This document shows positions 1 to 64,000 of a stretch of DNA of 64,000 nucleotides, piece after piece. The notes below the pieces were generated by a model. The model was not told the origin of the DNA. It searched no databases and saw nothing but the letters and a program-made list of their open reading frames with translations. The translations under genes and the position numbers were made by a program. This DNA comes from Thermoleophilia bacterium SCSIO 60948 (GTDB taxonomy: Bacteria > Actinomycetota > Thermoleophilia > Solirubrobacterales > 70-9), in contig CP053031.1 in NCBI GenBank assembly GCA_021496505.1, positions 248,001-312,000 of the forward strand, in the 5' to 3' direction. Within the stretch, counting starts at the first letter, position 1, and each line of letters opens with the position of its first letter.

Positions 1-957
1 GAGCCGGGCGCGCCGCGCAGCCCGCGCGAGATCTCCGAGAGCGAGAAGGGCGACCCCAAGGACGAGGCCCCGGACCAGCCGGGCGGCCAGACGCCCTCGA
101 GCGGCGCGGCCGGGATCTCCGACGCGTTCACGACCGACCTCGCCGAGAACGTCGATTCCGGCGACGCGCTCGTCGGTACGGACTCCCAGCAGGAGGGCGC
201 ACCGGTCCAGAGCGCGGCGGCCGGCGCGGTTCTCCAGGACGAGGGGGTCGACGACCAGCCCGGGATGCCGGAGATGCGGCCGACCGACGACATGTCGGCC
301 GCCGAGCGCCGGGCGCTGATCGCCTCGATGCGCCCCGAGGACGCCGAGCGCGTGCCCGAGCTCCACGAGGTCGACGTGCCACCCGAGCTGCGTGAGCGGA
401 TCGAGCTCGCGATGGGCAAGTACCCGCAGATCCGCTCGGCCTCGATCCCGGCGCTCTGGGCCGTCCAGCGCCACTACGGCTGGTGCTCGCCGCGCGGGAT
501 GCGTGAGGCGGCCGCGGTCATGGGTCTGACGCCGGCCTACCTCGAGTCGGTCGCGAGCTTCTACGACCTCTTCCGCACGACGCCGACCGGACGCCATCCC
601 GTCCTCGTCTGCCACAACATCACCTGCTGGATGCGCGGCGCCGACGAGCTGCTCGAGGCGTTCGCCGAGGCCGCGGGGGTCGACCACCACGAGGCCGACC
701 ACGACGGAGCGGTGTCCGAGGACGGCGCAGTCTTCCTCAAGGGCTTCGAGTGCCTCGGCGCCTGCGACATCGCCCCGATGGTCTCGATCGACGAGCGCTA
801 CTACGGGCCGCTCGACCACACCGACGCCGCGCGCGCGATCGAGCAGCTCCGCGCCGGCGAAGAGGTCCTGCCCGACAAGGCGCTGGCGCTCCGCGGAGCC
901 GCCGGCGGCGCCGAGCCCACCCCCGACGAGCGCGTTGCGCAGGCCGAGAGGAGCTAG
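1..957 (+). CDS. nuoE: NADH-quinone oxidoreductase subunit E (5' end beyond window)
   Basis: NuoE is the thioredoxin-fold [2Fe-2S] subunit of the peripheral arm of complex I, working with NuoF in NADH oxidation. Counting from the first in-frame ATG (265), the four cluster ligands are C116, C121, C163 and C167 (VCHNITC and CLGAC). The same frame stays open to base 1 with no stop, no ATG/GTG/TTG before 265, and nearly all third positions G or C. Coding therefore probably begins upstream of the window and gives an N-terminal extension of at least 88 acidic, proline/glycine-rich residues. If translation really starts at 265 the protein is 230 aa, still longer than usual. It is the first visible gene of the nuo operon; nuoF follows after 2 nt. 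Confidence 0.93.
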   Translation, partial: EPGAPRSPREISESEKGDPKDEAPDQPGGQTPSSGAAGISDAFTTDLAENVDSGDALVGTDSQQEGAPVQSAAAGAVLQDEGVDDQPGMPEMRPTDDMSAAERRALIASMRPEDAERVPELHEVDVPPELRERIELAMGKYPQIRSASIPALWAVQRHYGWCSPRGMREAAAVMGLTPAYLESVASFYDLFRTTPTGRHPVLVCHNITCWMRGADELLEAFAEAAGVDHHEADHDGAVSEDGAVFLKGFECLGACDIAPMVSIDERYYGPLDHTDAARAIEQLRAGEEVLPDKALALRGAAGGAEPTPDERVAQAERS

Positions 958-959
958 GG

Positions 960-2288
960 ATGGCCGCCACCGAGACGAGGCTTCTGTTCCGCCACATCGA
1001 CGAGCCGGGACTCGCCGGGCGCGAGACCTACGAGCGCTTCGGCGGCTACGAGCAGCTCAAGAAGGCGTTCGCCGACAACACCCCCGAGACGCTCGTCGAG
1101 ACCCTCGAGGGCTCCGGTCTGCGCGGCCGCGGAGGCGCCGGTTTCGCGATGGGCAAGAAGGCCGGCTTCCTGCCTCGCGGCGACATGGAGAAGTACCTCT
1201 GCTGCAACGCCGACGAGTCCGAGCCGGGCACGTTCAAGGACCGCGAGCTGATGCAGAAGAACCCGCATCAGCTCGTCGAGGGCTGTGCGATCGCCTCGCT
1301 CGCGGTCGGCGCCCGCTACGCCTTCATCTTCATCCGCGGTGAGTACTGGGAGGTCGCCGACATCCTCGACGACGCGGTCGCCGAGGCCTACGAGGCCGGC
1401 TACCTCGGCCGCGACATCCTCGGATCCGGGTTCGACCTCGACCTCGTCGTCCATCGCGGCGCCGGCGCCTACATCTGCGGCGAGGAGACCGCGCTGCTCG
1501 ACTCGCTCGAGGGCAAGCGCGGCAACCCGCGGCTCAAGCCGCCGTTCCCCGCCGTCCAGGGCCTCTACGGCGGCCCGACGCTGATCAACAACGTCGAGAC
1601 GCTGTCGAACATCCCGCACATCCTCAGGGGCGGACCCGACTGGTTCAAGAGCTTCGGCTCCGAGGGCTCGCCGGGCACCAAGGTCGTCTCGGTCTCGGGC
1701 TGCGTCAAGCGTCCCGGCAACTACGAGATCGAGCTCGGGATCCCGGCCCGCGAGATCATCTACGGCCTCGCCGGCGGCCCGCTCGACGGCCGCGAGATCA
1801 AGGCCTGGTTCCCCGGCGGCTCGAGCTCCCCCGTCCTGACCGCGGCTGAGCTCGACCTGCCCTACACCTTCGAGGCGATGGCCGAGGCCGGCTCGATGCT
1901 CGGCTCGGGCGCGATCATCGTCTGCGACGAGGCCGTCTCGATCCCGAAGCTCGCCGTGCGGACCGCGCGCTTCTACCAGCACGAGTCGTGCGGCAAGTGC
2001 ACTCCGTGTCGCGAGGGCACGAACTGGACGGTGAAGATGCTCGAGCGGATCGTCCGCGGCGAGGCGACGCCGATGGACCTCGACATCGTCTCCTCGGTCC
2101 AGGAGAACATCATGGGCAACTGCCTCTGCGTGCTCGGCGACTCGATGGCGATGCCGGTCGGGGCGATGGTGCGCAAGTTCCGCGCCGAGTTCGAGGACGC
2201 GATCGAGGCCGGACGCGACGCCGCGATCGAACCGCTCGACGTCGCCAACACCGACGACGCGCCGATGCGCATGGGAGCGATGTCGTGA
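960..2288 (+). CDS. nuoF: NADH-quinone oxidoreductase subunit F (FMN, NADH-binding)
   Basis: NuoF is the NADH dehydrogenase flavoprotein of complex I, binding NADH, FMN and the N3 [4Fe-4S] cluster. The 442-residue product has the glycine-rich NADH site RGRGGAGF near residues 55-62, the FMN-site motif GAGAYICGEET near 168-177, and cluster ligands C344, C347, C350 and C390 (CGKCTPC followed 40 residues later by Cys). The ATG at 960 lies 2 nt after the nuoE stop and is preceded by a GAGGAG-like ribosome-binding site inside the nuoE end. Its own stop overlaps the nuoG GTG by 4 bp, which suggests translational coupling. Confidence 0.97.
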   Translation: MAATETRLLFRHIDEPGLAGRETYERFGGYEQLKKAFADNTPETLVETLEGSGLRGRGGAGFAMGKKAGFLPRGDMEKYLCCNADESEPGTFKDRELMQKNPHQLVEGCAIASLAVGARYAFIFIRGEYWEVADILDDAVAEAYEAGYLGRDILGSGFDLDLVVHRGAGAYICGEETALLDSLEGKRGNPRLKPPFPAVQGLYGGPTLINNVETLSNIPHILRGGPDWFKSFGSEGSPGTKVVSVSGCVKRPGNYEIELGIPAREIIYGLAGGPLDGREIKAWFPGGSSSPVLTAAELDLPYTFEAMAEAGSMLGSGAIIVCDEAVSIPKLAVRTARFYQHESCGKCTPCREGTNWTVKMLERIVRGEATPMDLDIVSSVQENIMGNCLCVLGDSMAMPVGAMVRKFRAEFEDAIEAGRDAAIEPLDVANTDDAPMRMGAMS

Positions 2289-4837
2289 CCGACGTCAAGG
2301 CGAACCCGGACACGATCACGATCGTCGTCGACGGTGTTGAGATCGAGGCGACGCCCGGCGCGATGCTCGCCGACGCCGCGAAGGGCGGCGACGTCGAGAT
2401 CCCGGTCTTCTGTTACGAGCCGAAGCTCGGTGGACCCGTCGGCGCCTGTCGGATGTGCCTGGTCGAGATCGAGGGCATCCCGAAGCTCCAGACCGCCTGC
2501 TCGACCCCGGTCCGCGACGGCATGGTCGTCTACACGCGGACCGACCGCGTCAAGGTCGCCCAGAACTCGGTCGTCGAGTTCCTGCTCGTCAACCACCCGC
2601 TCGACTGCCCGGTCTGCGACAAGGGCGGCGAGTGCCCGCTCCAGGACATCGCGATGGGCTGGGGGCCGGGCAAGAGCCGCGTCACCGACCCCAAGCGCCA
2701 CTTCCAGAAGCCGGTGCCGCTCTCACCGCTCGTGCGGATCGACCGCGAGCGCTGCATCCTCTGCTACCGCTGCGTCCGCTTCTCGCAGGAGGTCTCCGAG
2801 GACGAGCAGCTCCAGCTGCTCGAGCGCGGCGCGAACTCCTACGTCGGGACGTTCGACGACCGCCCCTACATCACGCCCTTCCACGGCAACATCATCGAGC
2901 TCTGCCCCGTCGGCGCTCTGACCTCCGAGGCCTACCGCTTCCGCGCCCGGCCCTGGGACATCGAGGACGCGGGCTCGGTCTGCACGCTGTGCCCGAGTCA
3001 GTGCAACGTCAAGTTCACCGTCCGCGACGAGCGCCCGGCGCGAGTCCTGGCCCGCGACAACCACGACGTCGACGATGGCTGGCTCTGCGACAAGGGCCGG
3101 TTCGGATTCCAGGCGATCAACTCGCACGAGCGGATCGTCGCGCCGTCGATCCGGATGGGCTCCGAGCTCGTCGAGGTCAGCTGGGCCGAGGCGCTCGAGG
3201 CCGCCGCGAAGGGTCTGCGCGAGAACGCGGCCCGCGCCGGGGTCGGCGCGATCGTCGGTGGTCAGAGCTCGAACGAGGAGGGCTGGCTCACCCAGCGGAT
3301 CCTGCGCGGCGCGCTCGGCTCGCGTGACATCGACTCGCGGCGCCGCGGCGCGCTCGGTCGCGAGGCCGCCGTCCGGCTCACCGCGCCCGAGCTGTCGGCC
3401 GCGGTCTCCGACCTCGACTCGGCCGAGTCGATCCTCGTCATCGGCACCGACCCGATGCACGAGATGCCGATCCTCGACCTGCGTATCCGCAAGGCGGTGC
3501 GGCGCTCGAACGCCCGGCTCGTCGTGGCGACGGATCGCCCGACCGCACTCGACGGCGGAGCCATCGAGGCCGTCCGATATGCCCCGGGCGCGGCGAACGA
3601 GTTCCTCTCGGCACTCGTCGCGGAGCTCCGGCGCGGCTCGAACGGCCACGGCCACTCGCACGAGAGCGCGTACTCCGAGGCGGCGGAGCAGGCCGCGGGC
3701 GAGCTGCGCCCCGGCCGCACCGTCGTCGTCTGGGGCGAGCGGATCGCCGAGGGGCGCGGCGGCGCCGAGGCGCTCGCGCTGCTCAGCGAGTGCGCTTCGC
3801 TGCTGTCTGCCGACGCCATCGGCGCCGGCCTGATCGGCGTGCCCGAGGAGACCAACGCCCGCGGCCTGCGCGAGGTCGGCTGCCTCCCCGACGCGGGTCC
3901 GGGCCTCGTCGCCACGAACGCCGGCCGCTCGGCGCCCGAGATCCGCGAGGCGCTTCGTGACGGCGATCTGACCGGTCTCGTGCTCGTCAACTCGAACCCG
4001 GTCCGCGACCATCCGATGGGCCGTGACTGGGCCGATGCGCTGCGCAAGGCGCGCTTCGTCCTCGCCGTGTCGGCGTTCGACGACGAGTCGACGAAGCACG
4101 CGAACGTCGTCTTCCCGGCCGAGACCTACGCCGAGAAGGAGGGCACGGTCACGCATCCGGACGGCCGCCTCCAGCGACTGCGCCCGGGCGTGCCGCACCC
4201 CGGCATGGCGCGGCCGATCTGGCACGTGCTCGTCGAGCTCTCGGCGCTGCTCGACGCCGAGACGGGTCTCGACTCGGCCTCCGAGGTGCTCGACGCGATC
4301 GCCGCCGAGGCCGGCTTCCTCGCCGGGGTCACCCCGGAGGAGATCGGCGGCACGGGCGTGCGCTGGCCCGAGCGCCCGGCCTCGGCCTCGTTCCCGCGGA
4401 TCGAGCGCGGCGAGGACCCGACCGCGGCGATCCTGTCGCGGATCAGCGGCCGTGAGCGCCGCCATCCGGTCGGCGACGAGCTCGTCCGGGTCGGCACCTA
4501 CCGCGACCTGTGGTCGAGCGAGACCACCGAGCGCTCGCCGGCGCTCGCGTTCCTGGCTCCCGCGCAGCGGATCGAGCTATCGCCCCACGACGCCGAGCGG
4601 CTCGGCGTGCGCCAGGGAGAGATCGTCCACGTCTCGGCGGCAAGCCAGCCGGAGCGCTCCGGATCGGTTCGCGCCCGCGTGTTGGTCCGCGAGCGGATCC
4701 GTCCCGGCTCGGCCTTCATGCTCGAGGCGACCGAGCGCGACACCGGCGCCGTCTTCCACTCCGGTGAGGGGATCGAGATCACGCCGGCCGGGCCCGAGCT
4801 CGCGGTGACCCAGCGCCGCCCGGGCGCAGCCTCGTGA
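2285..4837 (+). CDS. nuoG: NADH-quinone oxidoreductase subunit G
   Basis: NuoG is the large Fe-S subunit of the complex I peripheral arm, passing electrons from NuoE/F to the quinone module. In the 850-aa product I see [2Fe-2S] ligands C43, C55, C58 and C72; a His-Cys3 cluster at H104, C108, C111 and C117; a further CxxCxxC set at 157/160/163 with C207; and a molybdopterin-type CxxCxxxC set at 233/236/240 with C268. The C-terminal half is the degenerate molybdopterin-oxidoreductase fold. The GTG start overlaps the nuoF stop (GTGA). A longer in-frame start is possible at 1988, but it lies deep inside nuoF and I reject it. Confidence 0.96.
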   Translation: MTDVKANPDTITIVVDGVEIEATPGAMLADAAKGGDVEIPVFCYEPKLGGPVGACRMCLVEIEGIPKLQTACSTPVRDGMVVYTRTDRVKVAQNSVVEFLLVNHPLDCPVCDKGGECPLQDIAMGWGPGKSRVTDPKRHFQKPVPLSPLVRIDRERCILCYRCVRFSQEVSEDEQLQLLERGANSYVGTFDDRPYITPFHGNIIELCPVGALTSEAYRFRARPWDIEDAGSVCTLCPSQCNVKFTVRDERPARVLARDNHDVDDGWLCDKGRFGFQAINSHERIVAPSIRMGSELVEVSWAEALEAAAKGLRENAARAGVGAIVGGQSSNEEGWLTQRILRGALGSRDIDSRRRGALGREAAVRLTAPELSAAVSDLDSAESILVIGTDPMHEMPILDLRIRKAVRRSNARLVVATDRPTALDGGAIEAVRYAPGAANEFLSALVAELRRGSNGHGHSHESAYSEAAEQAAGELRPGRTVVVWGERIAEGRGGAEALALLSECASLLSADAIGAGLIGVPEETNARGLREVGCLPDAGPGLVATNAGRSAPEIREALRDGDLTGLVLVNSNPVRDHPMGRDWADALRKARFVLAVSAFDDESTKHANVVFPAETYAEKEGTVTHPDGRLQRLRPGVPHPGMARPIWHVLVELSALLDAETGLDSASEVLDAIAAEAGFLAGVTPEEIGGTGVRWPERPASASFPRIERGEDPTAAILSRISGRERRHPVGDELVRVGTYRDLWSSETTERSPALAFLAPAQRIELSPHDAERLGVRQGEIVHVSAASQPERSGSVRARVLVRERIRPGSAFMLEATERDTGAVFHSGEGIEITPAGPELAVTQRRPGAAS

Positions 4838-5841
4838 TGCTGCCGCTGGCCGAGGTCGGGCCGCCGCCCGAGGCGGCGTGGCTGCTGATCCTGAAGGCGC
4901 TCGTGATCTTCGCGGGCGTGTTCGCGATCGTGCCGGTGCTGACCGTCGCCGAGCGCAAGATCCTCGGCCGCTTCCAGGCTCGCTACGGACCCAACCGTTC
5001 CGGTCCCAAGGGCATGCTCCAGCCGCTCGCCGACATCGTCAAGCTCGCCGGCAAGCAGCAGTTCCGGCCCCGGAACGCCGTGCCGCTGCTGTTTTCGATG
5101 GCGCCGGCGCTGGTCATCTTCTCCGGCGTCATGACGCTCGCGATCATCCCGTTCGGCGACATCACGTCGGGCGGCTTCGGGCTCTACGGGATCGACGTCT
5201 CGATCGGCGTCCTCTACTTCTTCGCCTTCGGCTCGATCGCGTTCTACGGCCTGCTTCTGGCCGGCTGGGCGTCGGGCTCGAAGTACTCGTTCCTCGGCGC
5301 GATGCGCGCCGCCGCCCAGCTGATCTCGTATGAGATCTCGATGGGCCTGTCGCTGCTCGGCGCGGTGATGGTCGCCGGCTCGTTGTCGATGACCGACATC
5401 GTCCAGGCCCAGGAGGGGCTCTGGTTCATCGTGCCGCAGCTCGTCGGCTTCCTCGTCTTCATGGTCGCCGGCTTCGCCGAGACAAACCGTGCCCCGTTCG
5501 ACCTCCCCGAGGCCGACGCCGAGCTGGTCCAGGGCTTCCAGACCGAGTACGGCGGGATGCCGTTCGGCGCCTACCTGCTCGCCGAGTACATGGAGATCTT
5601 CGTCGTCTCGGGAATCGCGACGACCTTCTTCCTCGGCGGCTGGATGGGACCGGGCCCAGGTTTCCTCGATCCCGTCTGGACGCTCGTCAAGATCTTCGCG
5701 CTGATCTTCCTCTTCATGTGGATCAGGGCTACCTTGCCACGGCTCCGCTACGACCAGCTGATGACGCTCGGCTGGAAGGTGCTGCTGCCGCTGGCGACGC
5801 TCAACGTCCTAGTGACAGCCGTGGTGGTGACGCTCACATGA
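4837..5841 (+). CDS. nuoH: NADH-quinone oxidoreductase subunit H
   Basis: NuoH is the membrane subunit that forms much of the quinone-binding chamber and links the peripheral and membrane arms. The product (334 aa from ATG 4837, one residue more from the overlapping GTG 4834) is a multi-spanning protein with the conserved stretches [10 protein letters not shown] and [15 protein letters not shown]-like (here ending EADAE). Both candidate starts overlap the nuoG stop, so expression is coupled to nuoG. The stop overlaps the nuoI ATG (ATGA). Confidence 0.96.
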
Positions 5842-6440
5842 CCGACCGAGATCAGAAACAGGAAGCGGTGGAATCCGCCGAGACGGCACGGCTCGCCGAG
5901 GCCTTCCCCTATCTCGCCGACCAGGCCGACGCCGTCCAGGTCGAGCGCGGTCCCGAGCCGGGCGGGCCGAAGGGCGCCTACCGCGTCTTCGGCGAGACCC
6001 TGCGCGGCCTTCGCACGACGATGGCGCGCTGGATCGAGGGCCCGGTGACGATCGAGTACCCGGAGGAGAAGACCCCGGTCTACCCGCGCTTCCGCGGCCG
6101 CCACAAGCTCCACAAGTTCGAGGACACCGGTCTCGAGAAGTGCGTCGGCTGCTCGCTCTGCGCCGCCGCCTGCCCGGCCGACTGCATCCGCGTCGTCGCG
6201 GCCGAGAACGATCCCGCCGACCGTGTGTCGGCCGGTGAGCGCTACGCCGCGGTCTACGAGATCAACATGGCGCGCTGCATCTTCTGCGGCTACTGCGAGG
6301 TCGCGTGCCCGTTCGACGCGATCACGATGGGCCACGAGTACGAGATGGCCGACTACAACCGCGGCGACCTCATCTTCACGAAGGAGATGCTGCTGCACGA
6401 GCCGATCGAGCGCACGCCGCTGCGCCGCGAGGGCGAGTAG
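5838..6440 (+). CDS. nuoI: NADH-quinone oxidoreductase subunit I (2x[4Fe-4S])
   Basis: NuoI carries the two tetranuclear clusters (N6a/N6b) that relay electrons towards quinone. The 200-aa product shows two ferredoxin motifs: C102, C105, C108, C112 ([12 protein letters not shown]) and C147, C150, C153, C157 ([12 protein letters not shown]). The N-terminal ~80 residues form an acidic extension before the usual core, which begins around the RFRGRH segment. The ATG overlaps the nuoH stop. Confidence 0.96.
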
Positions 6441-6444
6441 GCGA

Positions 6445-7029
6445 GTGGTCGCGGTCGCGTTCTTCGCGGGCGCCCTGGGCGCGATCGGCGGTGCCATCGG
6501 CGTCGTCGCGCTTCGCAATCCCTTCTACTCGGTGCTGAGCCTGATCGTCCACCTGATCAGCCTCGCCGGGCTCTTCCTGCTGCTCTACGCCGAGTTCATC
6601 GCCGCGGCCCAGATCGTCGTCTACGCCGGCGCGGTGATGGTGCTCTACCTGTTCGTCTCCGCCTACGTCGGCGACGTCTCCGAGCCGATGTGGGACCCAG
6701 TCCCGGGGCAGAGGCTGCTGGCGCCGTTGCTGGCCGGCGTGCTGTTCATCGAGGTCTCGATCGCCGTGATTGGCACCGCGCTGACGGCGACCGGCACCCC
6801 CGGCGTCGACTACGAGGCCGGGTTCGGATCGCCGGCGGCGATCGGCGAGCTCTTCCTCGAGCGCTTCCTCGTCGTCTTCGAGGGCGCCTCGCTGCTGCTG
6901 CTCGCGGCGGCGATCGGCGCCGTCGTCCTCGCCGGCCGCCGCCGCGGCCGCGAGCGCGACGGCGAGGTCGGCGCGCCCGAGACGCACGGCACCGAGATGG
7001 AGCGCCCGACCTCCGGAGCGGTCCGCTAG
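6445..7029 (+). CDS. nuoJ: NADH-quinone oxidoreductase subunit J
   Basis: NuoJ is a small membrane subunit of the proton-translocating arm. I take GTG 6445, 4 nt after the nuoI stop, as the start. This gives 194 aa beginning with a hydrophobic helix and containing the conserved AAQIVVYAGAVMVLYLF region in the third transmembrane helix, which matches NuoJ. Five hydrophobic segments are visible, followed by a short charged tail. It ends immediately before the nuoK ATG. Confidence 0.94.
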   Translation: MVAVAFFAGALGAIGGAIGVVALRNPFYSVLSLIVHLISLAGLFLLLYAEFIAAAQIVVYAGAVMVLYLFVSAYVGDVSEPMWDPVPGQRLLAPLLAGVLFIEVSIAVIGTALTATGTPGVDYEAGFGSPAAIGELFLERFLVVFEGASLLLLAAAIGAVVLAGRRRGRERDGEVGAPETHGTEMERPTSGAVR

Positions 7030-7329
7030 ATGGACATCACCTGGTACCTCGTCCTCTCGGCGCTGCTGTTCGCGATCGGCGCCGGCGGCGTCCTCCTGCG
7101 CCGCAGCCCGCTGGTCATCCTGCTCTGCCTCGAGCTGATGCTGAACGCCGGCAACCTCGCGCTCGTCGCCTTCGCGCGGATGAACGGCAACGAGGAGGGT
7201 CAGGTCTTCGCGCTCGTCGTCATGGTCGTCGCCGCATGTGAGGTCGTGATCGGCCTCGGCCTGATCGTCGCGATGTACCGCCGCCGCCTGCCGCTCAACG
7301 TCGACGACCTGCGGGAGCTCCGCGGATGA
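7030..7329 (+). CDS. nuoK: NADH-quinone oxidoreductase subunit K
   Basis: NuoK is the MrpC-like three-helix subunit of the complex I membrane arm. The 99-aa product has three hydrophobic segments and the family motif [17 protein letters not shown], with the membrane-embedded glutamate in the second helix; a second acidic position (E in AACEVVIGL) lies in helix three, as usual. The ATG directly follows the nuoJ stop and the stop overlaps the nuoL ATG. Confidence 0.96.
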
Positions 7330-9332
7330 GCGCGACGACGTCCGCCTGGATCGCGCTGGCGCTGCCGCTCGTCGGCTCGCTCGTGATCGCGTTCGGCTGG
7401 CGCGCCCTGCCCGGCCGCACGGCGGGGCTGGTCGGCACGGGCGCGCTCGCGCTGTCGTTCGTCTTCTCGGTGATCACGCTGTTCGCGCTGCTCGACCACC
7501 CGGTCGAGGAGCAGCAGCTCACCTCCTCGCTCTACGACTACGCGAGCGGCTTGGGGATCGACATCCAGCTCGGGATCCTCGTCGACCCGCTGTCGGTACT
7601 GATGCTGCTCATCGTCACCGGGGTCTCGACGCTGATCCACGTCTACTCCTACGCCTACATGGAGGGCGACGCGGGCTACCGGCGCTTCTTCAGCTACCTC
7701 AACTTCTTCGTCTTCTCGATGCTGCTGCTCGTCCTCGCGGGCAACTTCGTCCTGCTGATCGTCGGCTGGGCGTTCGTCGGCTTCGCCTCGTTCGCGCTGA
7801 TCTCCTACTGGTACCGGCGAAAGAGCGCGACGAAGGCCGGCATGAAGGCGTTCGTCATCAACGTGATCGGCGATGTCGGCCTCGTCCTCGCCGCCTTCCT
7901 GATCCTGCGCGAGCTCGGCACCGTCGACTACCTGACCTCCTTCGAGGCGGCGCGTGAGGAGTTCTCGGTCGACCAGGGCTCGGTCATCGCGATCTGTCTG
8001 CTGCTGCTGATCGGCGCGTTCGCGAAGTCCGCCCAGCTGCCGCTCCACACCTGGCTGCCCGACGCGATGGAGGGCCCGACCCCGGTCTCGGCGCTGATCC
8101 ACGCCGCGACGATGGTCACCGCCGGCGTCTACCTGATCGCCCGCGCGCACCCGTTCTTCGAGCTCGCCCCGACCGCCGCCGACATCTCTGCCGTCCTCGC
8201 GCTGGCCGGGCTGATCATGGCCGCGACGATCGCCTGCGTCGTCACCGACCTCAAGCGGATCATCGCCTACTCGACGATGAGCCAGATCGGCTACATGGTC
8301 ATGGGCGTATCGATCGGCGCCTACACCGCCGGGATGTTCCACCTGATGACGCACGCCTTCTTCAAGGCGCTGCTGTTCATGGCCGCCGGCTCGATCATCG
8401 CCGCGATGGCCAACAACCAGGACATCGACCGGATGCGCGGCTTTCGCAAGGCGATGCCGGTCACCTCGGTGCTGCTGATCATCGGCGCGCTGGCCCTCGC
8501 CGGCTTCCCGGGCACCTCCGGCTTCTTCTCGAAGGACGAGATCCTCGCCTACGCGGCCGAGCGCGGCGGCTTCTACACGCTGTTCGAGATCGGCGGCTAC
8601 GTCGCGGCGCTTCTGACGGCCTTCTACTCGTTCCGGATCGGGTTCCGGGTCGTCGCCGGCAAGCCGTGCGAGGAGGCCAAGGAGCTCGAGCAGGGCCACA
8701 TGGCCCACGCCGACCCGGTCAACCCCGCGACCGGCGAGCCCGAGGACACCGACGTCGGCTATCCCGGGCCCGAGCACCACATCGCCGAGCGCGCGAAGCC
8801 GATGGCGGCGGCGATGGGCATCCTCGGCGTGCTCGCCCTCGTCGCCGGGTTCATCCAGGTTCCGGGCGTCACCGCTGTCCTCGAGCACTTCCTCGAGGGC
8901 TCGTTCGAGGACTCGGAGCTGTTCGCGATCCACCCGTCCGTGGGCCACGCCTGGTTCGGCCTGCTGATCGGAGGCATCATCTCGGTCGTCGGGATCGCCG
9001 CCGCCTACGTCGCCTACGTACGCCGTCCCGGCATCACGCTCGACCTGCGCCAGCGCTTCGGCCGGATCCACGACTTCCTGTTCGCGCGCTGGTACTTCGA
9101 CGAGCTGCTCGACTTCCTCGTCTACAAGCCGGTCGTCGGCACCGGCCGGTTCTTCAACCGCGTCTTCGAGCGCTACGTCGTCGACGGCCTCGTCAACGGC
9201 GCGGGCGGCATCGTCCGAGGCGCGGGGCAGATCGTCCGCGGAGCGCAGTCGGGCTTCGTTCGCGCCTACGCGCTGCTCGTCCTCGGCGGCTTCGCCGCGC
9301 TCGGCCTCTACTTCCTGCTGGTTGGTGCGTAA
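7326..9332 (+). CDS. nuoL: NADH-quinone oxidoreductase subunit L
   Basis: NuoL is the distal antiporter-like proton-pumping subunit of complex I. The 668-aa product has the Proton_antipo_M core with [19 protein letters not shown] and the lysine-bearing helices (for example [13 protein letters not shown]). It has a loop-rich region around residues 450-490 and a long C-terminal extension, including a segment near [13 protein letters not shown] that corresponds to the lateral helix and last transmembrane helix of NuoL. ATG 7326 overlaps nuoK by 4 bp. Confidence 0.96.
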
Positions 9333-9335
9333 CCG

Positions 9336-10886
9336 ATGCTGACCACGCTGCTCGTCGTCCCGCTCGTCGCCGGCCTGCTCTGCCTGTTCGCGCCACGGCG
9401 GATCGGCGCCGTGATCTCGATCCTCGGCGCCGCGGTCACGCTCGGCCTCGCCGTCGCGATCGTCGCCGGCTTCGACGGCGGCGCGTCGGGGCTCCAGTAC
9501 GCGGTCGATGCCGAATGGATCCCGGCGCTCGGGATCTCCTATTCGCTCGGCGTCGACGGGGTCAGCGTCTTCCTCGTCGCCCTGACCGCGCTGCTCTGGC
9601 TGGCGGGCACCGTGTGGTCGGCGATGCGCCTGCCCGACGGCAAGGGCCGTGCCGGGCTCTACCTGTTCCTGCTCGGCCTCGGTGAGACGGCGACGCTCGG
9701 CGCCTTCCTCGCCCAGGACCTGCTGCTCTTCGTCCTCTTCTTCGACCTGATGCTGATCCCGTTCTTCCTCCTGATCGGGGCATTCGGGCGTCGCGTCTCG
9801 GAGCCGGCCCCCGGCGGCGGGTCGATCATCGAGATCAACCCCTCCTCGGCGACGATCAAGATGATCGTCTACACCCTCGCCGGCTCACTGCTGATGCTGG
9901 TCGGCGCGATCGCGACCGCGGTCCTCGCCGCGGACGGCGGCCAGATCTCATTCGCGATGGCCGACCTGCGCGAGAACATCCTCTCCGAGGGCTCGCAGGC
10001 GTGGATCTTCTGGCTGTTCGCCGCGGCGTTCCTGGTCAAGATGCCGGCGTTCCCGATCCACGGCTGGATGCCCGACGCCTACCGGGCCTGCCCGCTGCCC
10101 GTCCTCGTCCTGCTGTCGGGTGTGCTGTCGAAGGTCGGCGCCTACGGTTTCATCCGCGTCGTCCTGCCGACCTTCCCCGACGCCTCGGTCCAGTTCCAGG
10201 ACGTGATGCTCGTGATCGGGGTCATCTCGATCCTCTACGGCTCGGCGATGGCGTTCACGCAGACCAACATCCGCCTGATCGCGGGCTACTCGTCGGTCGC
10301 CCAGCTCGGCTTCATCACGATCGGGATCTTCGCCCTGACGCCCGACGCGATCGGCGGCTCGATCCTGCAGATGGTCAACCACGGTCTCGTCGTCGCGCCG
10401 GTCTTCCTGATCGCCGCCGTGCTCTACGCGCGCTCGGGAACCGAGGACATCACGAAGATGGGCGGCCTCGCCAAGCGCGCGCCGATCCTCGCCGGCCTCT
10501 TCCTCGTCGTCACGATGGCGCTGCTGGCGATCCCCGGGTCGGCCAACTTCATCGGCGAGTTCTTCATCCTCAACGGCCTGTTCGAGACGAAGGTCGCGTT
10601 CGCGGTCGTCGCCTCGGTCGGGATCGCGCTGGCCGCGTTCTACGCGCTTCGGATGTACCAGCGCACGATGCACAATCCACTGCCCGAGGGCATGGTCTCG
10701 CGCGAGATCGAGTGGCGCGAGGCGCTCGTGATCGTCCCGCTCGTCGGCGTGATAATCGCGCTCGCGCTATATCCCGGGCTCGTGATCGAGCGCTCGGAGG
10801 CAACCGTCGGCGGTGGGGTCGAGGCCGTGGCGGCGGCGGCCGACCGCGCCGGTGAGACGACGGTCGCGGAGGCGGCGGTCCGATGA
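9336..10886 (+). CDS. nuoM: NADH-quinone oxidoreductase subunit M
   Basis: NuoM is the second antiporter-like pumping subunit of complex I. The 516-aa polytopic product has FFDLMLIPFFLLIG, the KMPAFPIHGWMPDAY motif and the IRLIAGYSSVAQLGF segment typical of NuoM. ATG 9336 follows the nuoL stop by 3 nt. The stop overlaps the nuoN ATG by 4 bp. Confidence 0.96.
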   Translation: MLTTLLVVPLVAGLLCLFAPRRIGAVISILGAAVTLGLAVAIVAGFDGGASGLQYAVDAEWIPALGISYSLGVDGVSVFLVALTALLWLAGTVWSAMRLPDGKGRAGLYLFLLGLGETATLGAFLAQDLLLFVLFFDLMLIPFFLLIGAFGRRVSEPAPGGGSIIEINPSSATIKMIVYTLAGSLLMLVGAIATAVLAADGGQISFAMADLRENILSEGSQAWIFWLFAAAFLVKMPAFPIHGWMPDAYRACPLPVLVLLSGVLSKVGAYGFIRVVLPTFPDASVQFQDVMLVIGVISILYGSAMAFTQTNIRLIAGYSSVAQLGFITIGIFALTPDAIGGSILQMVNHGLVVAPVFLIAAVLYARSGTEDITKMGGLAKRAPILAGLFLVVTMALLAIPGSANFIGEFFILNGLFETKVAFAVVASVGIALAAFYALRMYQRTMHNPLPEGMVSREIEWREALVIVPLVGVIIALALYPGLVIERSEATVGGGVEAVAAAADRAGETTVAEAAVR

Positions 10887-12496
10887 TCGAGGTCGACTTC
10901 AACCCGCCCGCGATCGACTACGCGGGGATCTCGCCGATCATCGCGCTCAGCGTCGGGCTCGTCGTCACCCTGCTCGTCGGTCTCGCGCGTCCGAGCCGGG
11001 CGAAGATCTTCGCGAGCATCGCGAGCTTCGCCACGCTCGCGATCACCGCCGGCCTGCTCGTCTGGCAGTGGGACGAGCCCGCGAACCTCGTCGCCGGCGC
11101 GCTGCGACTCGACTCGCTGTCGATCTCGGTGTCGCTGATCGCGATCTTCTCGGCCGCGTTCGCGATCCCGCTCTCGTGGCGCGAGGACATGCTCGAGCGC
11201 CCGTTCGCGCAGTCGAGCCACGGCGAGTTCCAGGCCCTGCTGCTGACCTCGGTCCTCGGCATGGTCCTGCTCGCGCAGTCGCAGAACCTGATCGTCTTCT
11301 TCGTCGCGCTCGAGCTGCTCTCGATCCCGCTGTACGTCCTCTGCGGGATGGCGCTGCGCCGTCGCGAGTCACTCGAGTCCGGCCTCAAGTACCTGATCGT
11401 CGGCTCGCTCGGCTCGGCGACGCTGCTCTACGGGCTCGCGTTCATCTACGGCGCCTCGGGCTCGACCGACTTCGCGACGATCGCCAACGCGCTCGGCGCC
11501 GACCTCGGCGACGACATCCTCGTGTTGATCGGGATCGCGCTCTGCGCCACGGGGCTCGCGTTCAAGCTCTCGATCGCGCCCTTCCACCAGTGGACGCCCG
11601 ACGTCTACCAGGGCGCCCCGACACCGGTGACCGCGTTCATGGCCGTCGCTACGAAGGCCGCCGCCTTCGCGGTCTTCGTCCGCTTCTTCGAGGTCGCGCT
11701 CGGGCCGTCGGTCGACCAGTGGCAGACCGCCCTCGCCGGTCTCGCGGCGTTCTCGATCGCGGTCGGCAACGTCGGCGCGCTCGGCCAGCGCTCGCTCAAA
11801 CGGATGCTCGGCTACTCGGGCGTCGCGCAGGCGGGATACATGCTGGTCGCGATCGTCGCCGCCAACGAGGCCGGGATCTCGGCGCTCGTCTTCTACCTCG
11901 CGGGCTATGCGTTCACCAACCTCGCCGCGTTCGCCGTGATCACGATCCGCGAGCGCGAGACCGAGTGGGGCGACGACATCCGCAGCTTCGAGAACCTCGG
12001 TTCGGAGCGACCGGGTCTCGCATGGGCGCTCACCATCTCGATGCTCGGGCTCGCCGGGCTCCCTGGCACGGTCGGCTTCATCGGCAAGCTGTTCCTGATC
12101 AACGCGATCTCCGATGCCGGGTTCATCTGGCTGGGCATCGCGATCGCGATCGGCACGGTCATCTCTCTCGCCTACTACCTGCGGGTGATCGCGGCGATCT
12201 GGATGAGCCCGCGACCCGAGCCGAGCGCCGCGACCGGCCCCTCGGCGACGCCGCGACCGGCGATCGCCGGCGGCTCGCCGGACATCGCGCCGGCCGAGGC
12301 GGACGCGCTCGGGCGCAACGGCGACGCGGCGTTCGATCCCCGCGCGGGCCTACCGAGCGGCGGGCGTTGCTTCGTGATCCTCGGGCTTCTGTTCTTGGTC
12401 AGTGCCGCCTCGGTCGTCTTCGGGATCCTCCCGCAGCCGCTCGCCGACTGGGCGGGCGAAGCCGGCGCGTCGATCGTCGCCGCGTTCCCCGGTTGA
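10883..12496 (+). CDS. nuoN: NADH-quinone oxidoreductase subunit N
   Basis: NuoN is the third antiporter-like subunit and normally the last gene of nuo operons, as here. The 537-aa product has about 14 hydrophobic segments and the motifs FKLSIAPFHQWTPDVYQGAP and KRMLGYSGVAQAGY. It carries a hydrophilic, Pro/Ala-rich loop of about 50 residues before the last helix (near residues 440-490), longer than in many homologues. The start overlaps the nuoM stop. No clear terminator follows; the next gene starts 29 nt downstream. Confidence 0.95.
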   Translation: MIEVDFNPPAIDYAGISPIIALSVGLVVTLLVGLARPSRAKIFASIASFATLAITAGLLVWQWDEPANLVAGALRLDSLSISVSLIAIFSAAFAIPLSWREDMLERPFAQSSHGEFQALLLTSVLGMVLLAQSQNLIVFFVALELLSIPLYVLCGMALRRRESLESGLKYLIVGSLGSATLLYGLAFIYGASGSTDFATIANALGADLGDDILVLIGIALCATGLAFKLSIAPFHQWTPDVYQGAPTPVTAFMAVATKAAAFAVFVRFFEVALGPSVDQWQTALAGLAAFSIAVGNVGALGQRSLKRMLGYSGVAQAGYMLVAIVAANEAGISALVFYLAGYAFTNLAAFAVITIRERETEWGDDIRSFENLGSERPGLAWALTISMLGLAGLPGTVGFIGKLFLINAISDAGFIWLGIAIAIGTVISLAYYLRVIAAIWMSPRPEPSAATGPSATPRPAIAGGSPDIAPAEADALGRNGDAAFDPRAGLPSGGRCFVILGLLFLVSAASVVFGILPQPLADWAGEAGASIVAAFPG

Positions 12497-12524
12497 CCCG
12501 GGTCACCGTCTCGCCGACTGAGCG

Positions 12525-13439
12525 TTGATCTGGGTCGCGCTCGCGGTCGTCCTCGCGACGAGCGCCGGAATCGCCGCCCAGCGCCGCGCGCCGAAGCGAG
12601 CGGGGGAGGGGTCGCGCGCGGCGCTCAACTTCGCGCTCTTCTTCGTTCTGCCGCCGTGCAACTTCCTCAACCTCGAGGGCGCCGAGCTCGACCTCGACGC
12701 GTTCGCGGGCATCGCCTGCGGCTGGGCCTCGCTGATCGTTCTCGGGTTGATCGCCTGGGCGATCGGTCTCAGGCTCGGCCTGCCGCGGGCGACGGTCGGC
12801 GCGCTGATCCTCGCCACGGTGATCGTCAACACGGGCTACTTCGGCCTGCCGGTGGTCGCGGCGCTGTTCGGCTTCGACGCGATCAGCGAGGCGGCCGCCT
12901 ACGACGTCCTGGTCTCGAACCTCCTGTTCGTCACGATCGGAGCCGGGATCGGTGCGGCCTTCGGCGACAGCGCCGGCGCGAGCGGCGCCGAACGGGTCCG
13001 CAGCTTCCTGATCCGCAACCCGACCCTCTACGCGGTCGCGGCCGCCTTCATCGTCCCCGCGTCGGTGATCCCGGAGGTCGCGATCGAGATCGCGCGGATC
13101 GTCGTCGTCGGCGTCCTGCCGCTCGGCTTCTTCGCGGTCGGCGTCGTGCTCTCGGAAGCCGCCGCGGATGGAGCCGCGCTGCCGCCGCGCTTCGACCGCC
13201 CGGTCGCGATCGCCGTCGGACTGCGACTCGTGGTCGGGCCGCTGCTGCTGCTCGCGATCGCGGTCCCGCTCGCCGACATCCCGCCGACCTTCCCGCTGCT
13301 CGCGGCGATGCCCGCCGGCCTCAACGCGATGTTGATCGCCAACGCCTACGGTCTCGACCAGCGCCTCGCCGCCGGCACGATCCTGTGGTCGACGGCGCTC
13401 GTGCTGCCCGCGTTGCTGGTGGCGTCGCTGGTCGTCTGA
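12525..13439 (+). CDS. AEC-family permease (auxin efflux carrier superfamily)
   Basis: The 304-aa product is a polytopic membrane protein with about ten hydrophobic segments and the AEC/BART-type pattern: NFALFFVLPPCNF in the first half, and a mirrored LLLAIAVPLADIPPTFPLLAAMPAGLNAMLIANAYGLD-type segment near the end, where AMPAGLNAML is the recognisable family motif. Such carriers export small organic anions; the substrate cannot be told here. The start is TTG 12525 with no convincing ribosome-binding site, so the exact start is uncertain. It may be read through from the nuo operon. Confidence 0.75.
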   Translation: MIWVALAVVLATSAGIAAQRRAPKRAGEGSRAALNFALFFVLPPCNFLNLEGAELDLDAFAGIACGWASLIVLGLIAWAIGLRLGLPRATVGALILATVIVNTGYFGLPVVAALFGFDAISEAAAYDVLVSNLLFVTIGAGIGAAFGDSAGASGAERVRSFLIRNPTLYAVAAAFIVPASVIPEVAIEIARIVVVGVLPLGFFAVGVVLSEAAADGAALPPRFDRPVAIAVGLRLVVGPLLLLAIAVPLADIPPTFPLLAAMPAGLNAMLIANAYGLDQRLAAGTILWSTALVLPALLVASLVV

Positions 13440-13850
13440 CTAGACGGGCTTCGTCGTCATCGCCCAGATGACGACGACGTAGGCGACGACCGAGACCGAG
13501 ACGAGCGCGAGGGCGATGCGGTTCGCCGCCGTGGGCGGACCGTCGGAGCCGCGCCGGCCGGCGAGCCACGTCGCGAGCGCGGCGCCGAGCAGGAGCACGA
13601 GGCCCGGCTCGGCGACCATGTAGCCGATGTTGATGAACGTCGGCTCGGCGCCGCCCCAGGCGCCGTCGGCGAGCAGTTGGGCGAAGACGCGCATGACGAA
13701 CCAGGCCGGCAGCGCGCCGAGCAGCAGCGCGCGCAGCGCGGTCCGGTTGCCGCCGCGAACGCCGCCGCGGACCAACGTGATCCCGGCGAAGACGAGCGAG
13801 CCGACTAGGACCATCGCGCCGAGGATGTGGAAGAAGAGCTGGATCTCCAC
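13440..13850 (-). CDS. Small four-helix membrane protein
   Basis: This 136-aa hydrophobic protein starts with GTG 13850 and has four predicted transmembrane helices; the first carries a histidine (FFHILGAMVLVG). It lies directly downstream of a similar small membrane protein on the same strand (1 nt between them), and both open with a FxHxL motif in helix 1. The pair may form a membrane complex. The proteins resemble the four-helix DUF2269-like group by layout only; I cannot assign a function. Its stop is adjacent to the end of the convergent AEC permease. Confidence 0.7.
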   Translation of the reverse strand: MEIQLFFHILGAMVLVGSLVFAGITLVRGGVRGGNRTALRALLLGALPAWFVMRVFAQLLADGAWGGAEPTFINIGYMVAEPGLVLLLGAALATWLAGRRGSDGPPTAANRIALALVSVSVVAYVVVIWAMTTKPV

Positions 13851-13851
13851 G

Positions 13852-14238
13852 TCAGGCCCCCGGCTTCCAGACCATCAGGACGAGGATCAGCAGGACGACC
13901 GCGGTGCGGATCCAGTGGAACCGCCGCCCGGTTGCGAGGCCGGCCGCGTCACCGGCTGCGAAGCCGAGCTGGGCACGACGGCCGATCTCACCCGTTCCGA
14001 GCCAGAGGATCAGCGCGGCGATGATCCAGAAGCTGAAGAAGTCGTACGTGTCGTAGCCGATCGACAGGATCAGCCCGAAGATGATCGTGCCCCCGGCGCC
14101 GATGTTCCAGAGCGCGTCCGCGGTGACGCTCGCCGCGCGCTCCGGCGCGGTGCCGACCGCGTAGGCAGAGTGAATCACGATCGTCGTCAGCACCGCGAAG
14201 GCCGACAGCACGTGGAGGAAGATGAACGTCGTCTCCAT
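13852..14238 (-). CDS. Small four-helix membrane protein
   Basis: The 128-aa product starts at ATG 14238 (METTFIFLHVLSAF) and has four hydrophobic helices with a histidine in helix 1 and another in helix 2 (VIHSAYAVG). It overlaps longer open frames, but the start is fixed by the hydrophobic pattern. The gene after it on the same strand has the same architecture, suggesting an ancient duplication or a two-subunit membrane protein. Histidines near helix 1 and 2 could bind haem, but this is only a suggestion. No known family is recognised with certainty. Confidence 0.72.
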   Translation of the reverse strand: METTFIFLHVLSAFAVLTTIVIHSAYAVGTAPERAASVTADALWNIGAGGTIIFGLILSIGYDTYDFFSFWIIAALILWLGTGEIGRRAQLGFAAGDAAGLATGRRFHWIRTAVVLLILVLMVWKPGA

Positions 14239-14294
14239 CGCGCGCCAAGCTAGAGCGAGCCGCGGACGGAGGTCAAGCGGGTACCCGCGCTCGC

Positions 14295-15776
14295 TCAGCG
14301 CGAGGGCTGGTGCGCCGGCTCGGGCTCCGGCCCACCGCGAGGCGAACCGGCGGCTCCCTCGGCGCGCGCGGCGCGCCTGCCGGTCGTGCGCGGGATGAGC
14401 ATCGCGGCGCCGAGCGCGGCGATCCCGCCGACGCTCGAGATCGCGAACGCCGTCGTGTAGCCCGCCTCGGCGGGCAACGGCGTGCCTTCGATCACGTTCG
14501 CCGCCAGGACGGAGGTCGCCACCGCCGACCCGAAGGCGCCGCCGACGGTCCGCGTGACCGTGTTGATCCCGGTCGCGATCCCGACGGTCGACTGATCGAC
14601 CGCGGCGACGATCAGATTCGCCATCGACGCGAACGCGAACGCGATCCCGACCGAGAGCAGGATGCCCGAGATGACGAGCTGCCACGGCTCGTCGTGGAGC
14701 AGCATCGCCCAGATGAACGCGGCCGTCGCGAGCGCGGCGCCACCGGCGAGGGTCGCTCGGAACCCGAACCGGACGCCGAGCGTGCCCGCGAACGGCCCGG
14801 TGATGAGCTGTGAGATCGCGCCCGGGAGCAGAAGCAGCCCGGACGCGGTCACCGAGAACCCGAACCCGTAACCGGCGATCTCCGGCGTCTGCGCGAAGCG
14901 CGGCAGCAGCAGGAAGCTCGAGAACATCGCGAAGCCGATCAGGAAGCCGACGAGGTTCGTTGCCCATACCGGCCGCTCGGAGAGCACCGCGAGATCGATC
15001 AGCGGCTCGGGGTGGCGGTCCTCGTAGCGCAGCCACCCGGCGAGGACGAGGACGCCGCCGACGATCAGCCCGATCGTCCGCAACGAGTCCCAGCCCCAGT
15101 CGTTCGACTCCGTCACGCCGAGCAGGACGGCGGCGAGGCCGATCGACAGGAGGACCGCCCCGCCCCAGTCGATCTTCACGTCCGAGCGGGTCGGCGACGG
15201 CGGCACGAGCCTGAAGGCGGCGAAGGCGGCGGGCAGCGCGACGAGGCCGATCCAAAACAGCCACGAGATGTCGAAGTTGTCGACGATGACTCCGGACAGC
15301 GGCAGGCCGATGCCGCCGCCGATGCCGAAGATCGCACTCATCAGCCCGAGCCCGGCGGGGACCCGCTCCGGGGGGAAGTTGTCGCGGATGATCCCGAACG
15401 AGAGCGGGAAGACGCCGCCGGCGACGCCGCACATCACGCGGCCGGCGATCAACGGCCCGATGCTCTCGGCGAACGCGCACACGACCGAGCCGAGCGCGAA
15501 GATCGACAGCACGATCGCCAGCGTGCGCCCCTTGCCGTAGAGGTCGCCGAGCTTGCCGACGATCGGCGTCGCGACCGAGGCCGAGAGCAGGAAGCCGGTC
15601 AGGACCCAGGAGCTGGCGGTGTCACTGGCGCCGAAGCTCTCCGTGATCGGCGCGAGCGCGGGGATCACGAGCGTCTGCGAGAGCGCGAACGAGACGCCCG
15701 CCAGCAGAACGACCATGAGGACCGCGCGAGGCATCGGCGCCGGGCGCTCGGGGGATGTCGAGCCGGTCGAGGGCAA
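14295..15776 (-). CDS. MFS transporter, DHA2-type multidrug efflux
   Basis: This 493-aa protein has about 14 transmembrane segments, the cytoplasmic loop motif GKLGDLYGKGR between helices 2 and 3, and a motif-C-like glycine-rich helix (IFGIGGGIGLPLSGVI), typical of proton-driven 14-helix drug exporters. The divergent neighbour is a TetR regulator with a palindrome in the shared promoter region, so the pair is probably a locally regulated efflux unit. The start is uncertain. TTG 15776 sits 9 nt after a TAGCCT -10-like box and has no Shine-Dalgarno sequence (leaderless arrangement). The alternative ATG 15734 gives 479 aa, also without a good ribosome-binding site. Confidence 0.88.
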   Translation of the reverse strand: MPSTGSTSPERPAPMPRAVLMVVLLAGVSFALSQTLVIPALAPITESFGASDTASSWVLTGFLLSASVATPIVGKLGDLYGKGRTLAIVLSIFALGSVVCAFAESIGPLIAGRVMCGVAGGVFPLSFGIIRDNFPPERVPAGLGLMSAIFGIGGGIGLPLSGVIVDNFDISWLFWIGLVALPAAFAAFRLVPPSPTRSDVKIDWGGAVLLSIGLAAVLLGVTESNDWGWDSLRTIGLIVGGVLVLAGWLRYEDRHPEPLIDLAVLSERPVWATNLVGFLIGFAMFSSFLLLPRFAQTPEIAGYGFGFSVTASGLLLLPGAISQLITGPFAGTLGVRFGFRATLAGGAALATAAFIWAMLLHDEPWQLVISGILLSVGIAFAFASMANLIVAAVDQSTVGIATGINTVTRTVGGAFGSAVATSVLAANVIEGTPLPAEAGYTTAFAISSVGGIAALGAAMLIPRTTGRRAARAEGAAGSPRGGPEPEPAHQPSR

Positions 15777-15785
15777 GAAGCTTCG

Positions 15786-15852
15786 AGGCTAGCGATGTGG
15801 AGCGGGTCGCTCCGTTTCGAACCTCGCCTTCGCGGTTTGCGCTCTATACGCT
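15786..15852. promoter_or_regulatory. Divergent MFS/tetR promoter region with TetR operator candidate
   Basis: Between the two genes lie a minus-strand -10-like box (TAGCCT, forward 15786-15791) for the MFS gene and a plus-strand TACGCT (15847-15852) placed 8 nt before the tetR ATG. In between, 15799-15813 is the palindrome GGAGCG-GGT-CGCTCC (perfect 6-bp arms, 3-nt spacer). It covers the expected -35 region of the MFS promoter, where a TetR dimer would repress. Operator function is inferred from position and symmetry only. Confidence 0.45.
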
Positions 15853-15860
15853 CGCGTCGG

Positions 15861-16478
15861 ATGCGCGCCGAGGGCCAACTTCGTGCGGACGCCGAGCGCA
15901 ACCGCGGCCGCGTCCTGCTCGCCGCCGCGAAGGTCCTCGCCGAACAGGGTGTAGATGCGCCGGTCGAGGCGATCGCCCGCGAGGCCGGCGTCGGCGTGGG
16001 GACCGTCTACCGCCGCTTTCCGACCAAGCGCGAGCTCGTCGAGGCGATCCTGCTCGAGCGCGTCGACACGGTCGTCGCGCGGATCGAGGCGGCGGCGAGT
16101 GAGGAGGATGCCTGGGACGCGCTCGAGCTGGCGCTCACCGCGCTCGCCGAGACGCTCGCGGCCGAGCGCGGTCTCTTCGACATCATCTTCTCCGACGAGT
16201 CCGCCGAACTGCCCGTGAACCGGATCCGGTTGCGCCTGATCGGCGCCGTCGACCCGATCCGTGCGCGGGCGGCCGAGTCGGGCGAGCTGCGCCCCGACGT
16301 CGCCGCGACCGACCTCGTCGCCGTCGCAGCGATGGTGACGCGCCGGCCGCGCGGCGTGCGCGGTCTCGACCCCGGGCTCTGGGCGCGTTGGCTTCGTATC
16401 GTTCTCGATGGGCTGCGCTCCGGGGCGCACAATTCGAAGCTGCCACTGGAGAGCCCACCCACGGATCTGCCCGACTGA
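15861..16478 (+). CDS. TetR-family transcriptional regulator
   Basis: The 205-aa product has a TetR N-terminal helix-turn-helix (about residues 12-60; GVGVGTVYRRFPTKRELVEA is the recognition helix and following turn) and a helical C-terminal ligand domain. ATG 15861 is chosen because coding similarity begins there and a TANNNT box lies 8 nt upstream. The frame is open further upstream but that part is antisense to the MFS gene. The MFS exporter is the likely target. A strong hairpin follows the stop. Confidence 0.9.
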   Translation: MRAEGQLRADAERNRGRVLLAAAKVLAEQGVDAPVEAIAREAGVGVGTVYRRFPTKRELVEAILLERVDTVVARIEAAASEEDAWDALELALTALAETLAAERGLFDIIFSDESAELPVNRIRLRLIGAVDPIRARAAESGELRPDVAATDLVAVAAMVTRRPRGVRGLDPGLWARWLRIVLDGLRSGAHNSKLPLESPPTDLPD

Positions 16479-16490
16479 AGCAGACTCAGC

Positions 16491-16509
16491 TCTGCGGGAA
16501 ACCCGCAGA
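16491..16509 (+). terminator. Hairpin terminator after tetR
   Basis: TCTGCGGG-AAA-CCCGCAGA is a perfect 8-bp stem with a 3-nt loop, 13 nt after the tetR stop. There is no T-run, as is usual in high-GC genomes. Confidence 0.65.
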
Positions 16510-16649
16510 CGCGAGACCGCTACTCCCGCCCCCGGACCGGGTTCTCTCATTTCACCGGGCCTCGGGTTGTTCGCCCTCGGGACCGGCTCTGCTTAAATCG
16601 TGCGCCGATCCCCGGCATGAGGGCGGGGATCCGAGGGAGAGAGAGTCAC

Positions 16650-18929
16650 TTGCGCAAACTGATCCCGAGCCTGGTGCTTGCCGCCGGGCTGCTCGTACCG
16701 ACGCAGGCGTCGGCTGAGATCCCGTCCGTCTTCAACGACGCGGACAGCCCGCCGATCGCGTGCGAGGTTCAGGGCGCAGGAGCGAATGAGGGTCAGCGGT
16801 GGTGCACTACCCCGTCAGGCGAGGATTCATCCCGCGTTGCCAGCTTCGACAATACGCCCATCGATGTCAGCGTCGTGATACCCCCGGAGCCCGCGCAAGG
16901 CGTCGACGGGGACTTCCCCTTGCTGGGCCTCTACCACGGATACGGCGGCAACAAGAACAGCGTCGGACTGCGCCCGGGAGACGCCACCGTGCAGCACTGG
17001 GTCGACAAGGGCTACGCGGTGTTCACGATGACCGACCGGGGTCTCGGCCAGTCCTGTGGCGCTCCGTCCTCACGCGAGGACCTCCCGTCCTACTTCAACT
17101 GCGACAACGGCTTCATCCAGCTCCTCGACCAGCGCTACGAGGTTCGGGACGCCCAGACCATGATGGGGCTGCTCGCCGACGACGGCGTCATCGATCCGCA
17201 GCGGATCGGCGCCGGGGGCGGCTCCTACGGCGGCGCGATGGCGATCCAGCTCGGCGCGCTCAAGAACCGGATCCGAAACGAGGACGGGTCTTACTCCCCG
17301 TGGACGAGCCCGGACGGCCTCGCGATGGAGATCTCGGCGACCGCGCCTGAGATCACCTGGTCCAACCTCTCGCAAGCATTGCTTCCCAACGGCAGTCGTC
17401 TCGACTACGCGACACGTGACCCCTATCTGCGACCCGGTGCCGAGAGGACCGGCGTCGAGAAGCAGGTTCTCCTGAACGGGCTCTATGCCGGTGGCGCCCC
17501 GCCCAACGGCTACTACCAGACCGAGATCGGCGGACCCGCCGACATAACGCGCTGGAAGACGATCTTCGACACCGGTGGTCCGTATGACACTGGCGAGAAC
17601 GCCGAGCTGATCCGTGAGATCAACAGCGAGCTCTCGAGTTTCCACTCGGTCAATGGAATCGCGCTGAACGGAGCCGACTCGGTTGACCCCGCGCCCGCGC
17701 TCTTGACGAACGGGTGGGTCGACGATCTCTTCCCGGTGGACGAATCGGTCGGCTACTACAACCGCGTACGCGAAGCCTTCCCCGATAACCCGATTTCGAT
17801 GTTCCACTACGACAAGCCGGGACATCCCCGCGGTGTTGGACGCTCAGGCGACGCCGCCGAACTGCTCGCGCGCCAAGACGAGTGGATGGACTTCTACGTG
17901 AAGGGTGAGGGCGCTGACCCTGAATCCGGCGTTGCGGTGAAGCCCATGACATGTCCCAGCTCGCAGCCGTCGGGAGCGACGGTCGAGGCGCCCACCTGGG
18001 CTGAACTCGCGCCGGGCGAAGTTCGCTACTCCGCACCCGGCGATCGGACGATCGCCGGCGGTGGGGGCGCTGTCGACCAGCCCGGCGGTCTGCCGGGCAC
18101 TGACTGCGGCCCGGTCCCCTCTGATCCCTATCCGGGCGCCGTGACGTACGAGTTCGGGCCGGCGCCGACGGGCGGCTACACGCTGCTCGGCTCGCCGACG
18201 GTCCTTGCCAACTTCGACCTGACGGGGTCGAACGATCAGGTCGCGGTCCGGCTGGTCGACCTCGCCTCGCCCGACGCCGACGAAGGCACGCTCGTCGCGC
18301 GCGGCGTATGGCGCCCGGCGGTCGGCGAACCGAACGCGAGGCAGGTCTTCCAGCTGCACCCGAATGGATGGAAGGTCGAGTCCGGCCACGTGCTGTCGCT
18401 TCAGCTGATGCCGGCGGATTCGCCCTACAGCCGCCGGAACCCCACCAGCGGTGGCCAGGACGTTGTCCAGAATCCGGTCGGTGTGTCCAATCTCGAGCTG
18501 CGCCTCCCGGTGGGTGAGAGCCCGGGGGGAGAGGTCAAAGAGCCCGCCCCGAAGCTCGTGCCGCTCGGGTACGAACTGTCCGGCGACTATCCCGCGACGA
18601 GCGTTCCGCGCCTGCGTGCATCCGCCTCACCGCGGTCTCGTACCGTCAAGCGTGGCCGAGCCGCGGAGTACACGCTCCGCGTGACCAACATCGGTACGGC
18701 GGCGGCGCGTGAAGGGCAGGTCTGCGTCTCGCTACGACGCAAGGTCGGTGCCGCCAAGTGCGTCGGCCTCGGCGAGCTCGGTCCCCAGAACGGCGAGACC
18801 CGAGCGGCGCGGATCAAGATCCGCACGAAGAAGCGAGCTCGACCGAAGACCTATCCGCTGAAGTTCAAGCTGATCGCGGCTGACGCCCGCCCAGTCAGGG
18901 TGCCGGCCAAGTTGCGGATACGTAAGTAA
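16650..18929 (+). CDS. Secreted CocE/NonD-type alpha/beta hydrolase with basic C-terminal domain
   Basis: The 759-aa product has a signal peptide (cleavage near the ASA at 20-22) and an S15/CocE-like alpha/beta-hydrolase domain. The nucleophile elbow is GGGSYGG (S192); a downstream NGWVDDLFP gives an acid and DKPGHPRG a histidine. A PepX_C-like jelly-roll region follows (about 470-640), then a ~105-residue basic domain ending in RK. It probably hydrolyses acylated or peptide substrates outside the cell. I prefer TTG 16650 (SD-like GAGGGAGAGAG just upstream; MRK... signal parallels the next gene) over ATG 16617, which adds 11 residues. The C-terminal domain resembles that of the next protein. 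Confidence 0.8.
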   Translation: MRKLIPSLVLAAGLLVPTQASAEIPSVFNDADSPPIACEVQGAGANEGQRWCTTPSGEDSSRVASFDNTPIDVSVVIPPEPAQGVDGDFPLLGLYHGYGGNKNSVGLRPGDATVQHWVDKGYAVFTMTDRGLGQSCGAPSSREDLPSYFNCDNGFIQLLDQRYEVRDAQTMMGLLADDGVIDPQRIGAGGGSYGGAMAIQLGALKNRIRNEDGSYSPWTSPDGLAMEISATAPEITWSNLSQALLPNGSRLDYATRDPYLRPGAERTGVEKQVLLNGLYAGGAPPNGYYQTEIGGPADITRWKTIFDTGGPYDTGENAELIREINSELSSFHSVNGIALNGADSVDPAPALLTNGWVDDLFPVDESVGYYNRVREAFPDNPISMFHYDKPGHPRGVGRSGDAAELLARQDEWMDFYVKGEGADPESGVAVKPMTCPSSQPSGATVEAPTWAELAPGEVRYSAPGDRTIAGGGGAVDQPGGLPGTDCGPVPSDPYPGAVTYEFGPAPTGGYTLLGSPTVLANFDLTGSNDQVAVRLVDLASPDADEGTLVARGVWRPAVGEPNARQVFQLHPNGWKVESGHVLSLQLMPADSPYSRRNPTSGGQDVVQNPVGVSNLELRLPVGESPGGEVKEPAPKLVPLGYELSGDYPATSVPRLRASASPRSRTVKRGRAAEYTLRVTNIGTAAAREGQVCVSLRRKVGAAKCVGLGELGPQNGETRAARIKIRTKKRARPKTYPLKFKLIAADARPVRVPAKLRIRK

Positions 18930-18970
18930 CAACGTAAGGAAAGAAAGCCATTCCCTTGGGAGGAAATCAA

Positions 18971-20491
18971 GTGAGAAAAACGATGAGCTGGCTGCTCGGC
19001 TCGCTGATCGCACTGCTGGTGTTCCCAGCGGTGTCGCAGGCGGCGCCTCAGCCGTTCGAGCTCGACCTGCCGAACGCGGACCTGACCCTCAACGACGGCG
19101 TCCAGACGCTCGAGAGCTCAGATCCGAACGGAAGCACGTTCACCGGCACGGTGGACGATGTGACGGGAGCGATCACAGTTCCCCAGGCCAACGTCGACAT
19201 CGCGCAGTTCGCGTCGACGTCGGACCCGGCGTTCCCGATCATCGCTAGCCCTCAGACGGACTTCACCGGTTCGTATGACGAGGAGACGGGCGATCTGTCG
19301 CTGAGCGGCACGGTCGACGTCATCACGCCGTTCGGTGGAGGAGCCCAGTGCCGATTCCCGGATCTCGAGCTGAACTTCGAGTCAGCCCCGGGTGAGTACT
19401 ACGAGGGCTTCCCGTTCACGGACGGCCTCGACGGTGACGGCGGAATCGTCGCCGGCTGGGAGAGCATCAACGCTCCGATCGCCGAGGGCGGTGCCCCGCA
19501 GGCCCAGTGCAACCAGATCGGTATCGCGGCCGGCGCTGAGCCGACGCCCGGTCCGGGTGAGCTGTTCCTCTCGCAGGGCGAGCCGCCTGAGCCGACCTCG
19601 CCGTTCGAGCTCGACCTGCCGAACGCGGACCTGACCCTCAACGACGGCGTCCAGACGCTCGAGAGCTCAGATCCGAACGGAAGCACGTTCACCGGCACGA
19701 TTGGCGACGACACCGGGACGATCACAGTTCCCCAGGCCAACGTCGACATCGCGCAGTTCGCGTCGACGTCGGACCCGGCGTTCCCGATCATCGCTAGCCC
19801 TCAGACGGACTTCACCGGTTCGTATGACGAGGAGACGGGCGATCTGTCGCTGAGCGGCACGGTCGACGTCATCACGCCGTTCGGTGGAGGAGCCCAGTGC
19901 CGATTCCCGGATCTCGAGCTGAACTTCGAGTCAGCCCCGGGTGAGTACTACGAGGGCTTCCCGTTCACGGACGGCCTCGACGGTGACGGCGGAATCGTCG
20001 CCGGCTGGGAGAGCATCAACGCTCCGATCGCCGAGGGCGGTGCCCCGCAGGCCCAGTGCAACCAGATCGGTATCGCGGCCGGCGCTGAGCCGACGCCCGG
20101 TCCGGGTGAGCTGTTCCTCTCGCAGGGCGAGCCGGTGCCGCCGGTCACCCCGTCGCTGAGGGTCAGCTCAACCCCGGCGAGCGCCAAGGTCAAGCAGGGC
20201 AAGGCGAAGACCTTCAAGGTGAAGGTTCGCGCCAAGGACGCCACCGGTCCGACGCAGGCCAAGGTCTGCGCCACCGTTCCCGGCGGCAAGAAGGGCCTCA
20301 AGCTCAACGGCAAGAAGTGCCGCAACGTCGGCGGCGTCTATGACGAGGCCAAGACCCTGAAGTTCAAGGTCAAGGCGAAGCCCAAGACCAAGCCCAAGAA
20401 GTACACCCTGAAGTTCAGGGCGACGGCCAACGGCTACAAGGCCGGCCAGGACACCTCGAAGCTCAAGGTGCTCAAGAAGAAGAAGAAGTAG
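18971..20491 (+). CDS. Secreted protein with two near-identical 183-aa units and Lys-rich C-terminus
   Basis: The start is GTG 18971, with GGGAGGAAA ideally spaced upstream, giving about 506 aa. A signal peptide (MRKTMSWLLG..., cleavage near SQAA) is followed by two 183-residue repeats, each with a PFELDLPNADLTLNDGVQT start, a pair of cysteines (one in the AQCRFPDLEL region, one in AQCNQIG) and a FLSQGEP end. The last ~110 residues form a Lys-rich beta-type domain ending in a run of lysines, similar to the C-terminus of the preceding hydrolase. The units look like extracellular beta-sandwich domains; function is unknown. A strong terminator follows. Confidence 0.82.
   Translation: MRKTMSWLLGSLIALLVFPAVSQAAPQPFELDLPNADLTLNDGVQTLESSDPNGSTFTGTVDDVTGAITVPQANVDIAQFASTSDPAFPIIASPQTDFTGSYDEETGDLSLSGTVDVITPFGGGAQCRFPDLELNFESAPGEYYEGFPFTDGLDGDGGIVAGWESINAPIAEGGAPQAQCNQIGIAAGAEPTPGPGELFLSQGEPPEPTSPFELDLPNADLTLNDGVQTLESSDPNGSTFTGTIGDDTGTITVPQANVDIAQFASTSDPAFPIIASPQTDFTGSYDEETGDLSLSGTVDVITPFGGGAQCRFPDLELNFESAPGEYYEGFPFTDGLDGDGGIVAGWESINAPIAEGGAPQAQCNQIGIAAGAEPTPGPGELFLSQGEPVPPVTPSLRVSSTPASAKVKQGKAKTFKVKVRAKDATGPTQAKVCATVPGGKKGLKLNGKKCRNVGGVYDEAKTLKFKVKAKPKTKPKKYTLKFRATANGYKAGQDTSKLKVLKKKKK
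19052..19600 (+). repeat. Tandem repeat unit 1 (549 bp)
   Basis: First copy of an in-frame 549-bp direct repeat. Read side by side, copies 1 and 2 are identical except for one patch of about 21 bp (19151-19171 in this copy) and the junction sequences at their 3' ends. Confidence 0.95.
19601..20133 (+). repeat. Tandem repeat unit 2 (about 533 bp matched)
   Basis: Second copy of the 549-bp unit. Identity with copy 1 ends after the GAGCC at 20129-20133, where the Lys-rich domain begins. Only the patch near 19700-19720 differs from copy 1, changing a VDDVTGA-type stretch to IGDDTGT. Confidence 0.95.
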
Positions 20492-20546
20492 CCCGAGCCA
20501 GACTCGGCGTCCCGCGGCGCAGGTCGTGGGACGCTTCTTCAGGAAG

Positions 20547-20576
20547 CGAAGGGCCGCCCGTGAGGGCGGCCCTTCG
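20547..20576. terminator. Bidirectional hairpin terminator
   Basis: A 13-bp perfect stem with a GTGA loop (CGAAGGGCCGCCC / GGGCGGCCCTTCG) lies between the convergent repeat-protein and lon genes. On the plus strand it is followed by a weak T-containing tail. Confidence 0.85.
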
Positions 20577-20692
20577 TGCGTTCTGGACCGGTCGGCCCGG
20601 CCGGCTCATGTCGGGTGACAAATCCCCGCCACCTGGTGGCCGCAGATCGTCGCTCGAGCCGCCGAGCCGAGCAGAACCGGCCGGGCCCGGCG

Positions 20693-23029
20693 CTAGGCGC
20701 TGACGGTCGGCGCGGCCGCCGGCTCGAGCGCGAGGTCGAGGACCTCGCCGATCGTCATCACCGGGTGGAAGCTCATCGCGTCGCGAACCTCCTCCGGGAC
20801 GTCGTCGAGGTCGCCGCGGTTGCGCTCCGGGATGATCACGTCGGTCAGCCCGGCGGCGTGGGCCGCGAGCACCTTCTGCTTCAACCCGCCGATCGGCAGC
20901 ACTCGGCCCTGGAGGGTGACCTCGCCGGTCATCCCGACCGTGTGCTTGACCGGGCGACCGCTCATCAGCGACGTCAACGCCGTGATCATCGTGATGCCCG
21001 CGCTCGGACCGTCCTTCGGGATCGCGCCCGCCGGGACGTGGAGGTGGAACTCCTGGTCTGAGAACGCGTCGGGGTCGATGCCGAGGTCGTCGGCGTGACC
21101 GCGCACGTAGCTCAGCCCGATCCGCGCCGATTCGCTCATCACGTCGCCGAGCTGACCGGTGAGGACGAGGTTCTCCTTGCCCTTCATCCGCGTCGCCTCG
21201 ATGAACAGCACGTCGCCGCCGGCACCCGTGACCGAGAGCCCGGTCGCGACGCCCGGGATCGCCGTGCGCTCAGCGGACTCCTGGAAGAAGCGCTGGCGTC
21301 CGAGCGCGTCACGGACGTCGTCCAGCGTGATCTCGACCGGAGTCTCGACCTCGCCCGCTGCGATCTTCGTCGCCGTCCGCCGGAGCACCGACCCGAGCTC
21401 GCGCTCGAGGTTTCGCACGCCCGCCTCGCGGGTGTATTCGGTGATCAGCTCGCGCAGCAGCTCGTCGGAGATCGAGACCTCGTCGGAGCGCAGACCGTTT
21501 CGGTCGCGCTGGCGCGGCCACAGGTAGTCACGAGCGATCGCGACCTTCTCCTCGGTCGTGTAGCCGTCGAAGCGCACGACCTCCATGCGGTCGAGCAGCG
21601 GGCCCGGGATCGTCTCAGCGACGTTCGCCGTGGCGATGAACAGGACCTCGGCGAGGTCGAGCTCGACGTCGAGATAGTGATCTCGGAACGAGTGGTTCTG
21701 CGCCGGGTCGAGCACCTCGAGCAGCGCCGAGCTCGGGTCGCCGCGCCAGTCGGCGCCGACCTTGTCGACCTCGTCGAGCATGATCACCGGGTTCATCGTC
21801 CCCGCGTCGCGGAGCGCGCGGACCAGCCGGCCCGGCATCGCGCCGATGTAGGTGCGCCGGTGACCGCGGATCTCGGCCTCGTCGCGGACGCCGCCGAGCG
21901 ACATGCGCACGAACTCACGCCCCGTCGCGCGGGCGATCGACTCGCCGATCGAGGTCTTGCCGGTGCCCGGAGGCCCGATCAGCGTCAGGATCGCGCCGGA
22001 CTTCTTGTCGTCGGCGATCCCGCGCTCGGTGCGCAGCTTGCGCACGGCGATGTACTCGGTGATCCGCTTCTTGACGTCGTCGAGGCCGGCGTGATCGGCG
22101 TCGAGGACCTCGCGCGCGACCTTCGGGTCGAGCCGCTCCTCGGAGCGCTCGGACCACGGCACGGACACGATCCAGTCGAGGTAGGAGCGGACCATCGAGT
22201 TCTCCGGCGATCCCTCGCCGGCGCGCTCGAGCCGCCCGAGCTCGCGCTCGGCCTGCTCCGCGACCTCCTCGGGCATGCCCGAGTCCTCGATCTTCTTTCG
22301 GTACTCGTCGATCGCCGAGCCCTCGTCCTCACCGAGCTCCTTGCGGATCGACTCCATCTGCTTGCGCAGGAAGTACTCGCGCTGCTGGCGCTCGGCGCCG
22401 TCCTCGACGTCGTCGCGGATCCGCTTTCGGACCTGCAGCTCGGCGAGCCGCTCGCGCTGCATCGCGACTGCCTTTCGCAGGCGCTCGGTGACGTCGAGCT
22501 CCTCGAGGATCTCGCGCTTCTGCTCGAACGTCAGGTCGGGGGAGTAGCCGGCCGTGTCGGCGAGCTGGCCCGTGCGGACGATCGAGCGCAGGAACGCGCC
22601 GATCCGCCGGTCGGCGCCGCGGACGTCGAGGATCTCGTCGACGACGGCGCGGTACTCGGAGACGAGCTCGCGGACCTCCTCGCCGGCCGGCTCGTCGTCA
22701 ACGTGCTCGCGCACCTCGACCTGGAGCTGACCGTCGGCGTCGGTGTGCGCCGCTCCCGCGATCCCGCGGTGCAGGCCGTTCAGGGTCACGGCCTCGGCGC
22801 CGCCGGGCAGGCTCATCCGCTCGCCGACCTCGGCGACCGTGCCGACCTTGGCGAACTCGCGCTCGTGGCGCGGGACGACGAGCACGCGCTCGATCTCGGG
22901 GGCGATGTCGATCGCGATCGTCGCCGACATGCCCGGGAAGACGATCGAGTCGTCGATCGGCAGCAGCAGGAGGCTCTCGGTCTCCTCGCCTACGCCGTCC
23001 GGGCGGTTGCTTGAGCTGTCCTGGGGCAT
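20693..23029 (-). CDS. lon: ATP-dependent Lon protease
   Basis: Lon is the soluble AAA+ serine protease for misfolded and regulatory proteins. The 778-aa product has an N-terminal substrate-binding domain (about 1-215), a coiled linker, Walker A GPPGTGKT (352-359), Walker B VIMLDE (ending near 420), and the catalytic Ser676 (PKDGPSAG) with Lys719. I choose ATG 23029 (MPQDSSSN) because the frame extending to 23173 runs through the divergent promoter region. A sigma70-like promoter is visible upstream. I did not see a HAIR (HspR) or ClgR-type site. Confidence 0.97.
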
Positions 23030-23095
23030 CTGAGCTGACCTCGTGTGGTGCGGGGAGCGACACGGTCCGCGTCGCCGGAATACTTGCTGGAGCAA

Positions 23096-23124
23096 AGTGT
23101 AGCTGCCAATAGTGGTAGGTACAA
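23096..23124 (-). promoter_or_regulatory. lon promoter
   Basis: On the minus strand TTGTAC (forward 23119-23124) and TACACT (forward 23096-23101) are separated by exactly 17 nt. This is a good match to -35/-10 elements, about 67 nt upstream of the lon ATG. Confidence 0.55.
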
Positions 23125-23134
23125 ACGATTGGCA
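23104..23134. promoter_or_regulatory. Inverted repeat, MarR operator candidate
   Basis: TGCCAAT (23104-23110) and ATTGGCA (23128-23134) form perfect 7-bp arms with a 17-nt spacer. One arm lies inside the lon promoter spacer and the other covers the -35 of the marR promoter, so a bound dimer could affect both divergent genes. The assignment to MarR is inference. Confidence 0.45.
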
Positions 23135-23157
23135 AATACCGCGAGTCTCGCTACCCT
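23129..23157 (+). promoter_or_regulatory. marR promoter (leaderless arrangement)
   Basis: TTGGCA (23129-23134), a 17-nt spacer, then TACCCT (23152-23157). The marR ATG is 9 nt after the -10 box and no Shine-Dalgarno sequence is present, so the transcript would start at or next to the start codon. Confidence 0.5.
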
Positions 23158-23166
23158 CCGTCTCCG

Positions 23167-23667
23167 ATGGCACCGCGCGTCACGATCACCGAGGTCACCG
23201 TCTCGACTGAGCCGGACCCGCGCCGCAGGCGCCGCGCCCCCGCCGCGTCCCTTCTCATGACGCGCCTCGCGCGCGCATCGAGCCGCTACCTCGCCGCCTC
23301 GCTCGAGCCGACCGGGATCAAGGCACCCGAGTTCGCGGTGCTGAGCTACCTGTCCGCGGTCGGGCCACTCCCGCAGGGCGCGCTCGGGTCGGGTCTTCGC
23401 ATCGACCCCTCGAACCTCGTCGCCCTGATCGACCGGCTCGAGGCCGCGGGCCTCGTCGTTCGCGGTCGCGACCCCGAGGACCGCCGCCGTCACCGCCTTG
23501 CGCTCACCGAGGCCGGTGCCGAGAAGCTCGGCGAGGCTGAGCGCGCGGTCGCCGACGCCGAGCAGGCGCTGCTCGAGCCGCTCTCACGCGCCGAGCAGGT
23601 GCAGCTGATCGGGCTGCTCGACAGGCTCGCCCAGCACTCCTGCTCGCACTCGAGGATGGGCTGCTGA
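23167..23667 (+). CDS. MarR-family transcriptional regulator
   Basis: The 166-aa product has the MarR winged-helix fold: a helix near RIDPSNLVALIDRLEAAGLV and the wing DPEDRRRHRLALT (about 98-110). The C-terminus contains two closely spaced cysteines (SCSHSRMGC), which could respond to metals or thiol stress. It directly precedes an ABC exporter gene on the same strand (65 nt), the classical arrangement for a drug-responsive repressor of its own operon. It also faces lon across a shared regulatory region. Confidence 0.88.
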   Translation: MAPRVTITEVTVSTEPDPRRRRRAPAASLLMTRLARASSRYLAASLEPTGIKAPEFAVLSYLSAVGPLPQGALGSGLRIDPSNLVALIDRLEAAGLVVRGRDPEDRRRHRLALTEAGAEKLGEAERAVADAEQALLEPLSRAEQVQLIGLLDRLAQHSCSHSRMGC

Positions 23668-23732
23668 CCGGCGCCGCCGCGTCGGCCGAGAGCACGCCGC
23701 CCGACGAGCGGCGCGGCCTCGACCGCGCCCGG

Positions 23733-25493
23733 ATGCTGGCTCTCTTTCGTCCCTACCGCAGGCGCCTCGGGACGGTCCTCTTCCTGATCTTCATCTCCGC
23801 CGGGCTCGGGATGGTGTCGCCGTTCCTGCTCAAGGCCGTCCTCGACACCGCGATCCCCGAGGCGAACACCACGCTCCTCATAGCGCTCGTCGGCGGCATG
23901 GTCGCGATCGCGGTCGCGACCGGAGCCCTCGGCGTCGCCCAGACGCTGCTCTCCAATCGCGTCGGCCAGCGCGTCATGCACGACCTGCGCGCCGACGTCT
24001 ACCGGCATCTCCAGCGCCTCTCGCTCGCCTTCTTCACCCGCACCCGGACGGGCGACATCCAGTCGCGGATCGCCAACGACATCGGCGGCGTCCAGAACGT
24101 CGTCACCTCGACGGCGACCTCGATCGTCTCGAACGTCACGACGGTGCTGGCCGCGGTCGTCGCGATGTTCATCCTCGACTGGCGGCTCGCGAGCTTCGCG
24201 CTGATCCTGCTCCCGTTCTTCGTCTGGTTCACCCGCCGCGTCGGTCAGGAGCGAAAGCGGATCACCGCGGTCAAGCAGGGCCGGATGTCCGACATGTCAT
24301 CGCTCGTCGAGGAGTCGCTGTCGGTCTCGGGGATGCTGCTGGGGCGGACGATGGGACGCTCCGACGAGCTGGCGGAGCGCTTCGCATCGGACTCCGAGGA
24401 GCTCGCCGATCTCGAGGTGCGCTCGCGAATGGCGGGGCGCTGGCGAATGGCCTCGGTCCAGATGTCGTTCGCGATCATGCCCGCGCTCGTCTACCTCGTC
24501 GCCGGGCTCTCGATCGCCGGCGGGGGCCAGGTGATCTCGATCGGCACCCTCGTCGCGTTCACGACGCTCCAGGCACGGCTGTTCTTCCCGGTCGGATCGC
24601 TGCTCTCGGTCGGCGTCGAGGTCCAGAGCTCGATGGCGCTCTTCGAGCGCGTCTTCGCCTACCTCGACGAGCCGGTCGAGGTCGACGAGCGCGAGGGGGC
24701 GATCGACCGTCCGCCGAGCGAGGTCGCGGGACGGGTCGAGTTCGACGAAATCGGCTTCCGCTATTCGGGCGAGTCGGAGTGGACCTTTCGCGACGTCTCG
24801 CTGCAGGTCGAGCCCGGGACGACGCTCGCGCTGGTCGGCGAGACCGGCGCCGGCAAGACGACGCTCGCCTACCTGCTCGCGCGGCTCTACGACCCCGAGC
24901 ACGGAGCGGTGCTTATCGATGGCGTCGACGTCCGCGACCTGACCCGCAAATCGCTCGCGGCCGCCGTCGGGGTCGTCGGCCAGGAGACCTACCTCTTCCA
25001 TTCCTCGATCGCCGAGAACCTGCGCTTCGCAAAGCCGGGAGCGAGCGACGACGAGCTCGTCGTCGCGGCGCGGGCGGCCCAGATCCACGACCTGATCTCG
25101 AGCCTGCCCGACGGCTACGCGACGGTCGTCGGCGAGCGCGGCTACCGCTTCTCCGGCGGTGAGAAGCAGCGGATCGCGATCGCCCGCGCGGTGCTCCGCA
25201 ACCCGCCCGTCCTGATCCTCGACGAGGCGACGAGCGCGCTCGACAACGAGACCGAGCGTGCTGTGCAGCGCGCGCTCGACGACCTCTCGCGCGACCGCAC
25301 GACGATCGCGATCGCCCACCGCCTGTCGACGGTCCGCGATGCCGAACAGATCGCCGTGCTCGCCGCCGGCGGCGTCGCCGAGCTCGGCACGCACGACGAG
25401 CTCATGGCGCTCGGCGGCCGCTACGCCGCGATGGCCGGGCGCAGCGACGACGCGGACGCGGACGCGGAGGCGCCGGCCGCGCTCGCCGCCTGA
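23733..25493 (+). CDS. ABC exporter, fused membrane and ATPase domains (half-transporter)
   Basis: The 586-aa product is a type IV ABC exporter half: an ABC_membrane domain with six helices (about 10-300) followed by an ATPase with Walker A GETGAGKT (369-376), signature FSGGEKQR (from 473), Walker B LILDEATSALD near 493-503 and switch AHRLST. It probably dimerises to export drugs or lipids, and the upstream MarR gene fits drug efflux. The C-terminus has a short Asp-Ala repeat encoded by a GACGCG tandem. The frame continues upstream without a start codon, so translation may begin at an unusual codon before 23733; ATG 23733 is the first standard one. Confidence 0.9.
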   Translation: MLALFRPYRRRLGTVLFLIFISAGLGMVSPFLLKAVLDTAIPEANTTLLIALVGGMVAIAVATGALGVAQTLLSNRVGQRVMHDLRADVYRHLQRLSLAFFTRTRTGDIQSRIANDIGGVQNVVTSTATSIVSNVTTVLAAVVAMFILDWRLASFALILLPFFVWFTRRVGQERKRITAVKQGRMSDMSSLVEESLSVSGMLLGRTMGRSDELAERFASDSEELADLEVRSRMAGRWRMASVQMSFAIMPALVYLVAGLSIAGGGQVISIGTLVAFTTLQARLFFPVGSLLSVGVEVQSSMALFERVFAYLDEPVEVDEREGAIDRPPSEVAGRVEFDEIGFRYSGESEWTFRDVSLQVEPGTTLALVGETGAGKTTLAYLLARLYDPEHGAVLIDGVDVRDLTRKSLAAAVGVVGQETYLFHSSIAENLRFAKPGASDDELVVAARAAQIHDLISSLPDGYATVVGERGYRFSGGEKQRIAIARAVLRNPPVLILDEATSALDNETERAVQRALDDLSRDRTTIAIAHRLSTVRDAEQIAVLAAGGVAELGTHDELMALGGRYAAMAGRSDDADADAEAPAALAA

Positions 25494-25506
25494 GCCGGCA
25501 CCGATC

Positions 25507-26136
25507 TCAGCGCGTGAGCGTGATGTGCGTGACGCCGCTCGGCGACGCTGTCACCTCGACCGCGTAGTCGCGCTCCAGACCTTCGAGGCCGTCCCAGAGC
25601 CTGACCCCGCGACCGAGCACGATCGGGACCTGGACGAGGTGGATGTGGTCGACGAGCCCGGCGGCGATGAAGTCGCGGTTGACCGTCGGGCCGCCGCCGA
25701 TCCGCACGTCGCCATCCCCGGCCGCGTCGCGCGCGATCCGAAGCGCGTCCTCGGGCGAGGCGTCGAGGAAGTGGAACGTCGTCCCGCCCTCCATCTCGAT
25801 CGGCGAGCGCGGCCGGTGGGTGAGCACGAACGTCGGCGTGTGAAACGGCGGGTCGGGACCCCACCAGCCGCGCCAGTCAGGGTCGTCCTGCCAACCGGGT
25901 GGCCCGAACTTCCCGGCGCCCATGATCTCGGCTCCGATCCCGCGCTCGTGCTCGCGCGCGAGGGCGTCGTCGACCCCGGCGGTGCCTCGAGCGCGGCCTC
26001 CGAAACGGGTGGCGAACATCCACTCGTGGAGCTGTTCGCCGGCGTGCCCGAACGGCGCCTCGCGGCTGAGCCCCTCGCCGGTGGCGAAGCCGTCGAGGGA
26101 GATCGAGAAGTTGTGGATCCGCGCCAGGCCGGTCAT
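25507..26136 (-). CDS. Dihydrofolate reductase-family protein (RibD C-terminal-like)
   Basis: The 209-aa product has the RibD_C/DHFR fold: an N-terminal FSISLDGFATG, a central ILTHRPR-like segment (here VLTHRPRSP), and IGGGPTVNRDFIAAGLVDHIHL containing the glycine-rich NADPH site, ending near the ILGRGVRLWDGL-type loop. This family (YyaP/YwjB-like) reduces pteridine-like or unknown substrates and is not the essential FolA. ATG 26136 overlaps the stop of the PRC-barrel gene by 4 bp, so the two are cotranscribed. Confidence 0.87.
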   Translation of the reverse strand: MTGLARIHNFSISLDGFATGEGLSREAPFGHAGEQLHEWMFATRFGGRARGTAGVDDALAREHERGIGAEIMGAGKFGPPGWQDDPDWRGWWGPDPPFHTPTFVLTHRPRSPIEMEGGTTFHFLDASPEDALRIARDAAGDGDVRIGGGPTVNRDFIAAGLVDHIHLVQVPIVLGRGVRLWDGLEGLERDYAVEVTASPSGVTHITLTR

Positions 26137-26765
26137 CGGCTCGGGTCTGGCTCTGCCCCTCGGTCCTCCTGGGCCTCCGGAGGTGTCGAAGCTGCGGGTG
26201 CGAGTGCCTCGCCACGGAGCTCCGCGGCCTCGCGGCGCAGACGCGTGCTCTCCGACTCGGCCTCGGTTGCCGCGCTCGCCGAGCCTTCGGCCGTCTCGCT
26301 CGCCGCCATCGCGCGCTGGCGCTCGGCCTCGGCCTGGCGCGCGAGCTCGTCGGCGCGCTCGGCCTTCTGCTTGGCCTCGGCCTCGCGCGCCTCGCGGGCG
26401 CTCGTCGCCTCGTAGCGCGGGCCGCCCGAGCCGTCGCCCGACGATCCGATCGGTGTCTCGTGCCCGAAATGGCGGAACACCCCCGCGGCGCCCGCATCAT
26501 CGAGCAGGCCGCCCGAGTCGGCCTGCGGGGCGCCCTTGACCTGATCCTTGCTCACGGTGACCCGGAGGAAGGACCGCCCGACGGTCGCGCCGTCGAGGGG
26601 CACGAGGCTGAGCTTGCGCCCGAACAGACCGGTCTTCACGGTGCCGATCACGTGTCTGCCCGTCTGGCGGTCCTCGAAGAAGTCCTCGAGCTTGCCGATC
26701 TTCTCGCCCTCGGCGTCGTAGACGTCGGCGCCCCGCCACTCCTCGATCCGCTCGGCCTCGAACAT
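26133..26765 (-). CDS. PRC-barrel domain protein with coiled-coil tail
   Basis: The 210-aa product has an N-terminal PRC-barrel (about 1-80; ADVYDAEGEKIGKLEDFF is the typical start of the barrel), followed by a Gly/Ser linker and an Ala/Glu/Arg-rich, probably helical region of about 90 residues. PRC-barrel proteins act in RNA metabolism, photosystem assembly or stress; the role here is unknown. Start is ATG 26765, or GTG 26768 one codon earlier. It is the first gene of a two-gene operon with the DHFR-like protein. Confidence 0.83.
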   Translation of the reverse strand: MFEAERIEEWRGADVYDAEGEKIGKLEDFFEDRQTGRHVIGTVKTGLFGRKLSLVPLDGATVGRSFLRVTVSKDQVKGAPQADSGGLLDDAGAAGVFRHFGHETPIGSSGDGSGGPRYEATSAREAREAEAKQKAERADELARQAEAERQRAMAASETAEGSASAATEAESESTRLRREAAELRGEALAPAASTPPEAQEDRGAEPDPSR

Positions 26766-26843
26766 CACCCGTCCCCTGTCGTCCGCGTCGGCTTCATCTC
26801 TGCCTCGTAGCTACCCGGGAGCGCTCCGCGAACCCGCGAGGAT

Positions 26844-28199
26844 GTGGGGGTGCGGCGAGGCGGACGCGAGATGGTGCTGGCCCTCGGGGTCGGGGTCGTC
26901 CTCGCGGATTCCTCGATCGTCACGCTCGCGCTGCCGGAGATCCTCGCCCGCTTCGACACGTCGGTGTTCGGCGTGTCCTGGGTCCTTACCGCGTTCAACA
27001 TCGTCCTCGCGCTGCTGGTCGTCCCGGCGGCGGCGCTCGCCCGGCGCTCGCCGCGCGCCACCTGGTCCGCGGGCCTCGTCGTCTTCGCGCTGGCCTCGGC
27101 GGCCTGCGCCGTCGCGCCGTCGATCACAGTGTTGATCTTCGCTCGCTGCATTCAGGCGGTCGGCGGCGCGGCGCTCGTCGGCGGGGCGATCGAGCTGCTC
27201 GCCCGCTCGCGCGGCTCGCACGCGGCCGCCGCGCCGCTCTGGGGTGCGGCGAGTCTCGCCGGTCTCGCGCTCGGTCCCGCGGCCGGTGGCCTGCTGACCG
27301 AGCTGCTGAGCTGGGAGGCGATCTTCTTCGTCCAGGTGCCGCTGATCGCCGGCCTCGCCCTCCTGCCTCGGCTCATCCTCGGCTGGCCGGAGCGCGGTCC
27401 GTCGGGGCCGATTCGCGTCGCGCCGGAGGTCGCGCTAGGCCTGCTCTCGGCCGGGCTGACCGGCGCGATCTTCCTGCTCGTGATCATGCTGACCCAGGGG
27501 TGGGGCCTGACGCCGCTCGCCGCCGCGCTCGTGATCTCGGCGATGCCGGCGGCGACGCTGGTCGCCGCGGCGGTGGCGCGACGCGGCGGTGGCCGGGCAC
27601 GGATCGCCTCGGGCGCGATCCTGCTGGCGGGCGGACTCGCCGCGCTCGGGTTGCTCCCGGGCGCCGAGGTCGGCTGGACGCTGGCCCCGCAGGTCCTGGT
27701 CGGTGCCGGCATCGCGCTCGCCCTCCCCGGACTCGAGCGCTGGGCACTCGCGACCCGCGACCCGATCGGCGCTCGGGCGACCACCACGATCGCCGCGCGC
27801 CACGTCGGCGTCGTTGTCGGGATCGTCTGCCTGACGCCGGTGTTCAGCGCTCAGCTCGAGCGCCAGTACGAGGATGCGCGGTTGTCGGGGACGGCGTTCC
27901 TACTCGACGCCGAGCTCCCGGTCGCGACGAAGGCCGAGCTCGGCGACGCGCTCGGGGCGCAGATCGCTGCCGCCGACGGAGACCTGCCGGACCTCGGCCC
28001 CGCTTTCGAGGCGGTCGCGACCGATGGCGAGGAGGGCGCGAGCCTCGACGCGCTCGAGGCCGAGCTGACCGATGAGGTCGACCGCGCCGCGACACAGGCC
28101 TTCAGCCTCGCCTTCCTGCTCGCCGGGGCGCTGGCGCTCGCCGCTCCCATACCGATTGCGGTCGGGCGGAGGCGCGAACCGGGGGAGGTGCGGCCGTGA
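26844..28199 (+). CDS. MFS transporter
   Basis: The 451-aa product has 12-14 hydrophobic segments. The N-terminal half has the DHA2-like DSSIVTLALPEIL motif in helix 1 and a degenerate loop motif. A hydrophilic, acidic loop of about 90 residues lies before the final helix (about 340-420), unusual for the family. Starts at GTG 26844, GTG 26850 or ATG 26871 are all possible. The substrate is unknown. The stop overlaps the next GTG by 4 bp, so the small protein downstream may be a partner. Confidence 0.82.
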   Translation: MGVRRGGREMVLALGVGVVLADSSIVTLALPEILARFDTSVFGVSWVLTAFNIVLALLVVPAAALARRSPRATWSAGLVVFALASAACAVAPSITVLIFARCIQAVGGAALVGGAIELLARSRGSHAAAAPLWGAASLAGLALGPAAGGLLTELLSWEAIFFVQVPLIAGLALLPRLILGWPERGPSGPIRVAPEVALGLLSAGLTGAIFLLVIMLTQGWGLTPLAAALVISAMPAATLVAAAVARRGGGRARIASGAILLAGGLAALGLLPGAEVGWTLAPQVLVGAGIALALPGLERWALATRDPIGARATTTIAARHVGVVVGIVCLTPVFSAQLERQYEDARLSGTAFLLDAELPVATKAELGDALGAQIAAADGDLPDLGPAFEAVATDGEEGASLDALEAELTDEVDRAATQAFSLAFLLAGALALAAPIPIAVGRRREPGEVRP

Positions 28200-28738
28200 A
28201 CGGGCGCGCCGGGATCCTCGCCTCGCTCCTCGCGGTGGTCGCGCTGCTCGCCGCCTACCTGCTGCTCGGCGGCGGCACCTATGCGCCTCGCGAGGTACCC
28301 GACCCGTGCGCGCCGCGCGAGCTGTCGCCCGAGCGCCCCGTCGGCGAGCAGATCGCCCTGTCCGCGCTCGACGGCGCCGCCTGCGAGCTCCAGGTCACGC
28401 GCGAGGACCTGACGCTCGCGCTCGCGAGCGAATCCGAGCGCGAGAGCTTCCAGGCGGCATACGACGTCGACGACGAGGAGTTCGCCGAGGCGACCCGCGC
28501 CGGGCTCGAGCGCGCGATCGGCGACGCCGAGGGCCTCGGAACGCTGTCGGCGACCGAGGCCTCGATCGCGCGCGAGGTCGTCGCGCGACTTCCGTACGAA
28601 CAGCTCGTCGACCTGCTCGGACGCGTCACCGGCGAGGACGACCCGCTCGCCGCCCTCACCGAGACGATCGTCTCGGGAGTCGAGCTCGGCGAGGACATCG
28701 ACGGGATCCTCGAGGACATCGGAAACCTGATCCCATGA
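28196..28738 (+). CDS. Membrane-anchored protein of unknown function
   Basis: The 180-aa product has one N-terminal hydrophobic segment (about 7-28; signal anchor or signal peptide) and an acidic, mostly helical outside domain with two cysteines (DPCAPREL and AACELQV) that could pair. The GTG start overlaps the MFS stop, so it is translationally coupled to the transporter and may work with it. I recognise no family. Confidence 0.7.
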   Translation: MNGRAGILASLLAVVALLAAYLLLGGGTYAPREVPDPCAPRELSPERPVGEQIALSALDGAACELQVTREDLTLALASESERESFQAAYDVDDEEFAEATRAGLERAIGDAEGLGTLSATEASIAREVVARLPYEQLVDLLGRVTGEDDPLAALTETIVSGVELGEDIDGILEDIGNLIP

Positions 28739-28753
28739 GCCGCGGGTCGGTCG

Positions 28754-29674
28754 TCAGGCGACGAGCGCGAGCCCACCGCCCAACTCACGTGCCCGCGCCA
28801 CGAACTGATCGTGAAGCGCCCTGAGCGTCGGCGCGAGAGCCGTGGCGGAGCGGTGCTGGAGGACGAGCCTGACGTTGACGGGCTCGGCGGCGATCGGTCG
28901 AGAGGTGATCTCGCCGGAGCGCTCGAGAGGGTCGCCGGCGACGCTGTAGTCCGGGAGGATCGCCACACCGAGTCCCCCGGCGACCATGAACTTGCCCATC
29001 TCGGAACCGTCGGCCGAGCATGAGAGGACCGGGTCGAGACCCTCGAGCAGGCGTGTCACGTAGTCGTGCATCACGTACCCCGCGCGCATCGCGATCAGCG
29101 GTTCACGGATCAGGTCCGCCGGGGTCAGCTCGGCGTGCGCCGTGAGCGGCGAGCGCGTGCTGATGCAGGCCACCGGGACCCCCCGCAGCAACTCCGTCGC
29201 GCTGAGATCCGCGGTCGGCCACTCGTCGCCGAGCAGGTTGACCAGGGCCAGGTCCATGCTGCCGTCGAGCAGGGCCGAATCGATCTTGTCGCGCTTGCCG
29301 AGAACGAGCTCGACGTGACTCGAGGGGTAGAGGTCGCGAAAGCGCCTCACGACGGGTGAGAGCAGCGGCCCGGTCGCGGCCGTCACCGTGCCCAGGCGGA
29401 TAACCCTGCGGCCGCGGTGGTGCTCGTCGCATGCCCGGCGCAGATCGTCGTTCGCGCCTATCACGTCGAGCATCCGCGGCAAGAGTTCGCGTCCCGCCTC
29501 GCTGACCTCGACGCCGCCGCGCTTGCGATCCACGAGTTGCACGCCGAGCTCGCGCTCGAGGTTGCGGACAGATTCCGAGAGCGCCGGCTGAGAGATGTGG
29601 AGCTCCTCCGCGGCCCGCCGGAAGGATCCCTGCCTGATCACCGCGAGCGCGTACTCGAGCTGCTCGACACGCAT
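28754..29674 (-). CDS. LysR-family transcriptional regulator
   Basis: The 306-aa product has a LysR helix-turn-helix (about 1-60; GSFRRAAEELHISQPALS) and a periplasmic-binding-like effector domain (about 90-295). It is divergent from the symporter/monooxygenase operon at 29835 and is its likely activator, sensing the imported substrate or a product. The ATG lies 7 nt after a TAGAAT box with no Shine-Dalgarno sequence, suggesting a leaderless mRNA. Confidence 0.92.
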   Translation of the reverse strand: MRVEQLEYALAVIRQGSFRRAAEELHISQPALSESVRNLERELGVQLVDRKRGGVEVSEAGRELLPRMLDVIGANDDLRRACDEHHRGRRVIRLGTVTAATGPLLSPVVRRFRDLYPSSHVELVLGKRDKIDSALLDGSMDLALVNLLGDEWPTADLSATELLRGVPVACISTRSPLTAHAELTPADLIREPLIAMRAGYVMHDYVTRLLEGLDPVLSCSADGSEMGKFMVAGGLGVAILPDYSVAGDPLERSGEITSRPIAAEPVNVRLVLQHRSATALAPTLRALHDQFVARARELGGGLALVA

Positions 29675-29681
29675 TCACCGC

Positions 29682-29702
29682 ATTCTAGATCAATCCGGTC
29701 TA
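29682..29702 (-). promoter_or_regulatory. lysR -10 box and LysR-type palindrome
   Basis: The minus strand carries TAGAAT (forward 29682-29687), 7 nt before the lysR ATG. Overlapping it, TAGA-N9-TCTA (29686-29702) is an interrupted palindrome of the T-N11-A class used by LysR proteins. Autoregulation is inferred from position. Confidence 0.4.
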
Positions 29703-29732
29703 CAAAGCTTATGGCTCGATCGGATCTTCCTG

Positions 29733-29761
29733 TTGACCGTCGCCCGGACTGCTCTCACGAT
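29733..29761 (+). promoter_or_regulatory. Possible promoter of the symporter/monooxygenase operon
   Basis: TTGACC (29733-29738) and CACGAT (29756-29761) are 17 nt apart and point towards the symporter gene, whose GTG is 73 nt downstream. The -10 match is weak, as expected for an activator-dependent promoter. Confidence 0.35.
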
Positions 29762-29834
29762 GCCGGATCGGCGGGCCCCCTGAGTCCATCCGCCACCTGT
29801 TTCTTGACCAAAACACTCGATAAGGACTGAGCAC

Positions 29835-31376
29835 GTGTTACAGGATCCACCCTCCCTCTCCGACGGCCTCGGCATCGCCCTGATGCTAAGCCTCGGCGTG
29901 TTGATGTTCGCGATCGCCTTCGCCGTCAGGGCGATGGTCAAGAACACCCACAGCTTCGTCATCGCCGGGCGTCAGATACCGCTCGGGTTCGGTGTCGGTT
30001 CGGTCATCGCGGTCTGGACCTGGTCGATGGCGGTGATGCTCTCCTCCGCGCAGGCCTATTCGTGGGGCATCTCGGGGCTGCTCTGGTTCATCGTCCCCAA
30101 CGGCCTCGCGGTCATGATCATGGTCCCGTTCGCCCTTCGTCTCAGGCGGCAGATGCCGGCGGGCTACACGATCATCGAGTTCATCCGCGAGCGGTTCCGA
30201 AACCGCACCGCCTCGAACCTGATGCTCGGCGCGATCCTGTTCGGGCTGCTCGCCGAGATCTGCATCAACCTGTTCGGGGTCACGCTCGTCATGGGCGTCA
30301 TCTTCGGGCTCGACGCGACGGCGGTGCTAGCGATCACGCTGGTGATCGTCACCCTCTATTCGTACTTCGGGGGCCTGTGGACGTCGGCGATCACGGCGAC
30401 GATCAACACGCTTTTGATCACCGTGCCCGCGGCCCTGGTGGTCCTCTACGTCTTCTACAAGGTCGGCGGTGCCGGAGCTGTCTTCGACGGTGCCAGCGCC
30501 GCGGGGTCGCAGAACTTCAATCCGGTCCGCTGGGAGACGGCGTCGGCGTTCGGGATCTCGCTCGCGCTCGGGCTGTTCGCCTCGACGATGGCCGATCAGA
30601 CCTTCTGGCAGAAGGTCTGGGCGATGAAGCCCGAGAACCTCGACCGGACCTTCCTGTGGTCCGGGCTCTGGTTCTACCCGATCCCGATGACCCTCGGGCT
30701 GCTCGGCCTGGTCGGTCTCGCGGCCGGGGTGGTGCCCGGGGACCTCGGGGCCTTCGGGCCGGGCGGTGTCGGCCCCTACGTGGTCTCGCACGTCGGCCTG
30801 CCGGTGATCTTGATCGCCGCCTACGTGCTGATCATCTGCAACGCCTGCTACTCGTCGATCGACGGCGCCTTCTCGGCACTGTCCTCGATCGTCGCGGTAG
30901 ACGTCGTCAATCGGGTGTTCCCGAACGTCTCCGAGCGGAGGCTGTTCGCGTTCACGAAGAGCAGCATCTTCGTCGCCGGCGCGATCGGCGGCGCGATCGT
31001 CCTGTCGGGGATCGACTACGTGAACCTGGTGACGACGATCTTCTTCATCAAGGCGGCGCTCGTGGTGCCGCTCGGCCTGGCGATCTTCTGGAAGCGGATG
31101 ACGGCGCCGGCGTTCATCGTCGCCGTCGTCGGCGCCGTGGCGATCGGCTATCCGATCCGCCAGGAGGTCAACGAGCTCGCCGGGATCGTCGCCCTGATGG
31201 GCACCTCGCTGATCGCGTCGATCGGGATCAGCCTGCTCGGCCGCAAGTCCTTCGACTTCGGTCAGCTCAAGCCGGCGAAGGCCGGGCTCGCCAGTGCGCC
31301 TCCCGCCCAGCAGCCGACCCCCGCCCAGCCGATGCCGACCCGCGCGGTCGAGCTGCCGGCCGGCGGACAGAACTGA
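29835..31376 (+). CDS. Sodium:solute symporter (SSS family)
   Basis: The 513-aa product has about 13 hydrophobic segments of the SSS/SSF fold, with the family landmarks VIAGRQIPLGFGVG, the aromatic/Gly-rich SYFGGLWTSAITA, and TMADQTFWQKVWAM. It most resembles the urea/short-organic-compound branch, but the substrate is not defined. The C-terminal ~45 residues are a Pro/Ala-rich cytoplasmic tail. GTG 29835 has AAGGA 8 nt upstream. As the first gene of a flavin-monooxygenase operon it probably imports the compound to be oxidised. A strong hairpin separates it from the next gene. Confidence 0.88.
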   Translation: MLQDPPSLSDGLGIALMLSLGVLMFAIAFAVRAMVKNTHSFVIAGRQIPLGFGVGSVIAVWTWSMAVMLSSAQAYSWGISGLLWFIVPNGLAVMIMVPFALRLRRQMPAGYTIIEFIRERFRNRTASNLMLGAILFGLLAEICINLFGVTLVMGVIFGLDATAVLAITLVIVTLYSYFGGLWTSAITATINTLLITVPAALVVLYVFYKVGGAGAVFDGASAAGSQNFNPVRWETASAFGISLALGLFASTMADQTFWQKVWAMKPENLDRTFLWSGLWFYPIPMTLGLLGLVGLAAGVVPGDLGAFGPGGVGPYVVSHVGLPVILIAAYVLIICNACYSSIDGAFSALSSIVAVDVVNRVFPNVSERRLFAFTKSSIFVAGAIGGAIVLSGIDYVNLVTTIFFIKAALVVPLGLAIFWKRMTAPAFIVAVVGAVAIGYPIRQEVNELAGIVALMGTSLIASIGISLLGRKSFDFGQLKPAKAGLASAPPAQQPTPAQPMPTRAVELPAGGQN

Positions 31377-31404
31377 GCCTCGGCTCGCCACAGCGACAAA
31401 CGAT

Positions 31405-31437
31405 CGCGCCCGCCGGGTGATGCACCCGGCGGGCGCG
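31405..31437 (+). terminator. Intercistronic hairpin after the symporter gene
   Basis: A perfect 15-bp stem (31405-31419 with 31423-31437) and ATG loop, with no T-run. It lies between two genes of one apparent operon, so it may attenuate transcription or protect the upstream mRNA 3' end rather than stop all transcription. Confidence 0.7.
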
Positions 31438-31456
31438 GCAGTCAGGAGAACGAACA

Positions 31457-31777
31457 GTGTCGGTATTTCTCATAGCTCTCGCGGTCTCGGCGGTGGTCGG
31501 GGTCGCCTACATCGCGCTCGCGGCGCGGTCCTTCTTCGCGATCAGGACGCGCGTCCTCGCCGGGGCGCCTGACGGCCTCGGCTCCGATGCGGTCTTCGCC
31601 GCACAGGGCCACGGCTTCAACTGGAAGGCAGCCGTCGGCGTGATCGTGGCGACGACCGTGCTCTCGCTGCTCGCTCTCGGTCCGTTCTTCTTCTACGTGA
31701 TCCCGTTCCTGGCGATCGGCTCGGCGATCGCCGTCGTCGTCGCTTTCGTGATCGATCCGGTCGGAGAAGCCTCGTGA
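31457..31777 (+). CDS. Small membrane protein, symporter-associated
   Basis: The 106-aa product from GTG 31457 (AGGAGA upstream) has three hydrophobic segments, at about 3-25, 57-75 and 78-98. Small membrane proteins often accompany SSS transporters (for example DUF485 or DUF3311 proteins), but I cannot match this sequence to either. The stop overlaps the monooxygenase GTG by 4 bp, tying it to the oxidation genes. It may be a transporter accessory subunit. Confidence 0.72.
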   Translation: MSVFLIALAVSAVVGVAYIALAARSFFAIRTRVLAGAPDGLGSDAVFAAQGHGFNWKAAVGVIVATTVLSLLALGPFFFYVIPFLAIGSAIAVVVAFVIDPVGEAS

Positions 31778-33102
31778 CGGGCCAGGCCAAGAAGAAGATG
31801 CACCTGCTGGGATTCGTCCAGCACGGCGTCATCAACCACGCCTCGACGATGTGGGCACACCCGCAGGACAAGGTGGGCTACCACTTCTCGCGTCCGGAGT
31901 TCTGGCGCGATCTCGGTCAGACGATGGAGCGTGGGCTCTACGACGCGATGTTCATCGCCGACGAGCTCGCTCCCTACAACACGCACGGCGGCAGCTCGGA
32001 CGCGACGGTCAAGTACGCCGGCCAGTGCCCGGTCCATTCGCCGGAGACGGTGGTTCCGATCGTCGGTGCGTTCACGAAGCACCTGGGGATCGGGATCACG
32101 CTCTCGACCTCGTTCGTGAGGCCGTACATGATGGCTCGCAACCTCTCCTCGCTCGATCACCTCACGTCGGGCCGGGTGGGGTGGAACATCGTCACGTCGT
32201 ACTCCAAGAGCGAGTTCCAGGCGATGGGGCTCGACAACCTGACGCCCCGAGACAAGCGCTACGAGGTCGTCGAGGAGTACATGCAGATCTGCTATCAGCT
32301 CTGGGACAGCTGGGATGACGACGCGGTCCTCTACGACCGCGAGACGGGCGTCTTCGCCGACCCCTCCAAGGTTCGCGAGATCGACTTCCAGGGCGAGCAC
32401 TTCCGCTCGAAGGGGAGGTTCTTCGTCGAGCCCTCGCCGCAGCGGCGCCCCGTGCTCTGGCAGGCCGGGTCCTCGCCGCAGGGACGCGACTTCGCGGCCA
32501 AGCACGCCGAGTCCGTCTTCGGGATATTCCCGACGCCGCGGACGATGCGCGCCTACTCCGACGACATTCGCCGGCGCGCCTCCGACCACGGACGCGACCC
32601 GAACTCGGTCAAGTTGATCTACGGCCTCCAGACCGTCATCGATCGCGATCGCTCGCGGGCACAGGAGCGCTACGAGGAGCTCAGGGAGAAGATCCAGCTC
32701 GACTCGGCGTTCGCGATCATGTCCGGCCACACGGGCGTCGACTTCTCGCAGTACGACCTCGACGATCCGCTCGAGGACGTCGACGCGCAGGGCATCCGCG
32801 GTCTCTTCGACGCGATCCTCGAGGCCAAGGACGGCGAGCCCGTGACGGTCCGCGAGGCGGCGCAGATCTACGGCATGTCGATCGGGGCACCGGTCGCGGT
32901 CGGGACCCCGGAGGACGTCGCCGACCAGATGGAGGTCTACGTCGATGAGGGTGGCTGCGACGGGTTCATGATGCTGGCGACCCACGTGCCAGGGTGCTTC
33001 ATCGAGCAGACCGAACTGCTCGTCCCGGAGCTGCAGCGCCGCGGTCGTTTCCGCCACCGCTATCCCGGGACGACGCTGCGCGAGTCGCTGATGGAGTACT
33101 GA
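31774..33102 (+). CDS. NtaA/SnaA/DszA-type FMN-dependent monooxygenase
   Basis: The 442-aa product is a luciferase-like TIM-barrel monooxygenase of the NtaA/SnaA/DszA branch. Landmarks are MHLLGFVQHG at the first strand, SSLDHLTSGRVGWNIVTS (the DHLSxGRxGWNxVT family signature), RYEVVEEYMQICYQLWDSW and the LWQAGSSPQGRDFAAKHAE-type FMN phosphate region. Such enzymes use reduced FMN and O2 to cleave C-S or C-N bonds (DBT sulfone, nitrilotriacetate, pristinamycin oxidation). Two downstream reductases would supply FMNH2, and a TauE-type exporter nearby points to a sulfur substrate. GTG 31774 overlaps the preceding stop. Confidence 0.9.
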   Translation: MTGQAKKKMHLLGFVQHGVINHASTMWAHPQDKVGYHFSRPEFWRDLGQTMERGLYDAMFIADELAPYNTHGGSSDATVKYAGQCPVHSPETVVPIVGAFTKHLGIGITLSTSFVRPYMMARNLSSLDHLTSGRVGWNIVTSYSKSEFQAMGLDNLTPRDKRYEVVEEYMQICYQLWDSWDDDAVLYDRETGVFADPSKVREIDFQGEHFRSKGRFFVEPSPQRRPVLWQAGSSPQGRDFAAKHAESVFGIFPTPRTMRAYSDDIRRRASDHGRDPNSVKLIYGLQTVIDRDRSRAQERYEELREKIQLDSAFAIMSGHTGVDFSQYDLDDPLEDVDAQGIRGLFDAILEAKDGEPVTVREAAQIYGMSIGAPVAVGTPEDVADQMEVYVDEGGCDGFMMLATHVPGCFIEQTELLVPELQRRGRFRHRYPGTTLRESLMEY

Positions 33103-33104
33103 GG

Positions 33105-34376
33105 ATGGCTGCGTCGTTCGCGCCGGTCTCCGAGGCGCTCGATCAGCTGCGTGCCGGCCGGATGGTGATCGTCTGCGACGACGCTGACCATGCGAATCAG
33201 GGCGACCTCGTCCTTGCCGCACAGTTCGCGACCGATCGCTCGATCAACTTCATGGTCAGTCGTGCGCGAGGCCTCGTTTGCCTGGCGCTGACCGGCGAGG
33301 GTTGCGATCGCCTCGGACTCCCACCGATGACCAGGAAGAACCGCTCTCGCAGGGAGACGGCGTTCACCGTCTCGATCGAGGCGAGGGACGGCGTCTCGAC
33401 CGGTATCTCCGCAGCGGACCGCGCACGGACCATCCAGGCGGCGATACATCCCGCGTCGGGGCCTCAGGATCTCGTCCGGCCGGGGCACGTGTTCCCCCTG
33501 CGGGCTCGCGATGGTGGGGTGCTCGTACGTTCAGGTCACACCGAGGCTGGGGTCGACCTGGTCCGGCTTGCCGGACTCACGCCCGCTGCCGTCGTCTGCG
33601 AGATCCTCAACGACGACGGGACGATCTCACGGCTCGGCAACCTCGGTGGGTTCGCGGCCAGGCACGATCTCCCGCTCGTCTCGGTGGCGGATCTGATCGC
33701 CTACCGGCACCGGACGGAGCGGCTCATCGAGCGGGTCGCCGAGGCCCACCTGCCGACGGATCACGGCTCGTTCCAGATGGTCGGCTTTCGCTCGCTACCC
33801 GACGAGCGCGAACATCTCGCGCTCGTGCGCGGCGACCTCGAGGCGTTCGAGCAGCCGCTCGTCCGGGTCCACTCCGGTTGCGTTACCGGCGAGGCCTTCG
33901 GGTCGCTTCGCTGCGACTGCGCCGACCAGCTCGACGAGGCGATGCGGCGGATCGATGAGGAGGGTGCGGGGGCGATCGTGTACCTCGCCCAGGAGGGGCG
34001 CGGACTGGGCCTGCTCGACAAGCTCCGCGCCTACGAGCTTCAGGACGACCAGGGGCTCGACACCGTCGATGCGAACCTGGCACTCGGTTTCCCGCCTGAC
34101 CTGCGGCACTTCGGCATCGGCGCCCAGATCCTGTCCGACCTCGGGCTTCGGGCGATCCGGCTGATGACGAACAACCCGAAGAAGATCGTCGGCCTCTCCG
34201 GCTACGGCATCGAGGTCATCGACCAGGTGCCGATCCAACCACCGGTTCGAGCGGAGAACTCCGACTATCTGTGGACGAAGGCAAGCCGCCTCGGCCACAC
34301 GCTCCAGATGGCGTCCGGGCCGCCGGTCTCGAACTCGACCGATGTCGAGACCCCGGTGCCGGAGGTGGGCGTATGA
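33105..34376 (+). CDS. ribBA: RibBA-like bifunctional flavin biosynthesis protein, degenerate RibB motif
   Basis: The 423-aa product joins a 3,4-dihydroxy-2-butanone-4-phosphate synthase domain (about 1-205) to a GTP cyclohydrolase II domain (about 215-400). The RibB metal loop, normally DRENEGD or DREDEGD, here reads DHANQGD (residues 28-34), losing both glutamates, although H145 and E166 are kept. In the RibA part the zinc cysteines C259, C270 and C272 and R334 are present, while the usual RQEGRG is AQEGRG. The GTP cyclohydrolase half may work; the RibB half is doubtful. It starts 2 nt after the monooxygenase stop and overlaps the flavin reductase gene, implying dedicated flavin supply. Confidence 0.88.
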   Translation: MAASFAPVSEALDQLRAGRMVIVCDDADHANQGDLVLAAQFATDRSINFMVSRARGLVCLALTGEGCDRLGLPPMTRKNRSRRETAFTVSIEARDGVSTGISAADRARTIQAAIHPASGPQDLVRPGHVFPLRARDGGVLVRSGHTEAGVDLVRLAGLTPAAVVCEILNDDGTISRLGNLGGFAARHDLPLVSVADLIAYRHRTERLIERVAEAHLPTDHGSFQMVGFRSLPDEREHLALVRGDLEAFEQPLVRVHSGCVTGEAFGSLRCDCADQLDEAMRRIDEEGAGAIVYLAQEGRGLGLLDKLRAYELQDDQGLDTVDANLALGFPPDLRHFGIGAQILSDLGLRAIRLMTNNPKKIVGLSGYGIEVIDQVPIQPPVRAENSDYLWTKASRLGHTLQMASGPPVSNSTDVETPVPEVGV

Positions 34377-34876
34377 GTCAGCGCGCATTCCGCGACGCGA
34401 TGGGGCGGTTCCCGACCGGCGTCGCCGTCGTGAGCTCACGCCAGGGCGATGGCGCGCTTCGGGCGACGACCGTGAACGCGCTGAGCTCGGTTTCGCTCGA
34501 GCCTCCCACCGTTCTCGTCTGCCTCGACCTCGCGAGCTTCACGCTCGCCGCGGTCCGGGACTCGAAGCGCTTTGCGATCAACGTCCTGGCGGAGGATCAC
34601 CGTGACCTGTCTGACCACTTCGCGGTTCGGGGAAGTCCGGCCGAGGAGGTGGATGCGTGGGTCGATCCTGAGCATCCGACCCCGCTGGTCAGGGGCGCCG
34701 TGGCCCACGTCGAGTGCGAGCTCGAGCGGGTCATCGAGTCCGGCGACCACGCGATCGTCCTCGGCGCCGTCGTGGCGCTGGCTGACGACGGCGGCCGGGC
34801 GACGCCGCTGACCTTCCTCGGCGGTTCCTACGCCCGGGTCGTCCGTGCCGAACCGGTCGGCGCCGCCGGCGCGTGA
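34373..34876 (+). CDS. Flavin reductase (FMN_red, split-barrel)
   Basis: The 167-aa product has the flavin-reductase-like FMN-binding split barrel: FRDAMGRFPTGVAVVSS at the start, TVNALSSVSLEPPTVLVCLD, and RFAINVLAEDHRDLSDHFA in the middle. This family (NtaB, DszD, HpaC-like) delivers free reduced FMN to partner monooxygenases. ATG 34373 overlaps the ribBA stop by 4 bp, and the product's stop overlaps the next GTG, giving tight coupling. Confidence 0.92.
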   Translation: MSQRAFRDAMGRFPTGVAVVSSRQGDGALRATTVNALSSVSLEPPTVLVCLDLASFTLAAVRDSKRFAINVLAEDHRDLSDHFAVRGSPAEEVDAWVDPEHPTPLVRGAVAHVECELERVIESGDHAIVLGAVVALADDGGRATPLTFLGGSYARVVRAEPVGAAGA

Positions 34877-35496
34877 CCGGCGTCCCCGCGGTCTCGCCGA
34901 GTCGGCGAACGCGCCGCGACCGTCGGTGCGTGACCGTCGTACTCGGCAGCGTCACCAAGCCCGGTCGGCTCGATCGCGCCGTCCACGAGGCGAGCGACCG
35001 GGCTCGCCGCGACACCGCCGATCTCGAGGTGCTGCCTCTGAGAGAGCTCGAGATCGGTTGGGCGGACGGCCGTCCGCTGCAGGGGGATGCTGCGCGCGCG
35101 GTCGAAGCGCTCGACCGAGCGGACGCCGTGATCCTCGCGACGCCCGTTTACCGCGGCTCGCTCACCGCCGCCCTCAAGAACCTGCTCGACCTCACACCCG
35201 TGGCGGCGCTCCGCGGTTGTCCCGTCGGCATCGTGGCGATGGGAGGTTCGCTTCACCACTACCTCGGGGCCGATCGGCACATCCGCGACCTGATGACCTT
35301 CTTCGGCGCGCTCGTTGCTCCGGTGTCGGTGTACCTCGACCCGTCGGACTTCGACGACGGCGCGCCGGGCCCGGCCGCGGAGACGAATCTCGACGAGCTC
35401 ATGCGTGCGGTCCTCGAGCTGGCCTCGGAGCGAGGGTCCGCCGTTCCGCTCGGCCCGGCGCCCCTCGGCACCGGTCGTCGCGGACGGGGCGATTAA
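34873..35496 (+). CDS. NADPH-dependent FMN reductase (SsuE/MsuE-like flavodoxin fold)
   Basis: The 207-aa product has a flavodoxin-like FMN_red domain: VVLGSVTKPGRLDRAV as the FMN phosphate loop and ATPVYRGSLTAALKNLLDL as the second flavin contact. SsuE/MsuE proteins supply FMNH2 to alkanesulfonate and methanesulfinate monooxygenases. GTG 34873 overlaps the previous gene by 4 bp. The alternative GTG 34930 would start right at the fold and remove a basic 19-residue leader. Having two different flavin reductases in one operon is notable. Its TAA overlaps the convergent exporter's stop. Confidence 0.88.
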   Translation: MTGVPAVSPSRRTRRDRRCVTVVLGSVTKPGRLDRAVHEASDRARRDTADLEVLPLRELEIGWADGRPLQGDAARAVEALDRADAVILATPVYRGSLTAALKNLLDLTPVAALRGCPVGIVAMGGSLHHYLGADRHIRDLMTFFGALVAPVSVYLDPSDFDDGAPGPAAETNLDELMRAVLELASERGSAVPLGPAPLGTGRRGRGD

Positions 35497-36260
35497 CCGA
35501 CGCCGAGGAGGGCGAGCAGCCCCGCGCTCAGGCTCATCAGGCCGGCGACGAGGATGATCGCCAGTCCGGCACTGTGGAACCGCTTCCCGTCAAGTCGGGC
35601 GAACACGCGGCGTCCGGCCAGCTGGCCACCGACCGCGAGCGCGGCGAGGCCAAGCGTCAGCGCGGGGTCGATCGACAGCCCGGCGCCGAGGATCGCCGTC
35701 GCCGCGAGAGCGGGGACTCCCAGGAGCAGGAGCATGAACGCGTTCGAGTCCCGGAGCTGACTCGGGGAGGCGCCCCGGGCGCGAAGAAGTAGGACGATCG
35801 GGGGGCCGTTCGCGGTCGTCGTCGTCGTGAGGAATCCGGACAGCAGCCCGCTGGGGGCGGCAGCGCCAAGCGGCACGGCTTGGTGCCCGGCGCCAGCGCG
35901 AAGCCCAGGAAGGACGGCGCGCGCATCGAGCGCAGCTGCGAACACGACCATCACGCCGACGGCGATCTGGATCGCCTCCTTGGAGAGAGCGGCGAACACG
36001 AGCGCTCCGAGGATGAGGCCCGGGAGAGCGGTGGCCGCCATCCAGCCGATCTCTCGTCGCATCAACTGTGGCCGGCGCCGCTCGGTCCCGAGCAGCACCG
36101 CGTTCAGGAGCAGGGCGACGATGATGATCGTCACGAGCGCGCGGTCGGGGTCGACGGCGGCGAACAGCGCCGGAGTCAGGATGAGTGCGAAGCCGAACCC
36201 GATCGCCGATTGGACCGTCGCGCCGACGAGGCATGCGACCGCGGCGAGCCCGATCAGCAC
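35493..36260 (-). CDS. TauE/SafE-family (sulfite/organosulfonate) exporter
   Basis: The 255-aa product has about eight hydrophobic segments and the TauE/SafE internal repeat (VQSAIGFGFALILTPAL in the first half; SGFLTTTTTANGPPIVLLL in the second). Members export sulfite, sulfoacetate and related anions. It converges with the monooxygenase/reductase operon, its stop sharing a TTAA with that operon's last stop. If the monooxygenase cleaves a C-S bond, this protein would remove the sulfite formed. Start GTG 36260. Confidence 0.85.
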   Translation of the reverse strand: MLIGLAAVACLVGATVQSAIGFGFALILTPALFAAVDPDRALVTIIIVALLLNAVLLGTERRRPQLMRREIGWMAATALPGLILGALVFAALSKEAIQIAVGVMVVFAAALDARAVLPGLRAGAGHQAVPLGAAAPSGLLSGFLTTTTTANGPPIVLLLRARGASPSQLRDSNAFMLLLLGVPALAATAILGAGLSIDPALTLGLAALAVGGQLAGRRVFARLDGKRFHSAGLAIILVAGLMSLSAGLLALLGVG

Positions 36261-36269
36261 GGCGATCGG

Positions 36270-37217
36270 TCAGCCGACGAGCGGCGCGAGCTCGCGGCCG
36301 ATCAGCTCGGTCGTCTCGTGATCCCAGAAGCAGTGGTGCTGGAACATCGCCCTGCTCACCCCCGCCTCCTCGAGCTCGCGCAGCTGCGCGGCGACCTCGT
36401 CGACGGTGCCCGTGACGTAGTGCTCGGGCAGGTCGGCGAGGTAGGCCTCGGGGTCGTCGGCGAGCTCCGATTGCCGCCAGCGGGCGTGCTCTGCGGCCTT
36501 CTCCAGCAGGGTGCCGCGATCCGGGGCGACGACGAAGCCCAGCATCACCGACAGCGGCATCGGCTCGCGGCCCGCCTTCTCGCAGGCGTCGCTGATCGAC
36601 GTGCGGATCTCGCGACACTGCTCGAGCGTCTTGTGAGGGGTGTTGTACTCGTCGGCCCAGCGGGCGGCGAGAGCGGCGGAGCGCGGACCTCCCTGACCGC
36701 CGAGGATCAGCGCCGGCTTCGGTTGGGGAAGCGGCCACGCGGTCAGGTCCTCGACCTCGAAGAACTCCCCGTCGAAGCTGAAGCCCTCGTCGGTCCACGA
36801 GCGCGAGACGAGCTCCACGTACTCGGTCAGCTGCGACATCCGCTCGCCCTTCTTCGGGAACGGGAAGCCATAGGCGGAGTGCTCGGCCTTCCACCAGCCG
36901 GTACCGAGACCGACCTCGATCCGGCCCGGTCCGCCGATCGCCTGCGCGGTCACGGCGAGCTTGGCGAGCACCGAGGGATGGCGGAACGTCGCGGGGGAGA
37001 CGAGCGTGCCGAGCCCGAGCTTCTCGGTCGCGGCGGCGAGGCCGCAGATCGTGCCCCAGGCGTCGAGCGACCCGCGCGCGGCGATCTCGTCGACCGAGAA
37101 GTAGTGGTCGGATCGAAACAGCGTCCCGATCCCCGCCCGCTCACACGCTCGAGCGACGCCGAGCCAGTCGTCCCAGCCGACGTCCTCCTGCCCCTCGACC
37201 ATCAGATCTATACGCAT
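36270..37217 (-). CDS. LLM-class F420-dependent oxidoreductase-like protein
   Basis: The 315-aa luciferase-like TIM barrel has the F420-type pattern: MRIDLMVEGQ at strand 1, LFRSDHYFS, LGTLVSPATFRHPSVLAK, GRIEVGLGTGWWKAEH and LILGGQGGPRSAALAARWADEYN. F420H2 is more likely than FMN as cofactor by resemblance, but this is not proven. It is 9 nt upstream of the TauE-like gene and cotranscribed with it. It may act on an intermediate of the neighbouring pathway or be unrelated. Confidence 0.87.
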   Translation of the reverse strand: MRIDLMVEGQEDVGWDDWLGVARACERAGIGTLFRSDHYFSVDEIAARGSLDAWGTICGLAAATEKLGLGTLVSPATFRHPSVLAKLAVTAQAIGGPGRIEVGLGTGWWKAEHSAYGFPFPKKGERMSQLTEYVELVSRSWTDEGFSFDGEFFEVEDLTAWPLPQPKPALILGGQGGPRSAALAARWADEYNTPHKTLEQCREIRTSISDACEKAGREPMPLSVMLGFVVAPDRGTLLEKAAEHARWRQSELADDPEAYLADLPEHYVTGTVDEVAAQLRELEEAGVSRAMFQHHCFWDHETTELIGRELAPLVG

Positions 37218-37255
37218 GGGCTCGCACTACCCGCTCGGTAGCGTTCCGTGTCCCC

Positions 37256-38215
37256 ATGTCGACCGCCGCGGCAGCCCTTCGCCGGCTGAGGACCTTCACC
37301 CTCACCAAGCAGCAGTACTTCGCGATCACCGTGATCGCGCTCGTCTCGCTGGTCACGATCGTGGCCTCCGGTTCGGCGGTGCGTCTGACCGGTTCCGGGC
37401 TCGGCTGCCCGGACTGGCCGCGCTGCTACGGCAAGGTCGTCCCGCCCGGCGATCTGAACGCGATCATCGAGTACGGAAATCGGTTGTTCACCGGCGTCGT
37501 CGGGATCGCGGTGATCGCTGCGGCCACGCTCTCGTTCCGCCGCCGCCCGTTTCGCTGGCACCTCGCGGTGTTCGGCCTCCTGCTCCCGCTCGGCGTCCTC
37601 GGCCAGGCGGCGCTCGGAGCGATCGTCGTCGCCAACCACCTCGCGCCCGAGCTCGTCATGGGCCACTTCATCCTCTCGATGATCCTGCTCGACGCCGCCT
37701 TCGCGCTGATGTGGTGCTCGCGCTACGAGCCGGGCGAGCGCCGCGCGTCGACCGACCGCGTCGGCGTCTGGGCGGTGCGCGGTCTCATCCCCGTCGGCCA
37801 GCTCGCGATCATCGCCGGCACGATGACCACGGGCTCCGGCCCGCACGCCGGCGACTTCGCCGACGACCGAGTCACTCGCTTCACCTTCCAGGGTCCCGAG
37901 ACGCTCGAGTGGATGGTCCAGCGCCATGCCGCGCTCGCGGTCCTCTTCGCCGTCTGCGTCGCCGGCGTGATCCTCTTCCTGCGCCGCGGCGGCGGCGACC
38001 GCCGCGCCCAGAAGCCGCTCCTCGTGCTGCTCGGTCTGATCTGCCTCCAGATCGCGGTCGGGGTCACGCAGTGGCTGCTCGAGCTACCGGCCGAGCTCGT
38101 GTGGGTCCACATCGTGATCGCGACGCTGACCTGGCTCAGCGTCCTGTGGTCGGTCGCGACGGCCGGGCGCATCCAGCCGCGCGACGGCGGCATGCCGGTC
38201 CCGAACGCGGCCTAG
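37256..38215 (+). CDS. ctaA: Haem A synthase (COX15/CtaA family)
   Basis: CtaA oxidises haem O to haem A for cytochrome c oxidase in the membrane. The 319-aa product has eight hydrophobic segments and the external cysteine pair C51/C57 (GLGCPDWPRCYG). Conserved glutamate E72 is followed by N75 where Bacillus CtaA has a haem-ligand histidine (EYSHR becomes EYGNR). Histidines corresponding to the other three haem ligands are present (MGHFIL, QRHAAL, WVHIVI). The Asn variant may be common in actinobacteria, but I cannot check this here. A TAGCGT box lies 11 nt before the ATG. Confidence 0.92.
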   Translation: MSTAAAALRRLRTFTLTKQQYFAITVIALVSLVTIVASGSAVRLTGSGLGCPDWPRCYGKVVPPGDLNAIIEYGNRLFTGVVGIAVIAAATLSFRRRPFRWHLAVFGLLLPLGVLGQAALGAIVVANHLAPELVMGHFILSMILLDAAFALMWCSRYEPGERRASTDRVGVWAVRGLIPVGQLAIIAGTMTTGSGPHAGDFADDRVTRFTFQGPETLEWMVQRHAALAVLFAVCVAGVILFLRRGGGDRRAQKPLLVLLGLICLQIAVGVTQWLLELPAELVWVHIVIATLTWLSVLWSVATAGRIQPRDGGMPVPNAA

Positions 38216-38234
38216 GGCGAGCTGAAAGGCGTTG

Positions 38235-38254
38235 AGCCGGCGTGAGCGCCGGCT
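38235..38254. terminator. Bidirectional terminator between ctaA and sigma factor gene
   Basis: AGCCGGCG-TGAG-CGCCGGCT is a perfect 8-bp stem with a 4-nt loop. It overlaps the sigma-factor stop codon and serves convergent genes. Confidence 0.65.
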
Positions 38255-38825
38255 ATCCGGCCGGCGGAACGGTCGGGTTGGCCGCGCGGAGCTTCTCGAG
38301 GCCGAGTCTCATCCGTCCCTTCACGGTGCTCGCCGGCAGGCCGAGCTGTACGGCGATCTCCGTGTGGGTCAGCTCGCCGAAGAACGCCAGGCTGATGACC
38401 TCCGCCTCCCCCTCGGGCAAGCGCGCCAGGGCGTCGCGCAGCCCGCTGGACTCGTTGCGTCTCAGCTCGTCGGACTCCGGCTGGGACGCATCGGGCTCGT
38501 GTTCCTCCGCGGCTGAAGGCTGCAGCGGGGCCCGGCGCTCGACCTCCGTCGCCGCGCTGCGGACCACCTGCATCGACCACGACTGAAACGTCTCGCAGGC
38601 CGGATCGAACCGCGCGCGGTCGCGCCAGACCCGCAGGAACCCGATCCGAACCGCTTCTTCGGCGTGGGCGTCGTCGCCGCAGACCGATTGCGCGACTCGA
38701 TAGGCGCGTACCGCGTGCCGATCGTAGAGACGCTCTAACGCCTCTGCGTCCCCGCCCTCGCGCGCGCGCCTCATCAGCCGCTCGTCGGTTACCGCGTCGC
38801 GCTGCGTACGGACGGTGGCGCCCAC
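38253..38825 (-). CDS. ECF RNA polymerase sigma factor
   Basis: The 190-aa product has sigma70 region 2 (about 14-90; EALERLYDRHAVRAYRVAQ) and region 4 (about 130-180; LPEGEAEVISLAFFGELTHTEIA followed by the LGLPASTVKGRM helix), with no region 3, as in ECF factors resembling SigK. I choose GTG 38825, two nt after the upstream DUF2294 gene's stop. No anti-sigma gene is visible next to it; the cotranscribed DUF2294 protein takes that place. Confidence 0.87.
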   Translation of the reverse strand: MGATVRTQRDAVTDERLMRRAREGGDAEALERLYDRHAVRAYRVAQSVCGDDAHAEEAVRIGFLRVWRDRARFDPACETFQSWSMQVVRSAATEVERRAPLQPSAAEEHEPDASQPESDELRRNESSGLRDALARLPEGEAEVISLAFFGELTHTEIAVQLGLPASTVKGRMRLGLEKLRAANPTVPPAG

Positions 38826-38827
38826 GC

Positions 38828-39238
38828 TCAGACGCCGGCGCTTTGCGGTGGGCCGAGGAAGAACAGCTCGCAAGCGACTCCCGGGGCGGTCTGATTCGCG
38901 CTGAGAAAGGCCGTCACCGGCCGGCCGGTCAGGCGCTGTATCACCTCGGTGAACTCGTCCTCCGCGCCCTCTTGGAACGCGACGCGACCGTCTATCACCT
39001 CGCCGCGTCGCCCGTGTGCGATCTGATCGACCTCCGCGGCGGTGAGGATTCCCTCGAGCACGCACACGACCACGTTGTCGTTGATGTAGGTCGTCGCGGT
39101 CGTGCGGTCGTGCTGGTAGACGATCGCGTAGAGCGAGACCATGGCCTCCGAGATCGCCTCCGTGAGCGCGTCGCCACGTAGTTCAGGGCGTTCTCGTAAG
39201 GCATGGTGCCGCGCACTACCCGCGGCGTCGCCGGCCAT
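38828..39238 (-). CDS. DUF2294 domain protein
   Basis: The 136-aa product from ATG 39238 matches the DUF2294 pattern: LTEAISEAMVSLYAIV, TTYINDNVVVCVLEGILTAAE and QRLTGRPVTAFLSANQ. The family is small, soluble and of unknown function. The N-terminal ~30 residues before the domain are doubtful and a later start is possible. It lies 2 nt upstream of the ECF sigma gene and is cotranscribed with it. Confidence 0.7.
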   Translation of the reverse strand: MAGDAAGSARHHALRERPELRGDALTEAISEAMVSLYAIVYQHDRTTATTYINDNVVVCVLEGILTAAEVDQIAHGRRGEVIDGRVAFQEGAEDEFTEVIQRLTGRPVTAFLSANQTAPGVACELFFLGPPQSAGV

Positions 39239-39270
39239 GTGGGCCCGAGGTGCCGTCGCCTCGACCGGCA

Positions 39271-39300
39271 CACCGAGGGCCGCTCGCGCGACCCTCGGTG
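39271..39300. other. Inverted repeat upstream of the DUF2294-sigma operon
   Basis: CACCGAGGG (39271-39279) and CCCTCGGTG (39292-39300) are perfect 9-bp arms around 12 nt, 33 nt before the DUF2294 start. It could be an operator, or part of a terminator for the peroxiredoxin gene that is read into this region. Confidence 0.4.
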
Positions 39301-39317
39301 CGACTGATTTCGTCGGC

Positions 39318-39340
39318 GACCCCGGGTCGCCTCCGGGGTC
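39318..39340 (-). terminator. Terminator of the peroxiredoxin gene
   Basis: GACCCCGG-N7-CCGGGGTC is a perfect 8-bp stem that overlaps the peroxiredoxin stop codon on the minus strand. Confidence 0.55.
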
Positions 39341-40004
39341 AGGACTTCGTCGGCTGCGGCACGATCCGGATGTAGGGGGTCGGCTGCTCCCAGCCGTCCG
39401 GGAACTTCTCCTTGGCCTCCTCATCGGAGACGGCCGCGGTGATGATCACGTCGTCGCCCTGCTTCCACTGCGCGGGGGTGGCGACCTTGTGCTCCGCGTT
39501 GAGCTGCAGCGAGTCGATGACGCGCAGGACCTCGTCGAAGTTGCGGCCCGCGGTCATCGGATAGATCAGGATGAGCTTGACCTTCTTGTCGGGTCCGATC
39601 ACGAAGACGTTGCGGACCGTCGCGTTGTCGGCCGGCGTGCGCGCCGTCGCGTCACCCTCGACCTCGGCCGGGAGCATGTCCCAAGCCTTCGCGACCTCGA
39701 AGTCGGGGTCGGCGATCAGCGGGTAGTTCGGCGCCGTCCCGGTGACGGTCTCGATGTCCTCGGACCACTTTCCGTGGTTCTCGATCGGGTCGACCGACAG
39801 GCCGATGATCTTCACGCCGCGCTTGTCGAACTCCGGCTTGATCGAGGCCATGTAGCCGAGCTCGGTCGTGCAGACGGGGGTGAAGTTACGCGGGTGCGAG
39901 AACAGCACCGCCCACGAGTCGCCGATCCAGTCGTGGAAGTTGATCTCTCCCTCGGTGGTCTGCGCCGTGAAATCCGGGGCCGTATCGCCAAGCTTGATGC
40001 TCAT
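39339..40004 (-). CDS. 1-Cys peroxiredoxin (Prx6-type)
   Basis: The 221-aa product is a thioredoxin-fold peroxidase reducing hydroperoxides. The peroxidatic motif HPRNFTPVCTTELG contains C45, the only cysteine in the protein, so this is a true 1-Cys enzyme. The long C-terminal domain after about 160 is typical of Prx6. ATG 40004 has a good AAGGAG ribosome-binding site. The upstream region carries an AT-rich inverted repeat (40055-40085). Confidence 0.93.
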   Translation of the reverse strand: MSIKLGDTAPDFTAQTTEGEINFHDWIGDSWAVLFSHPRNFTPVCTTELGYMASIKPEFDKRGVKIIGLSVDPIENHGKWSEDIETVTGTAPNYPLIADPDFEVAKAWDMLPAEVEGDATARTPADNATVRNVFVIGPDKKVKLILIYPMTAGRNFDEVLRVIDSLQLNAEHKVATPAQWKQGDDVIITAAVSDEEAKEKFPDGWEQPTPYIRIVPQPTKS

Positions 40005-40054
40005 CGGCTCTGCTCCTTGGTCTCGTATCGAGAAGTCTGAGGGTGACTCTACAA

Positions 40055-40085
40055 CCTAAAACCCCAAAAGTCGGTCGGGTTTAGG
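40055..40085. promoter_or_regulatory. AT-rich inverted repeat upstream of peroxiredoxin
   Basis: CCTAAAACCC (40055-40064) and GGGTTTAGG (40077-40085) pair with one bulged A. The element stands out from the GC-rich surroundings and lies about 50-80 nt before the peroxiredoxin ATG. A TAGAGT -10-like box on the minus strand lies just inside it. The rest of the 40005-40239 gap shows no other gene. Confidence 0.4.
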
Positions 40086-40239
40086 GGGCTTCCGCTGATC
40101 CGCGCGTCTCGGTCCGCGCGCCGCCGGGCGTCCGGCAGGCTTCTCGGCCGATCGGAGGGTCCCGTTCGATCGATCGCGCGTGACTGCGCCCGGCGGGCTC
40201 GGGTAGACGCACGGACCACCGAACCGAGGAGAGGGAATC

Positions 40240-40545
40240 GTGAGTACCGGGCTGATAGTCGCAATCGTGGTCGTCGTTCTCATCCTGATCGTGCTCGCCG
40301 TGGTCGCGTCATCGCGCGGCAAGCAGAAGAAGGAGCAGCGCAGACACGAAGCCAAGGACGCACGGCACAAGGCGCAGAAGCGAAGTGCGATCGCCGAGCG
40401 CGAGGCGGCCGCAGCCGACGAGAAGGAAGCGCGAGCCCGTCGCGAGGCCGCGGAGGCCAAGGAACGGCGGGCGAAAGCCGAACACGAAAGCCACCACGCC
40501 GAGCGCGAGCACCGGCGGGCGGAGCGCGTCGACCCCGATCGCTGA
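40240..40545 (+). CDS. Small membrane-anchored coiled-coil protein
   Basis: The 101-aa product from GTG 40240 (GAGAGGGA upstream) has one N-terminal transmembrane helix (about 4-24) followed by about 75 highly charged residues rich in Ala, Glu, Arg and Lys, predicted to form one long helix or coiled coil ending in Asp-Arg. Function is unknown. A hairpin terminator follows. Confidence 0.75.
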   Translation: MSTGLIVAIVVVVLILIVLAVVASSRGKQKKEQRRHEAKDARHKAQKRSAIAEREAAAADEKEARARREAAEAKERRAKAEHESHHAEREHRRAERVDPDR

Positions 40546-40562
40546 GCCACCGGGCGAGTCGT

Positions 40563-40581
40563 CCGCGGGCCGAGCCCGCGG
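40563..40581. terminator. Bidirectional hairpin terminator
   Basis: CCGCGGGC-CGA-GCCCGCGG is a perfect 8-bp stem between the convergent coiled-coil and TetR genes. Confidence 0.65.
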
Positions 40582-40623
40582 GGCTGTGGGCGGCGATCAC
40601 AGGGCACTGGCCGGCCGCGGCGC

Positions 40624-41256
40624 TCAGCGCTTCGAGCCGGCGCCCGCCTCGATAGCGCACTCGACCGTCGATCGCAGGGCGGCGGCGATCGTGGCGGCCG
40701 GCCAACCGAGCATCTCGTGCTGGTCGAGGATCTCGCGCGGATCCGCGAGGGCGTTCCACACCGCGAGGACGTAGTCGAGGCGAGCCGGATCCTCGCCGCT
40801 TCGGTCGAGCTCGGCACGCAGCGCCGGTTCGGCGATTCGCAAGAGTCGCGCGACGCGCCCGTCACCGCGTGCCCGGCGGCTGAGCAGTCCCTCCCGGCTT
40901 CGCACCGCCACGAGCGCAGGGCCCCAATCGAGCACCGCTCCGACCCACAGCTCGCAGAGGCCGCTGAGCGAGCTCGCCGCGTGCTCGTCTGCACCTGCGC
41001 GTGAGTCGGCGTCGTCCCAAAAGCCCGCTACGAAGGCGTTCGTCAGGTCTTCAGAGGAACGGAAGTGCCGGTACGCGGTGGCGGTCGACACCCCCGCGCG
41101 GGCGGCGGCGTCGGCGAGCGTGAACTCCGAGCCCTCGGCGAGGTGCTCGCCCGCCGCGGCGAGCAGCCGGCGGCGGTTCTGGCGCCCATCGGCGCGCGCG
41201 CCGTAGCCGCCGGAGCGGGATCCGACCTGCGAGGGCCAGTCGACGTTCGCCGCCAC
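40624..41256 (-). CDS. TetR-family transcriptional regulator
   Basis: The 210-aa product has a TetR helix-turn-helix (about 28-75; RAGVSTATAYRHFRSSEDLTNA) and a helical effector domain. GTG 41256 follows a TAGATT box by 8 nt without a Shine-Dalgarno sequence, suggesting leaderless mRNA. It is divergent from the ABM-hydrolase fusion gene, which is its most likely target; the 58-nt gap contains GAAT-N9-ATTC (41264-41280), a possible operator. Confidence 0.88.
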   Translation of the reverse strand: MAANVDWPSQVGSRSGGYGARADGRQNRRRLLAAAGEHLAEGSEFTLADAAARAGVSTATAYRHFRSSEDLTNAFVAGFWDDADSRAGADEHAASSLSGLCELWVGAVLDWGPALVAVRSREGLLSRRARGDGRVARLLRIAEPALRAELDRSGEDPARLDYVLAVWNALADPREILDQHEMLGWPAATIAAALRSTVECAIEAGAGSKR

Positions 41257-41263
41257 GAAGTGA

Positions 41264-41280
41264 GAATCTATTCAACATTC
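41264..41280. promoter_or_regulatory. TetR -10 box and operator candidate
   Basis: GAAT-N9-ATTC overlaps the minus-strand -10-like TAGATT (forward 41265-41270) of the tetR gene. The arms are short (4 bp), so this is weak evidence. Confidence 0.3.
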
Positions 41281-41314
41281 GGGCGGAAGGCGAGCGAGAC
41301 GGGAGATGGAATCC

Positions 41315-42379
41315 ATGATCATCCGGACCTGGCGCGGGACCGTCCGCCGCGAAGATGCGGACGAGTACGCGCGCTACATCCGCGACACGGGGTTCGGCGA
41401 GTACGGGCTCACCCCCGGCAACCGCGGCGCGTGGATGCTGCGGCGCGATCTCGGCGAGGAGACGGAGCTGATCACCGTCTCGCGCTGGGACGACCGCGAC
41501 GCGATCCGCGCCTTCGCCGGCGACGACATCGAGGCCTCGGTCCTCTACGACGAGGATGCGCGCTACCTGACCTCGACGCCATCGGTCGCCCACTACGAGA
41601 TCATCGACGAGATCGAGCAGGGCACATCCGAACTCGTCGAGATCAACGGGGTCCTGACCTGGTGCGACGCGCAGGGCGAGGGTCCGCCGCTCGTCCTGCT
41701 GCATCCGGGCGGCGCGGACTCGCGCGCCTGGGATCCGAACCTGCCGTCGCTGACCGAGCACTTCCGGGTTCATCGCTATGACCGCCGCGGGCAGGGGCGG
41801 ACCCCGGACGTCGGCGGTCGGATCACGTTCGACGACATGGCGCGGGACGCGGCTGCGTTCATCGAACGGGTCGTCGGCGGACCAGCCCATGTCGCCGGGC
41901 ATTCCGTCGGAGCTCCCGTGGGGCTCCTCCTCGCCCAGCAGCGCCCCGACCTCGTCGGCGGTCTCGTCTTCTCCGAAGGCGTCTTCCATCACGACGGCTG
42001 GAAGGACGGCGTCCTCGACCCGCTCCCTCCCGACGTCGAGGAGTTCCTCGGCGGCCTCTACGCGGAGGTGTCGCCGCACGGCGCCGAGCACTGGCCGGGC
42101 GTCTGGACTCGGCTCGATGCCGAGCACCATCGCGCGCCCTCCCTCACCGCGGCCGACCTCGCCAAGATCCCGACGCCGGCGCTGTTGATGTTCGCCGACA
42201 ACGAGAGCGAGGTCCGCGTCGACCACATCCACGCGATGCACGCCGCGCTGCCGGGCGCCCAGCTCGCGATCCTTCCCGACACCGGACACGGGCTCCCGGC
42301 CGACAAGCCGGAGCTGTTCGGGCTGCTCGTGCGGGAGTTCCTCACGCTGCCTCGCGCGGCGGGGGCGCTCGAGCCCTGA
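41315..42379 (+). CDS. Fusion of ABM-like domain and alpha/beta hydrolase
   Basis: The 354-aa product joins an N-terminal ferredoxin-like antibiotic-biosynthesis-monooxygenase-like domain (about 1-95; MIIRTWRGTV, TVSRWDDRDAIRAFAG) to an alpha/beta hydrolase (about 105-350) with oxyanion HPGG, nucleophile S197 (AGHSVGAP), acid D295 and base H325 (DTGHGLP). ATG 41315 is preferred to ATG 41306 because GGGAG lies 9 nt before it, while it touches the earlier ATG. The substrate is unknown; the divergent TetR may sense it. Related single-domain proteins are normally separate genes. Confidence 0.83.
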   Translation: MIIRTWRGTVRREDADEYARYIRDTGFGEYGLTPGNRGAWMLRRDLGEETELITVSRWDDRDAIRAFAGDDIEASVLYDEDARYLTSTPSVAHYEIIDEIEQGTSELVEINGVLTWCDAQGEGPPLVLLHPGGADSRAWDPNLPSLTEHFRVHRYDRRGQGRTPDVGGRITFDDMARDAAAFIERVVGGPAHVAGHSVGAPVGLLLAQQRPDLVGGLVFSEGVFHHDGWKDGVLDPLPPDVEEFLGGLYAEVSPHGAEHWPGVWTRLDAEHHRAPSLTAADLAKIPTPALLMFADNESEVRVDHIHAMHAALPGAQLAILPDTGHGLPADKPELFGLLVREFLTLPRAAGALEP

Positions 42380-42383
42380 CGAC

Positions 42384-42400
42384 GACGAAGGCCATTCGTC
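42384..42400 (+). terminator. Short hairpin after the fusion gene
   Basis: GACGAA-GGCCA-TTCGTC forms a 6-bp stem 5 nt after the stop. This is weak but well placed, and marks the edge of the lower-GC segment that follows. Confidence 0.4.
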
Positions 42401-42521
42401 TATCGGGCAGTCTTCGCGACGCTTTTTGTTGAAGGAGCAGCGCGTGTGAGATCGAGAACTACGAAGATGGTCCGTCCGACGATCCAGCGAACATGCGTTC
42501 GCAAAATCGGATGAAGACGAG

Positions 42522-43847
42522 ATGGGAGCCACAGAAGTTCGAGACCCGGTCCACGGGATGGTGGAGCTGTCAGCCAGCGAGTGGCAGGCCGTTGATTCGC
42601 CCGACTTTCAGAGGCTTCGATCGATTCGGCAGCTTGCGCTCACCCATCTCGTCTATCCGGGTGCCACTCACAGTCGATTCGAGCACTCGGTTGGCGTTGC
42701 ACACGTTGCGGGCCTGCTCTCCGACCGTCTTGAGCTTTCGGAAGAAGTCCGAAGATCAGTGCGTGTTGCAGCCCTCCTCCATGATGTCGGCCACGGTGTG
42801 TTCTCGCATGTCTCGGAGCAGGTCATCGACGACCTCTCAGGAGTCAGCGGAGTGCATGAAGCGGTGTCGGAGTTCCTGATCAGGAATCGTCCGCACTTTC
42901 GCTCTGCGTTCGGTTCGGAGGCCTGCGAGGCGGCAGCTGACTTCGTTGGGCTGCGCGGACCTCGGACTGTCGCGCGCGATGTCGTGAGTGGGCCCTGCGA
43001 CGCTGACAAGCTCGATTACCTGCTGCGAGACTCGTACTTCGCGGGCGTCAACTATGGAAAATATGACCTCGATCGGGTCGTAGGGTCCGCCCGAATCATC
43101 GCCCCCCGATCAGCCCAGACGCAACTCGGGTTCGAGGTAAGCGGGATCTGGGCGCTCGAAGAGCTCTTGTTGGCGCGGCACCACATGCACCGACAGGTCT
43201 ACCGGCACAAGACTCGGGTTTCGACGGACATCATGATCACTCGCGCGCTTCGCAGGGCGGTTGAACTTGACGTCTTGCCGGTTGGGGCCTTCGTAGTCCC
43301 TGAGGTCAATGGAGCAGCGCAGGTGGACGAAGACTTCGTGCACCTCTACCTCGACCAGACGGATGATGCCGTTATTCGCAAGATGGCGGATTGTGCGGAC
43401 CGAATCGTTTCCGAGCTCACGAGATCGATTCTCCACCGCCGCCTCTTGAGGCAGACTGCGAGCATCCATTTGGACGAGAGGGAGGACAAGATCGGTGTCG
43501 CGCAGATCGCTGCAATCCGTGATCCCGACGAATTTGATGCAAGCAAGATCGCGGAGGTCGAGGCGGAGGTCGCGGCAGCAGTTTCGGTCGAACCTCATTT
43601 GGTGGCGATCGACGTCGATAGCCGTGCAAATCCGACCTACCGCAATCCCTCGGCGAGTTTGGGACCGAAAGACATCATGATCTCTCATCCGGACCGCGGC
43701 CCCACGCTTCTGCACCAGGCGAGCGAGATTTTTCGCAACGAGTCCGGCCCGGATGATCACTGGCTGCATCTGTACGCACCAGATCTCTCGTCGGAGGATC
43801 GTGCCACTGCGAAGGACGCCCTGTGGAGCCTGCTGAAAAACCTTTGA
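42522..43847 (+). CDS. HD-domain phosphohydrolase (YwfO/dNTP triphosphohydrolase-like)
   Basis: The 441-aa product has an HD domain with metal ligands H55 (SRFEHSVG), H87-D88 (LLHDVGHG) and a later Asp in GPCDADKLDYLLRDSYF (D160/D162). This is the SAMHD1/YwfO/EF1143 layout, so it probably hydrolyses dNTPs or another nucleotide. The opening EVRDPVHGMVELS also fits that family. Third codon positions are much richer in A/T than in flanking genes, suggesting horizontal acquisition. The following gene overlaps it by 4 bp and encodes a YwgA-like protein; in Bacillus the homologues are also neighbours. Confidence 0.88.
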   Translation: MGATEVRDPVHGMVELSASEWQAVDSPDFQRLRSIRQLALTHLVYPGATHSRFEHSVGVAHVAGLLSDRLELSEEVRRSVRVAALLHDVGHGVFSHVSEQVIDDLSGVSGVHEAVSEFLIRNRPHFRSAFGSEACEAAADFVGLRGPRTVARDVVSGPCDADKLDYLLRDSYFAGVNYGKYDLDRVVGSARIIAPRSAQTQLGFEVSGIWALEELLLARHHMHRQVYRHKTRVSTDIMITRALRRAVELDVLPVGAFVVPEVNGAAQVDEDFVHLYLDQTDDAVIRKMADCADRIVSELTRSILHRRLLRQTASIHLDEREDKIGVAQIAAIRDPDEFDASKIAEVEAEVAAAVSVEPHLVAIDVDSRANPTYRNPSASLGPKDIMISHPDRGPTLLHQASEIFRNESGPDDHWLHLYAPDLSSEDRATAKDALWSLLKNL

Positions 43848-44410
43848 CGACGAGAGAGACGATGCTGCTCATCGTCGCGGCGAACGACGAGCAGGTGGCT
43901 GGTCGGACTGTGCTTCAGAAGCTCGCCTACTTCTGCGCTCTTGAACTCGGTTACGGACTTCATCATCGAGCGCACTTCTTCGGGCCGTATTCAGCGCGGG
44001 TTGAGGATGCCGTCGAGAATGCCGTGGTCGCCGGTCAACTCCGAGAGGTCGAGGAGCGTATGCGGGATTGGTTCGGTGGTCCGGATGCCCGGAGATACAC
44101 ATACTTCCTCGAGGAAGCAGGCAGGCGGCGAGTCGATGACTTAAAGAAGCAGAGCCCGAAGCAATGGACGCGCATTTGCAGCGCCGTCACAGCAATCCGG
44201 AGCGCGTTGCCGTCGCTGGATCAGCAGACGTTGTCGTCAGCCGCCAAGACTCACCTTCTAATTTCCGAGAACGATGAGGGCGTCGACGAAGACGAGCTCC
44301 CAGTTCTGGCCAGGAGACTCGGTTGGGACCTATCTGCTGAGCAGGTAGCGCTCACGGTCAAGATCCTCGACGAGCTCGGACTTCTCGAGGAAGAGCCGGC
44401 TCGGATCTAA
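43844..44410 (+). CDS. YwgA/Panacea-like protein coupled to the HD phosphohydrolase
   Basis: The 188-aa product (from TTG 43844, overlapping the upstream stop as TTGA; GTG 43823 would add seven residues) contains RTVLQKLAYFC and HFFGPYSARVEDAVE, the LQKLxY...GPYS pattern seen in YwgA and in Panacea/SocA (DUF4065) proteins. The latter serve as antitoxins or adaptors. The C-terminal half is helical. It could neutralise or regulate the HD enzyme. Same A/T-rich third positions as its neighbour. The family call rests on short motifs only. Confidence 0.68.
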   Translation: MTTRETMLLIVAANDEQVAGRTVLQKLAYFCALELGYGLHHRAHFFGPYSARVEDAVENAVVAGQLREVEERMRDWFGGPDARRYTYFLEEAGRRRVDDLKKQSPKQWTRICSAVTAIRSALPSLDQQTLSSAAKTHLLISENDEGVDEDELPVLARRLGWDLSAEQVALTVKILDELGLLEEEPARI

Positions 44411-44415
44411 ATCGG

Positions 44416-45735
44416 TTACAGCGGCAGATCGAGTTGACCCGGAATTCGGCTTTCGGCGTAGAGGCCCTGGGAGCGCGCCAGCGACAAGGCCTCTCGCTTG
44501 CGGGCAGCCTCATATACAAGCGCGTCCGAAACGTAACCCGACATTCGAAGCTTCCGTGTTTGTCGCTCCGAGTCCGAGTAGAGGTCCTCGAGATGGTCGA
44601 GACGCTGACTAGAGCTGAGTTGCGCCATTTGCGCGACCTCTCGACCCATGACATGGGCGTCGTGTTGGGCCGCCTGGCTTAGGCGAGACGGCCACGTTGA
44701 CTGCTTCTCACAAGACGGGCACGAGCACCGAAGCAGGCTGGCGTATCGGGAAGAGCGGATGGCCTGTACATCGGCGGCGTCTAAGGCTGTGCCGAGTCGC
44801 GGCACTTCATAGAGGGTTTCTACGCGTCCGCCGCCACCGGACCCCTTGAAGTCGGGCACGGAGTAGCGGGTGAGACGACCCAAGCCGACTTCGACCCCGA
44901 TGCCAAACGCGAGGAACAGCGTGCGCAGGTTGCCGGGACGGGAAACAAGAACTCGCCGGCCTGTTCGCTTGATCGCGAGCGCGAGGCGCAGCGAGGACAC
45001 GATCCGGCGGGGCGACGACTCCCGCGACAATCCGTCGAGCATGAGCAGTACCGCGTCCATTCGAACGCCCGAGATCGAGCGGGCAAGAAGGTCCTGACGT
45101 TCACTGGTGTCGAATCCCATCATCCGGACCGGCACCGCGCCGAGGAGTGGCGCCTCCGCGTCCTCCGCTTGACCGCGAGTCCGCTCGATTTCCCGCATTA
45201 GGCGCAAGTTGGTTGCCATCCACGGGTCCGTAAGTCCGGCCGCGACGAACAAACTCGCGATGTAACCGGAAACCCCGAGCCGGCCTTGCGCGGCCACGGA
45301 GTCAGAAGCAACCCGTCGAAGCAGGATCGAGTCCTCGAACTCTTCTGATTCGTACGGCGGTGCGTCTAGGCCGGGCGCGAAGTCCAGGTCTTTGAGATGA
45401 CTTGAGGTCCGATACCCCGGTAGCGCTGTCCGATGAAGGACGGGGTCGGCTAGCCACGGCACGCCAGCATCAATCGCGGTTCGGCGCACCGCCTTCCAAG
45501 TAGACGGCGCCTCCGAAAGTCCGACGGTCATCGCCGCTGGCTTCATGCCGTCATCAAGAGCAGCTGCAAGAGCTGGAAGATCGCGTTTCGTCGGCCTTAC
45601 GAGCAGCCAGGGGCTCGATCGCGCAACATGCGGGTCCGGGAGGCGAGGGATACCTTCGAAGTCGAACCGTTCATGGTCCGCGAGCCTCAGCGGGGGCGGG
45701 GGCCGCTTGGTTCTCAAGCGACGACCCGGACTCAC
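44416..45735 (-). CDS. Divergent TGT-like (tRNA-guanine transglycosylase-related) zinc protein
   Basis: The 439-aa product begins with GTG 45735 and looks like an alpha/beta barrel. Its C-terminal third has a C-x-C-x2-C motif (C337, C339, C342; RYASLLRCSCPSC) with His at 358/361, recalling the zinc site CSCPTC...H of TGT enzymes. The region before it (AFGIGVEVGLGRLTR) aligns by eye with the TGT segment around the nucleophile (GVDMFDCVLPTR), but the catalytic Asp is not there. It may be a non-catalytic or altered paralogue, perhaps distantly related to DpdA of DNA 7-deazaguanine modification. It ends 5 nt from the convergent YwgA-like gene and shares its lower third-position GC. Confidence 0.6.
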   Translation of the reverse strand: MSPGRRLRTKRPPPPLRLADHERFDFEGIPRLPDPHVARSSPWLLVRPTKRDLPALAAALDDGMKPAAMTVGLSEAPSTWKAVRRTAIDAGVPWLADPVLHRTALPGYRTSSHLKDLDFAPGLDAPPYESEEFEDSILLRRVASDSVAAQGRLGVSGYIASLFVAAGLTDPWMATNLRLMREIERTRGQAEDAEAPLLGAVPVRMMGFDTSERQDLLARSISGVRMDAVLLMLDGLSRESSPRRIVSSLRLALAIKRTGRRVLVSRPGNLRTLFLAFGIGVEVGLGRLTRYSVPDFKGSGGGGRVETLYEVPRLGTALDAADVQAIRSSRYASLLRCSCPSCEKQSTWPSRLSQAAQHDAHVMGREVAQMAQLSSSQRLDHLEDLYSDSERQTRKLRMSGYVSDALVYEAARKREALSLARSQGLYAESRIPGQLDLPL

Positions 45736-45795
45736 GTCTCAGTACCGGATCGAGTGCTTCCCTTGCGCCCCCCGCCGAGCATCGGACTGCCCAGC

Positions 45796-48687
45796 TCAGC
45801 CGCAGCCGGTGTTGTTGCCGCAGCTCGAGCACGTGTAGCAGGAGCCCGTGCGCTGCATCATCCCGCCGCACTGCTCGCAGGCCGGGCCGAGATCGCGGCC
45901 CTGGATCTTGGCCATGCGGACCGGGGGCGAATCGGTCATCGCCGCCGCGGCCGGGATCGCCTTGCCCGGTCCGGGCGACTTCGCCGCCGCTTCGGAGCTC
46001 GGCTTGGCGGCGCCGTTGCCGTTACCACCGTTGCCGTTCGCGTGACCGTTGCTCGACCCGTTGCCGTTGCCGCCGTTGGACTCGGCGGGCTGCGCGGGTC
46101 CCGCGGTGTCGGCGGAGAACAGCGCCTGCTGGGCTTCCTTGCGGGCCCTGACCTCCTTGGTCATGATCCCGAGCTCCTCGAGCGCGTCGACATCGTCGAT
46201 GAACCGGCTCGCGAGCCAGCGCATGATGTAGTCGGGCATCGACTTGGCGAACGGGATCTCCGGGTTGCCGGTGATGCCCTCCGGGTCGAAGCGCATGTAG
46301 GAGAACTTGTTGACGAACTCCTCGAGCGGGACGCCGTACTGGAGGCCGAGCGAGATCGCCGTCGCGTAGGCGTTCATCATCCCGCGCAGCGTCGAGCCCT
46401 CCTTGCCGATGTCGGTGAGGAAGATCTCCCCGACCTCGCCGTCCTCGTACTTGCCGGCCGTGATGTAGCCCTCGTGGCCGGCGATCGAGAACTTGTGCGT
46501 GATCGACTCGCGCTCGCGCGGCATCTTCCGCCGCGGCGGCGCCTGCTGGATGATCACCTGCGGCTCGGCTGCCTCCGCCTCGGCGTCCTTCTCCTCCTGG
46601 GCGTCGGTGCGCAGCGCCTGCGCGGTCTTCGAGCCGTCGCGGTAGATCGCCAGCGCCTTGAGGCCGAGCTCCCAGCCCTGCGTGTAGGCGTCGGTGATGT
46701 CGGCGACGGTCGCCGTCTGCGGCAGGTTGACCGTCTTCGAGATCGCGCCGGAGATGAACGGCTGGACCGCGGCCATCATCCGGATGTGGCCCATGTGGGA
46801 GATCGCGCGCTCGCCGACCGCGACGTCGAACACGGGCAGGTGCTCGCCCGAGAGCTCCGGCGCATCGATGATCGTGCCGTTCTCGTTGATGTAGGCCTCG
46901 ATCTGCTCGATCTGCGAGTCCGAGTAGCCGAGCGTGCCGAGCGCCATCGGCACCGTGCGGTTGACGATCGTCATCTGACCGCCGCCGACCAGCTCCTTGA
47001 ACTTGACGAGCGAGAAGTCCGGCTCGACGCCCGTCGTGTCGCAGTCCATAAGGAACGAGATCGTCCCGGTCGGGGCCAGCACCGTCGCCTGGGCATTGCG
47101 GTAGCCGTGCTCCTCGCCGATCTCGACGGCCTCGTCCCATGAGCGCTGCGCCGCGGCGAGCAGCTCCGCGTCGGGCTCACCGTCGATCTCATACGCCGCG
47201 TCGCGGTGCATCCGCATGACCGCGTTGTGCGGCTCGCGGTTCTCCTCGTAGCGGTCGTAGGTGCCGATCGCGGACGCGATCCGCGCCGACTGGCGATACG
47301 CGCGGCCCGTCATCAGCGAGGTGATCGCCGCGGCGAGCGAGCGACCCTCGTCCGAGTCGTAGGGCATGCCGTTCGACATCAGCAGCGCGCCGAGGTTGGC
47401 GTAGCCGAGGCCGAGCTGGCGGAACGCGCGGGCGTTGTCGCCGATCTCGGGCGTTGGGTAGCTGGCCGGGCTGACGACGACCTCCTGGGCGAGCAGGACG
47501 ACGTCGACCGCGTGCTCGAAGTCGGCGACGTCGAACGTGCCGTCGGCGCGCCGGAAGCGCATCAGGTTCAGCGAGGCGAGGTTGCAGGCCGAGTCATCGA
47601 CGTGCATGTACTCACTGCACGGGTTCGAGGCATTGATCCGGCCCGAGTTCGGGCAGGTGTGCCAGCGGTTGATCGTCGTGTCGTACTGGATCCCCGGATC
47701 CGCGCAGCGCCAGGCGGCGTCGGAGAGCTGGTTCATCAGGTCGATCGCCGGCAGCGTCTTAGTCGCCGAGCCGTCGGTCCGCGCCTTGAGGTCCCAGTCG
47801 ACTCCCGCGGCGACCGCGTCCATGAACTCGTCCGAGACGCGGACCGAGTTGTTGGCGTTCTGGTACTGGATCGAGGTGAAGCCCTCACCGTCGATCGACA
47901 TGTCGAAGCCGGCGTCGCGCAGCGCGGCGGCCTTCTCCTCCTCGCGCGCCTTGCACCAGATGAAGTCCTCGATGTCGGGATGGTCGACGTCGAGCACGAC
48001 CATCTTCGCCGCGCGGCGGGTCTTGCCGCCGGACTTGATCGTGCCGGCCCAGGCGTCGGCGCCGCGCATGAACGAGACCGGGCCCGACGCGTAGCCGCCC
48101 TTCGAGAGGTGCTCGGTCGAACCGCGGATGTTCGACAGGTTGATGCCCGATCCCGAACCGCCGCGGAAGATCATCCCCTCGCGGGTGTTCCAGTCGAGGA
48201 TCGACTCCATCGTGTCGTCGACGGAGAGGATGAAGCAGGCCGAGCACTGCGGCTGCTCCTCGAAACCGACGTTGAACCAGACGGGGCTGTTGAACGCGGC
48301 CTGCTGGTGGAGCAGGATGTGAGTCAGCTCGGCCTCGAAGGTGTCGCCGTCCTCGTCGGAGGCGAAGTAACCGCCCTCGCGGGCCCAGGTCGAGATCGTC
48401 CCGGCGACGCGGGAGATCATCTGCTTGACCGAACGCTCACGGTCGGGCGAGCCGAGTCGGCCGCGGAAGTACTTCTGGGCGACGATGTTGGTTGCGTTCT
48501 GCGACCAGCTCTTCGGGAACTCGACGCCGCGCTGCTCGAAGGCCGGGTTGGCGGGATCGCCGATGACGGCGTCTCGGAGCTCCCATTCGACGGCGTCGAA
48601 CGGGTGCACGCCGGGAGTCGTGAACCGTCGCTTGACCGTCATACCCGCTCGAGCGGTTTCTGCGGTGTTTGCGGCGGTTTCTGACAT
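45796..48687 (-). CDS. nrdJ: Adenosylcobalamin-dependent ribonucleotide reductase (class II)
   Basis: NrdJ reduces ribonucleotides to deoxyribonucleotides using coenzyme B12. The 963-aa product has redox cysteines (C148/C151, QCSACFILS), the loop NPCSEYMHVDDSACNLASLN with the catalytic Cys-x-Glu, PTGTISFLMDCDTTGVEPD, and a C-terminal zinc-ribbon-like tail CEQCGG...CYTCSSCGNNTGCG. A low-complexity Asn/Gly linker of about 30 residues lies before the tail. ATG 48687 is fixed by GAGGAG upstream. No cobalamin riboswitch is visible before it. It follows nrdR and is likely cotranscribed. Confidence 0.96.
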   Translation of the reverse strand: MSETAANTAETARAGMTVKRRFTTPGVHPFDAVEWELRDAVIGDPANPAFEQRGVEFPKSWSQNATNIVAQKYFRGRLGSPDRERSVKQMISRVAGTISTWAREGGYFASDEDGDTFEAELTHILLHQQAAFNSPVWFNVGFEEQPQCSACFILSVDDTMESILDWNTREGMIFRGGSGSGINLSNIRGSTEHLSKGGYASGPVSFMRGADAWAGTIKSGGKTRRAAKMVVLDVDHPDIEDFIWCKAREEEKAAALRDAGFDMSIDGEGFTSIQYQNANNSVRVSDEFMDAVAAGVDWDLKARTDGSATKTLPAIDLMNQLSDAAWRCADPGIQYDTTINRWHTCPNSGRINASNPCSEYMHVDDSACNLASLNLMRFRRADGTFDVADFEHAVDVVLLAQEVVVSPASYPTPEIGDNARAFRQLGLGYANLGALLMSNGMPYDSDEGRSLAAAITSLMTGRAYRQSARIASAIGTYDRYEENREPHNAVMRMHRDAAYEIDGEPDAELLAAAQRSWDEAVEIGEEHGYRNAQATVLAPTGTISFLMDCDTTGVEPDFSLVKFKELVGGGQMTIVNRTVPMALGTLGYSDSQIEQIEAYINENGTIIDAPELSGEHLPVFDVAVGERAISHMGHIRMMAAVQPFISGAISKTVNLPQTATVADITDAYTQGWELGLKALAIYRDGSKTAQALRTDAQEEKDAEAEAAEPQVIIQQAPPRRKMPRERESITHKFSIAGHEGYITAGKYEDGEVGEIFLTDIGKEGSTLRGMMNAYATAISLGLQYGVPLEEFVNKFSYMRFDPEGITGNPEIPFAKSMPDYIMRWLASRFIDDVDALEELGIMTKEVRARKEAQQALFSADTAGPAQPAESNGGNGNGSSNGHANGNGGNGNGAAKPSSEAAAKSPGPGKAIPAAAAMTDSPPVRMAKIQGRDLGPACEQCGGMMQRTGSCYTCSSCGNNTGCG

Positions 48688-48768
48688 TGGAACTCTCCTC
48701 ACGACCTTTTCTGAAACGGACGACCTACTGTGGCGCGTGGGCCGGACGGACTCACTCGATTTGGCGGG

Positions 48769-49188
48769 TCACCGGTGGGTAGAAGCTGCAATTTGGGGGA
48801 TCGGGTCAGGCAGCGTCCCGGCGAATTGGAGGTAGGCGCCGAAGTCGAGCTCGACGAGGCCCTCGAGGACGGCCTCGGAGATCGCCGCGGCCTCGATCTC
48901 ACCGTCCGCGCCGGCCTCCACCCGCTCGACGATCCGCTCGATCTGCTCCGCATCGACCGGCCGCTTGTGCGTCGCGCGCAATAACGCGGCCCGCAGCTTC
49001 GAGCGGTCGAACGGCTCACGCTCGCCGCTGCGCTTGACGACGACCGCGGGCGGCGCCTCGAAGCGCTCGAACGTCGTCGCCCGGGCGCCGCACGACAGGC
49101 AGACGCGGCGCCTTCGAAGCGCGGTACCGGCCTCGGTCGTGCGGGTCTCGGCGACCCGCGTTCGACCGTCGCAAACCGAACATCTCAC
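48769..49188 (-). CDS. nrdR: Transcriptional repressor NrdR
   Basis: NrdR represses ribonucleotide reductase genes when dATP is high. The 139-aa product from GTG 49188 has the zinc ribbon C3, C6, C30, C33 (MRCSVCDG, RRRRVCLSCG) and an ATP-cone domain from about residue 45 (VVKRSGEREPFDRSKLRAALL). The frame extends to 49245, but homology starts at the GTG. A NrdR-box-like sequence lies upstream, and nrdJ follows 81 nt downstream, the classic actinobacterial nrdR-nrdJ order. A TAGAAT box lies 7 nt before the start codon. Confidence 0.94.
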   Translation of the reverse strand: MRCSVCDGRTRVAETRTTEAGTALRRRRVCLSCGARATTFERFEAPPAVVVKRSGEREPFDRSKLRAALLRATHKRPVDAEQIERIVERVEAGADGEIEAAAISEAVLEGLVELDFGAYLQFAGTLPDPIPQIAASTHR

Positions 49189-49195
49189 GCGTCCA

Positions 49196-49211
49196 ATTCT
49201 AGACGGTCTAG
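49196..49211 (-). promoter_or_regulatory. nrdR -10 box overlapping a CTAG palindrome
   Basis: On the minus strand TAGAAT (forward 49196-49201) precedes the nrdR GTG by 7 nt. It overlaps the 13-bp perfect palindrome CTAGAC-G-GTCTAG (49199-49211), which may be a second, diverged NrdR site or another operator. Confidence 0.4.
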
Positions 49212-49241
49212 CGTCTCGACGGGTGAGAAGTTCCGCCTGTA

Positions 49242-49257
49242 ACACTACATCTAGTGC
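49242..49257. promoter_or_regulatory. NrdR box
   Basis: ACACTACATCTAGTGC closely matches the NrdR consensus ACACWATATMTWGTGT, 54 nt upstream of the nrdR start. I saw no convincing second box at the usual spacing. Confidence 0.65.
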
Positions 49258-49367
49258 CTATCGCCTAGAGTCGCCTGCCGAGCGAAGTCCTCAGCCGCCG
49301 TGTCACGCATGACGTCCGGTCGCGTCGAGCGGCCCTCGGTGGGATCGCGCCCCGAGGACGGGTAGCG

Positions 49368-49400
49368 CGACCAGCTGTGAAGAGCCCTCACAGCTGGTCG
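49368..49400. other. Orphan 13-bp inverted repeat
   Basis: CGACCAGCTGTGA (49368-49380) and TCACAGCTGGTCG (49388-49400) are perfect arms with a 7-nt loop. The element lies between two diverging genes (nrdR on minus, hemolysin-III gene on plus), so it does not terminate either. It ends 20 nt before the TAAATT box of the latter and could be an operator or part of a small RNA. Confidence 0.55.
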
Positions 49401-49420
49401 AACCACTGCCCTCGCTGCGG

Positions 49421-49426
49421 TAAATT
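49421..49426 (+). promoter_or_regulatory. -10 box of the hemolysin-III gene (leaderless arrangement)
   Basis: TAAATT is 9 nt before ATG 49436, and no Shine-Dalgarno sequence is present. Confidence 0.35.
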
Positions 49427-49435
49427 TGGTCCCTG

Positions 49436-50359
49436 ATGCCGGATGGGGACAACAGCTCCGAACGGCCTCGGGGGTCCGCACCGATCGACCGGCTCGCAGA
49501 ACGACGCGACGCCGCCAGCCAACGGATCGCCGAGCGCCGCGCGGCCGCGACCGAGCGCGTCACCGAGGCGCGCGCGGCGGCCACCGAGCGCGTCAGCGAG
49601 GCCCGCGACTCGGCCGTGGAGGCTCGTGCCGCAGCCGCCGAGCGTGTCGCCGGTGCGAAGGCCGCCGCGACCGAGCGCGTCGCCGACGCCAAGGACGCCG
49701 CCGCCGAGTTCATCGCTCGCACGAAGCCGCGGTTCCGCGGCCGCTCGCACGAGTGGGCGTTCTTCCTCTTCCTCGGTCTCGGAGTGACGTTGTTCCTCGC
49801 CGCGGACGGTTCTGAGGCGCGGCTCGCGGCCGGGATCTACGCCGCGAGCCTCACGGCCCTGTTCGGCGTCAGCGCGCTCTACCACCGCGTCGACTGGAAG
49901 CGTCCGGCGGCGCGTCGCTGGATGCGACGCCTCGACCACACGATGATCTTCTTCCTGATCGCGGGCACGATCACGCCGTTCGCGCTTCTGGTCATGGATG
50001 GTCCGCTCGCGACCGCGTTGTTGATCGCGGTCTGGGCCGGCGCCGCCGCCGGCACCGTTGTCGAGGTGATCTGGGTCGAGCGGCCGAAGTGGGTATCGAG
50101 CGTCGTCTACCTGATCGTCGGCTGGATCGGAGCCCTCGGCTTCCCGGCGATCGTCATCGAGACCGGGGCGATCGCCGGCATCCTGATCGTCGCCGGCGCG
50201 CTGCTCTACACCGCCGGAGCCGTGGTCTACGCGACCGGCCGCCCCGACCCCGCGCCCGCCACCTTCGGCTACCACGAGATCTTCCACGCCTTCGTGATCG
50301 CCGCCGCGGCCTCGCACTTCGCCGCGATCGCCTTCTTCGCTCTGCCCGCCGCGACCTGA
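49436..50359 (+). CDS. Hemolysin III (PAQR) membrane protein with N-terminal 11-mer repeats
   Basis: The 307-aa product has seven transmembrane helices of the PAQR/hemolysin-III fold (about 105-305) with its metal-type residues: SALYHRVDW, the RLDHTMIFFLIAGT segment and FGYHEIFHAF near the end. Such proteins are membrane-embedded hydrolases or receptors. Unusually, residues about 20-95 form five to six 11-residue repeats of the AAATERVTEAR type, predicted to be a long amphipathic helix like apolipoprotein/LEA repeats, presumably lying on the membrane. The gene appears leaderless. Confidence 0.87.
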   Translation: MPDGDNSSERPRGSAPIDRLAERRDAASQRIAERRAAATERVTEARAAATERVSEARDSAVEARAAAAERVAGAKAAATERVADAKDAAAEFIARTKPRFRGRSHEWAFFLFLGLGVTLFLAADGSEARLAAGIYAASLTALFGVSALYHRVDWKRPAARRWMRRLDHTMIFFLIAGTITPFALLVMDGPLATALLIAVWAGAAAGTVVEVIWVERPKWVSSVVYLIVGWIGALGFPAIVIETGAIAGILIVAGALLYTAGAVVYATGRPDPAPATFGYHEIFHAFVIAAAASHFAAIAFFALPAAT

Positions 50360-50405
50360 GGAGTCACCGCTAAGGCGATGCCGAGCGTTCGCCGATGAGT
50401 CGGGG

Positions 50406-50960
50406 GTGACGGTTCGGCGCATGATCGCGTTGCTGAGCATCGCCGCGGCGACCTCGCTCACGGCATGCGCCGACGGCCGCTACGAGGGCGAGGGCTTCTC
50501 CTTCGAGCCTGCGGCCGAGTGGGAGGTGGCCGAACCGGGCGACGTCCAGACCGGCGCGGCGAGCGGTGCGCCGATCGAGCTCGTCGCGACGCTCGAACCG
50601 GCGTCCGACGCCAACTCGCTTGGTCAGGTGGACGTCTACCGAGCGACCGGGGTCCCGACCCCTCCGGGCGCCGACGAGGAGACGACGCTGAGCGCCCTCG
50701 TCGCCGGTCTCGGTCTCGGGGCCGATGCCACCGGTGGCGAGGTGCAGGAGCCAGAGATGGTTTCACTCGGCGACCAGCCGGCCGCGGAGGTCGCTTTCAC
50801 CACCGCGGCGATGAACGGAGTCCTGCCGGCGGGCCGAGTCGTGGTGGCGAAGCGCGACGAAACCATCTACATCGTGACCCAGGCCGGGGTCGACTCTGCC
50901 GAGCTCGCCGAGTACGCCGTCGGCTTCGACTCGGTCGTCGATTCCTGGGAGTGGGAGTGA
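50406..50960 (+). CDS. Putative lipoprotein
   Basis: The 184-aa product from GTG 50406 (or ATG 50421) has a lipobox SLTAC at about residues 17-21, so it should be lipid-anchored. The mature domain, about 160 residues, begins YEGEGFSFEPAAEWEV and ends in a Trp-Glu-Trp-Glu tail; the pattern recalls the PsbP/LpqN-like surface-lipoprotein fold, which I offer only as a possibility. No operon partner is obvious. Confidence 0.75.
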   Translation: MTVRRMIALLSIAAATSLTACADGRYEGEGFSFEPAAEWEVAEPGDVQTGAASGAPIELVATLEPASDANSLGQVDVYRATGVPTPPGADEETTLSALVAGLGLGADATGGEVQEPEMVSLGDQPAAEVAFTTAAMNGVLPAGRVVVAKRDETIYIVTQAGVDSAELAEYAVGFDSVVDSWEWE

Positions 50961-50975
50961 GCCCGGCGCCGCCCG

Positions 50976-51731
50976 CTAGGACTGGCCGGCGGGCTGGGCG
51001 GTCTCGACCTTCGCCTTGGCCTGCTCGATGATGTCGAGCACCTCGGTGGCGCGGCCCTGGCGCAGCAGGTCGATCGGATCGGGGTCGCCGTTGACGATCC
51101 CCTCGAAGAAGTCCTTGCGGTCGTTGTAGGTGGGGAGGTTGCCCTTGGCCCAGCCGCGGGCGTCGTTGAGCATGATCGCCAGGCGCGCGTAGGGCTCGCC
51201 GTAGGTCTCGGCGATCTCGCGCTTCATCCGCTTGGCGAGAGCCGGTGAGGCGCCGGCGGTCGAGATCGCGATCGCGAGCGGGCCGGTGCGGACGATCGCC
51301 GGGAGGATGAAGTTGCAAAGCGATGGGACGTCGACGATGTTGACGAGCATCGCGCGCTCTTCGGCCGCGTCGTAAACGGAGATGTTCACGTCCGTGTCGT
51401 CCGTCGCCGCGATCGCCATGAAGGTGCGGTCGAGGTCGGCCTCGGCGTACTCGCGCTGCTCCCAGGTGATCGATCCCTCGTCGGCGAGCTCGCGCAGCGG
51501 CTCGATCGCCTCGGGCGCGATCAGCGTGACGTCGGCGTCGCAGGCGAGCAGGCCCTCGACCTTCTCGAGCCCGATGTCACCGCCGCCGACGACGACGCAG
51601 CGCCGTCCCGACAGCCGCAGGCAGGCGATGTAGAAGGTCGTGTCCATCATCCCCTGGACGCACGACTGGTCGCAGATCCCCTTGCGGAACTGGCAGACGC
51701 ATTCCTTACCGGCGTATTGCTGAGCGGGCAT
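50976..51731 (-). CDS. Precorrin-2 dehydrogenase/sirohydrochlorin ferrochelatase with extra Cys cluster
   Basis: The 251-aa product matches the CysG N-terminal/Met8 family: NAD-binding [17 protein letters not shown] (from 46), a Rossmann domain ending IAATDD, then [17 protein letters not shown] and [18 protein letters not shown] of the dimerisation/chelatase part. It oxidises precorrin-2 in siroheme (and possibly B12) synthesis. ATG 51731 is chosen. The N-terminus has four cysteines, C11, C13, C20 and C24 ([14 protein letters not shown]), that are not part of the usual family and might bind metal or an Fe-S cluster. Confidence 0.88.
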
Positions 51732-51801
51732 TCGATCTCGAATCGTAGCCACGCCGGTTCGCCGGCTGGTCTCGGCGCGGCGGTGCGGGTATGAGAACGG
51801 C

Positions 51802-52794
51802 ATGAAGCGACGAAGGCTCGGTGAGGGCGGTCCAGAGGTCTCGGAGATCGGTCTCGGCTGCATGGGGATGTCCGACTTCTACGGCGACCGCGACGACGAG
51901 CGCTCGATGGTGACGATCCGGCTCGCGCTCGACCTCGGCGTCGACTTCCTCGACACCTCCGACATGTACGGGCCGCACACGAACGAGCGGCTCGTCGGAC
52001 GAGCGATCGAGGGCCGGCGCGACGAGGTGTTCCTGGCGACGAAGTTCGGGGTCTACCGCGATCCCGAGGCGCCGAACGACCCGAAGCGGCGCCGCATCGA
52101 CGGCAGCCCCGACTACGTGCGCGAGGCTTGCGACGCCTCGCTCGGGCGGCTCGGTGTCGACCACCTCGACCTCTACTACCAGCACCGCATCGACCCCGAC
52201 ACGCCGATCGAGGACACCGTCGGCGCCCTCGCCGAGCTCGTCGAGGCCGGCAAGGTCCGCCACATCGGCCTCTCCGAGGCCGGGCCGGAGACGATCCGCC
52301 GCGCCCACGCCGTCCATCCGCTCGCCGCGGTCCAGACCGAGTACTCGCTGTGGAGCCGCGACGTCGAGGATGAGGTGCTGCCGACCCTGCGCGAGCTCGG
52401 GATAGCGCTCGTCGCCTACTCGCCGCTCGGTCGCGGGTTCCTGACCGGGGCGTTCGGCTCGCGCGGGGATCTTCCCGAGGGCGACAACCGGCTCAACATG
52501 CCGCGCTTCAGCGAGGAGAACTTCGACGCGAACCTGGGCCTCGTCGACGCGGTCAAGCGGGTCGCGGCCGAGCGCGGCGCGAAGCCCGGCCAGATCGCGC
52601 TGGCCTGGGTTCTCGCCCAGGGCGAGGACATCGTGCCGATTCCGGGGACGAAGCGTCCCGGATATCTCGAGGAGAACGTCGGCGCTGTCGAGATCGAGCT
52701 GACGCCCGACGAGCTCGCGGCGATCGGCGACTCGCTCGCGGACGTCGCCGGCGAGCGCTACCCGGCGCCGATGATGAAGCAGCTCGGGCGCTAG
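51802..52794 (+). CDS. Aldo/keto reductase
   Basis: The 330-aa product is a TIM-barrel NADPH-dependent reductase with the tetrad D51, Y56, K81 and H128 ([22 protein letters not shown]), and the cofactor-phosphate motif [16 protein letters not shown] near the end. It resembles the YakC/AKR13-type branch acting on aldehydes or ketones. It diverges from the siroheme gene with a 70-nt gap. Its stop overlaps that of the convergent HAD gene. Confidence 0.93.
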
Positions 52795-53450
52795 CCGAGA
52801 CGCGCGGCGACGAGCTTCGGGAGCTCGTGCATCGAGCTGAAGGGCTCGGCGCCTTCGGCGGCCAGCGCATCGGCGGGCGTGCGCTCGGCGTAGCCCAGCA
52901 CCCGCATTCCGGCGGCGCGACCGGCGGCGGCACCGGCTGTCGAGTCCTCTACGACTACGCAGCGCTGGCGATCCCAGCCCTCCGAGCGCGCGGCGTGGAG
53001 GAACAGGTCGGGCGCCGGCTTGCCGTGCTCGACCTCGGTCGCGCTGTAGATCCGGCCCTCGAAGCGCTCGTGAAGGCCGGTGAGCGTCAGCGCCCTGCGG
53101 ATCCGCTCGTGCTCACCGCTCGAGGCGACGCAGGTCGCTATCCCGCGCGACTCCAGCGTCGCGATCGCACCGGCGACGCCGGCGACGGCCTCGAGTTCGG
53201 CGTCGAAGGCGGCGTAGAGGCGGCTGCGGTAGGAGGGCGCGAAGTCCTCCGGGAGCGGCGCCCCGAGCATCTCCTCCGAGCGCGCCATCGCGCTCTTCAG
53301 CGACAGGCCGGTGAACTCGCGCACGGCGTCCTCGGTCGTCGCCTCGATCCCGGCCTCGCGCATCGTCTCGGCCATCGCCGCGGCCGACAGCGGCTCGGAG
53401 TCGACGAGGACTCCGTCGCAATCGAAGATGACTCCAGCTCCGGTGCTCAC
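52791..53450 (-). CDS. HAD-superfamily hydrolase, beta-phosphoglucomutase-like
   Basis: The 219-aa product from GTG 53450 has HAD motif [15 protein letters not shown] (nucleophile D10, D12), motif [11 protein letters not shown], motif III Lys in [10 protein letters not shown] and motif [14 protein letters not shown], with an alpha-helical cap between I and II. It is a phosphatase or phosphomutase for small sugar phosphates; the substrate is not determinable. The stop shares CTAG with the convergent aldo/keto reductase. An upstream extension of the frame to 53534 lacks family similarity. Confidence 0.9.
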
Positions 53451-53481
53451 GGGCGAAGGAGGGTAGGAGGGGAGTGTCGAT

Positions 53482-53498
53482 CTGCCCCTACGGGGCAG
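53482..53498. other. Small hairpin in the HAD/topA intergenic region
   Basis: CTGCCCC-TAC-GGGGCAG is a perfect 7-bp stem in the 167-nt gap between the diverging HAD and topA genes. The rest of the gap shows no gene. Confidence 0.35.
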
Positions 53499-53617
53499 GC
53501 CCACCAGCCGCTCCGAACCGCGGCGGAGCGTCAAGAATCGACTGCTACCCTCGCCGTCCGCCGGGCCCCGAACGGTCTCGGCCCAAATTCCGCCACTAGA
53601 TAAAGGGCACCTCGCCG

Positions 53618-55924
53618 ATGCGGCTGATCGTCACCGAGAAGAACAACTCCGCCAAGAAGATCGCCGAGATCCTCTCCTCCTCGCGCGCGAAGGAGGACAA
53701 GACCTACAAGGTCCCGTTCTACTCGTGGACGGATTCCGAGGGGACCGACCAGACGACCGTCGGGCTCAAGGGTCACGTCGTCTCGCCCGCCTTCCCCGAG
53801 GGCTACTCGAACTGGCAGGAGACCGACCTCCACGAGCTGATCGACGCCGAGCTGACGAAGGAGGCGACCGACAAGAACGTCGTCAAGGCCGTTCGCAAGC
53901 TCGCCAAGGACGCCGACGAGATCGTCATCGCGACCGACTTCGATCGCGAGGGTGAGCTGATCGGCCTCGAGGCGCTCGAGGAGATCCTCGCCGTCAACGC
54001 GGCGGTCGAGGGCGAGGTCACCCGCGCCCGCTACTCGGCGCTGACCAAGGATGAGATCGAGCGCGCCTTCGGAGACCTCGACAAGCTTTCGTTCGAGCTC
54101 GCCCACGCCGGTGCCGCGCGCCAGGACATCGACCTGATCTGGGGCGCGACCCTGACCCGCGCGGTCTCGCTCGCCACCCGTCGCTTCGGATCCAACTTCC
54201 TGTCGGTCGGCCGCGTCCAGTCGCCGACCCTGGCGCTGATCGTCGAGCGCGAGCTCGAGCGTCGCGCCCACGTCGCCAAGCCCTACTGGGAGCTCTACGC
54301 GAAGTTCGAGCACCCCGACGGCTCGTTCGAGGCCCACCACTCGACCGACAAGTTCTGGGACAAGGCCGAGGCCGACAAGGCGCTCGAGGGCACCGCGGCG
54401 CCCGGCGTCGTCACCGAGGTCTCCTCGCGGCGCAACTCGCGAAAGCCGCCGACGCCCTACAACACGACCGCGTTCACGACCGACGCCTCGAGCCGGCTCG
54501 GCATCACCCCGTCGCGGGCGATGCAGATCGCCGAGGACCTCTACATGGACGGGTTCATCTCCTATCCGCGTACCGACAACACGGTCTATCCCGCCTCGCT
54601 CAACACCCGCGAGCTCGTCCAGGGCCTCGTCCGGATCCCCGAGTTCAGCGCCTCGAAGGGCCTGCTCGACGGCGAGCTCAAGCCGACGCGCGGCAAGAAG
54701 GAGACGACGGACCACCCGCCGATCTACCCAGCGCAGGCGGTCTATCCGGGCGCGCTCGACGGCGTCAAGCGCCGCGTCTACGAGCTCGTCGTCCGCCGCT
54801 TCCTCGCGACGTTCTCCGAGCCGATGATCACCGAGTCGACCCGCGCCGACATCAAGGCGGGGTCGGAGAGCTACTTCGTCCGCGGTTCGGTCGTCGTCGA
54901 CCCCGGCTACGCACGGATCTACACCTACGCGCGCTCCGGCGACCACGAGATCCCAAAGCTCGAGGAGGGCCAGGAGCTGGCGATCGACGGCGCCCCGTGG
55001 CTCGTCGACAAGGAGACCCAGCCGCCGAGCCGGATCTCGCAGGGCAAGCTGATCGAGATGATGGAGGAGCGCGGCCTCGGCACGAAGGCGACGCGCGCCG
55101 ACATCATCCAGAAGCTCTACGACCGCGGCTACGTCTTCCACAACCCGCCCGAGCCCTCGGAGACCGGGATCGCGATGTACGAGGCGTTCCACTCCTACGT
55201 CCCGACGATGGCGACGCCGGAGATGACGGCGACGCTCGAGAAGACGATGGACGAGATCGCCGCCGGCAGGACGACGCGCGACGCCGTCGTCGCGTCGAGC
55301 CGCGAGATGCTCCACGAGACGACGAAGTCGCTCCAGGAGCAGCGCGAGGATCTCGCCAAGCGGATCTGGGCCGGGATGGACGAGGACAAGTTCCTCGGCC
55401 CGTGCATCGTCTGCGAGCAGGCGGGACGCAAGCACGACGACGGCTCGCCGAACCGGCTGCGGATCATCGACATGCGCGGCGGCAAGCGCTTCGTCGGCTG
55501 CGAGGGCTACAACCGCGACGATCCCGAGGATCCGGACTCGTGCACGTTCTCGCGCCCGCTGCCCGGTCGCGGCTACGAGCTCTGGCGCCTCGAGGAGCGC
55601 TGCTCGGTCTGCGAGCAGACGCCGCGGCTGACGGTGCGCGGGTTCCGCGGCCGGCCGTGGAAGCTCTGCCTCAACGACGACTGCCCGACGATGGTCGAGA
55701 TGCGCGAGAAGCGCGCCGAGCGCCAGGCCGCCCGCGAGGCCGCGCAGAAGGCGAAGGAGCTCGACAAGGCCGAGGCCGAGGCGAGCGGCTCGAACGGCGC
55801 GAAGGCCGGCGCGAAGGCGAAGTCCGGTGGTTCGAAGAACGGCTCCTCGAACGGCCGCAGGCGAAAGCCGCCGAAGACGACTACGAGGACCAAGCGCGCG
55901 AGAACGAGCCGCTCCTCGGGGTAG
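53618..55924 (+). CDS. topA: Type IA DNA topoisomerase I, archaeal-type
   Basis: The 768-aa product relaxes negative supercoils. It has a TOPRIM domain (about 1-135; TDFDREGELIG with the acidic triad), the active-site Tyr316 in ISYPRTDNTVYP, and C-terminal zinc-finger cysteines (PCIVCEQ, VGCEGYN, RCSVCEQ, CLNDDCP). Opening MRLIVTEKNNSAKKIA, YPRTDNTVYP (bacterial TopA normally has YPRTDS) and the general domain spacing resemble archaeal TopA. The last ~60 residues are a Lys/Gly/Ser-rich tail, as in other actinobacterial topoisomerases. tmk follows after 19 nt. Confidence 0.92.
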   Translation: MRLIVTEKNNSAKKIAEILSSSRAKEDKTYKVPFYSWTDSEGTDQTTVGLKGHVVSPAFPEGYSNWQETDLHELIDAELTKEATDKNVVKAVRKLAKDADEIVIATDFDREGELIGLEALEEILAVNAAVEGEVTRARYSALTKDEIERAFGDLDKLSFELAHAGAARQDIDLIWGATLTRAVSLATRRFGSNFLSVGRVQSPTLALIVERELERRAHVAKPYWELYAKFEHPDGSFEAHHSTDKFWDKAEADKALEGTAAPGVVTEVSSRRNSRKPPTPYNTTAFTTDASSRLGITPSRAMQIAEDLYMDGFISYPRTDNTVYPASLNTRELVQGLVRIPEFSASKGLLDGELKPTRGKKETTDHPPIYPAQAVYPGALDGVKRRVYELVVRRFLATFSEPMITESTRADIKAGSESYFVRGSVVVDPGYARIYTYARSGDHEIPKLEEGQELAIDGAPWLVDKETQPPSRISQGKLIEMMEERGLGTKATRADIIQKLYDRGYVFHNPPEPSETGIAMYEAFHSYVPTMATPEMTATLEKTMDEIAAGRTTRDAVVASSREMLHETTKSLQEQREDLAKRIWAGMDEDKFLGPCIVCEQAGRKHDDGSPNRLRIIDMRGGKRFVGCEGYNRDDPEDPDSCTFSRPLPGRGYELWRLEERCSVCEQTPRLTVRGFRGRPWKLCLNDDCPTMVEMREKRAERQAAREAAQKAKELDKAEAEASGSNGAKAGAKAKSGGSKNGSSNGRRRKPPKTTTRTKRARTSRSSG

Positions 55925-55943
55925 GCCGGGCGGGGGCTCGGCC

Positions 55944-56570
55944 GTGTTCATCACCCTCGAGGGGATCGACCGCTCGGGCAAGACGACGCAGACGGCGCGG
56001 CTGATCGCCGCGCTCGGCGAGGCCGGCTCGGAGGTCCTCGCGCTGCGCGAGCCGGGCGGCACCCCGGTCGGCGAGCGGATCCGCGAGCTGCTGCTCGACC
56101 CCGGCGTCGAGCTCGACCCGCGGACGGAGCTGATGCTCTTCTGCGCCGCTCGCGCCGAGCTCTGCGCGACCGTGATCCGCCCCGCGCTCGACGCCGGGCG
56201 CGACGTCGTCTGCGATCGCTTCGTCGACTCGACCGTCGCCTACCAGGGCGTCGGTCGCGGACTCGGGCGCGCGAGCGCGGAGGCGGCGTGCGACGCGGCG
56301 ATCGGCGGTTGCGTACCCGACCTCACGCTGCTGCTTCGAATCGACCCGGCCGCGGCGCTCGCCCGCGGACAGCAGCGGCTGGCCGCCGGCGAGGACGACG
56401 GCACCGACCGCTTCGAGTCCGAGGGCGCCGGCTTCCAGCGCCGGATCGCAGAGGCCTACGACGAGCAGGCCTCGCGCCACCCCGAACGGATCGTCGTGAT
56501 CGACGCCGAGGGCACCCCGGACGAGGTCCACGGGCGCGTGATGGCCGCGGTGGCCGGGCGGCGGGGATAG
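55944..56570 (+). CDS. tmk: Thymidylate kinase
   Basis: Tmk phosphorylates dTMP to dTDP. The 208-aa product from GTG 55944 begins MFITLEGIDRSGKTT (P-loop 7-15), followed by REPGGTPVGERIRELLL, the CDRFVDSTVAYQG motif (DRF near 92) and a lid region RFESEGAGFQRRI. The frame is open upstream into topA but homology starts at the GTG. Close linkage to topA, and to holB further on, is a common arrangement in bacteria. Confidence 0.96.
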   Translation: MFITLEGIDRSGKTTQTARLIAALGEAGSEVLALREPGGTPVGERIRELLLDPGVELDPRTELMLFCAARAELCATVIRPALDAGRDVVCDRFVDSTVAYQGVGRGLGRASAEAACDAAIGGCVPDLTLLLRIDPAAALARGQQRLAAGEDDGTDRFESEGAGFQRRIAEAYDEQASRHPERIVVIDAEGTPDEVHGRVMAAVAGRRG

Positions 56571-56639
56571 AGGCTGGTCTGGGGCCTGGCTCGTCGGCGG
56601 TCGTCCGCCGGACCCGGCCACTGCCCTAGAACTCAACCG

Positions 56640-57905
56640 ATGCCCGCCCCATCGGCCGAGATCGATCGCCGCGCGCTTCAGCGCCGGACGCTTCGCGTCG
56701 TCGTCCTCTGCCAGATCCTCGGCGGCGCCGGTCTCGCCGCCGGTCTGACGACGGGTGCGCTGCTCGCCGCCGAGATGCTCGGCTCCGAGGACTACGCCGG
56801 GTTGCCGATCGCCGCGCTCACGATCGGCGCGGCGCTGTCGGCGTTCCTCGTCGGCCGCCTCGCGCAGAGCCGTGGGCGACGGGTCGGGCTCGCGGCGGGC
56901 TTCGCCGCCGGTGCGCTCGGGGCGGTCGGCGTCGTCGTCGCCGCCGTCGGCGATCAGGTCGTCCTGCTGTTCATCGCGCTCGCCTTCTACGGCGCGGGGA
57001 CGGCGACGAACCTCCAGGCTCGCTACGCCGGCACCGACCTCGCCGAACCGGACGAGCGTGGGCGCGCGGTCAGCATCGCACTGGTCTCGACGACCCTCGG
57101 CGCCGTCGCCGGGCCGAACCTCGTCGAGCCGCTCGGCGCTCTGGCCGAGAACCTGTCGATCCCGCCGCTCGCCGGTCCGTTCCTGCTCGGCGCCGTCGCC
57201 TACGCCGGCGCCGGGCTCGTCCTCTGGGCGCTGCTCCGGCCCGACCCGCTGCTCGTCGCCAACGAGGCGAGCCGGGCCGCCCGGGCCGATGAGCCGGCGC
57301 GGGCGCTGGCGCTGGACGCCGAGGGCACCGCGAGACTCGACCGCGGCGTCGCGGTCGGCGCCGGGGTCATGGTCCTCACCCAGGTCGCGATGGTCGCGAT
57401 CATGACGATGACCCCCGTCCACATGCGAGCCCACGACTTCGGGCTCGGCGACGTCGGCCTCGTCATCTCGATCCACATCGGCGCGATGTACTTCCCGTCG
57501 CTGATCACGGGGGTCCTGGTCGATCGGGTCGGGCGGGTGCCGATGGCGATCGCGGCGGCGGCGACCCTCCTCGCCGCGGGCCTCACGGCGGCGCTCGCTC
57601 CTCCCGAATCGCTCGCGCTGCTGATCGTCGCGCTCGGGCTGCTCGGCCTCGGATGGAACTTCGGCCTGATCGCCGGCAGCGCGATCCTCACCGACGCCAC
57701 GACCCCGGCCGACCGCGCCCGGACGCAGGGCGCCGTCGACGTCCTCGTGGCGCTCGGCGCCTCGGGGGGTGCCGCCGCGTCGGGCCCGATCGTCGGCAGC
57801 GCCGGCTTCGCCGTGCTCGCCTTCGCGGGCGGGGCGCTGTCGCTGCTGCTGATCCCGATCGTCCTCTGGGCGCGGCGGACGCCTCGGGCGCCGCTCGCCG
57901 CCTAG
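56640..57905 (+). CDS. MFS transporter (YfmO/YdeG-type)
   Basis: The 421-aa product has 12 hydrophobic segments and the MFS motif GRLAQSRGRRVG between helices 2 and 3; the middle loop is hydrophilic. The second half includes VLVDRVGRVPM, the mirrored loop motif. The substrate is unknown. It interrupts the usual tmk-holB neighbourhood, so it may have been inserted there. Confidence 0.87.
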   Translation: MPAPSAEIDRRALQRRTLRVVVLCQILGGAGLAAGLTTGALLAAEMLGSEDYAGLPIAALTIGAALSAFLVGRLAQSRGRRVGLAAGFAAGALGAVGVVVAAVGDQVVLLFIALAFYGAGTATNLQARYAGTDLAEPDERGRAVSIALVSTTLGAVAGPNLVEPLGALAENLSIPPLAGPFLLGAVAYAGAGLVLWALLRPDPLLVANEASRAARADEPARALALDAEGTARLDRGVAVGAGVMVLTQVAMVAIMTMTPVHMRAHDFGLGDVGLVISIHIGAMYFPSLITGVLVDRVGRVPMAIAAAATLLAAGLTAALAPPESLALLIVALGLLGLGWNFGLIAGSAILTDATTPADRARTQGAVDVLVALGASGGAAASGPIVGSAGFAVLAFAGGALSLLLIPIVLWARRTPRAPLAA

Positions 57906-57952
57906 CGCGAGCCGGCCCGCGCTTCGGTTCGGCGCGATACTGGTTTCGTCCG

Positions 57953-59128
57953 ATGAGCGTCTCGACCTCAGTCACCGCCGAGCCGACCGGGCTTCCCGGC
58001 TCCATCGCCGTCGCCACGCGCGAGCAGCCGGGCGCTCGGCTCGCGCTCGCGGCAGCGGTCCGCGCGCCGTCGCACGCCTACCTCTTCTCGGGCCCGGCCG
58101 GAAGCGGCAAGCGAGCCGCCGCCCGAGCCCTCGCCGCGGAGCTGATCGCCGAGGGTTCCGCCGACCCTGACTCGGCCCGGGGCCGGACGCTCGCGGTGCC
58201 ATCGCCGCACCCCGACCTCGTCTGGCTCGAGCCCCCCGGGATGCAGCACCTGGTCGACCAGGTCCGCTCGCAGGTGATCGCCGCCGCCTCCTATCGGCCG
58301 TTCGAGTCCGAGCGCCGCGTGTTCGTGATCGCTGCTGCCGACGCGATGGCCGACGAATCGCAGAACGCGCTGCTGAAGACGCTCGAGGAGCCGGCGCCCT
58401 TCGCGCACCTGATCCTGCTGACCGCTGAGCCCGAGGCGGTCCTCGAGACGGTGCGCTCGCGCTGCCGGACGATCGACTTCGCCGCACTCGCACCGGCGCG
58501 GCTCGCCGAGCTGCTCGGCGACGAGGGGCTTGGCTCCGGCGAGCCCGAGCGGCTCGCGGTCGCGCGGCTCGCGGCGGGCGACGGCGAGCGCGCGCGGATG
58601 CTCCTGACCGACGAGGGCCGCGCGCTTCGCGGGGCCGCCGAGGCGACCGCCCGTGCGGCTCGCCGCGGAGACCTGTCGGGCGCGCCCTGGAAGGCGATCA
58701 TCGAAGCGGCCGACGCCGCCGCCGAGATCGCGGGGGAGCAGACCCGCGAGCAGCTCGTCGCCCGAGCCGCCGAGCTCGGCGAGGAGGGCCGCGAGGTCAA
58801 GCGCGCGCTGCGCGAGGCCGAGGAGGGCGCGAAACGAGCCCGTCGCCGTGCCCGCAACGCGACGATCGACCTGGGACTCGCTCTGCTCGGCGCCTGGGTC
58901 CGCGACCTCGCCGCGGTCGGGGAAGGAGCGCCCGAGCTCTGTCTCGCTGTCGACCGCGTCGAGGTCCTCGCCGCGGACGCCGATGGTCTCGATCCGCGCC
59001 GCGCGCGGCGCGGGGTCGAGCTGGTCCTCGACACGCGCCGGCGCCTCACCGTCAACGTCGCCGAGGAGCTGGCGCTCGAAGCGCTCGTCTTCCGGCTCGA
59101 GTTCCTGATCCGTGATGCAGGCCGCTGA
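57953..59128 (+). CDS. holB: DNA polymerase III subunit delta'
   Basis: The 391-aa product belongs to the clamp-loader AAA+ family: GPAGSGKR (47-54) as P-loop, ADAMADESQNALLKTLEEP as the Walker B/sensor region, and RSRCRTIDF as the SRC arginine motif, all typical of delta'. The zinc-module cysteines seen in DnaX/HolB of many bacteria are absent. ATG 57953 is chosen from the tmk/holB context. It overlaps the following kinase gene by 14-17 bp. Confidence 0.9.
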   Translation: MSVSTSVTAEPTGLPGSIAVATREQPGARLALAAAVRAPSHAYLFSGPAGSGKRAAARALAAELIAEGSADPDSARGRTLAVPSPHPDLVWLEPPGMQHLVDQVRSQVIAAASYRPFESERRVFVIAAADAMADESQNALLKTLEEPAPFAHLILLTAEPEAVLETVRSRCRTIDFAALAPARLAELLGDEGLGSGEPERLAVARLAAGDGERARMLLTDEGRALRGAAEATARAARRGDLSGAPWKAIIEAADAAAEIAGEQTREQLVARAAELGEEGREVKRALREAEEGAKRARRRARNATIDLGLALLGAWVRDLAAVGEGAPELCLAVDRVEVLAADADGLDPRRARRGVELVLDTRRRLTVNVAEELALEALVFRLEFLIRDAGR

Positions 59129-60887
59129 TCCGAGACCAGGTCGCGGCCGGCGGCTGCGCCGCAAGCTGTTCGGCGTCCGGCCGCTGCTCGCGGTCGCCTT
59201 CGCGGCGATCGCGCTCGTCACCGCGGGGCTCGCCTACCTGCTCGTCAACGAGACCACGGGTCAGGGAGCAGCAGACGAGCAGTTGCTCGACCTGACCGCG
59301 GGCCGGACCTTCCGGCTTGCGGGAGAGGTCGCCGAGCGTCCCGCCGATGAGTCTCAGAACGCGCTCGAGGTCGTTTCGGACTCCGGCTACTCAGCCTGGA
59401 TCTTCGACGACGAGGGGCGGCTTCGCAGCCCGCCCACCTCCCAGGGCGTCGCGATCGAGGACGTGCCCTTTCGCGAAGAGGCGATCGATGCCGCGCTCGC
59501 GGGAAACCGCTACTCCAAACCGCTCGGCAGCGGCGTGTCGCTCGTCGCCGCGCCGGTCACCCGGAACGGCGAGATCGACGAGATAGTCATCGCTCGCGCC
59601 TCACGCGCGCCGGAGCTCCAGGAGGCGATCGACGCCGTTCGCTCGGACCGCCTCACCGCGCTCGTGATCGCGCTCGCCGTCGCGGTCATAGTCGGGTTCC
59701 TCGTCGCCTCGGCGATCACGAATCGAATCAAGCGCCTCGCCGAGAGCGCCCAGCGGCTCGCGCTCGGCGAGCTCGACGAACCGGTCGGCGGGATCGGCGG
59801 CGGCGACGAGATCACCGACCTCGGCCGCTCGCTGGACTCGATGCGCACCGCGCTCCGCGAGACGTTCAGCGCCCTGCGATCCGAGCGCGACCGGCTCTCG
59901 GCGATCTTCGAGTCGCTCGGCGAAGCGGTCCTCGTCGTCGGCTCCGACGGCCTCGTGCGGTTCTCGAACACCGCGGCGCAGGCGCTAGTGACATCCGAGG
60001 GAACCCCGATCGGGCAGCTGCTGCCGTGGCTTCGCCGCGCCCGCCACCGCGGCTCGGCGGTCTCCGACGCGCTGTCGGTCGGTGATCGCGTCTATGCGAT
60101 CACCGCGCGCGAGGTCCCGGCCGAGAACGCGGTGCTCGCGGTCGTCCGCGATCGCACCGAGGAGCTTCGCCGCCAGGTCGCCGAGCGCGACTTCGTCTCG
60201 AACGCCGCTCACGAGCTGCGAAATCCGATCGCCGGGATCTCCAGCGCCGTCGAGGTGCTGCAGTCGGGCGCCAAGGACGACCCGGCCGCGCGCGATCGGT
60301 TCCTGCAGCGGCTGGCCGAGAACGCGGAGCGGATCTCGCGGCTGACCGAGTCGCTGCTGATCCTCGCCCGCATGGAGTCGGTCGGCGAGGGCGCGACGGA
60401 GTCCGTCGACATCCGTCTGGCGATGGACGACGCCCTCGCCGCGGTGCCCTCGCCGCCGGGCGTGACGATCGTCTTCGAGCTCGCCACCGAGCCGGTCGCC
60501 GAGGGCGATTCGGTCCTGCTCCGCCAGGTGCTGATCGGCCTGCTGACCAACGCGATCAAGCACACGCCGGCGCCGGGCACGGTGACGGTGCGCGCCCGCC
60601 GTGAGGGCGACGAGGTGCGCGTCGAGGTCGCCGACACCGGTGACGGGATACCGCCCGAGGACATCGGGCGGATCTTCGAGCGCTTCTACCGGGGCCCGGG
60701 TGCGCTCCAGCGCGAGGGGTTCGGGCTCGGACTGTCGATCGCCCAGCGGATGGTCGACGTCATGGGCGGGCGGATCGGCGTCGAGTCCCGGCTCGGCGAG
60801 GGAAGCACGTTCTGGGTCAGGCTGCCCGCGGCCAACCGCACCGACCCCGGTCCCGGTGTAAGTTCGGGGGCGGTGAGCAGTGCGTGA
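59115..60887 (+). CDS. Sensor histidine kinase (HAMP-PAS-HisKA-HATPase)
   Basis: The 590-residue product has a transmembrane helix (about 25-45), an extracellular sensor (about 50-180), a second helix (about 187-207), HAMP, a PAS-like segment and a HisKA domain with phospho-accepting His in NAAHELRNP (residue 366), then HATPase with N-box LLTNAIKHTP, G1 DTGDGIPPE and G2 GFGLGLS. ATG 59115 or GTG 59112 both overlap holB. The response regulator gene follows 15 nt later. The ligand of the sensor domain is unknown. Confidence 0.93.
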   Translation: MQAADPRPGRGRRLRRKLFGVRPLLAVAFAAIALVTAGLAYLLVNETTGQGAADEQLLDLTAGRTFRLAGEVAERPADESQNALEVVSDSGYSAWIFDDEGRLRSPPTSQGVAIEDVPFREEAIDAALAGNRYSKPLGSGVSLVAAPVTRNGEIDEIVIARASRAPELQEAIDAVRSDRLTALVIALAVAVIVGFLVASAITNRIKRLAESAQRLALGELDEPVGGIGGGDEITDLGRSLDSMRTALRETFSALRSERDRLSAIFESLGEAVLVVGSDGLVRFSNTAAQALVTSEGTPIGQLLPWLRRARHRGSAVSDALSVGDRVYAITAREVPAENAVLAVVRDRTEELRRQVAERDFVSNAAHELRNPIAGISSAVEVLQSGAKDDPAARDRFLQRLAENAERISRLTESLLILARMESVGEGATESVDIRLAMDDALAAVPSPPGVTIVFELATEPVAEGDSVLLRQVLIGLLTNAIKHTPAPGTVTVRARREGDEVRVEVADTGDGIPPEDIGRIFERFYRGPGALQREGFGLGLSIAQRMVDVMGGRIGVESRLGEGSTFWVRLPAANRTDPGPGVSSGAVSSA

Positions 60888-60902
60888 GCAAGTCGTGAAC
60901 GG

Positions 60903-61610
60903 ATGACGCCGCGAATCCTTGTCGCCGACGATGAGATCTCGGTTCGCGAGGCCGTCGGCTACTCGCTCGAGCGCGAGGGCTTCGACGTCACGCTCGCGGT
61001 CGATGGCGCGGACGCCGACTCGCGGGTCGGTGGCGAGGCCGAGCCCGACTTCGACCTGCTGATCCTCGACATCATGATGCCGGGCCGCTCGGGCCTCGAC
61101 ATCTGCCGCGAGGTGCGGGCGCGGAGCGCCGTCCCGATCATCCTGCTGACCGCGAAGGACGCCGAGGTCGACAAGGTCGTCGGGCTCGAGGTCGGCGCCG
61201 ACGACTACGTGACGAAGCCGTTCTCGGTCCGCGAGCTGATCGGGCGCGTGCGGGCCCAACTCCGCCGCCGCGAGCTCGACCGCTCGACGAGCCAGCGCGA
61301 GTCGAAGACGATCGAGGCGGGTCAGGTCCGGATCGACCTCGTCCGCCACCAGGTGTCGGTCCGCGGCGAGCCGGTCAACCTGACCCGCTCGGAGTTCCAG
61401 GTCCTGCGGCTGCTCGCCGACAACCCCGGCCAGGTCTTCAGCCGGCTCGAGATCATGGAGGAGCTCTGGCAGCAGGAGTTCTCCGGCGACGTCCGCGCCT
61501 GCGACGTCCACATCTCCAACCTGCGCCAGAAGGTCGAGCGCGACCCGCAGGACCCCGAGCTCGTGCTCACCGTGCGCGGCGTCGGCTACCGCCTCGCCGA
61601 TCCGGGCTGA
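60903..61610 (+). CDS. OmpR-family response regulator
   Basis: The 235-aa product has a receiver domain with phospho-acceptor D56 (LLILDIMMPG), D9/D10 acid pocket, T83 and K105, and a winged-helix DNA-binding domain (about 135-232; TRSEFQVLRLLADNPGQVFSR and the VHISNLRQKVE helix). It is the partner of the kinase encoded just upstream; together they resemble PhoB/PhoR- or RegX3-type systems, but the regulon is unknown. Confidence 0.95.
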   Translation: MTPRILVADDEISVREAVGYSLEREGFDVTLAVDGADADSRVGGEAEPDFDLLILDIMMPGRSGLDICREVRARSAVPIILLTAKDAEVDKVVGLEVGADDYVTKPFSVRELIGRVRAQLRRRELDRSTSQRESKTIEAGQVRIDLVRHQVSVRGEPVNLTRSEFQVLRLLADNPGQVFSRLEIMEELWQQEFSGDVRACDVHISNLRQKVERDPQDPELVLTVRGVGYRLADPG

Positions 61611-61713
61611 CGGCCACCGCCTCGCTCGCCGCGACCTCGAGGCACATCCGAGCGTGGGGCTCCAGGCTTCGAACTAGCCTCGGTACTCCTAGGACCAATC
61701 GCGAGGAGACATC

Positions 61714-61923
61714 GTGGCCGAGGAAGTAACCGCTGACCGACTTGTCGAGGCGGCGGAGAAGCTCGGCGAGTCCGAGTTCACGCGCGACGATCTGGCCGAG
61801 TCGATCGGGATCAAGAAGCGCGATTTCAGGTCGGGATTTCGGGAGGCACGCCAGAGCGGCCGGTTCGAGAAGACCCGCGAGACCGAGGACGGCTCAGGGG
61901 TCTTCAAGCTCGCCTCGAAGTAG
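61714..61923 (+). CDS. Small acidic protein of unknown function
   Basis: The 69-aa product from GTG 61714 has GAGGAGA upstream at good spacing. It is hydrophilic and looks helical at first (LVEAAEKLGESEFTRDDLAE) then has a beta tail, a shape compatible with a winged-helix-like domain; no family is recognised. It sits between the two two-component systems and is followed by a terminator. Confidence 0.6.
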   Translation: MAEEVTADRLVEAAEKLGESEFTRDDLAESIGIKKRDFRSGFREARQSGRFEKTRETEDGSGVFKLASK

Positions 61924-61934
61924 CCGCAACGCAG

Positions 61935-61965
61935 CGAGCCGCCCACCCGGAGGTGGCGCGGCTCG
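61935..61965. terminator. Bidirectional hairpin terminator
   Basis: CGAGCCGCCCACC pairs with GGTGGCGCGGCTCG (one bulged G) around a CGGA loop, between convergent small genes. Confidence 0.7.
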
Positions 61966-61998
61966 ATGCTCGGACGGTGGCTCCGAGGAGCGAGTGCT

Positions 61999-62319
61999 CT
62001 AGCGCAGCTCGTCCTTGATGCAGCGGTTGATCGCGCCGGAGCCCGAGCCGTACTCACGCTGGAACTCGGCCGGCTCGGTCCGGCGGTCCGACTTGCACTC
62101 GCGACGGGCCTCGCGCTTGTCGCGGCGAGCGCACTCCTTGATGGCGGCCTTGCCGGTGCCGTACTGGCGCTGGAACTCGCGCGGCTCCTCGCGGCGGTCC
62201 TGCTTGCACTCCTGCTTGGCGATCTGATCGATGCCGGCCGCCGTGGCCTGCGACGGGATCGCTGCGATCGCGCCGATGGCGAAGATCGTGGCGAGGATCG
62301 CGGCGATTGACTTCTTCAT
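61999..62319 (-). CDS. Secreted two-repeat cysteine protein
   Basis: The 106-aa product starts at ATG 62319 with a perfect AGGAGG before it. A signal peptide (about 1-28, ending TATA) is followed by two ~32-residue repeats, each of the form EC-K-x-DRRxEPxEFQRxYGxGxxAIxxC, so each repeat has two cysteines that could form a disulfide. The mature protein is very charged. Function is unknown. Confidence 0.8.
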   Translation of the reverse strand: MKKSIAAILATIFAIGAIAAIPSQATAAGIDQIAKQECKQDRREEPREFQRQYGTGKAAIKECARRDKREARRECKSDRRTEPAEFQREYGSGSGAINRCIKDELR

Positions 62320-62377
62320 CTGTTGCCTCCTGGGGACTCCGGGTTGACGTCGAGGCGGCAACCTATGGAGGGCCCGA

Positions 62378-63787
62378 TTAGAGGACGATGAGAGGCTCCG
62401 GCGCTGGGATCCGCAGCCAGACGCGGGCGCGTTCGGGATCGATCCCCGCCTCGCCGCCGTGCGCTTCGGCGATCGCCGAGACGAGCGAGAGACCGAGCCC
62501 GCTGCCGCCGCGGGCGCGCGCCTCGTCGGCGCGGGTGAAGCGCTCGAACGCACGCTCGCGGAAGGCTTCGGGGAACCCGGATCCCTCGTCGCTGACGGAG
62601 ATCTCGGTCGCCGCGCCGGCGCGGCTGAACTCGACGGTCACGGTTCCGGCACCGTGGCGCAGCGCGTTGTCGACGAGGTTCGAGAGCGCCTGCTCGAGTC
62701 GCGCCTCGTCGGCGTCGAGCGCGTCGCTCAACGCGTCGCCCCGGATCTCGATCGAGCGGCCGGCCTCGGCGGCGCGGCGCTCGAAGCGCCCCGCGATCCG
62801 CTCAGCCAGATCGCCGGCTGCGAGCGGCGCTCGGCGCAGCGGCAGCCCGCCCTGATCGGAGCGGGCGAGCACGAGCAGGTCCTCGGCCAGCGCGACGAGC
62901 CGGTCGGTCTCCTCGGCGGCCGAGCTCAGCGCCTCGGTCAGCTCCTCGCGACTGCGCCCCGCCGCGAGCGCCATGTCGATCTCCATCTTCAGGATCGAGA
63001 GCGGCGTGCGCAGCTCGTGGCTCGCGTCGGAGACGAATGAGCGCTCGCGCTCGAACGCGAGCTCGATCCGGGCCAGCATCTCGTTCAGCGTCGTGCCGAG
63101 GCGCCCGATCTCGTCGTTCGCGGCGCCGACCGGAAGCCGGCGCGCCGAGCCCGGGCCGGCCGCCGGCCCGGTCGCGATCCCCTCGGCCTCACGGCGCATG
63201 CGCTCGACCGGTCGCAGTGCCGCGGCCGCCACCCCGTAGGCCGCGGCCGCGGCGAGCAGGAGGGCGATGGGCCCACCGATCAACAGCTTCGAGCCGAGGT
63301 CGGAGACCGTCGCGTCGCGCTCGGCGACCGACGCGCCGACGATCACCGTGTAGGTGACGCCGTCGTCGCGCGTGTCGGCGGCGACGATCCGAAGGCCGGT
63401 GTCGCCGGGCGCGATCGTCACCTCGCGCGTGCCGCCGCTCGCGACGAGCGAGTCGGCCTGGTCGGGGTCGAGCAGCGGTGTCTCGGTCAGGTCGGGATCG
63501 GTCGAGTCGGCGACGCTGCCGTCCGGGCGCAGGACCTGGACGAAGCCCTCCTGATCGACGCGCTCGAGGACGTCGCGACGTGGGTCGCCGAGGTCGTCGC
63601 CGTCGTCGACGACGATCGCGACCACGCCTGCGAGCCGCGCGCGGAGCTCGCGGTCGATCGCGGAGTCGAGCCCGTCGCGGGTCGACGCGTAGACGAAGAT
63701 CCCCGTGATCCCGAGCACGACCGCCATCACGAGCGCGAAGGCCAGCGCGAGCCTGACGCGGATCGGCATCCGGCGGATCGCGCTCAC
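62378..63787 (-). CDS. Sensor histidine kinase (HAMP-HisKA-HATPase)
   Basis: The 469-aa product has helices at about 13-35 and 168-190 around an extracellular sensor with a long acidic stretch, then HAMP, HisKA with phospho-accepting H257 (SDASHELRTPLS) and HATPase with LSNLVDNALRHG, SDEGSGFPEAF and GGSGLGLSLV. The layout is that of MtrB/TcsS- or QseC-type OmpR-partner kinases. GTG 63787 overlaps the stop of the upstream response regulator (GTGA), so the pair is cotranscribed. Confidence 0.93.
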   Translation of the reverse strand: MSAIRRMPIRVRLALAFALVMAVVLGITGIFVYASTRDGLDSAIDRELRARLAGVVAIVVDDGDDLGDPRRDVLERVDQEGFVQVLRPDGSVADSTDPDLTETPLLDPDQADSLVASGGTREVTIAPGDTGLRIVAADTRDDGVTYTVIVGASVAERDATVSDLGSKLLIGGPIALLLAAAAAYGVAAAALRPVERMRREAEGIATGPAAGPGSARRLPVGAANDEIGRLGTTLNEMLARIELAFERERSFVSDASHELRTPLSILKMEIDMALAAGRSREELTEALSSAAEETDRLVALAEDLLVLARSDQGGLPLRRAPLAAGDLAERIAGRFERRAAEAGRSIEIRGDALSDALDADEARLEQALSNLVDNALRHGAGTVTVEFSRAGAATEISVSDEGSGFPEAFRERAFERFTRADEARARGGSGLGLSLVSAIAEAHGGEAGIDPERARVWLRIPAPEPLIVL

Positions 63788-64000
63788 GCCCCGTCCCCGT
63801 CGTCAGCGGCCTCGCTCCGGCCGACGCTGTCGGCGCGCAGCCGGTAGCCGACGCCGCGCACCGTCTCGAGCGAGCGGGTCCCGAACGGGACGTCGATCTT
63901 CTCGCGCAGGTATTTCACGTAGACGTCGACGACGTTCGAGCGGTTCTCGTACGCCGAGTCCCAGACGTGCTCGAGGATGTGGAAGCGGCTGAGCGCCTCG
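63784..64000 (-). CDS. OmpR-family response regulator, C-terminal part
   Basis: The 3' end of a gene read on the minus strand; only about the last 72 residues are visible. They contain the winged-helix DNA-binding core of an OmpR protein (SNVVDVYVKYLREKID and TVRGVGYRLR) and an acidic tail. The N-terminal receiver lies beyond the window. It forms an operon with the following kinase. Confidence 0.9.
   Translation of the reverse strand, partial: EALSRFHILEHVWDSAYENRSNVVDVYVKYLREKIDVPFGTRSLETVRGVGYRLRADSVGRSEAADDGDGA

What the first reader, a model, noticed from the sequence alone, without database searches (positions are those of the whole stretch)
19052..20133. Near-perfect 549-bp tandem duplication with one 21-bp divergent patch
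The two copies are identical over about 510 bp, yet one block of about 21 bp (GTGGACGAT... versus ATTGGCGAC...) carries many changes, giving VDDVTGA versus IGDDTGT. Clustered differences in an otherwise identical repeat suggest recent duplication or gene conversion with a patch of foreign or selected sequence, as in antigenic or adhesive surface proteins.
Basis: seen in the sequence. Interest (0 to 1): 0.62.

Follow-up and report, generated by a model that had tools for sequence, protein, structure and literature searches.

The report
Doubled domain with one unmatched turn
An actinobacterium of the order Solirubrobacterales carries a secreted-protein gene in which one whole 183-residue domain has been doubled almost letter for letter, except for one 19-base hairpin turn; this looks like ordinary domain duplication plus recombination between repeats, not a new system.

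Summary
Two copies (19051-19585 and 19600-20134, period 549 = 183 codons) match at 526 of 535 bases. All nine differences fall within 19 bases (19151-19169), so seven consecutive codons differ: four replacements, three synonymous. Chance clustering is about 2e-12. The copies lie in one open gene: signal-like N-terminus, two 183-aa domains, and a Lys-rich C-terminal NEW3/CARDB-like domain. Relatives (about 30% identity, found only in this order and mostly in one genus) that were read carry a single copy, so the doubling is specific to this lineage among genomes held. The patch maps to a predicted beta-hairpin turn, where relatives also vary in length. Neither patch version recurs in the single-contig 3.42-Mb genome, there is no third copy, and no local template was found. 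The two versions keep D, T and G of the turn, so they look like homologous variants, not unrelated DNA. Best reading: in-frame domain duplication whose copies were homogenised by recombination, leaving one unconverted island. A recent duplication followed by a local allele swap or mutation burst is not excluded. No close relative or reads were available to decide. Ordinary kind of event; low interest.

The parts
18956..20491 (+). Gene holding both copies; 511 aa from TTG 18956 or 506 aa from GTG 18971 (start uncertain)
   Evidence: open reading frame; frame unbroken through both copies
18971..19048 (+). Signal-peptide-like N-terminus (VRKTMSWLLGSLIALLVFPAVSQAA)
   Evidence: read from the translation; no signal-peptide program was run
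19051..19585 (+). Repeat copy 1 (domain 1)
   Evidence: 526/535 identical to copy 2
19151..19169 (+). Divergent patch, version 1 (VDDVTGA), predicted hairpin turn
   Evidence: corresponding turn in the model of copy 2 lies between strands 29-35 and 41-44
19586..19599 (+). Unique 14-bp linker between copies, absent from both outer flanks
19600..20134 (+). Repeat copy 2 (domain 2)
19700..19718 (+). Divergent patch, version 2 (IGDDTGT), predicted hairpin turn
20147..20488 (+). Lys-rich C-terminal NEW3/CARDB-like domain, related to the C-terminus of the upstream peptidase
   Evidence: Pfam NPCBM_assoc E 0.0048, below the curated cut-off; match to the C-terminus of the protein at 16617-18929, E 1.7e-6

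Best explanation
The gene encodes a secreted protein in which one whole domain of a family found only in Solirubrobacterales was duplicated in frame and in tandem. The two copies were later made identical again by homologous recombination between them (gene conversion or unequal crossing-over), which missed a 19-bp island coding for a hairpin turn, and the linker. The island keeps the divergence that the copies once had. Shown: the duplication, its in-frame boundaries, the single-domain relatives, the confined differences, and the absence of a donor. Inferred: that the identity comes from homogenisation and not from the youth of the duplication, and that the turn is a tolerant, variable site with no special function.
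For: 516 flanking bases have no difference while 9 of 19 island bases differ. The differences look like ordinary coding divergence: 5 of 9 at third codon positions, 3 of 7 codons synonymous, D-T-G of the turn kept; unrelated 7-mers share 3 or more residues only about 1% of the time. Relatives differ in length at this same turn, so it is a naturally variable site. The linker between the copies matches neither outer flank, as expected if the duplication is older than the unit identity suggests. No paralogue or donor exists elsewhere in the genome. Dense variant clusters, and conversion tracts interrupted by unconverted target sequence, are documented between repeats in M. tuberculosis (PMC12046097).
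Against: There is no outgroup with both copies, so the age of the duplication is unknown. Leaving a 19-bp island inside 535 bp needs two tracts that stop on either side, or a patchy repair event. Recombination falls off with divergence, so copies as different as the island could not have converted readily unless the rest was closer. The linker shares 10 bp (CTGAGCCGAC) with a site about 50 bp upstream (1.5-2.3% by chance), so it could instead be filler made when the duplication formed.
Confidence: 0.5

Rival explanations
1. Recent tandem duplication, then one local event rewrote the turn in one copy: a short allele import from another strain, or a complex multinucleotide mutation.
For: No other differences in 516 bp fits a young duplication. 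Short filler at the junction with a 10-bp nearby match fits a microhomology-mediated origin. Nine random substitutions keep 3 or more of the 7 residues in 22-24% of stop-free draws, so a burst is not excluded by residue retention.
Against: No template on either strand beyond chance, locally or in the window. No donor in the genome. A random block from unrelated coding sequence would rarely keep three residues (0.8-1.4%). All seven consecutive codons are changed, yet with no stop or frameshift.
Confidence: 0.28
2. Two alleles that differed at a polymorphic turn were joined in tandem by unequal recombination between strains.
For: It explains an island and otherwise full identity in one step, and relatives vary in length at this turn.
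Against: It needs an allele in the population that differs only at this patch; no population data were available.
Confidence: 0.12
3. Assembly or polishing artefact: copy number or patch wrong because repeats over 500 bp were resolved by short reads or from mixed strains.
For: Near-identical 535-bp repeats exceed short-read length, and the sequencing method is unknown.
Against: Single-contig genome. The unit is an exact multiple of three with a unique in-frame linker at the junction, which a simple assembly duplication would not create. Both patch versions are in frame without stops.
Confidence: 0.1

Closest known systems
Periscope proteins (tandem near-identical domains in bacterial surface proteins, PMC8201768)
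   Same: Secreted protein with tandem, near-identical domains whose DNA identity invites intragenic recombination
   Different: Only two copies; no shown change of repeat number between strains; no LPXTG or other known wall anchor seen; different, unnamed domain
Gene conversion between PE/PPE paralogues of M. tuberculosis (PMC12046097)
   Same: Dense cluster of variants inside otherwise identical repeats; tracts interrupted by unconverted sequence
   Different: Here within one gene at 549 bp distance, with no source copy for the patch in the genome
Single-domain Solirubrobacterales secreted proteins (e.g. L053, L055, L056)
   Same: Same domain (about 30% identity, shared TG turn and Cys), same order with a C-terminal beta-sandwich-like domain
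   Different: One domain copy instead of two; longer insertions in the domain

Membership tests
Periscope proteins | Tandem array of highly similar domains in a secreted or surface protein | tested here: met
   Two 183-aa units at about 97% protein identity behind a signal-like N-terminus
Periscope proteins | Repeat number varies between strains | not testable with these tools
   One genome with this gene; the only other held genome of the genus is 54% complete and lacks a match
Periscope proteins | Cell-surface attachment | tested here: inconclusive
   No LPXTG-like motif or C-terminal membrane segment seen in the translation; only a Lys-rich C-terminal domain
Gene-conversion mosaic | Clustered differences in otherwise identical repeats | tested here: met
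   9 differences in 19 of 535 bp, P about 2.5e-12
Gene-conversion mosaic | Source copy of the divergent tract present in the genome | tested here: not met
   Neither patch recurs, apart from one 3-mismatch hit in an nhaA-like gene; fits a leftover island better than a converted-in patch
Antigenic-variation cassette system | Silent donor copies elsewhere in the genome | tested here: not met
   No third copy or profile match in the genome
Pfam NEW3 (NPCBM_assoc) / CARDB for the C-terminal domain | Score above the curated cut-off | tested here: not met
   17.5 bits against a cut-off of 24.4; resemblance only

The most novel reading that the evidence does not exclude
The hairpin turn is a targeted hypervariable site: a process diversifies or swaps this turn between strains while recombination keeps the rest of both domains identical, giving one protein two binding specificities on an otherwise identical scaffold.
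Probability: 0.04. Interest if true: 0.6.

Novelty: new member of a known kind. Interest (0 to 1): 0.15.

Why it matters
It is a clean small example of a tandem domain duplication with near-identical copies in a little-studied actinobacterial order, and it points to an unnamed secreted domain family confined to Solirubrobacterales in the genomes searched. If strain data showed the turn varying alone, it would become a case of focused diversification; nothing here requires that.

Tried and rejected
Patch as foreign DNA: no donor in the genome, no unusual codon pattern beyond one rare ATT codon. Local template switching on either strand: best matches to 19 bases are 13/19, as in shuffles, and no exact match of 12 bases or more occurs in the window. 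Close relatives: only about 30% identical proteins in 50 family, 232 order and 399 class genomes; the only other genome of the genus is 54% complete and uninformative. A first scan of genome contigs with the domain found nothing, and a profile of all relatives was not conserved enough to scan with. Domain identity: no Pfam, NCBIfam or solved-structure sequence match for the repeat domain. The model has mean pLDDT 58 and Foldseek found nothing significant (best E 0.27); VIA-align Z was at most 6.7, to avidin-like barrels and OmpX, within the usual background, so no fold or function is claimed.

Full report
Observation. At an offset of 549 bp, positions 19051-19585 match 19600-20134 at 526 of 535 bases. 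The mismatches are 19151, 19153, 19155, 19159, 19161, 19162, 19165, 19168 and 19169; the 100 bp before and 416 bp after are identical. If nine differences were placed at random, the chance that all fall in 19 bp is 2.5e-12. A search of the whole genome (one contig, 3,421,728 bp) finds these two copies and no other.

What it is. Both copies lie in one open frame (TTG 18956 or GTG 18971 to 20491). The product has a signal-like N-terminus, two 183-residue units, and a Lys-rich C-terminal region with weak, sub-threshold similarity to NEW3/CARDB domains. The C-terminal region is related to that of the upstream gene at 16617-18929, which encodes an S15/acetyl-xylan-esterase-like hydrolase. The period is exactly 183 codons, so the duplication is in frame and covers one whole domain. 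Between the copies lies a 14-bp linker found at neither outer flank.

Relatives. Protein searches found matches in 12 of 50 genomes of the family, the window's own genome included; apart from the window's own two copies all are about 30% identical (26-40%) and no further ones appear in 232 genomes of the order. A profile search over 399 genomes of the class found matches only in this order. The relatives read have one copy of the domain, followed in nearly all complete ones by a C-terminal beta-sandwich-like domain. Named records are Solirubrobacterales MAGs, among them Solirubrobacterales bacterium 67-14. The other genome of the window's genus is 54% complete and has no match. The tandem doubling is therefore specific to this lineage as far as held genomes show.

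The patch. Seven consecutive codons differ, four with replacement and three synonymous: VDDVTGA against IGDDTGT. In a modest model of copy 2 (mean pLDDT 58; about 64-67 in this part) residues 35-41 cover the turn between strands 29-35 and 41-44. Relatives have fewer residues at the corresponding turn or align there with gaps. Searches for either 21-mer with up to three mismatches in the whole genome return only the copies themselves and one chance hit in an nhaA-like gene. No local template on either strand exceeds shuffles. Both versions keep D, T and G; unrelated 7-mers keep three or more residues about 1% of the time, so they are probably homologous variants of the same turn. Random bursts of nine substitutions would keep three or more residues in 22-24% of stop-free cases, so that test does not exclude a complex mutation.

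Mechanism. Two histories fit. In the first, which I favour at about one half, the duplication is older, recombination between the copies has erased differences over 516 bp, and the island and linker are what was missed. Interrupted conversion tracts are known in bacteria (PMC12046097), and high identity between tandem domains in surface proteins is tied to intragenic recombination (PMC8201768). In the second, the duplication is young and a single event rewrote the turn. The linker is informative but not decisive: it matches neither flank, which fits age, but shares 10 bp with a site about 50 bp upstream (1.5-2.3% by chance), which could mark filler made at the joint. Only related strains can separate these.

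Adhesion remains possible but untested.

Verdict. A confirmed, well-bounded, ordinary kind of event: a domain duplication with near-complete homogenisation or recent origin, in an unnamed secreted domain family.

Noticed in passing
window 16617-18929 and 20147-20488: Adjacent genes share a basic C-terminal NEW3/CARDB-like domain; the same domain matches many other places in related genomes, so it may be a common sorting or surface-binding tail in this order.
   Followed up: partly
window 49436-50359: An integral membrane protein (hemolysin III-like by eye) begins with tandem 11-residue repeats of the kind AATERVTEARA, from a 33-bp DNA repeat at 49530-49708.
   Followed up: no
G010 contig C2, 201685-209478: Cluster of several S15-like peptidase copies side by side in a related genome, some apparently split.
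   Followed up: no
L026 985-2745: A relative with the domain embedded in a 586-aa protein that has extra N-terminal and C-terminal domains, including a PASTA-like tail by eye.
   Followed up: no
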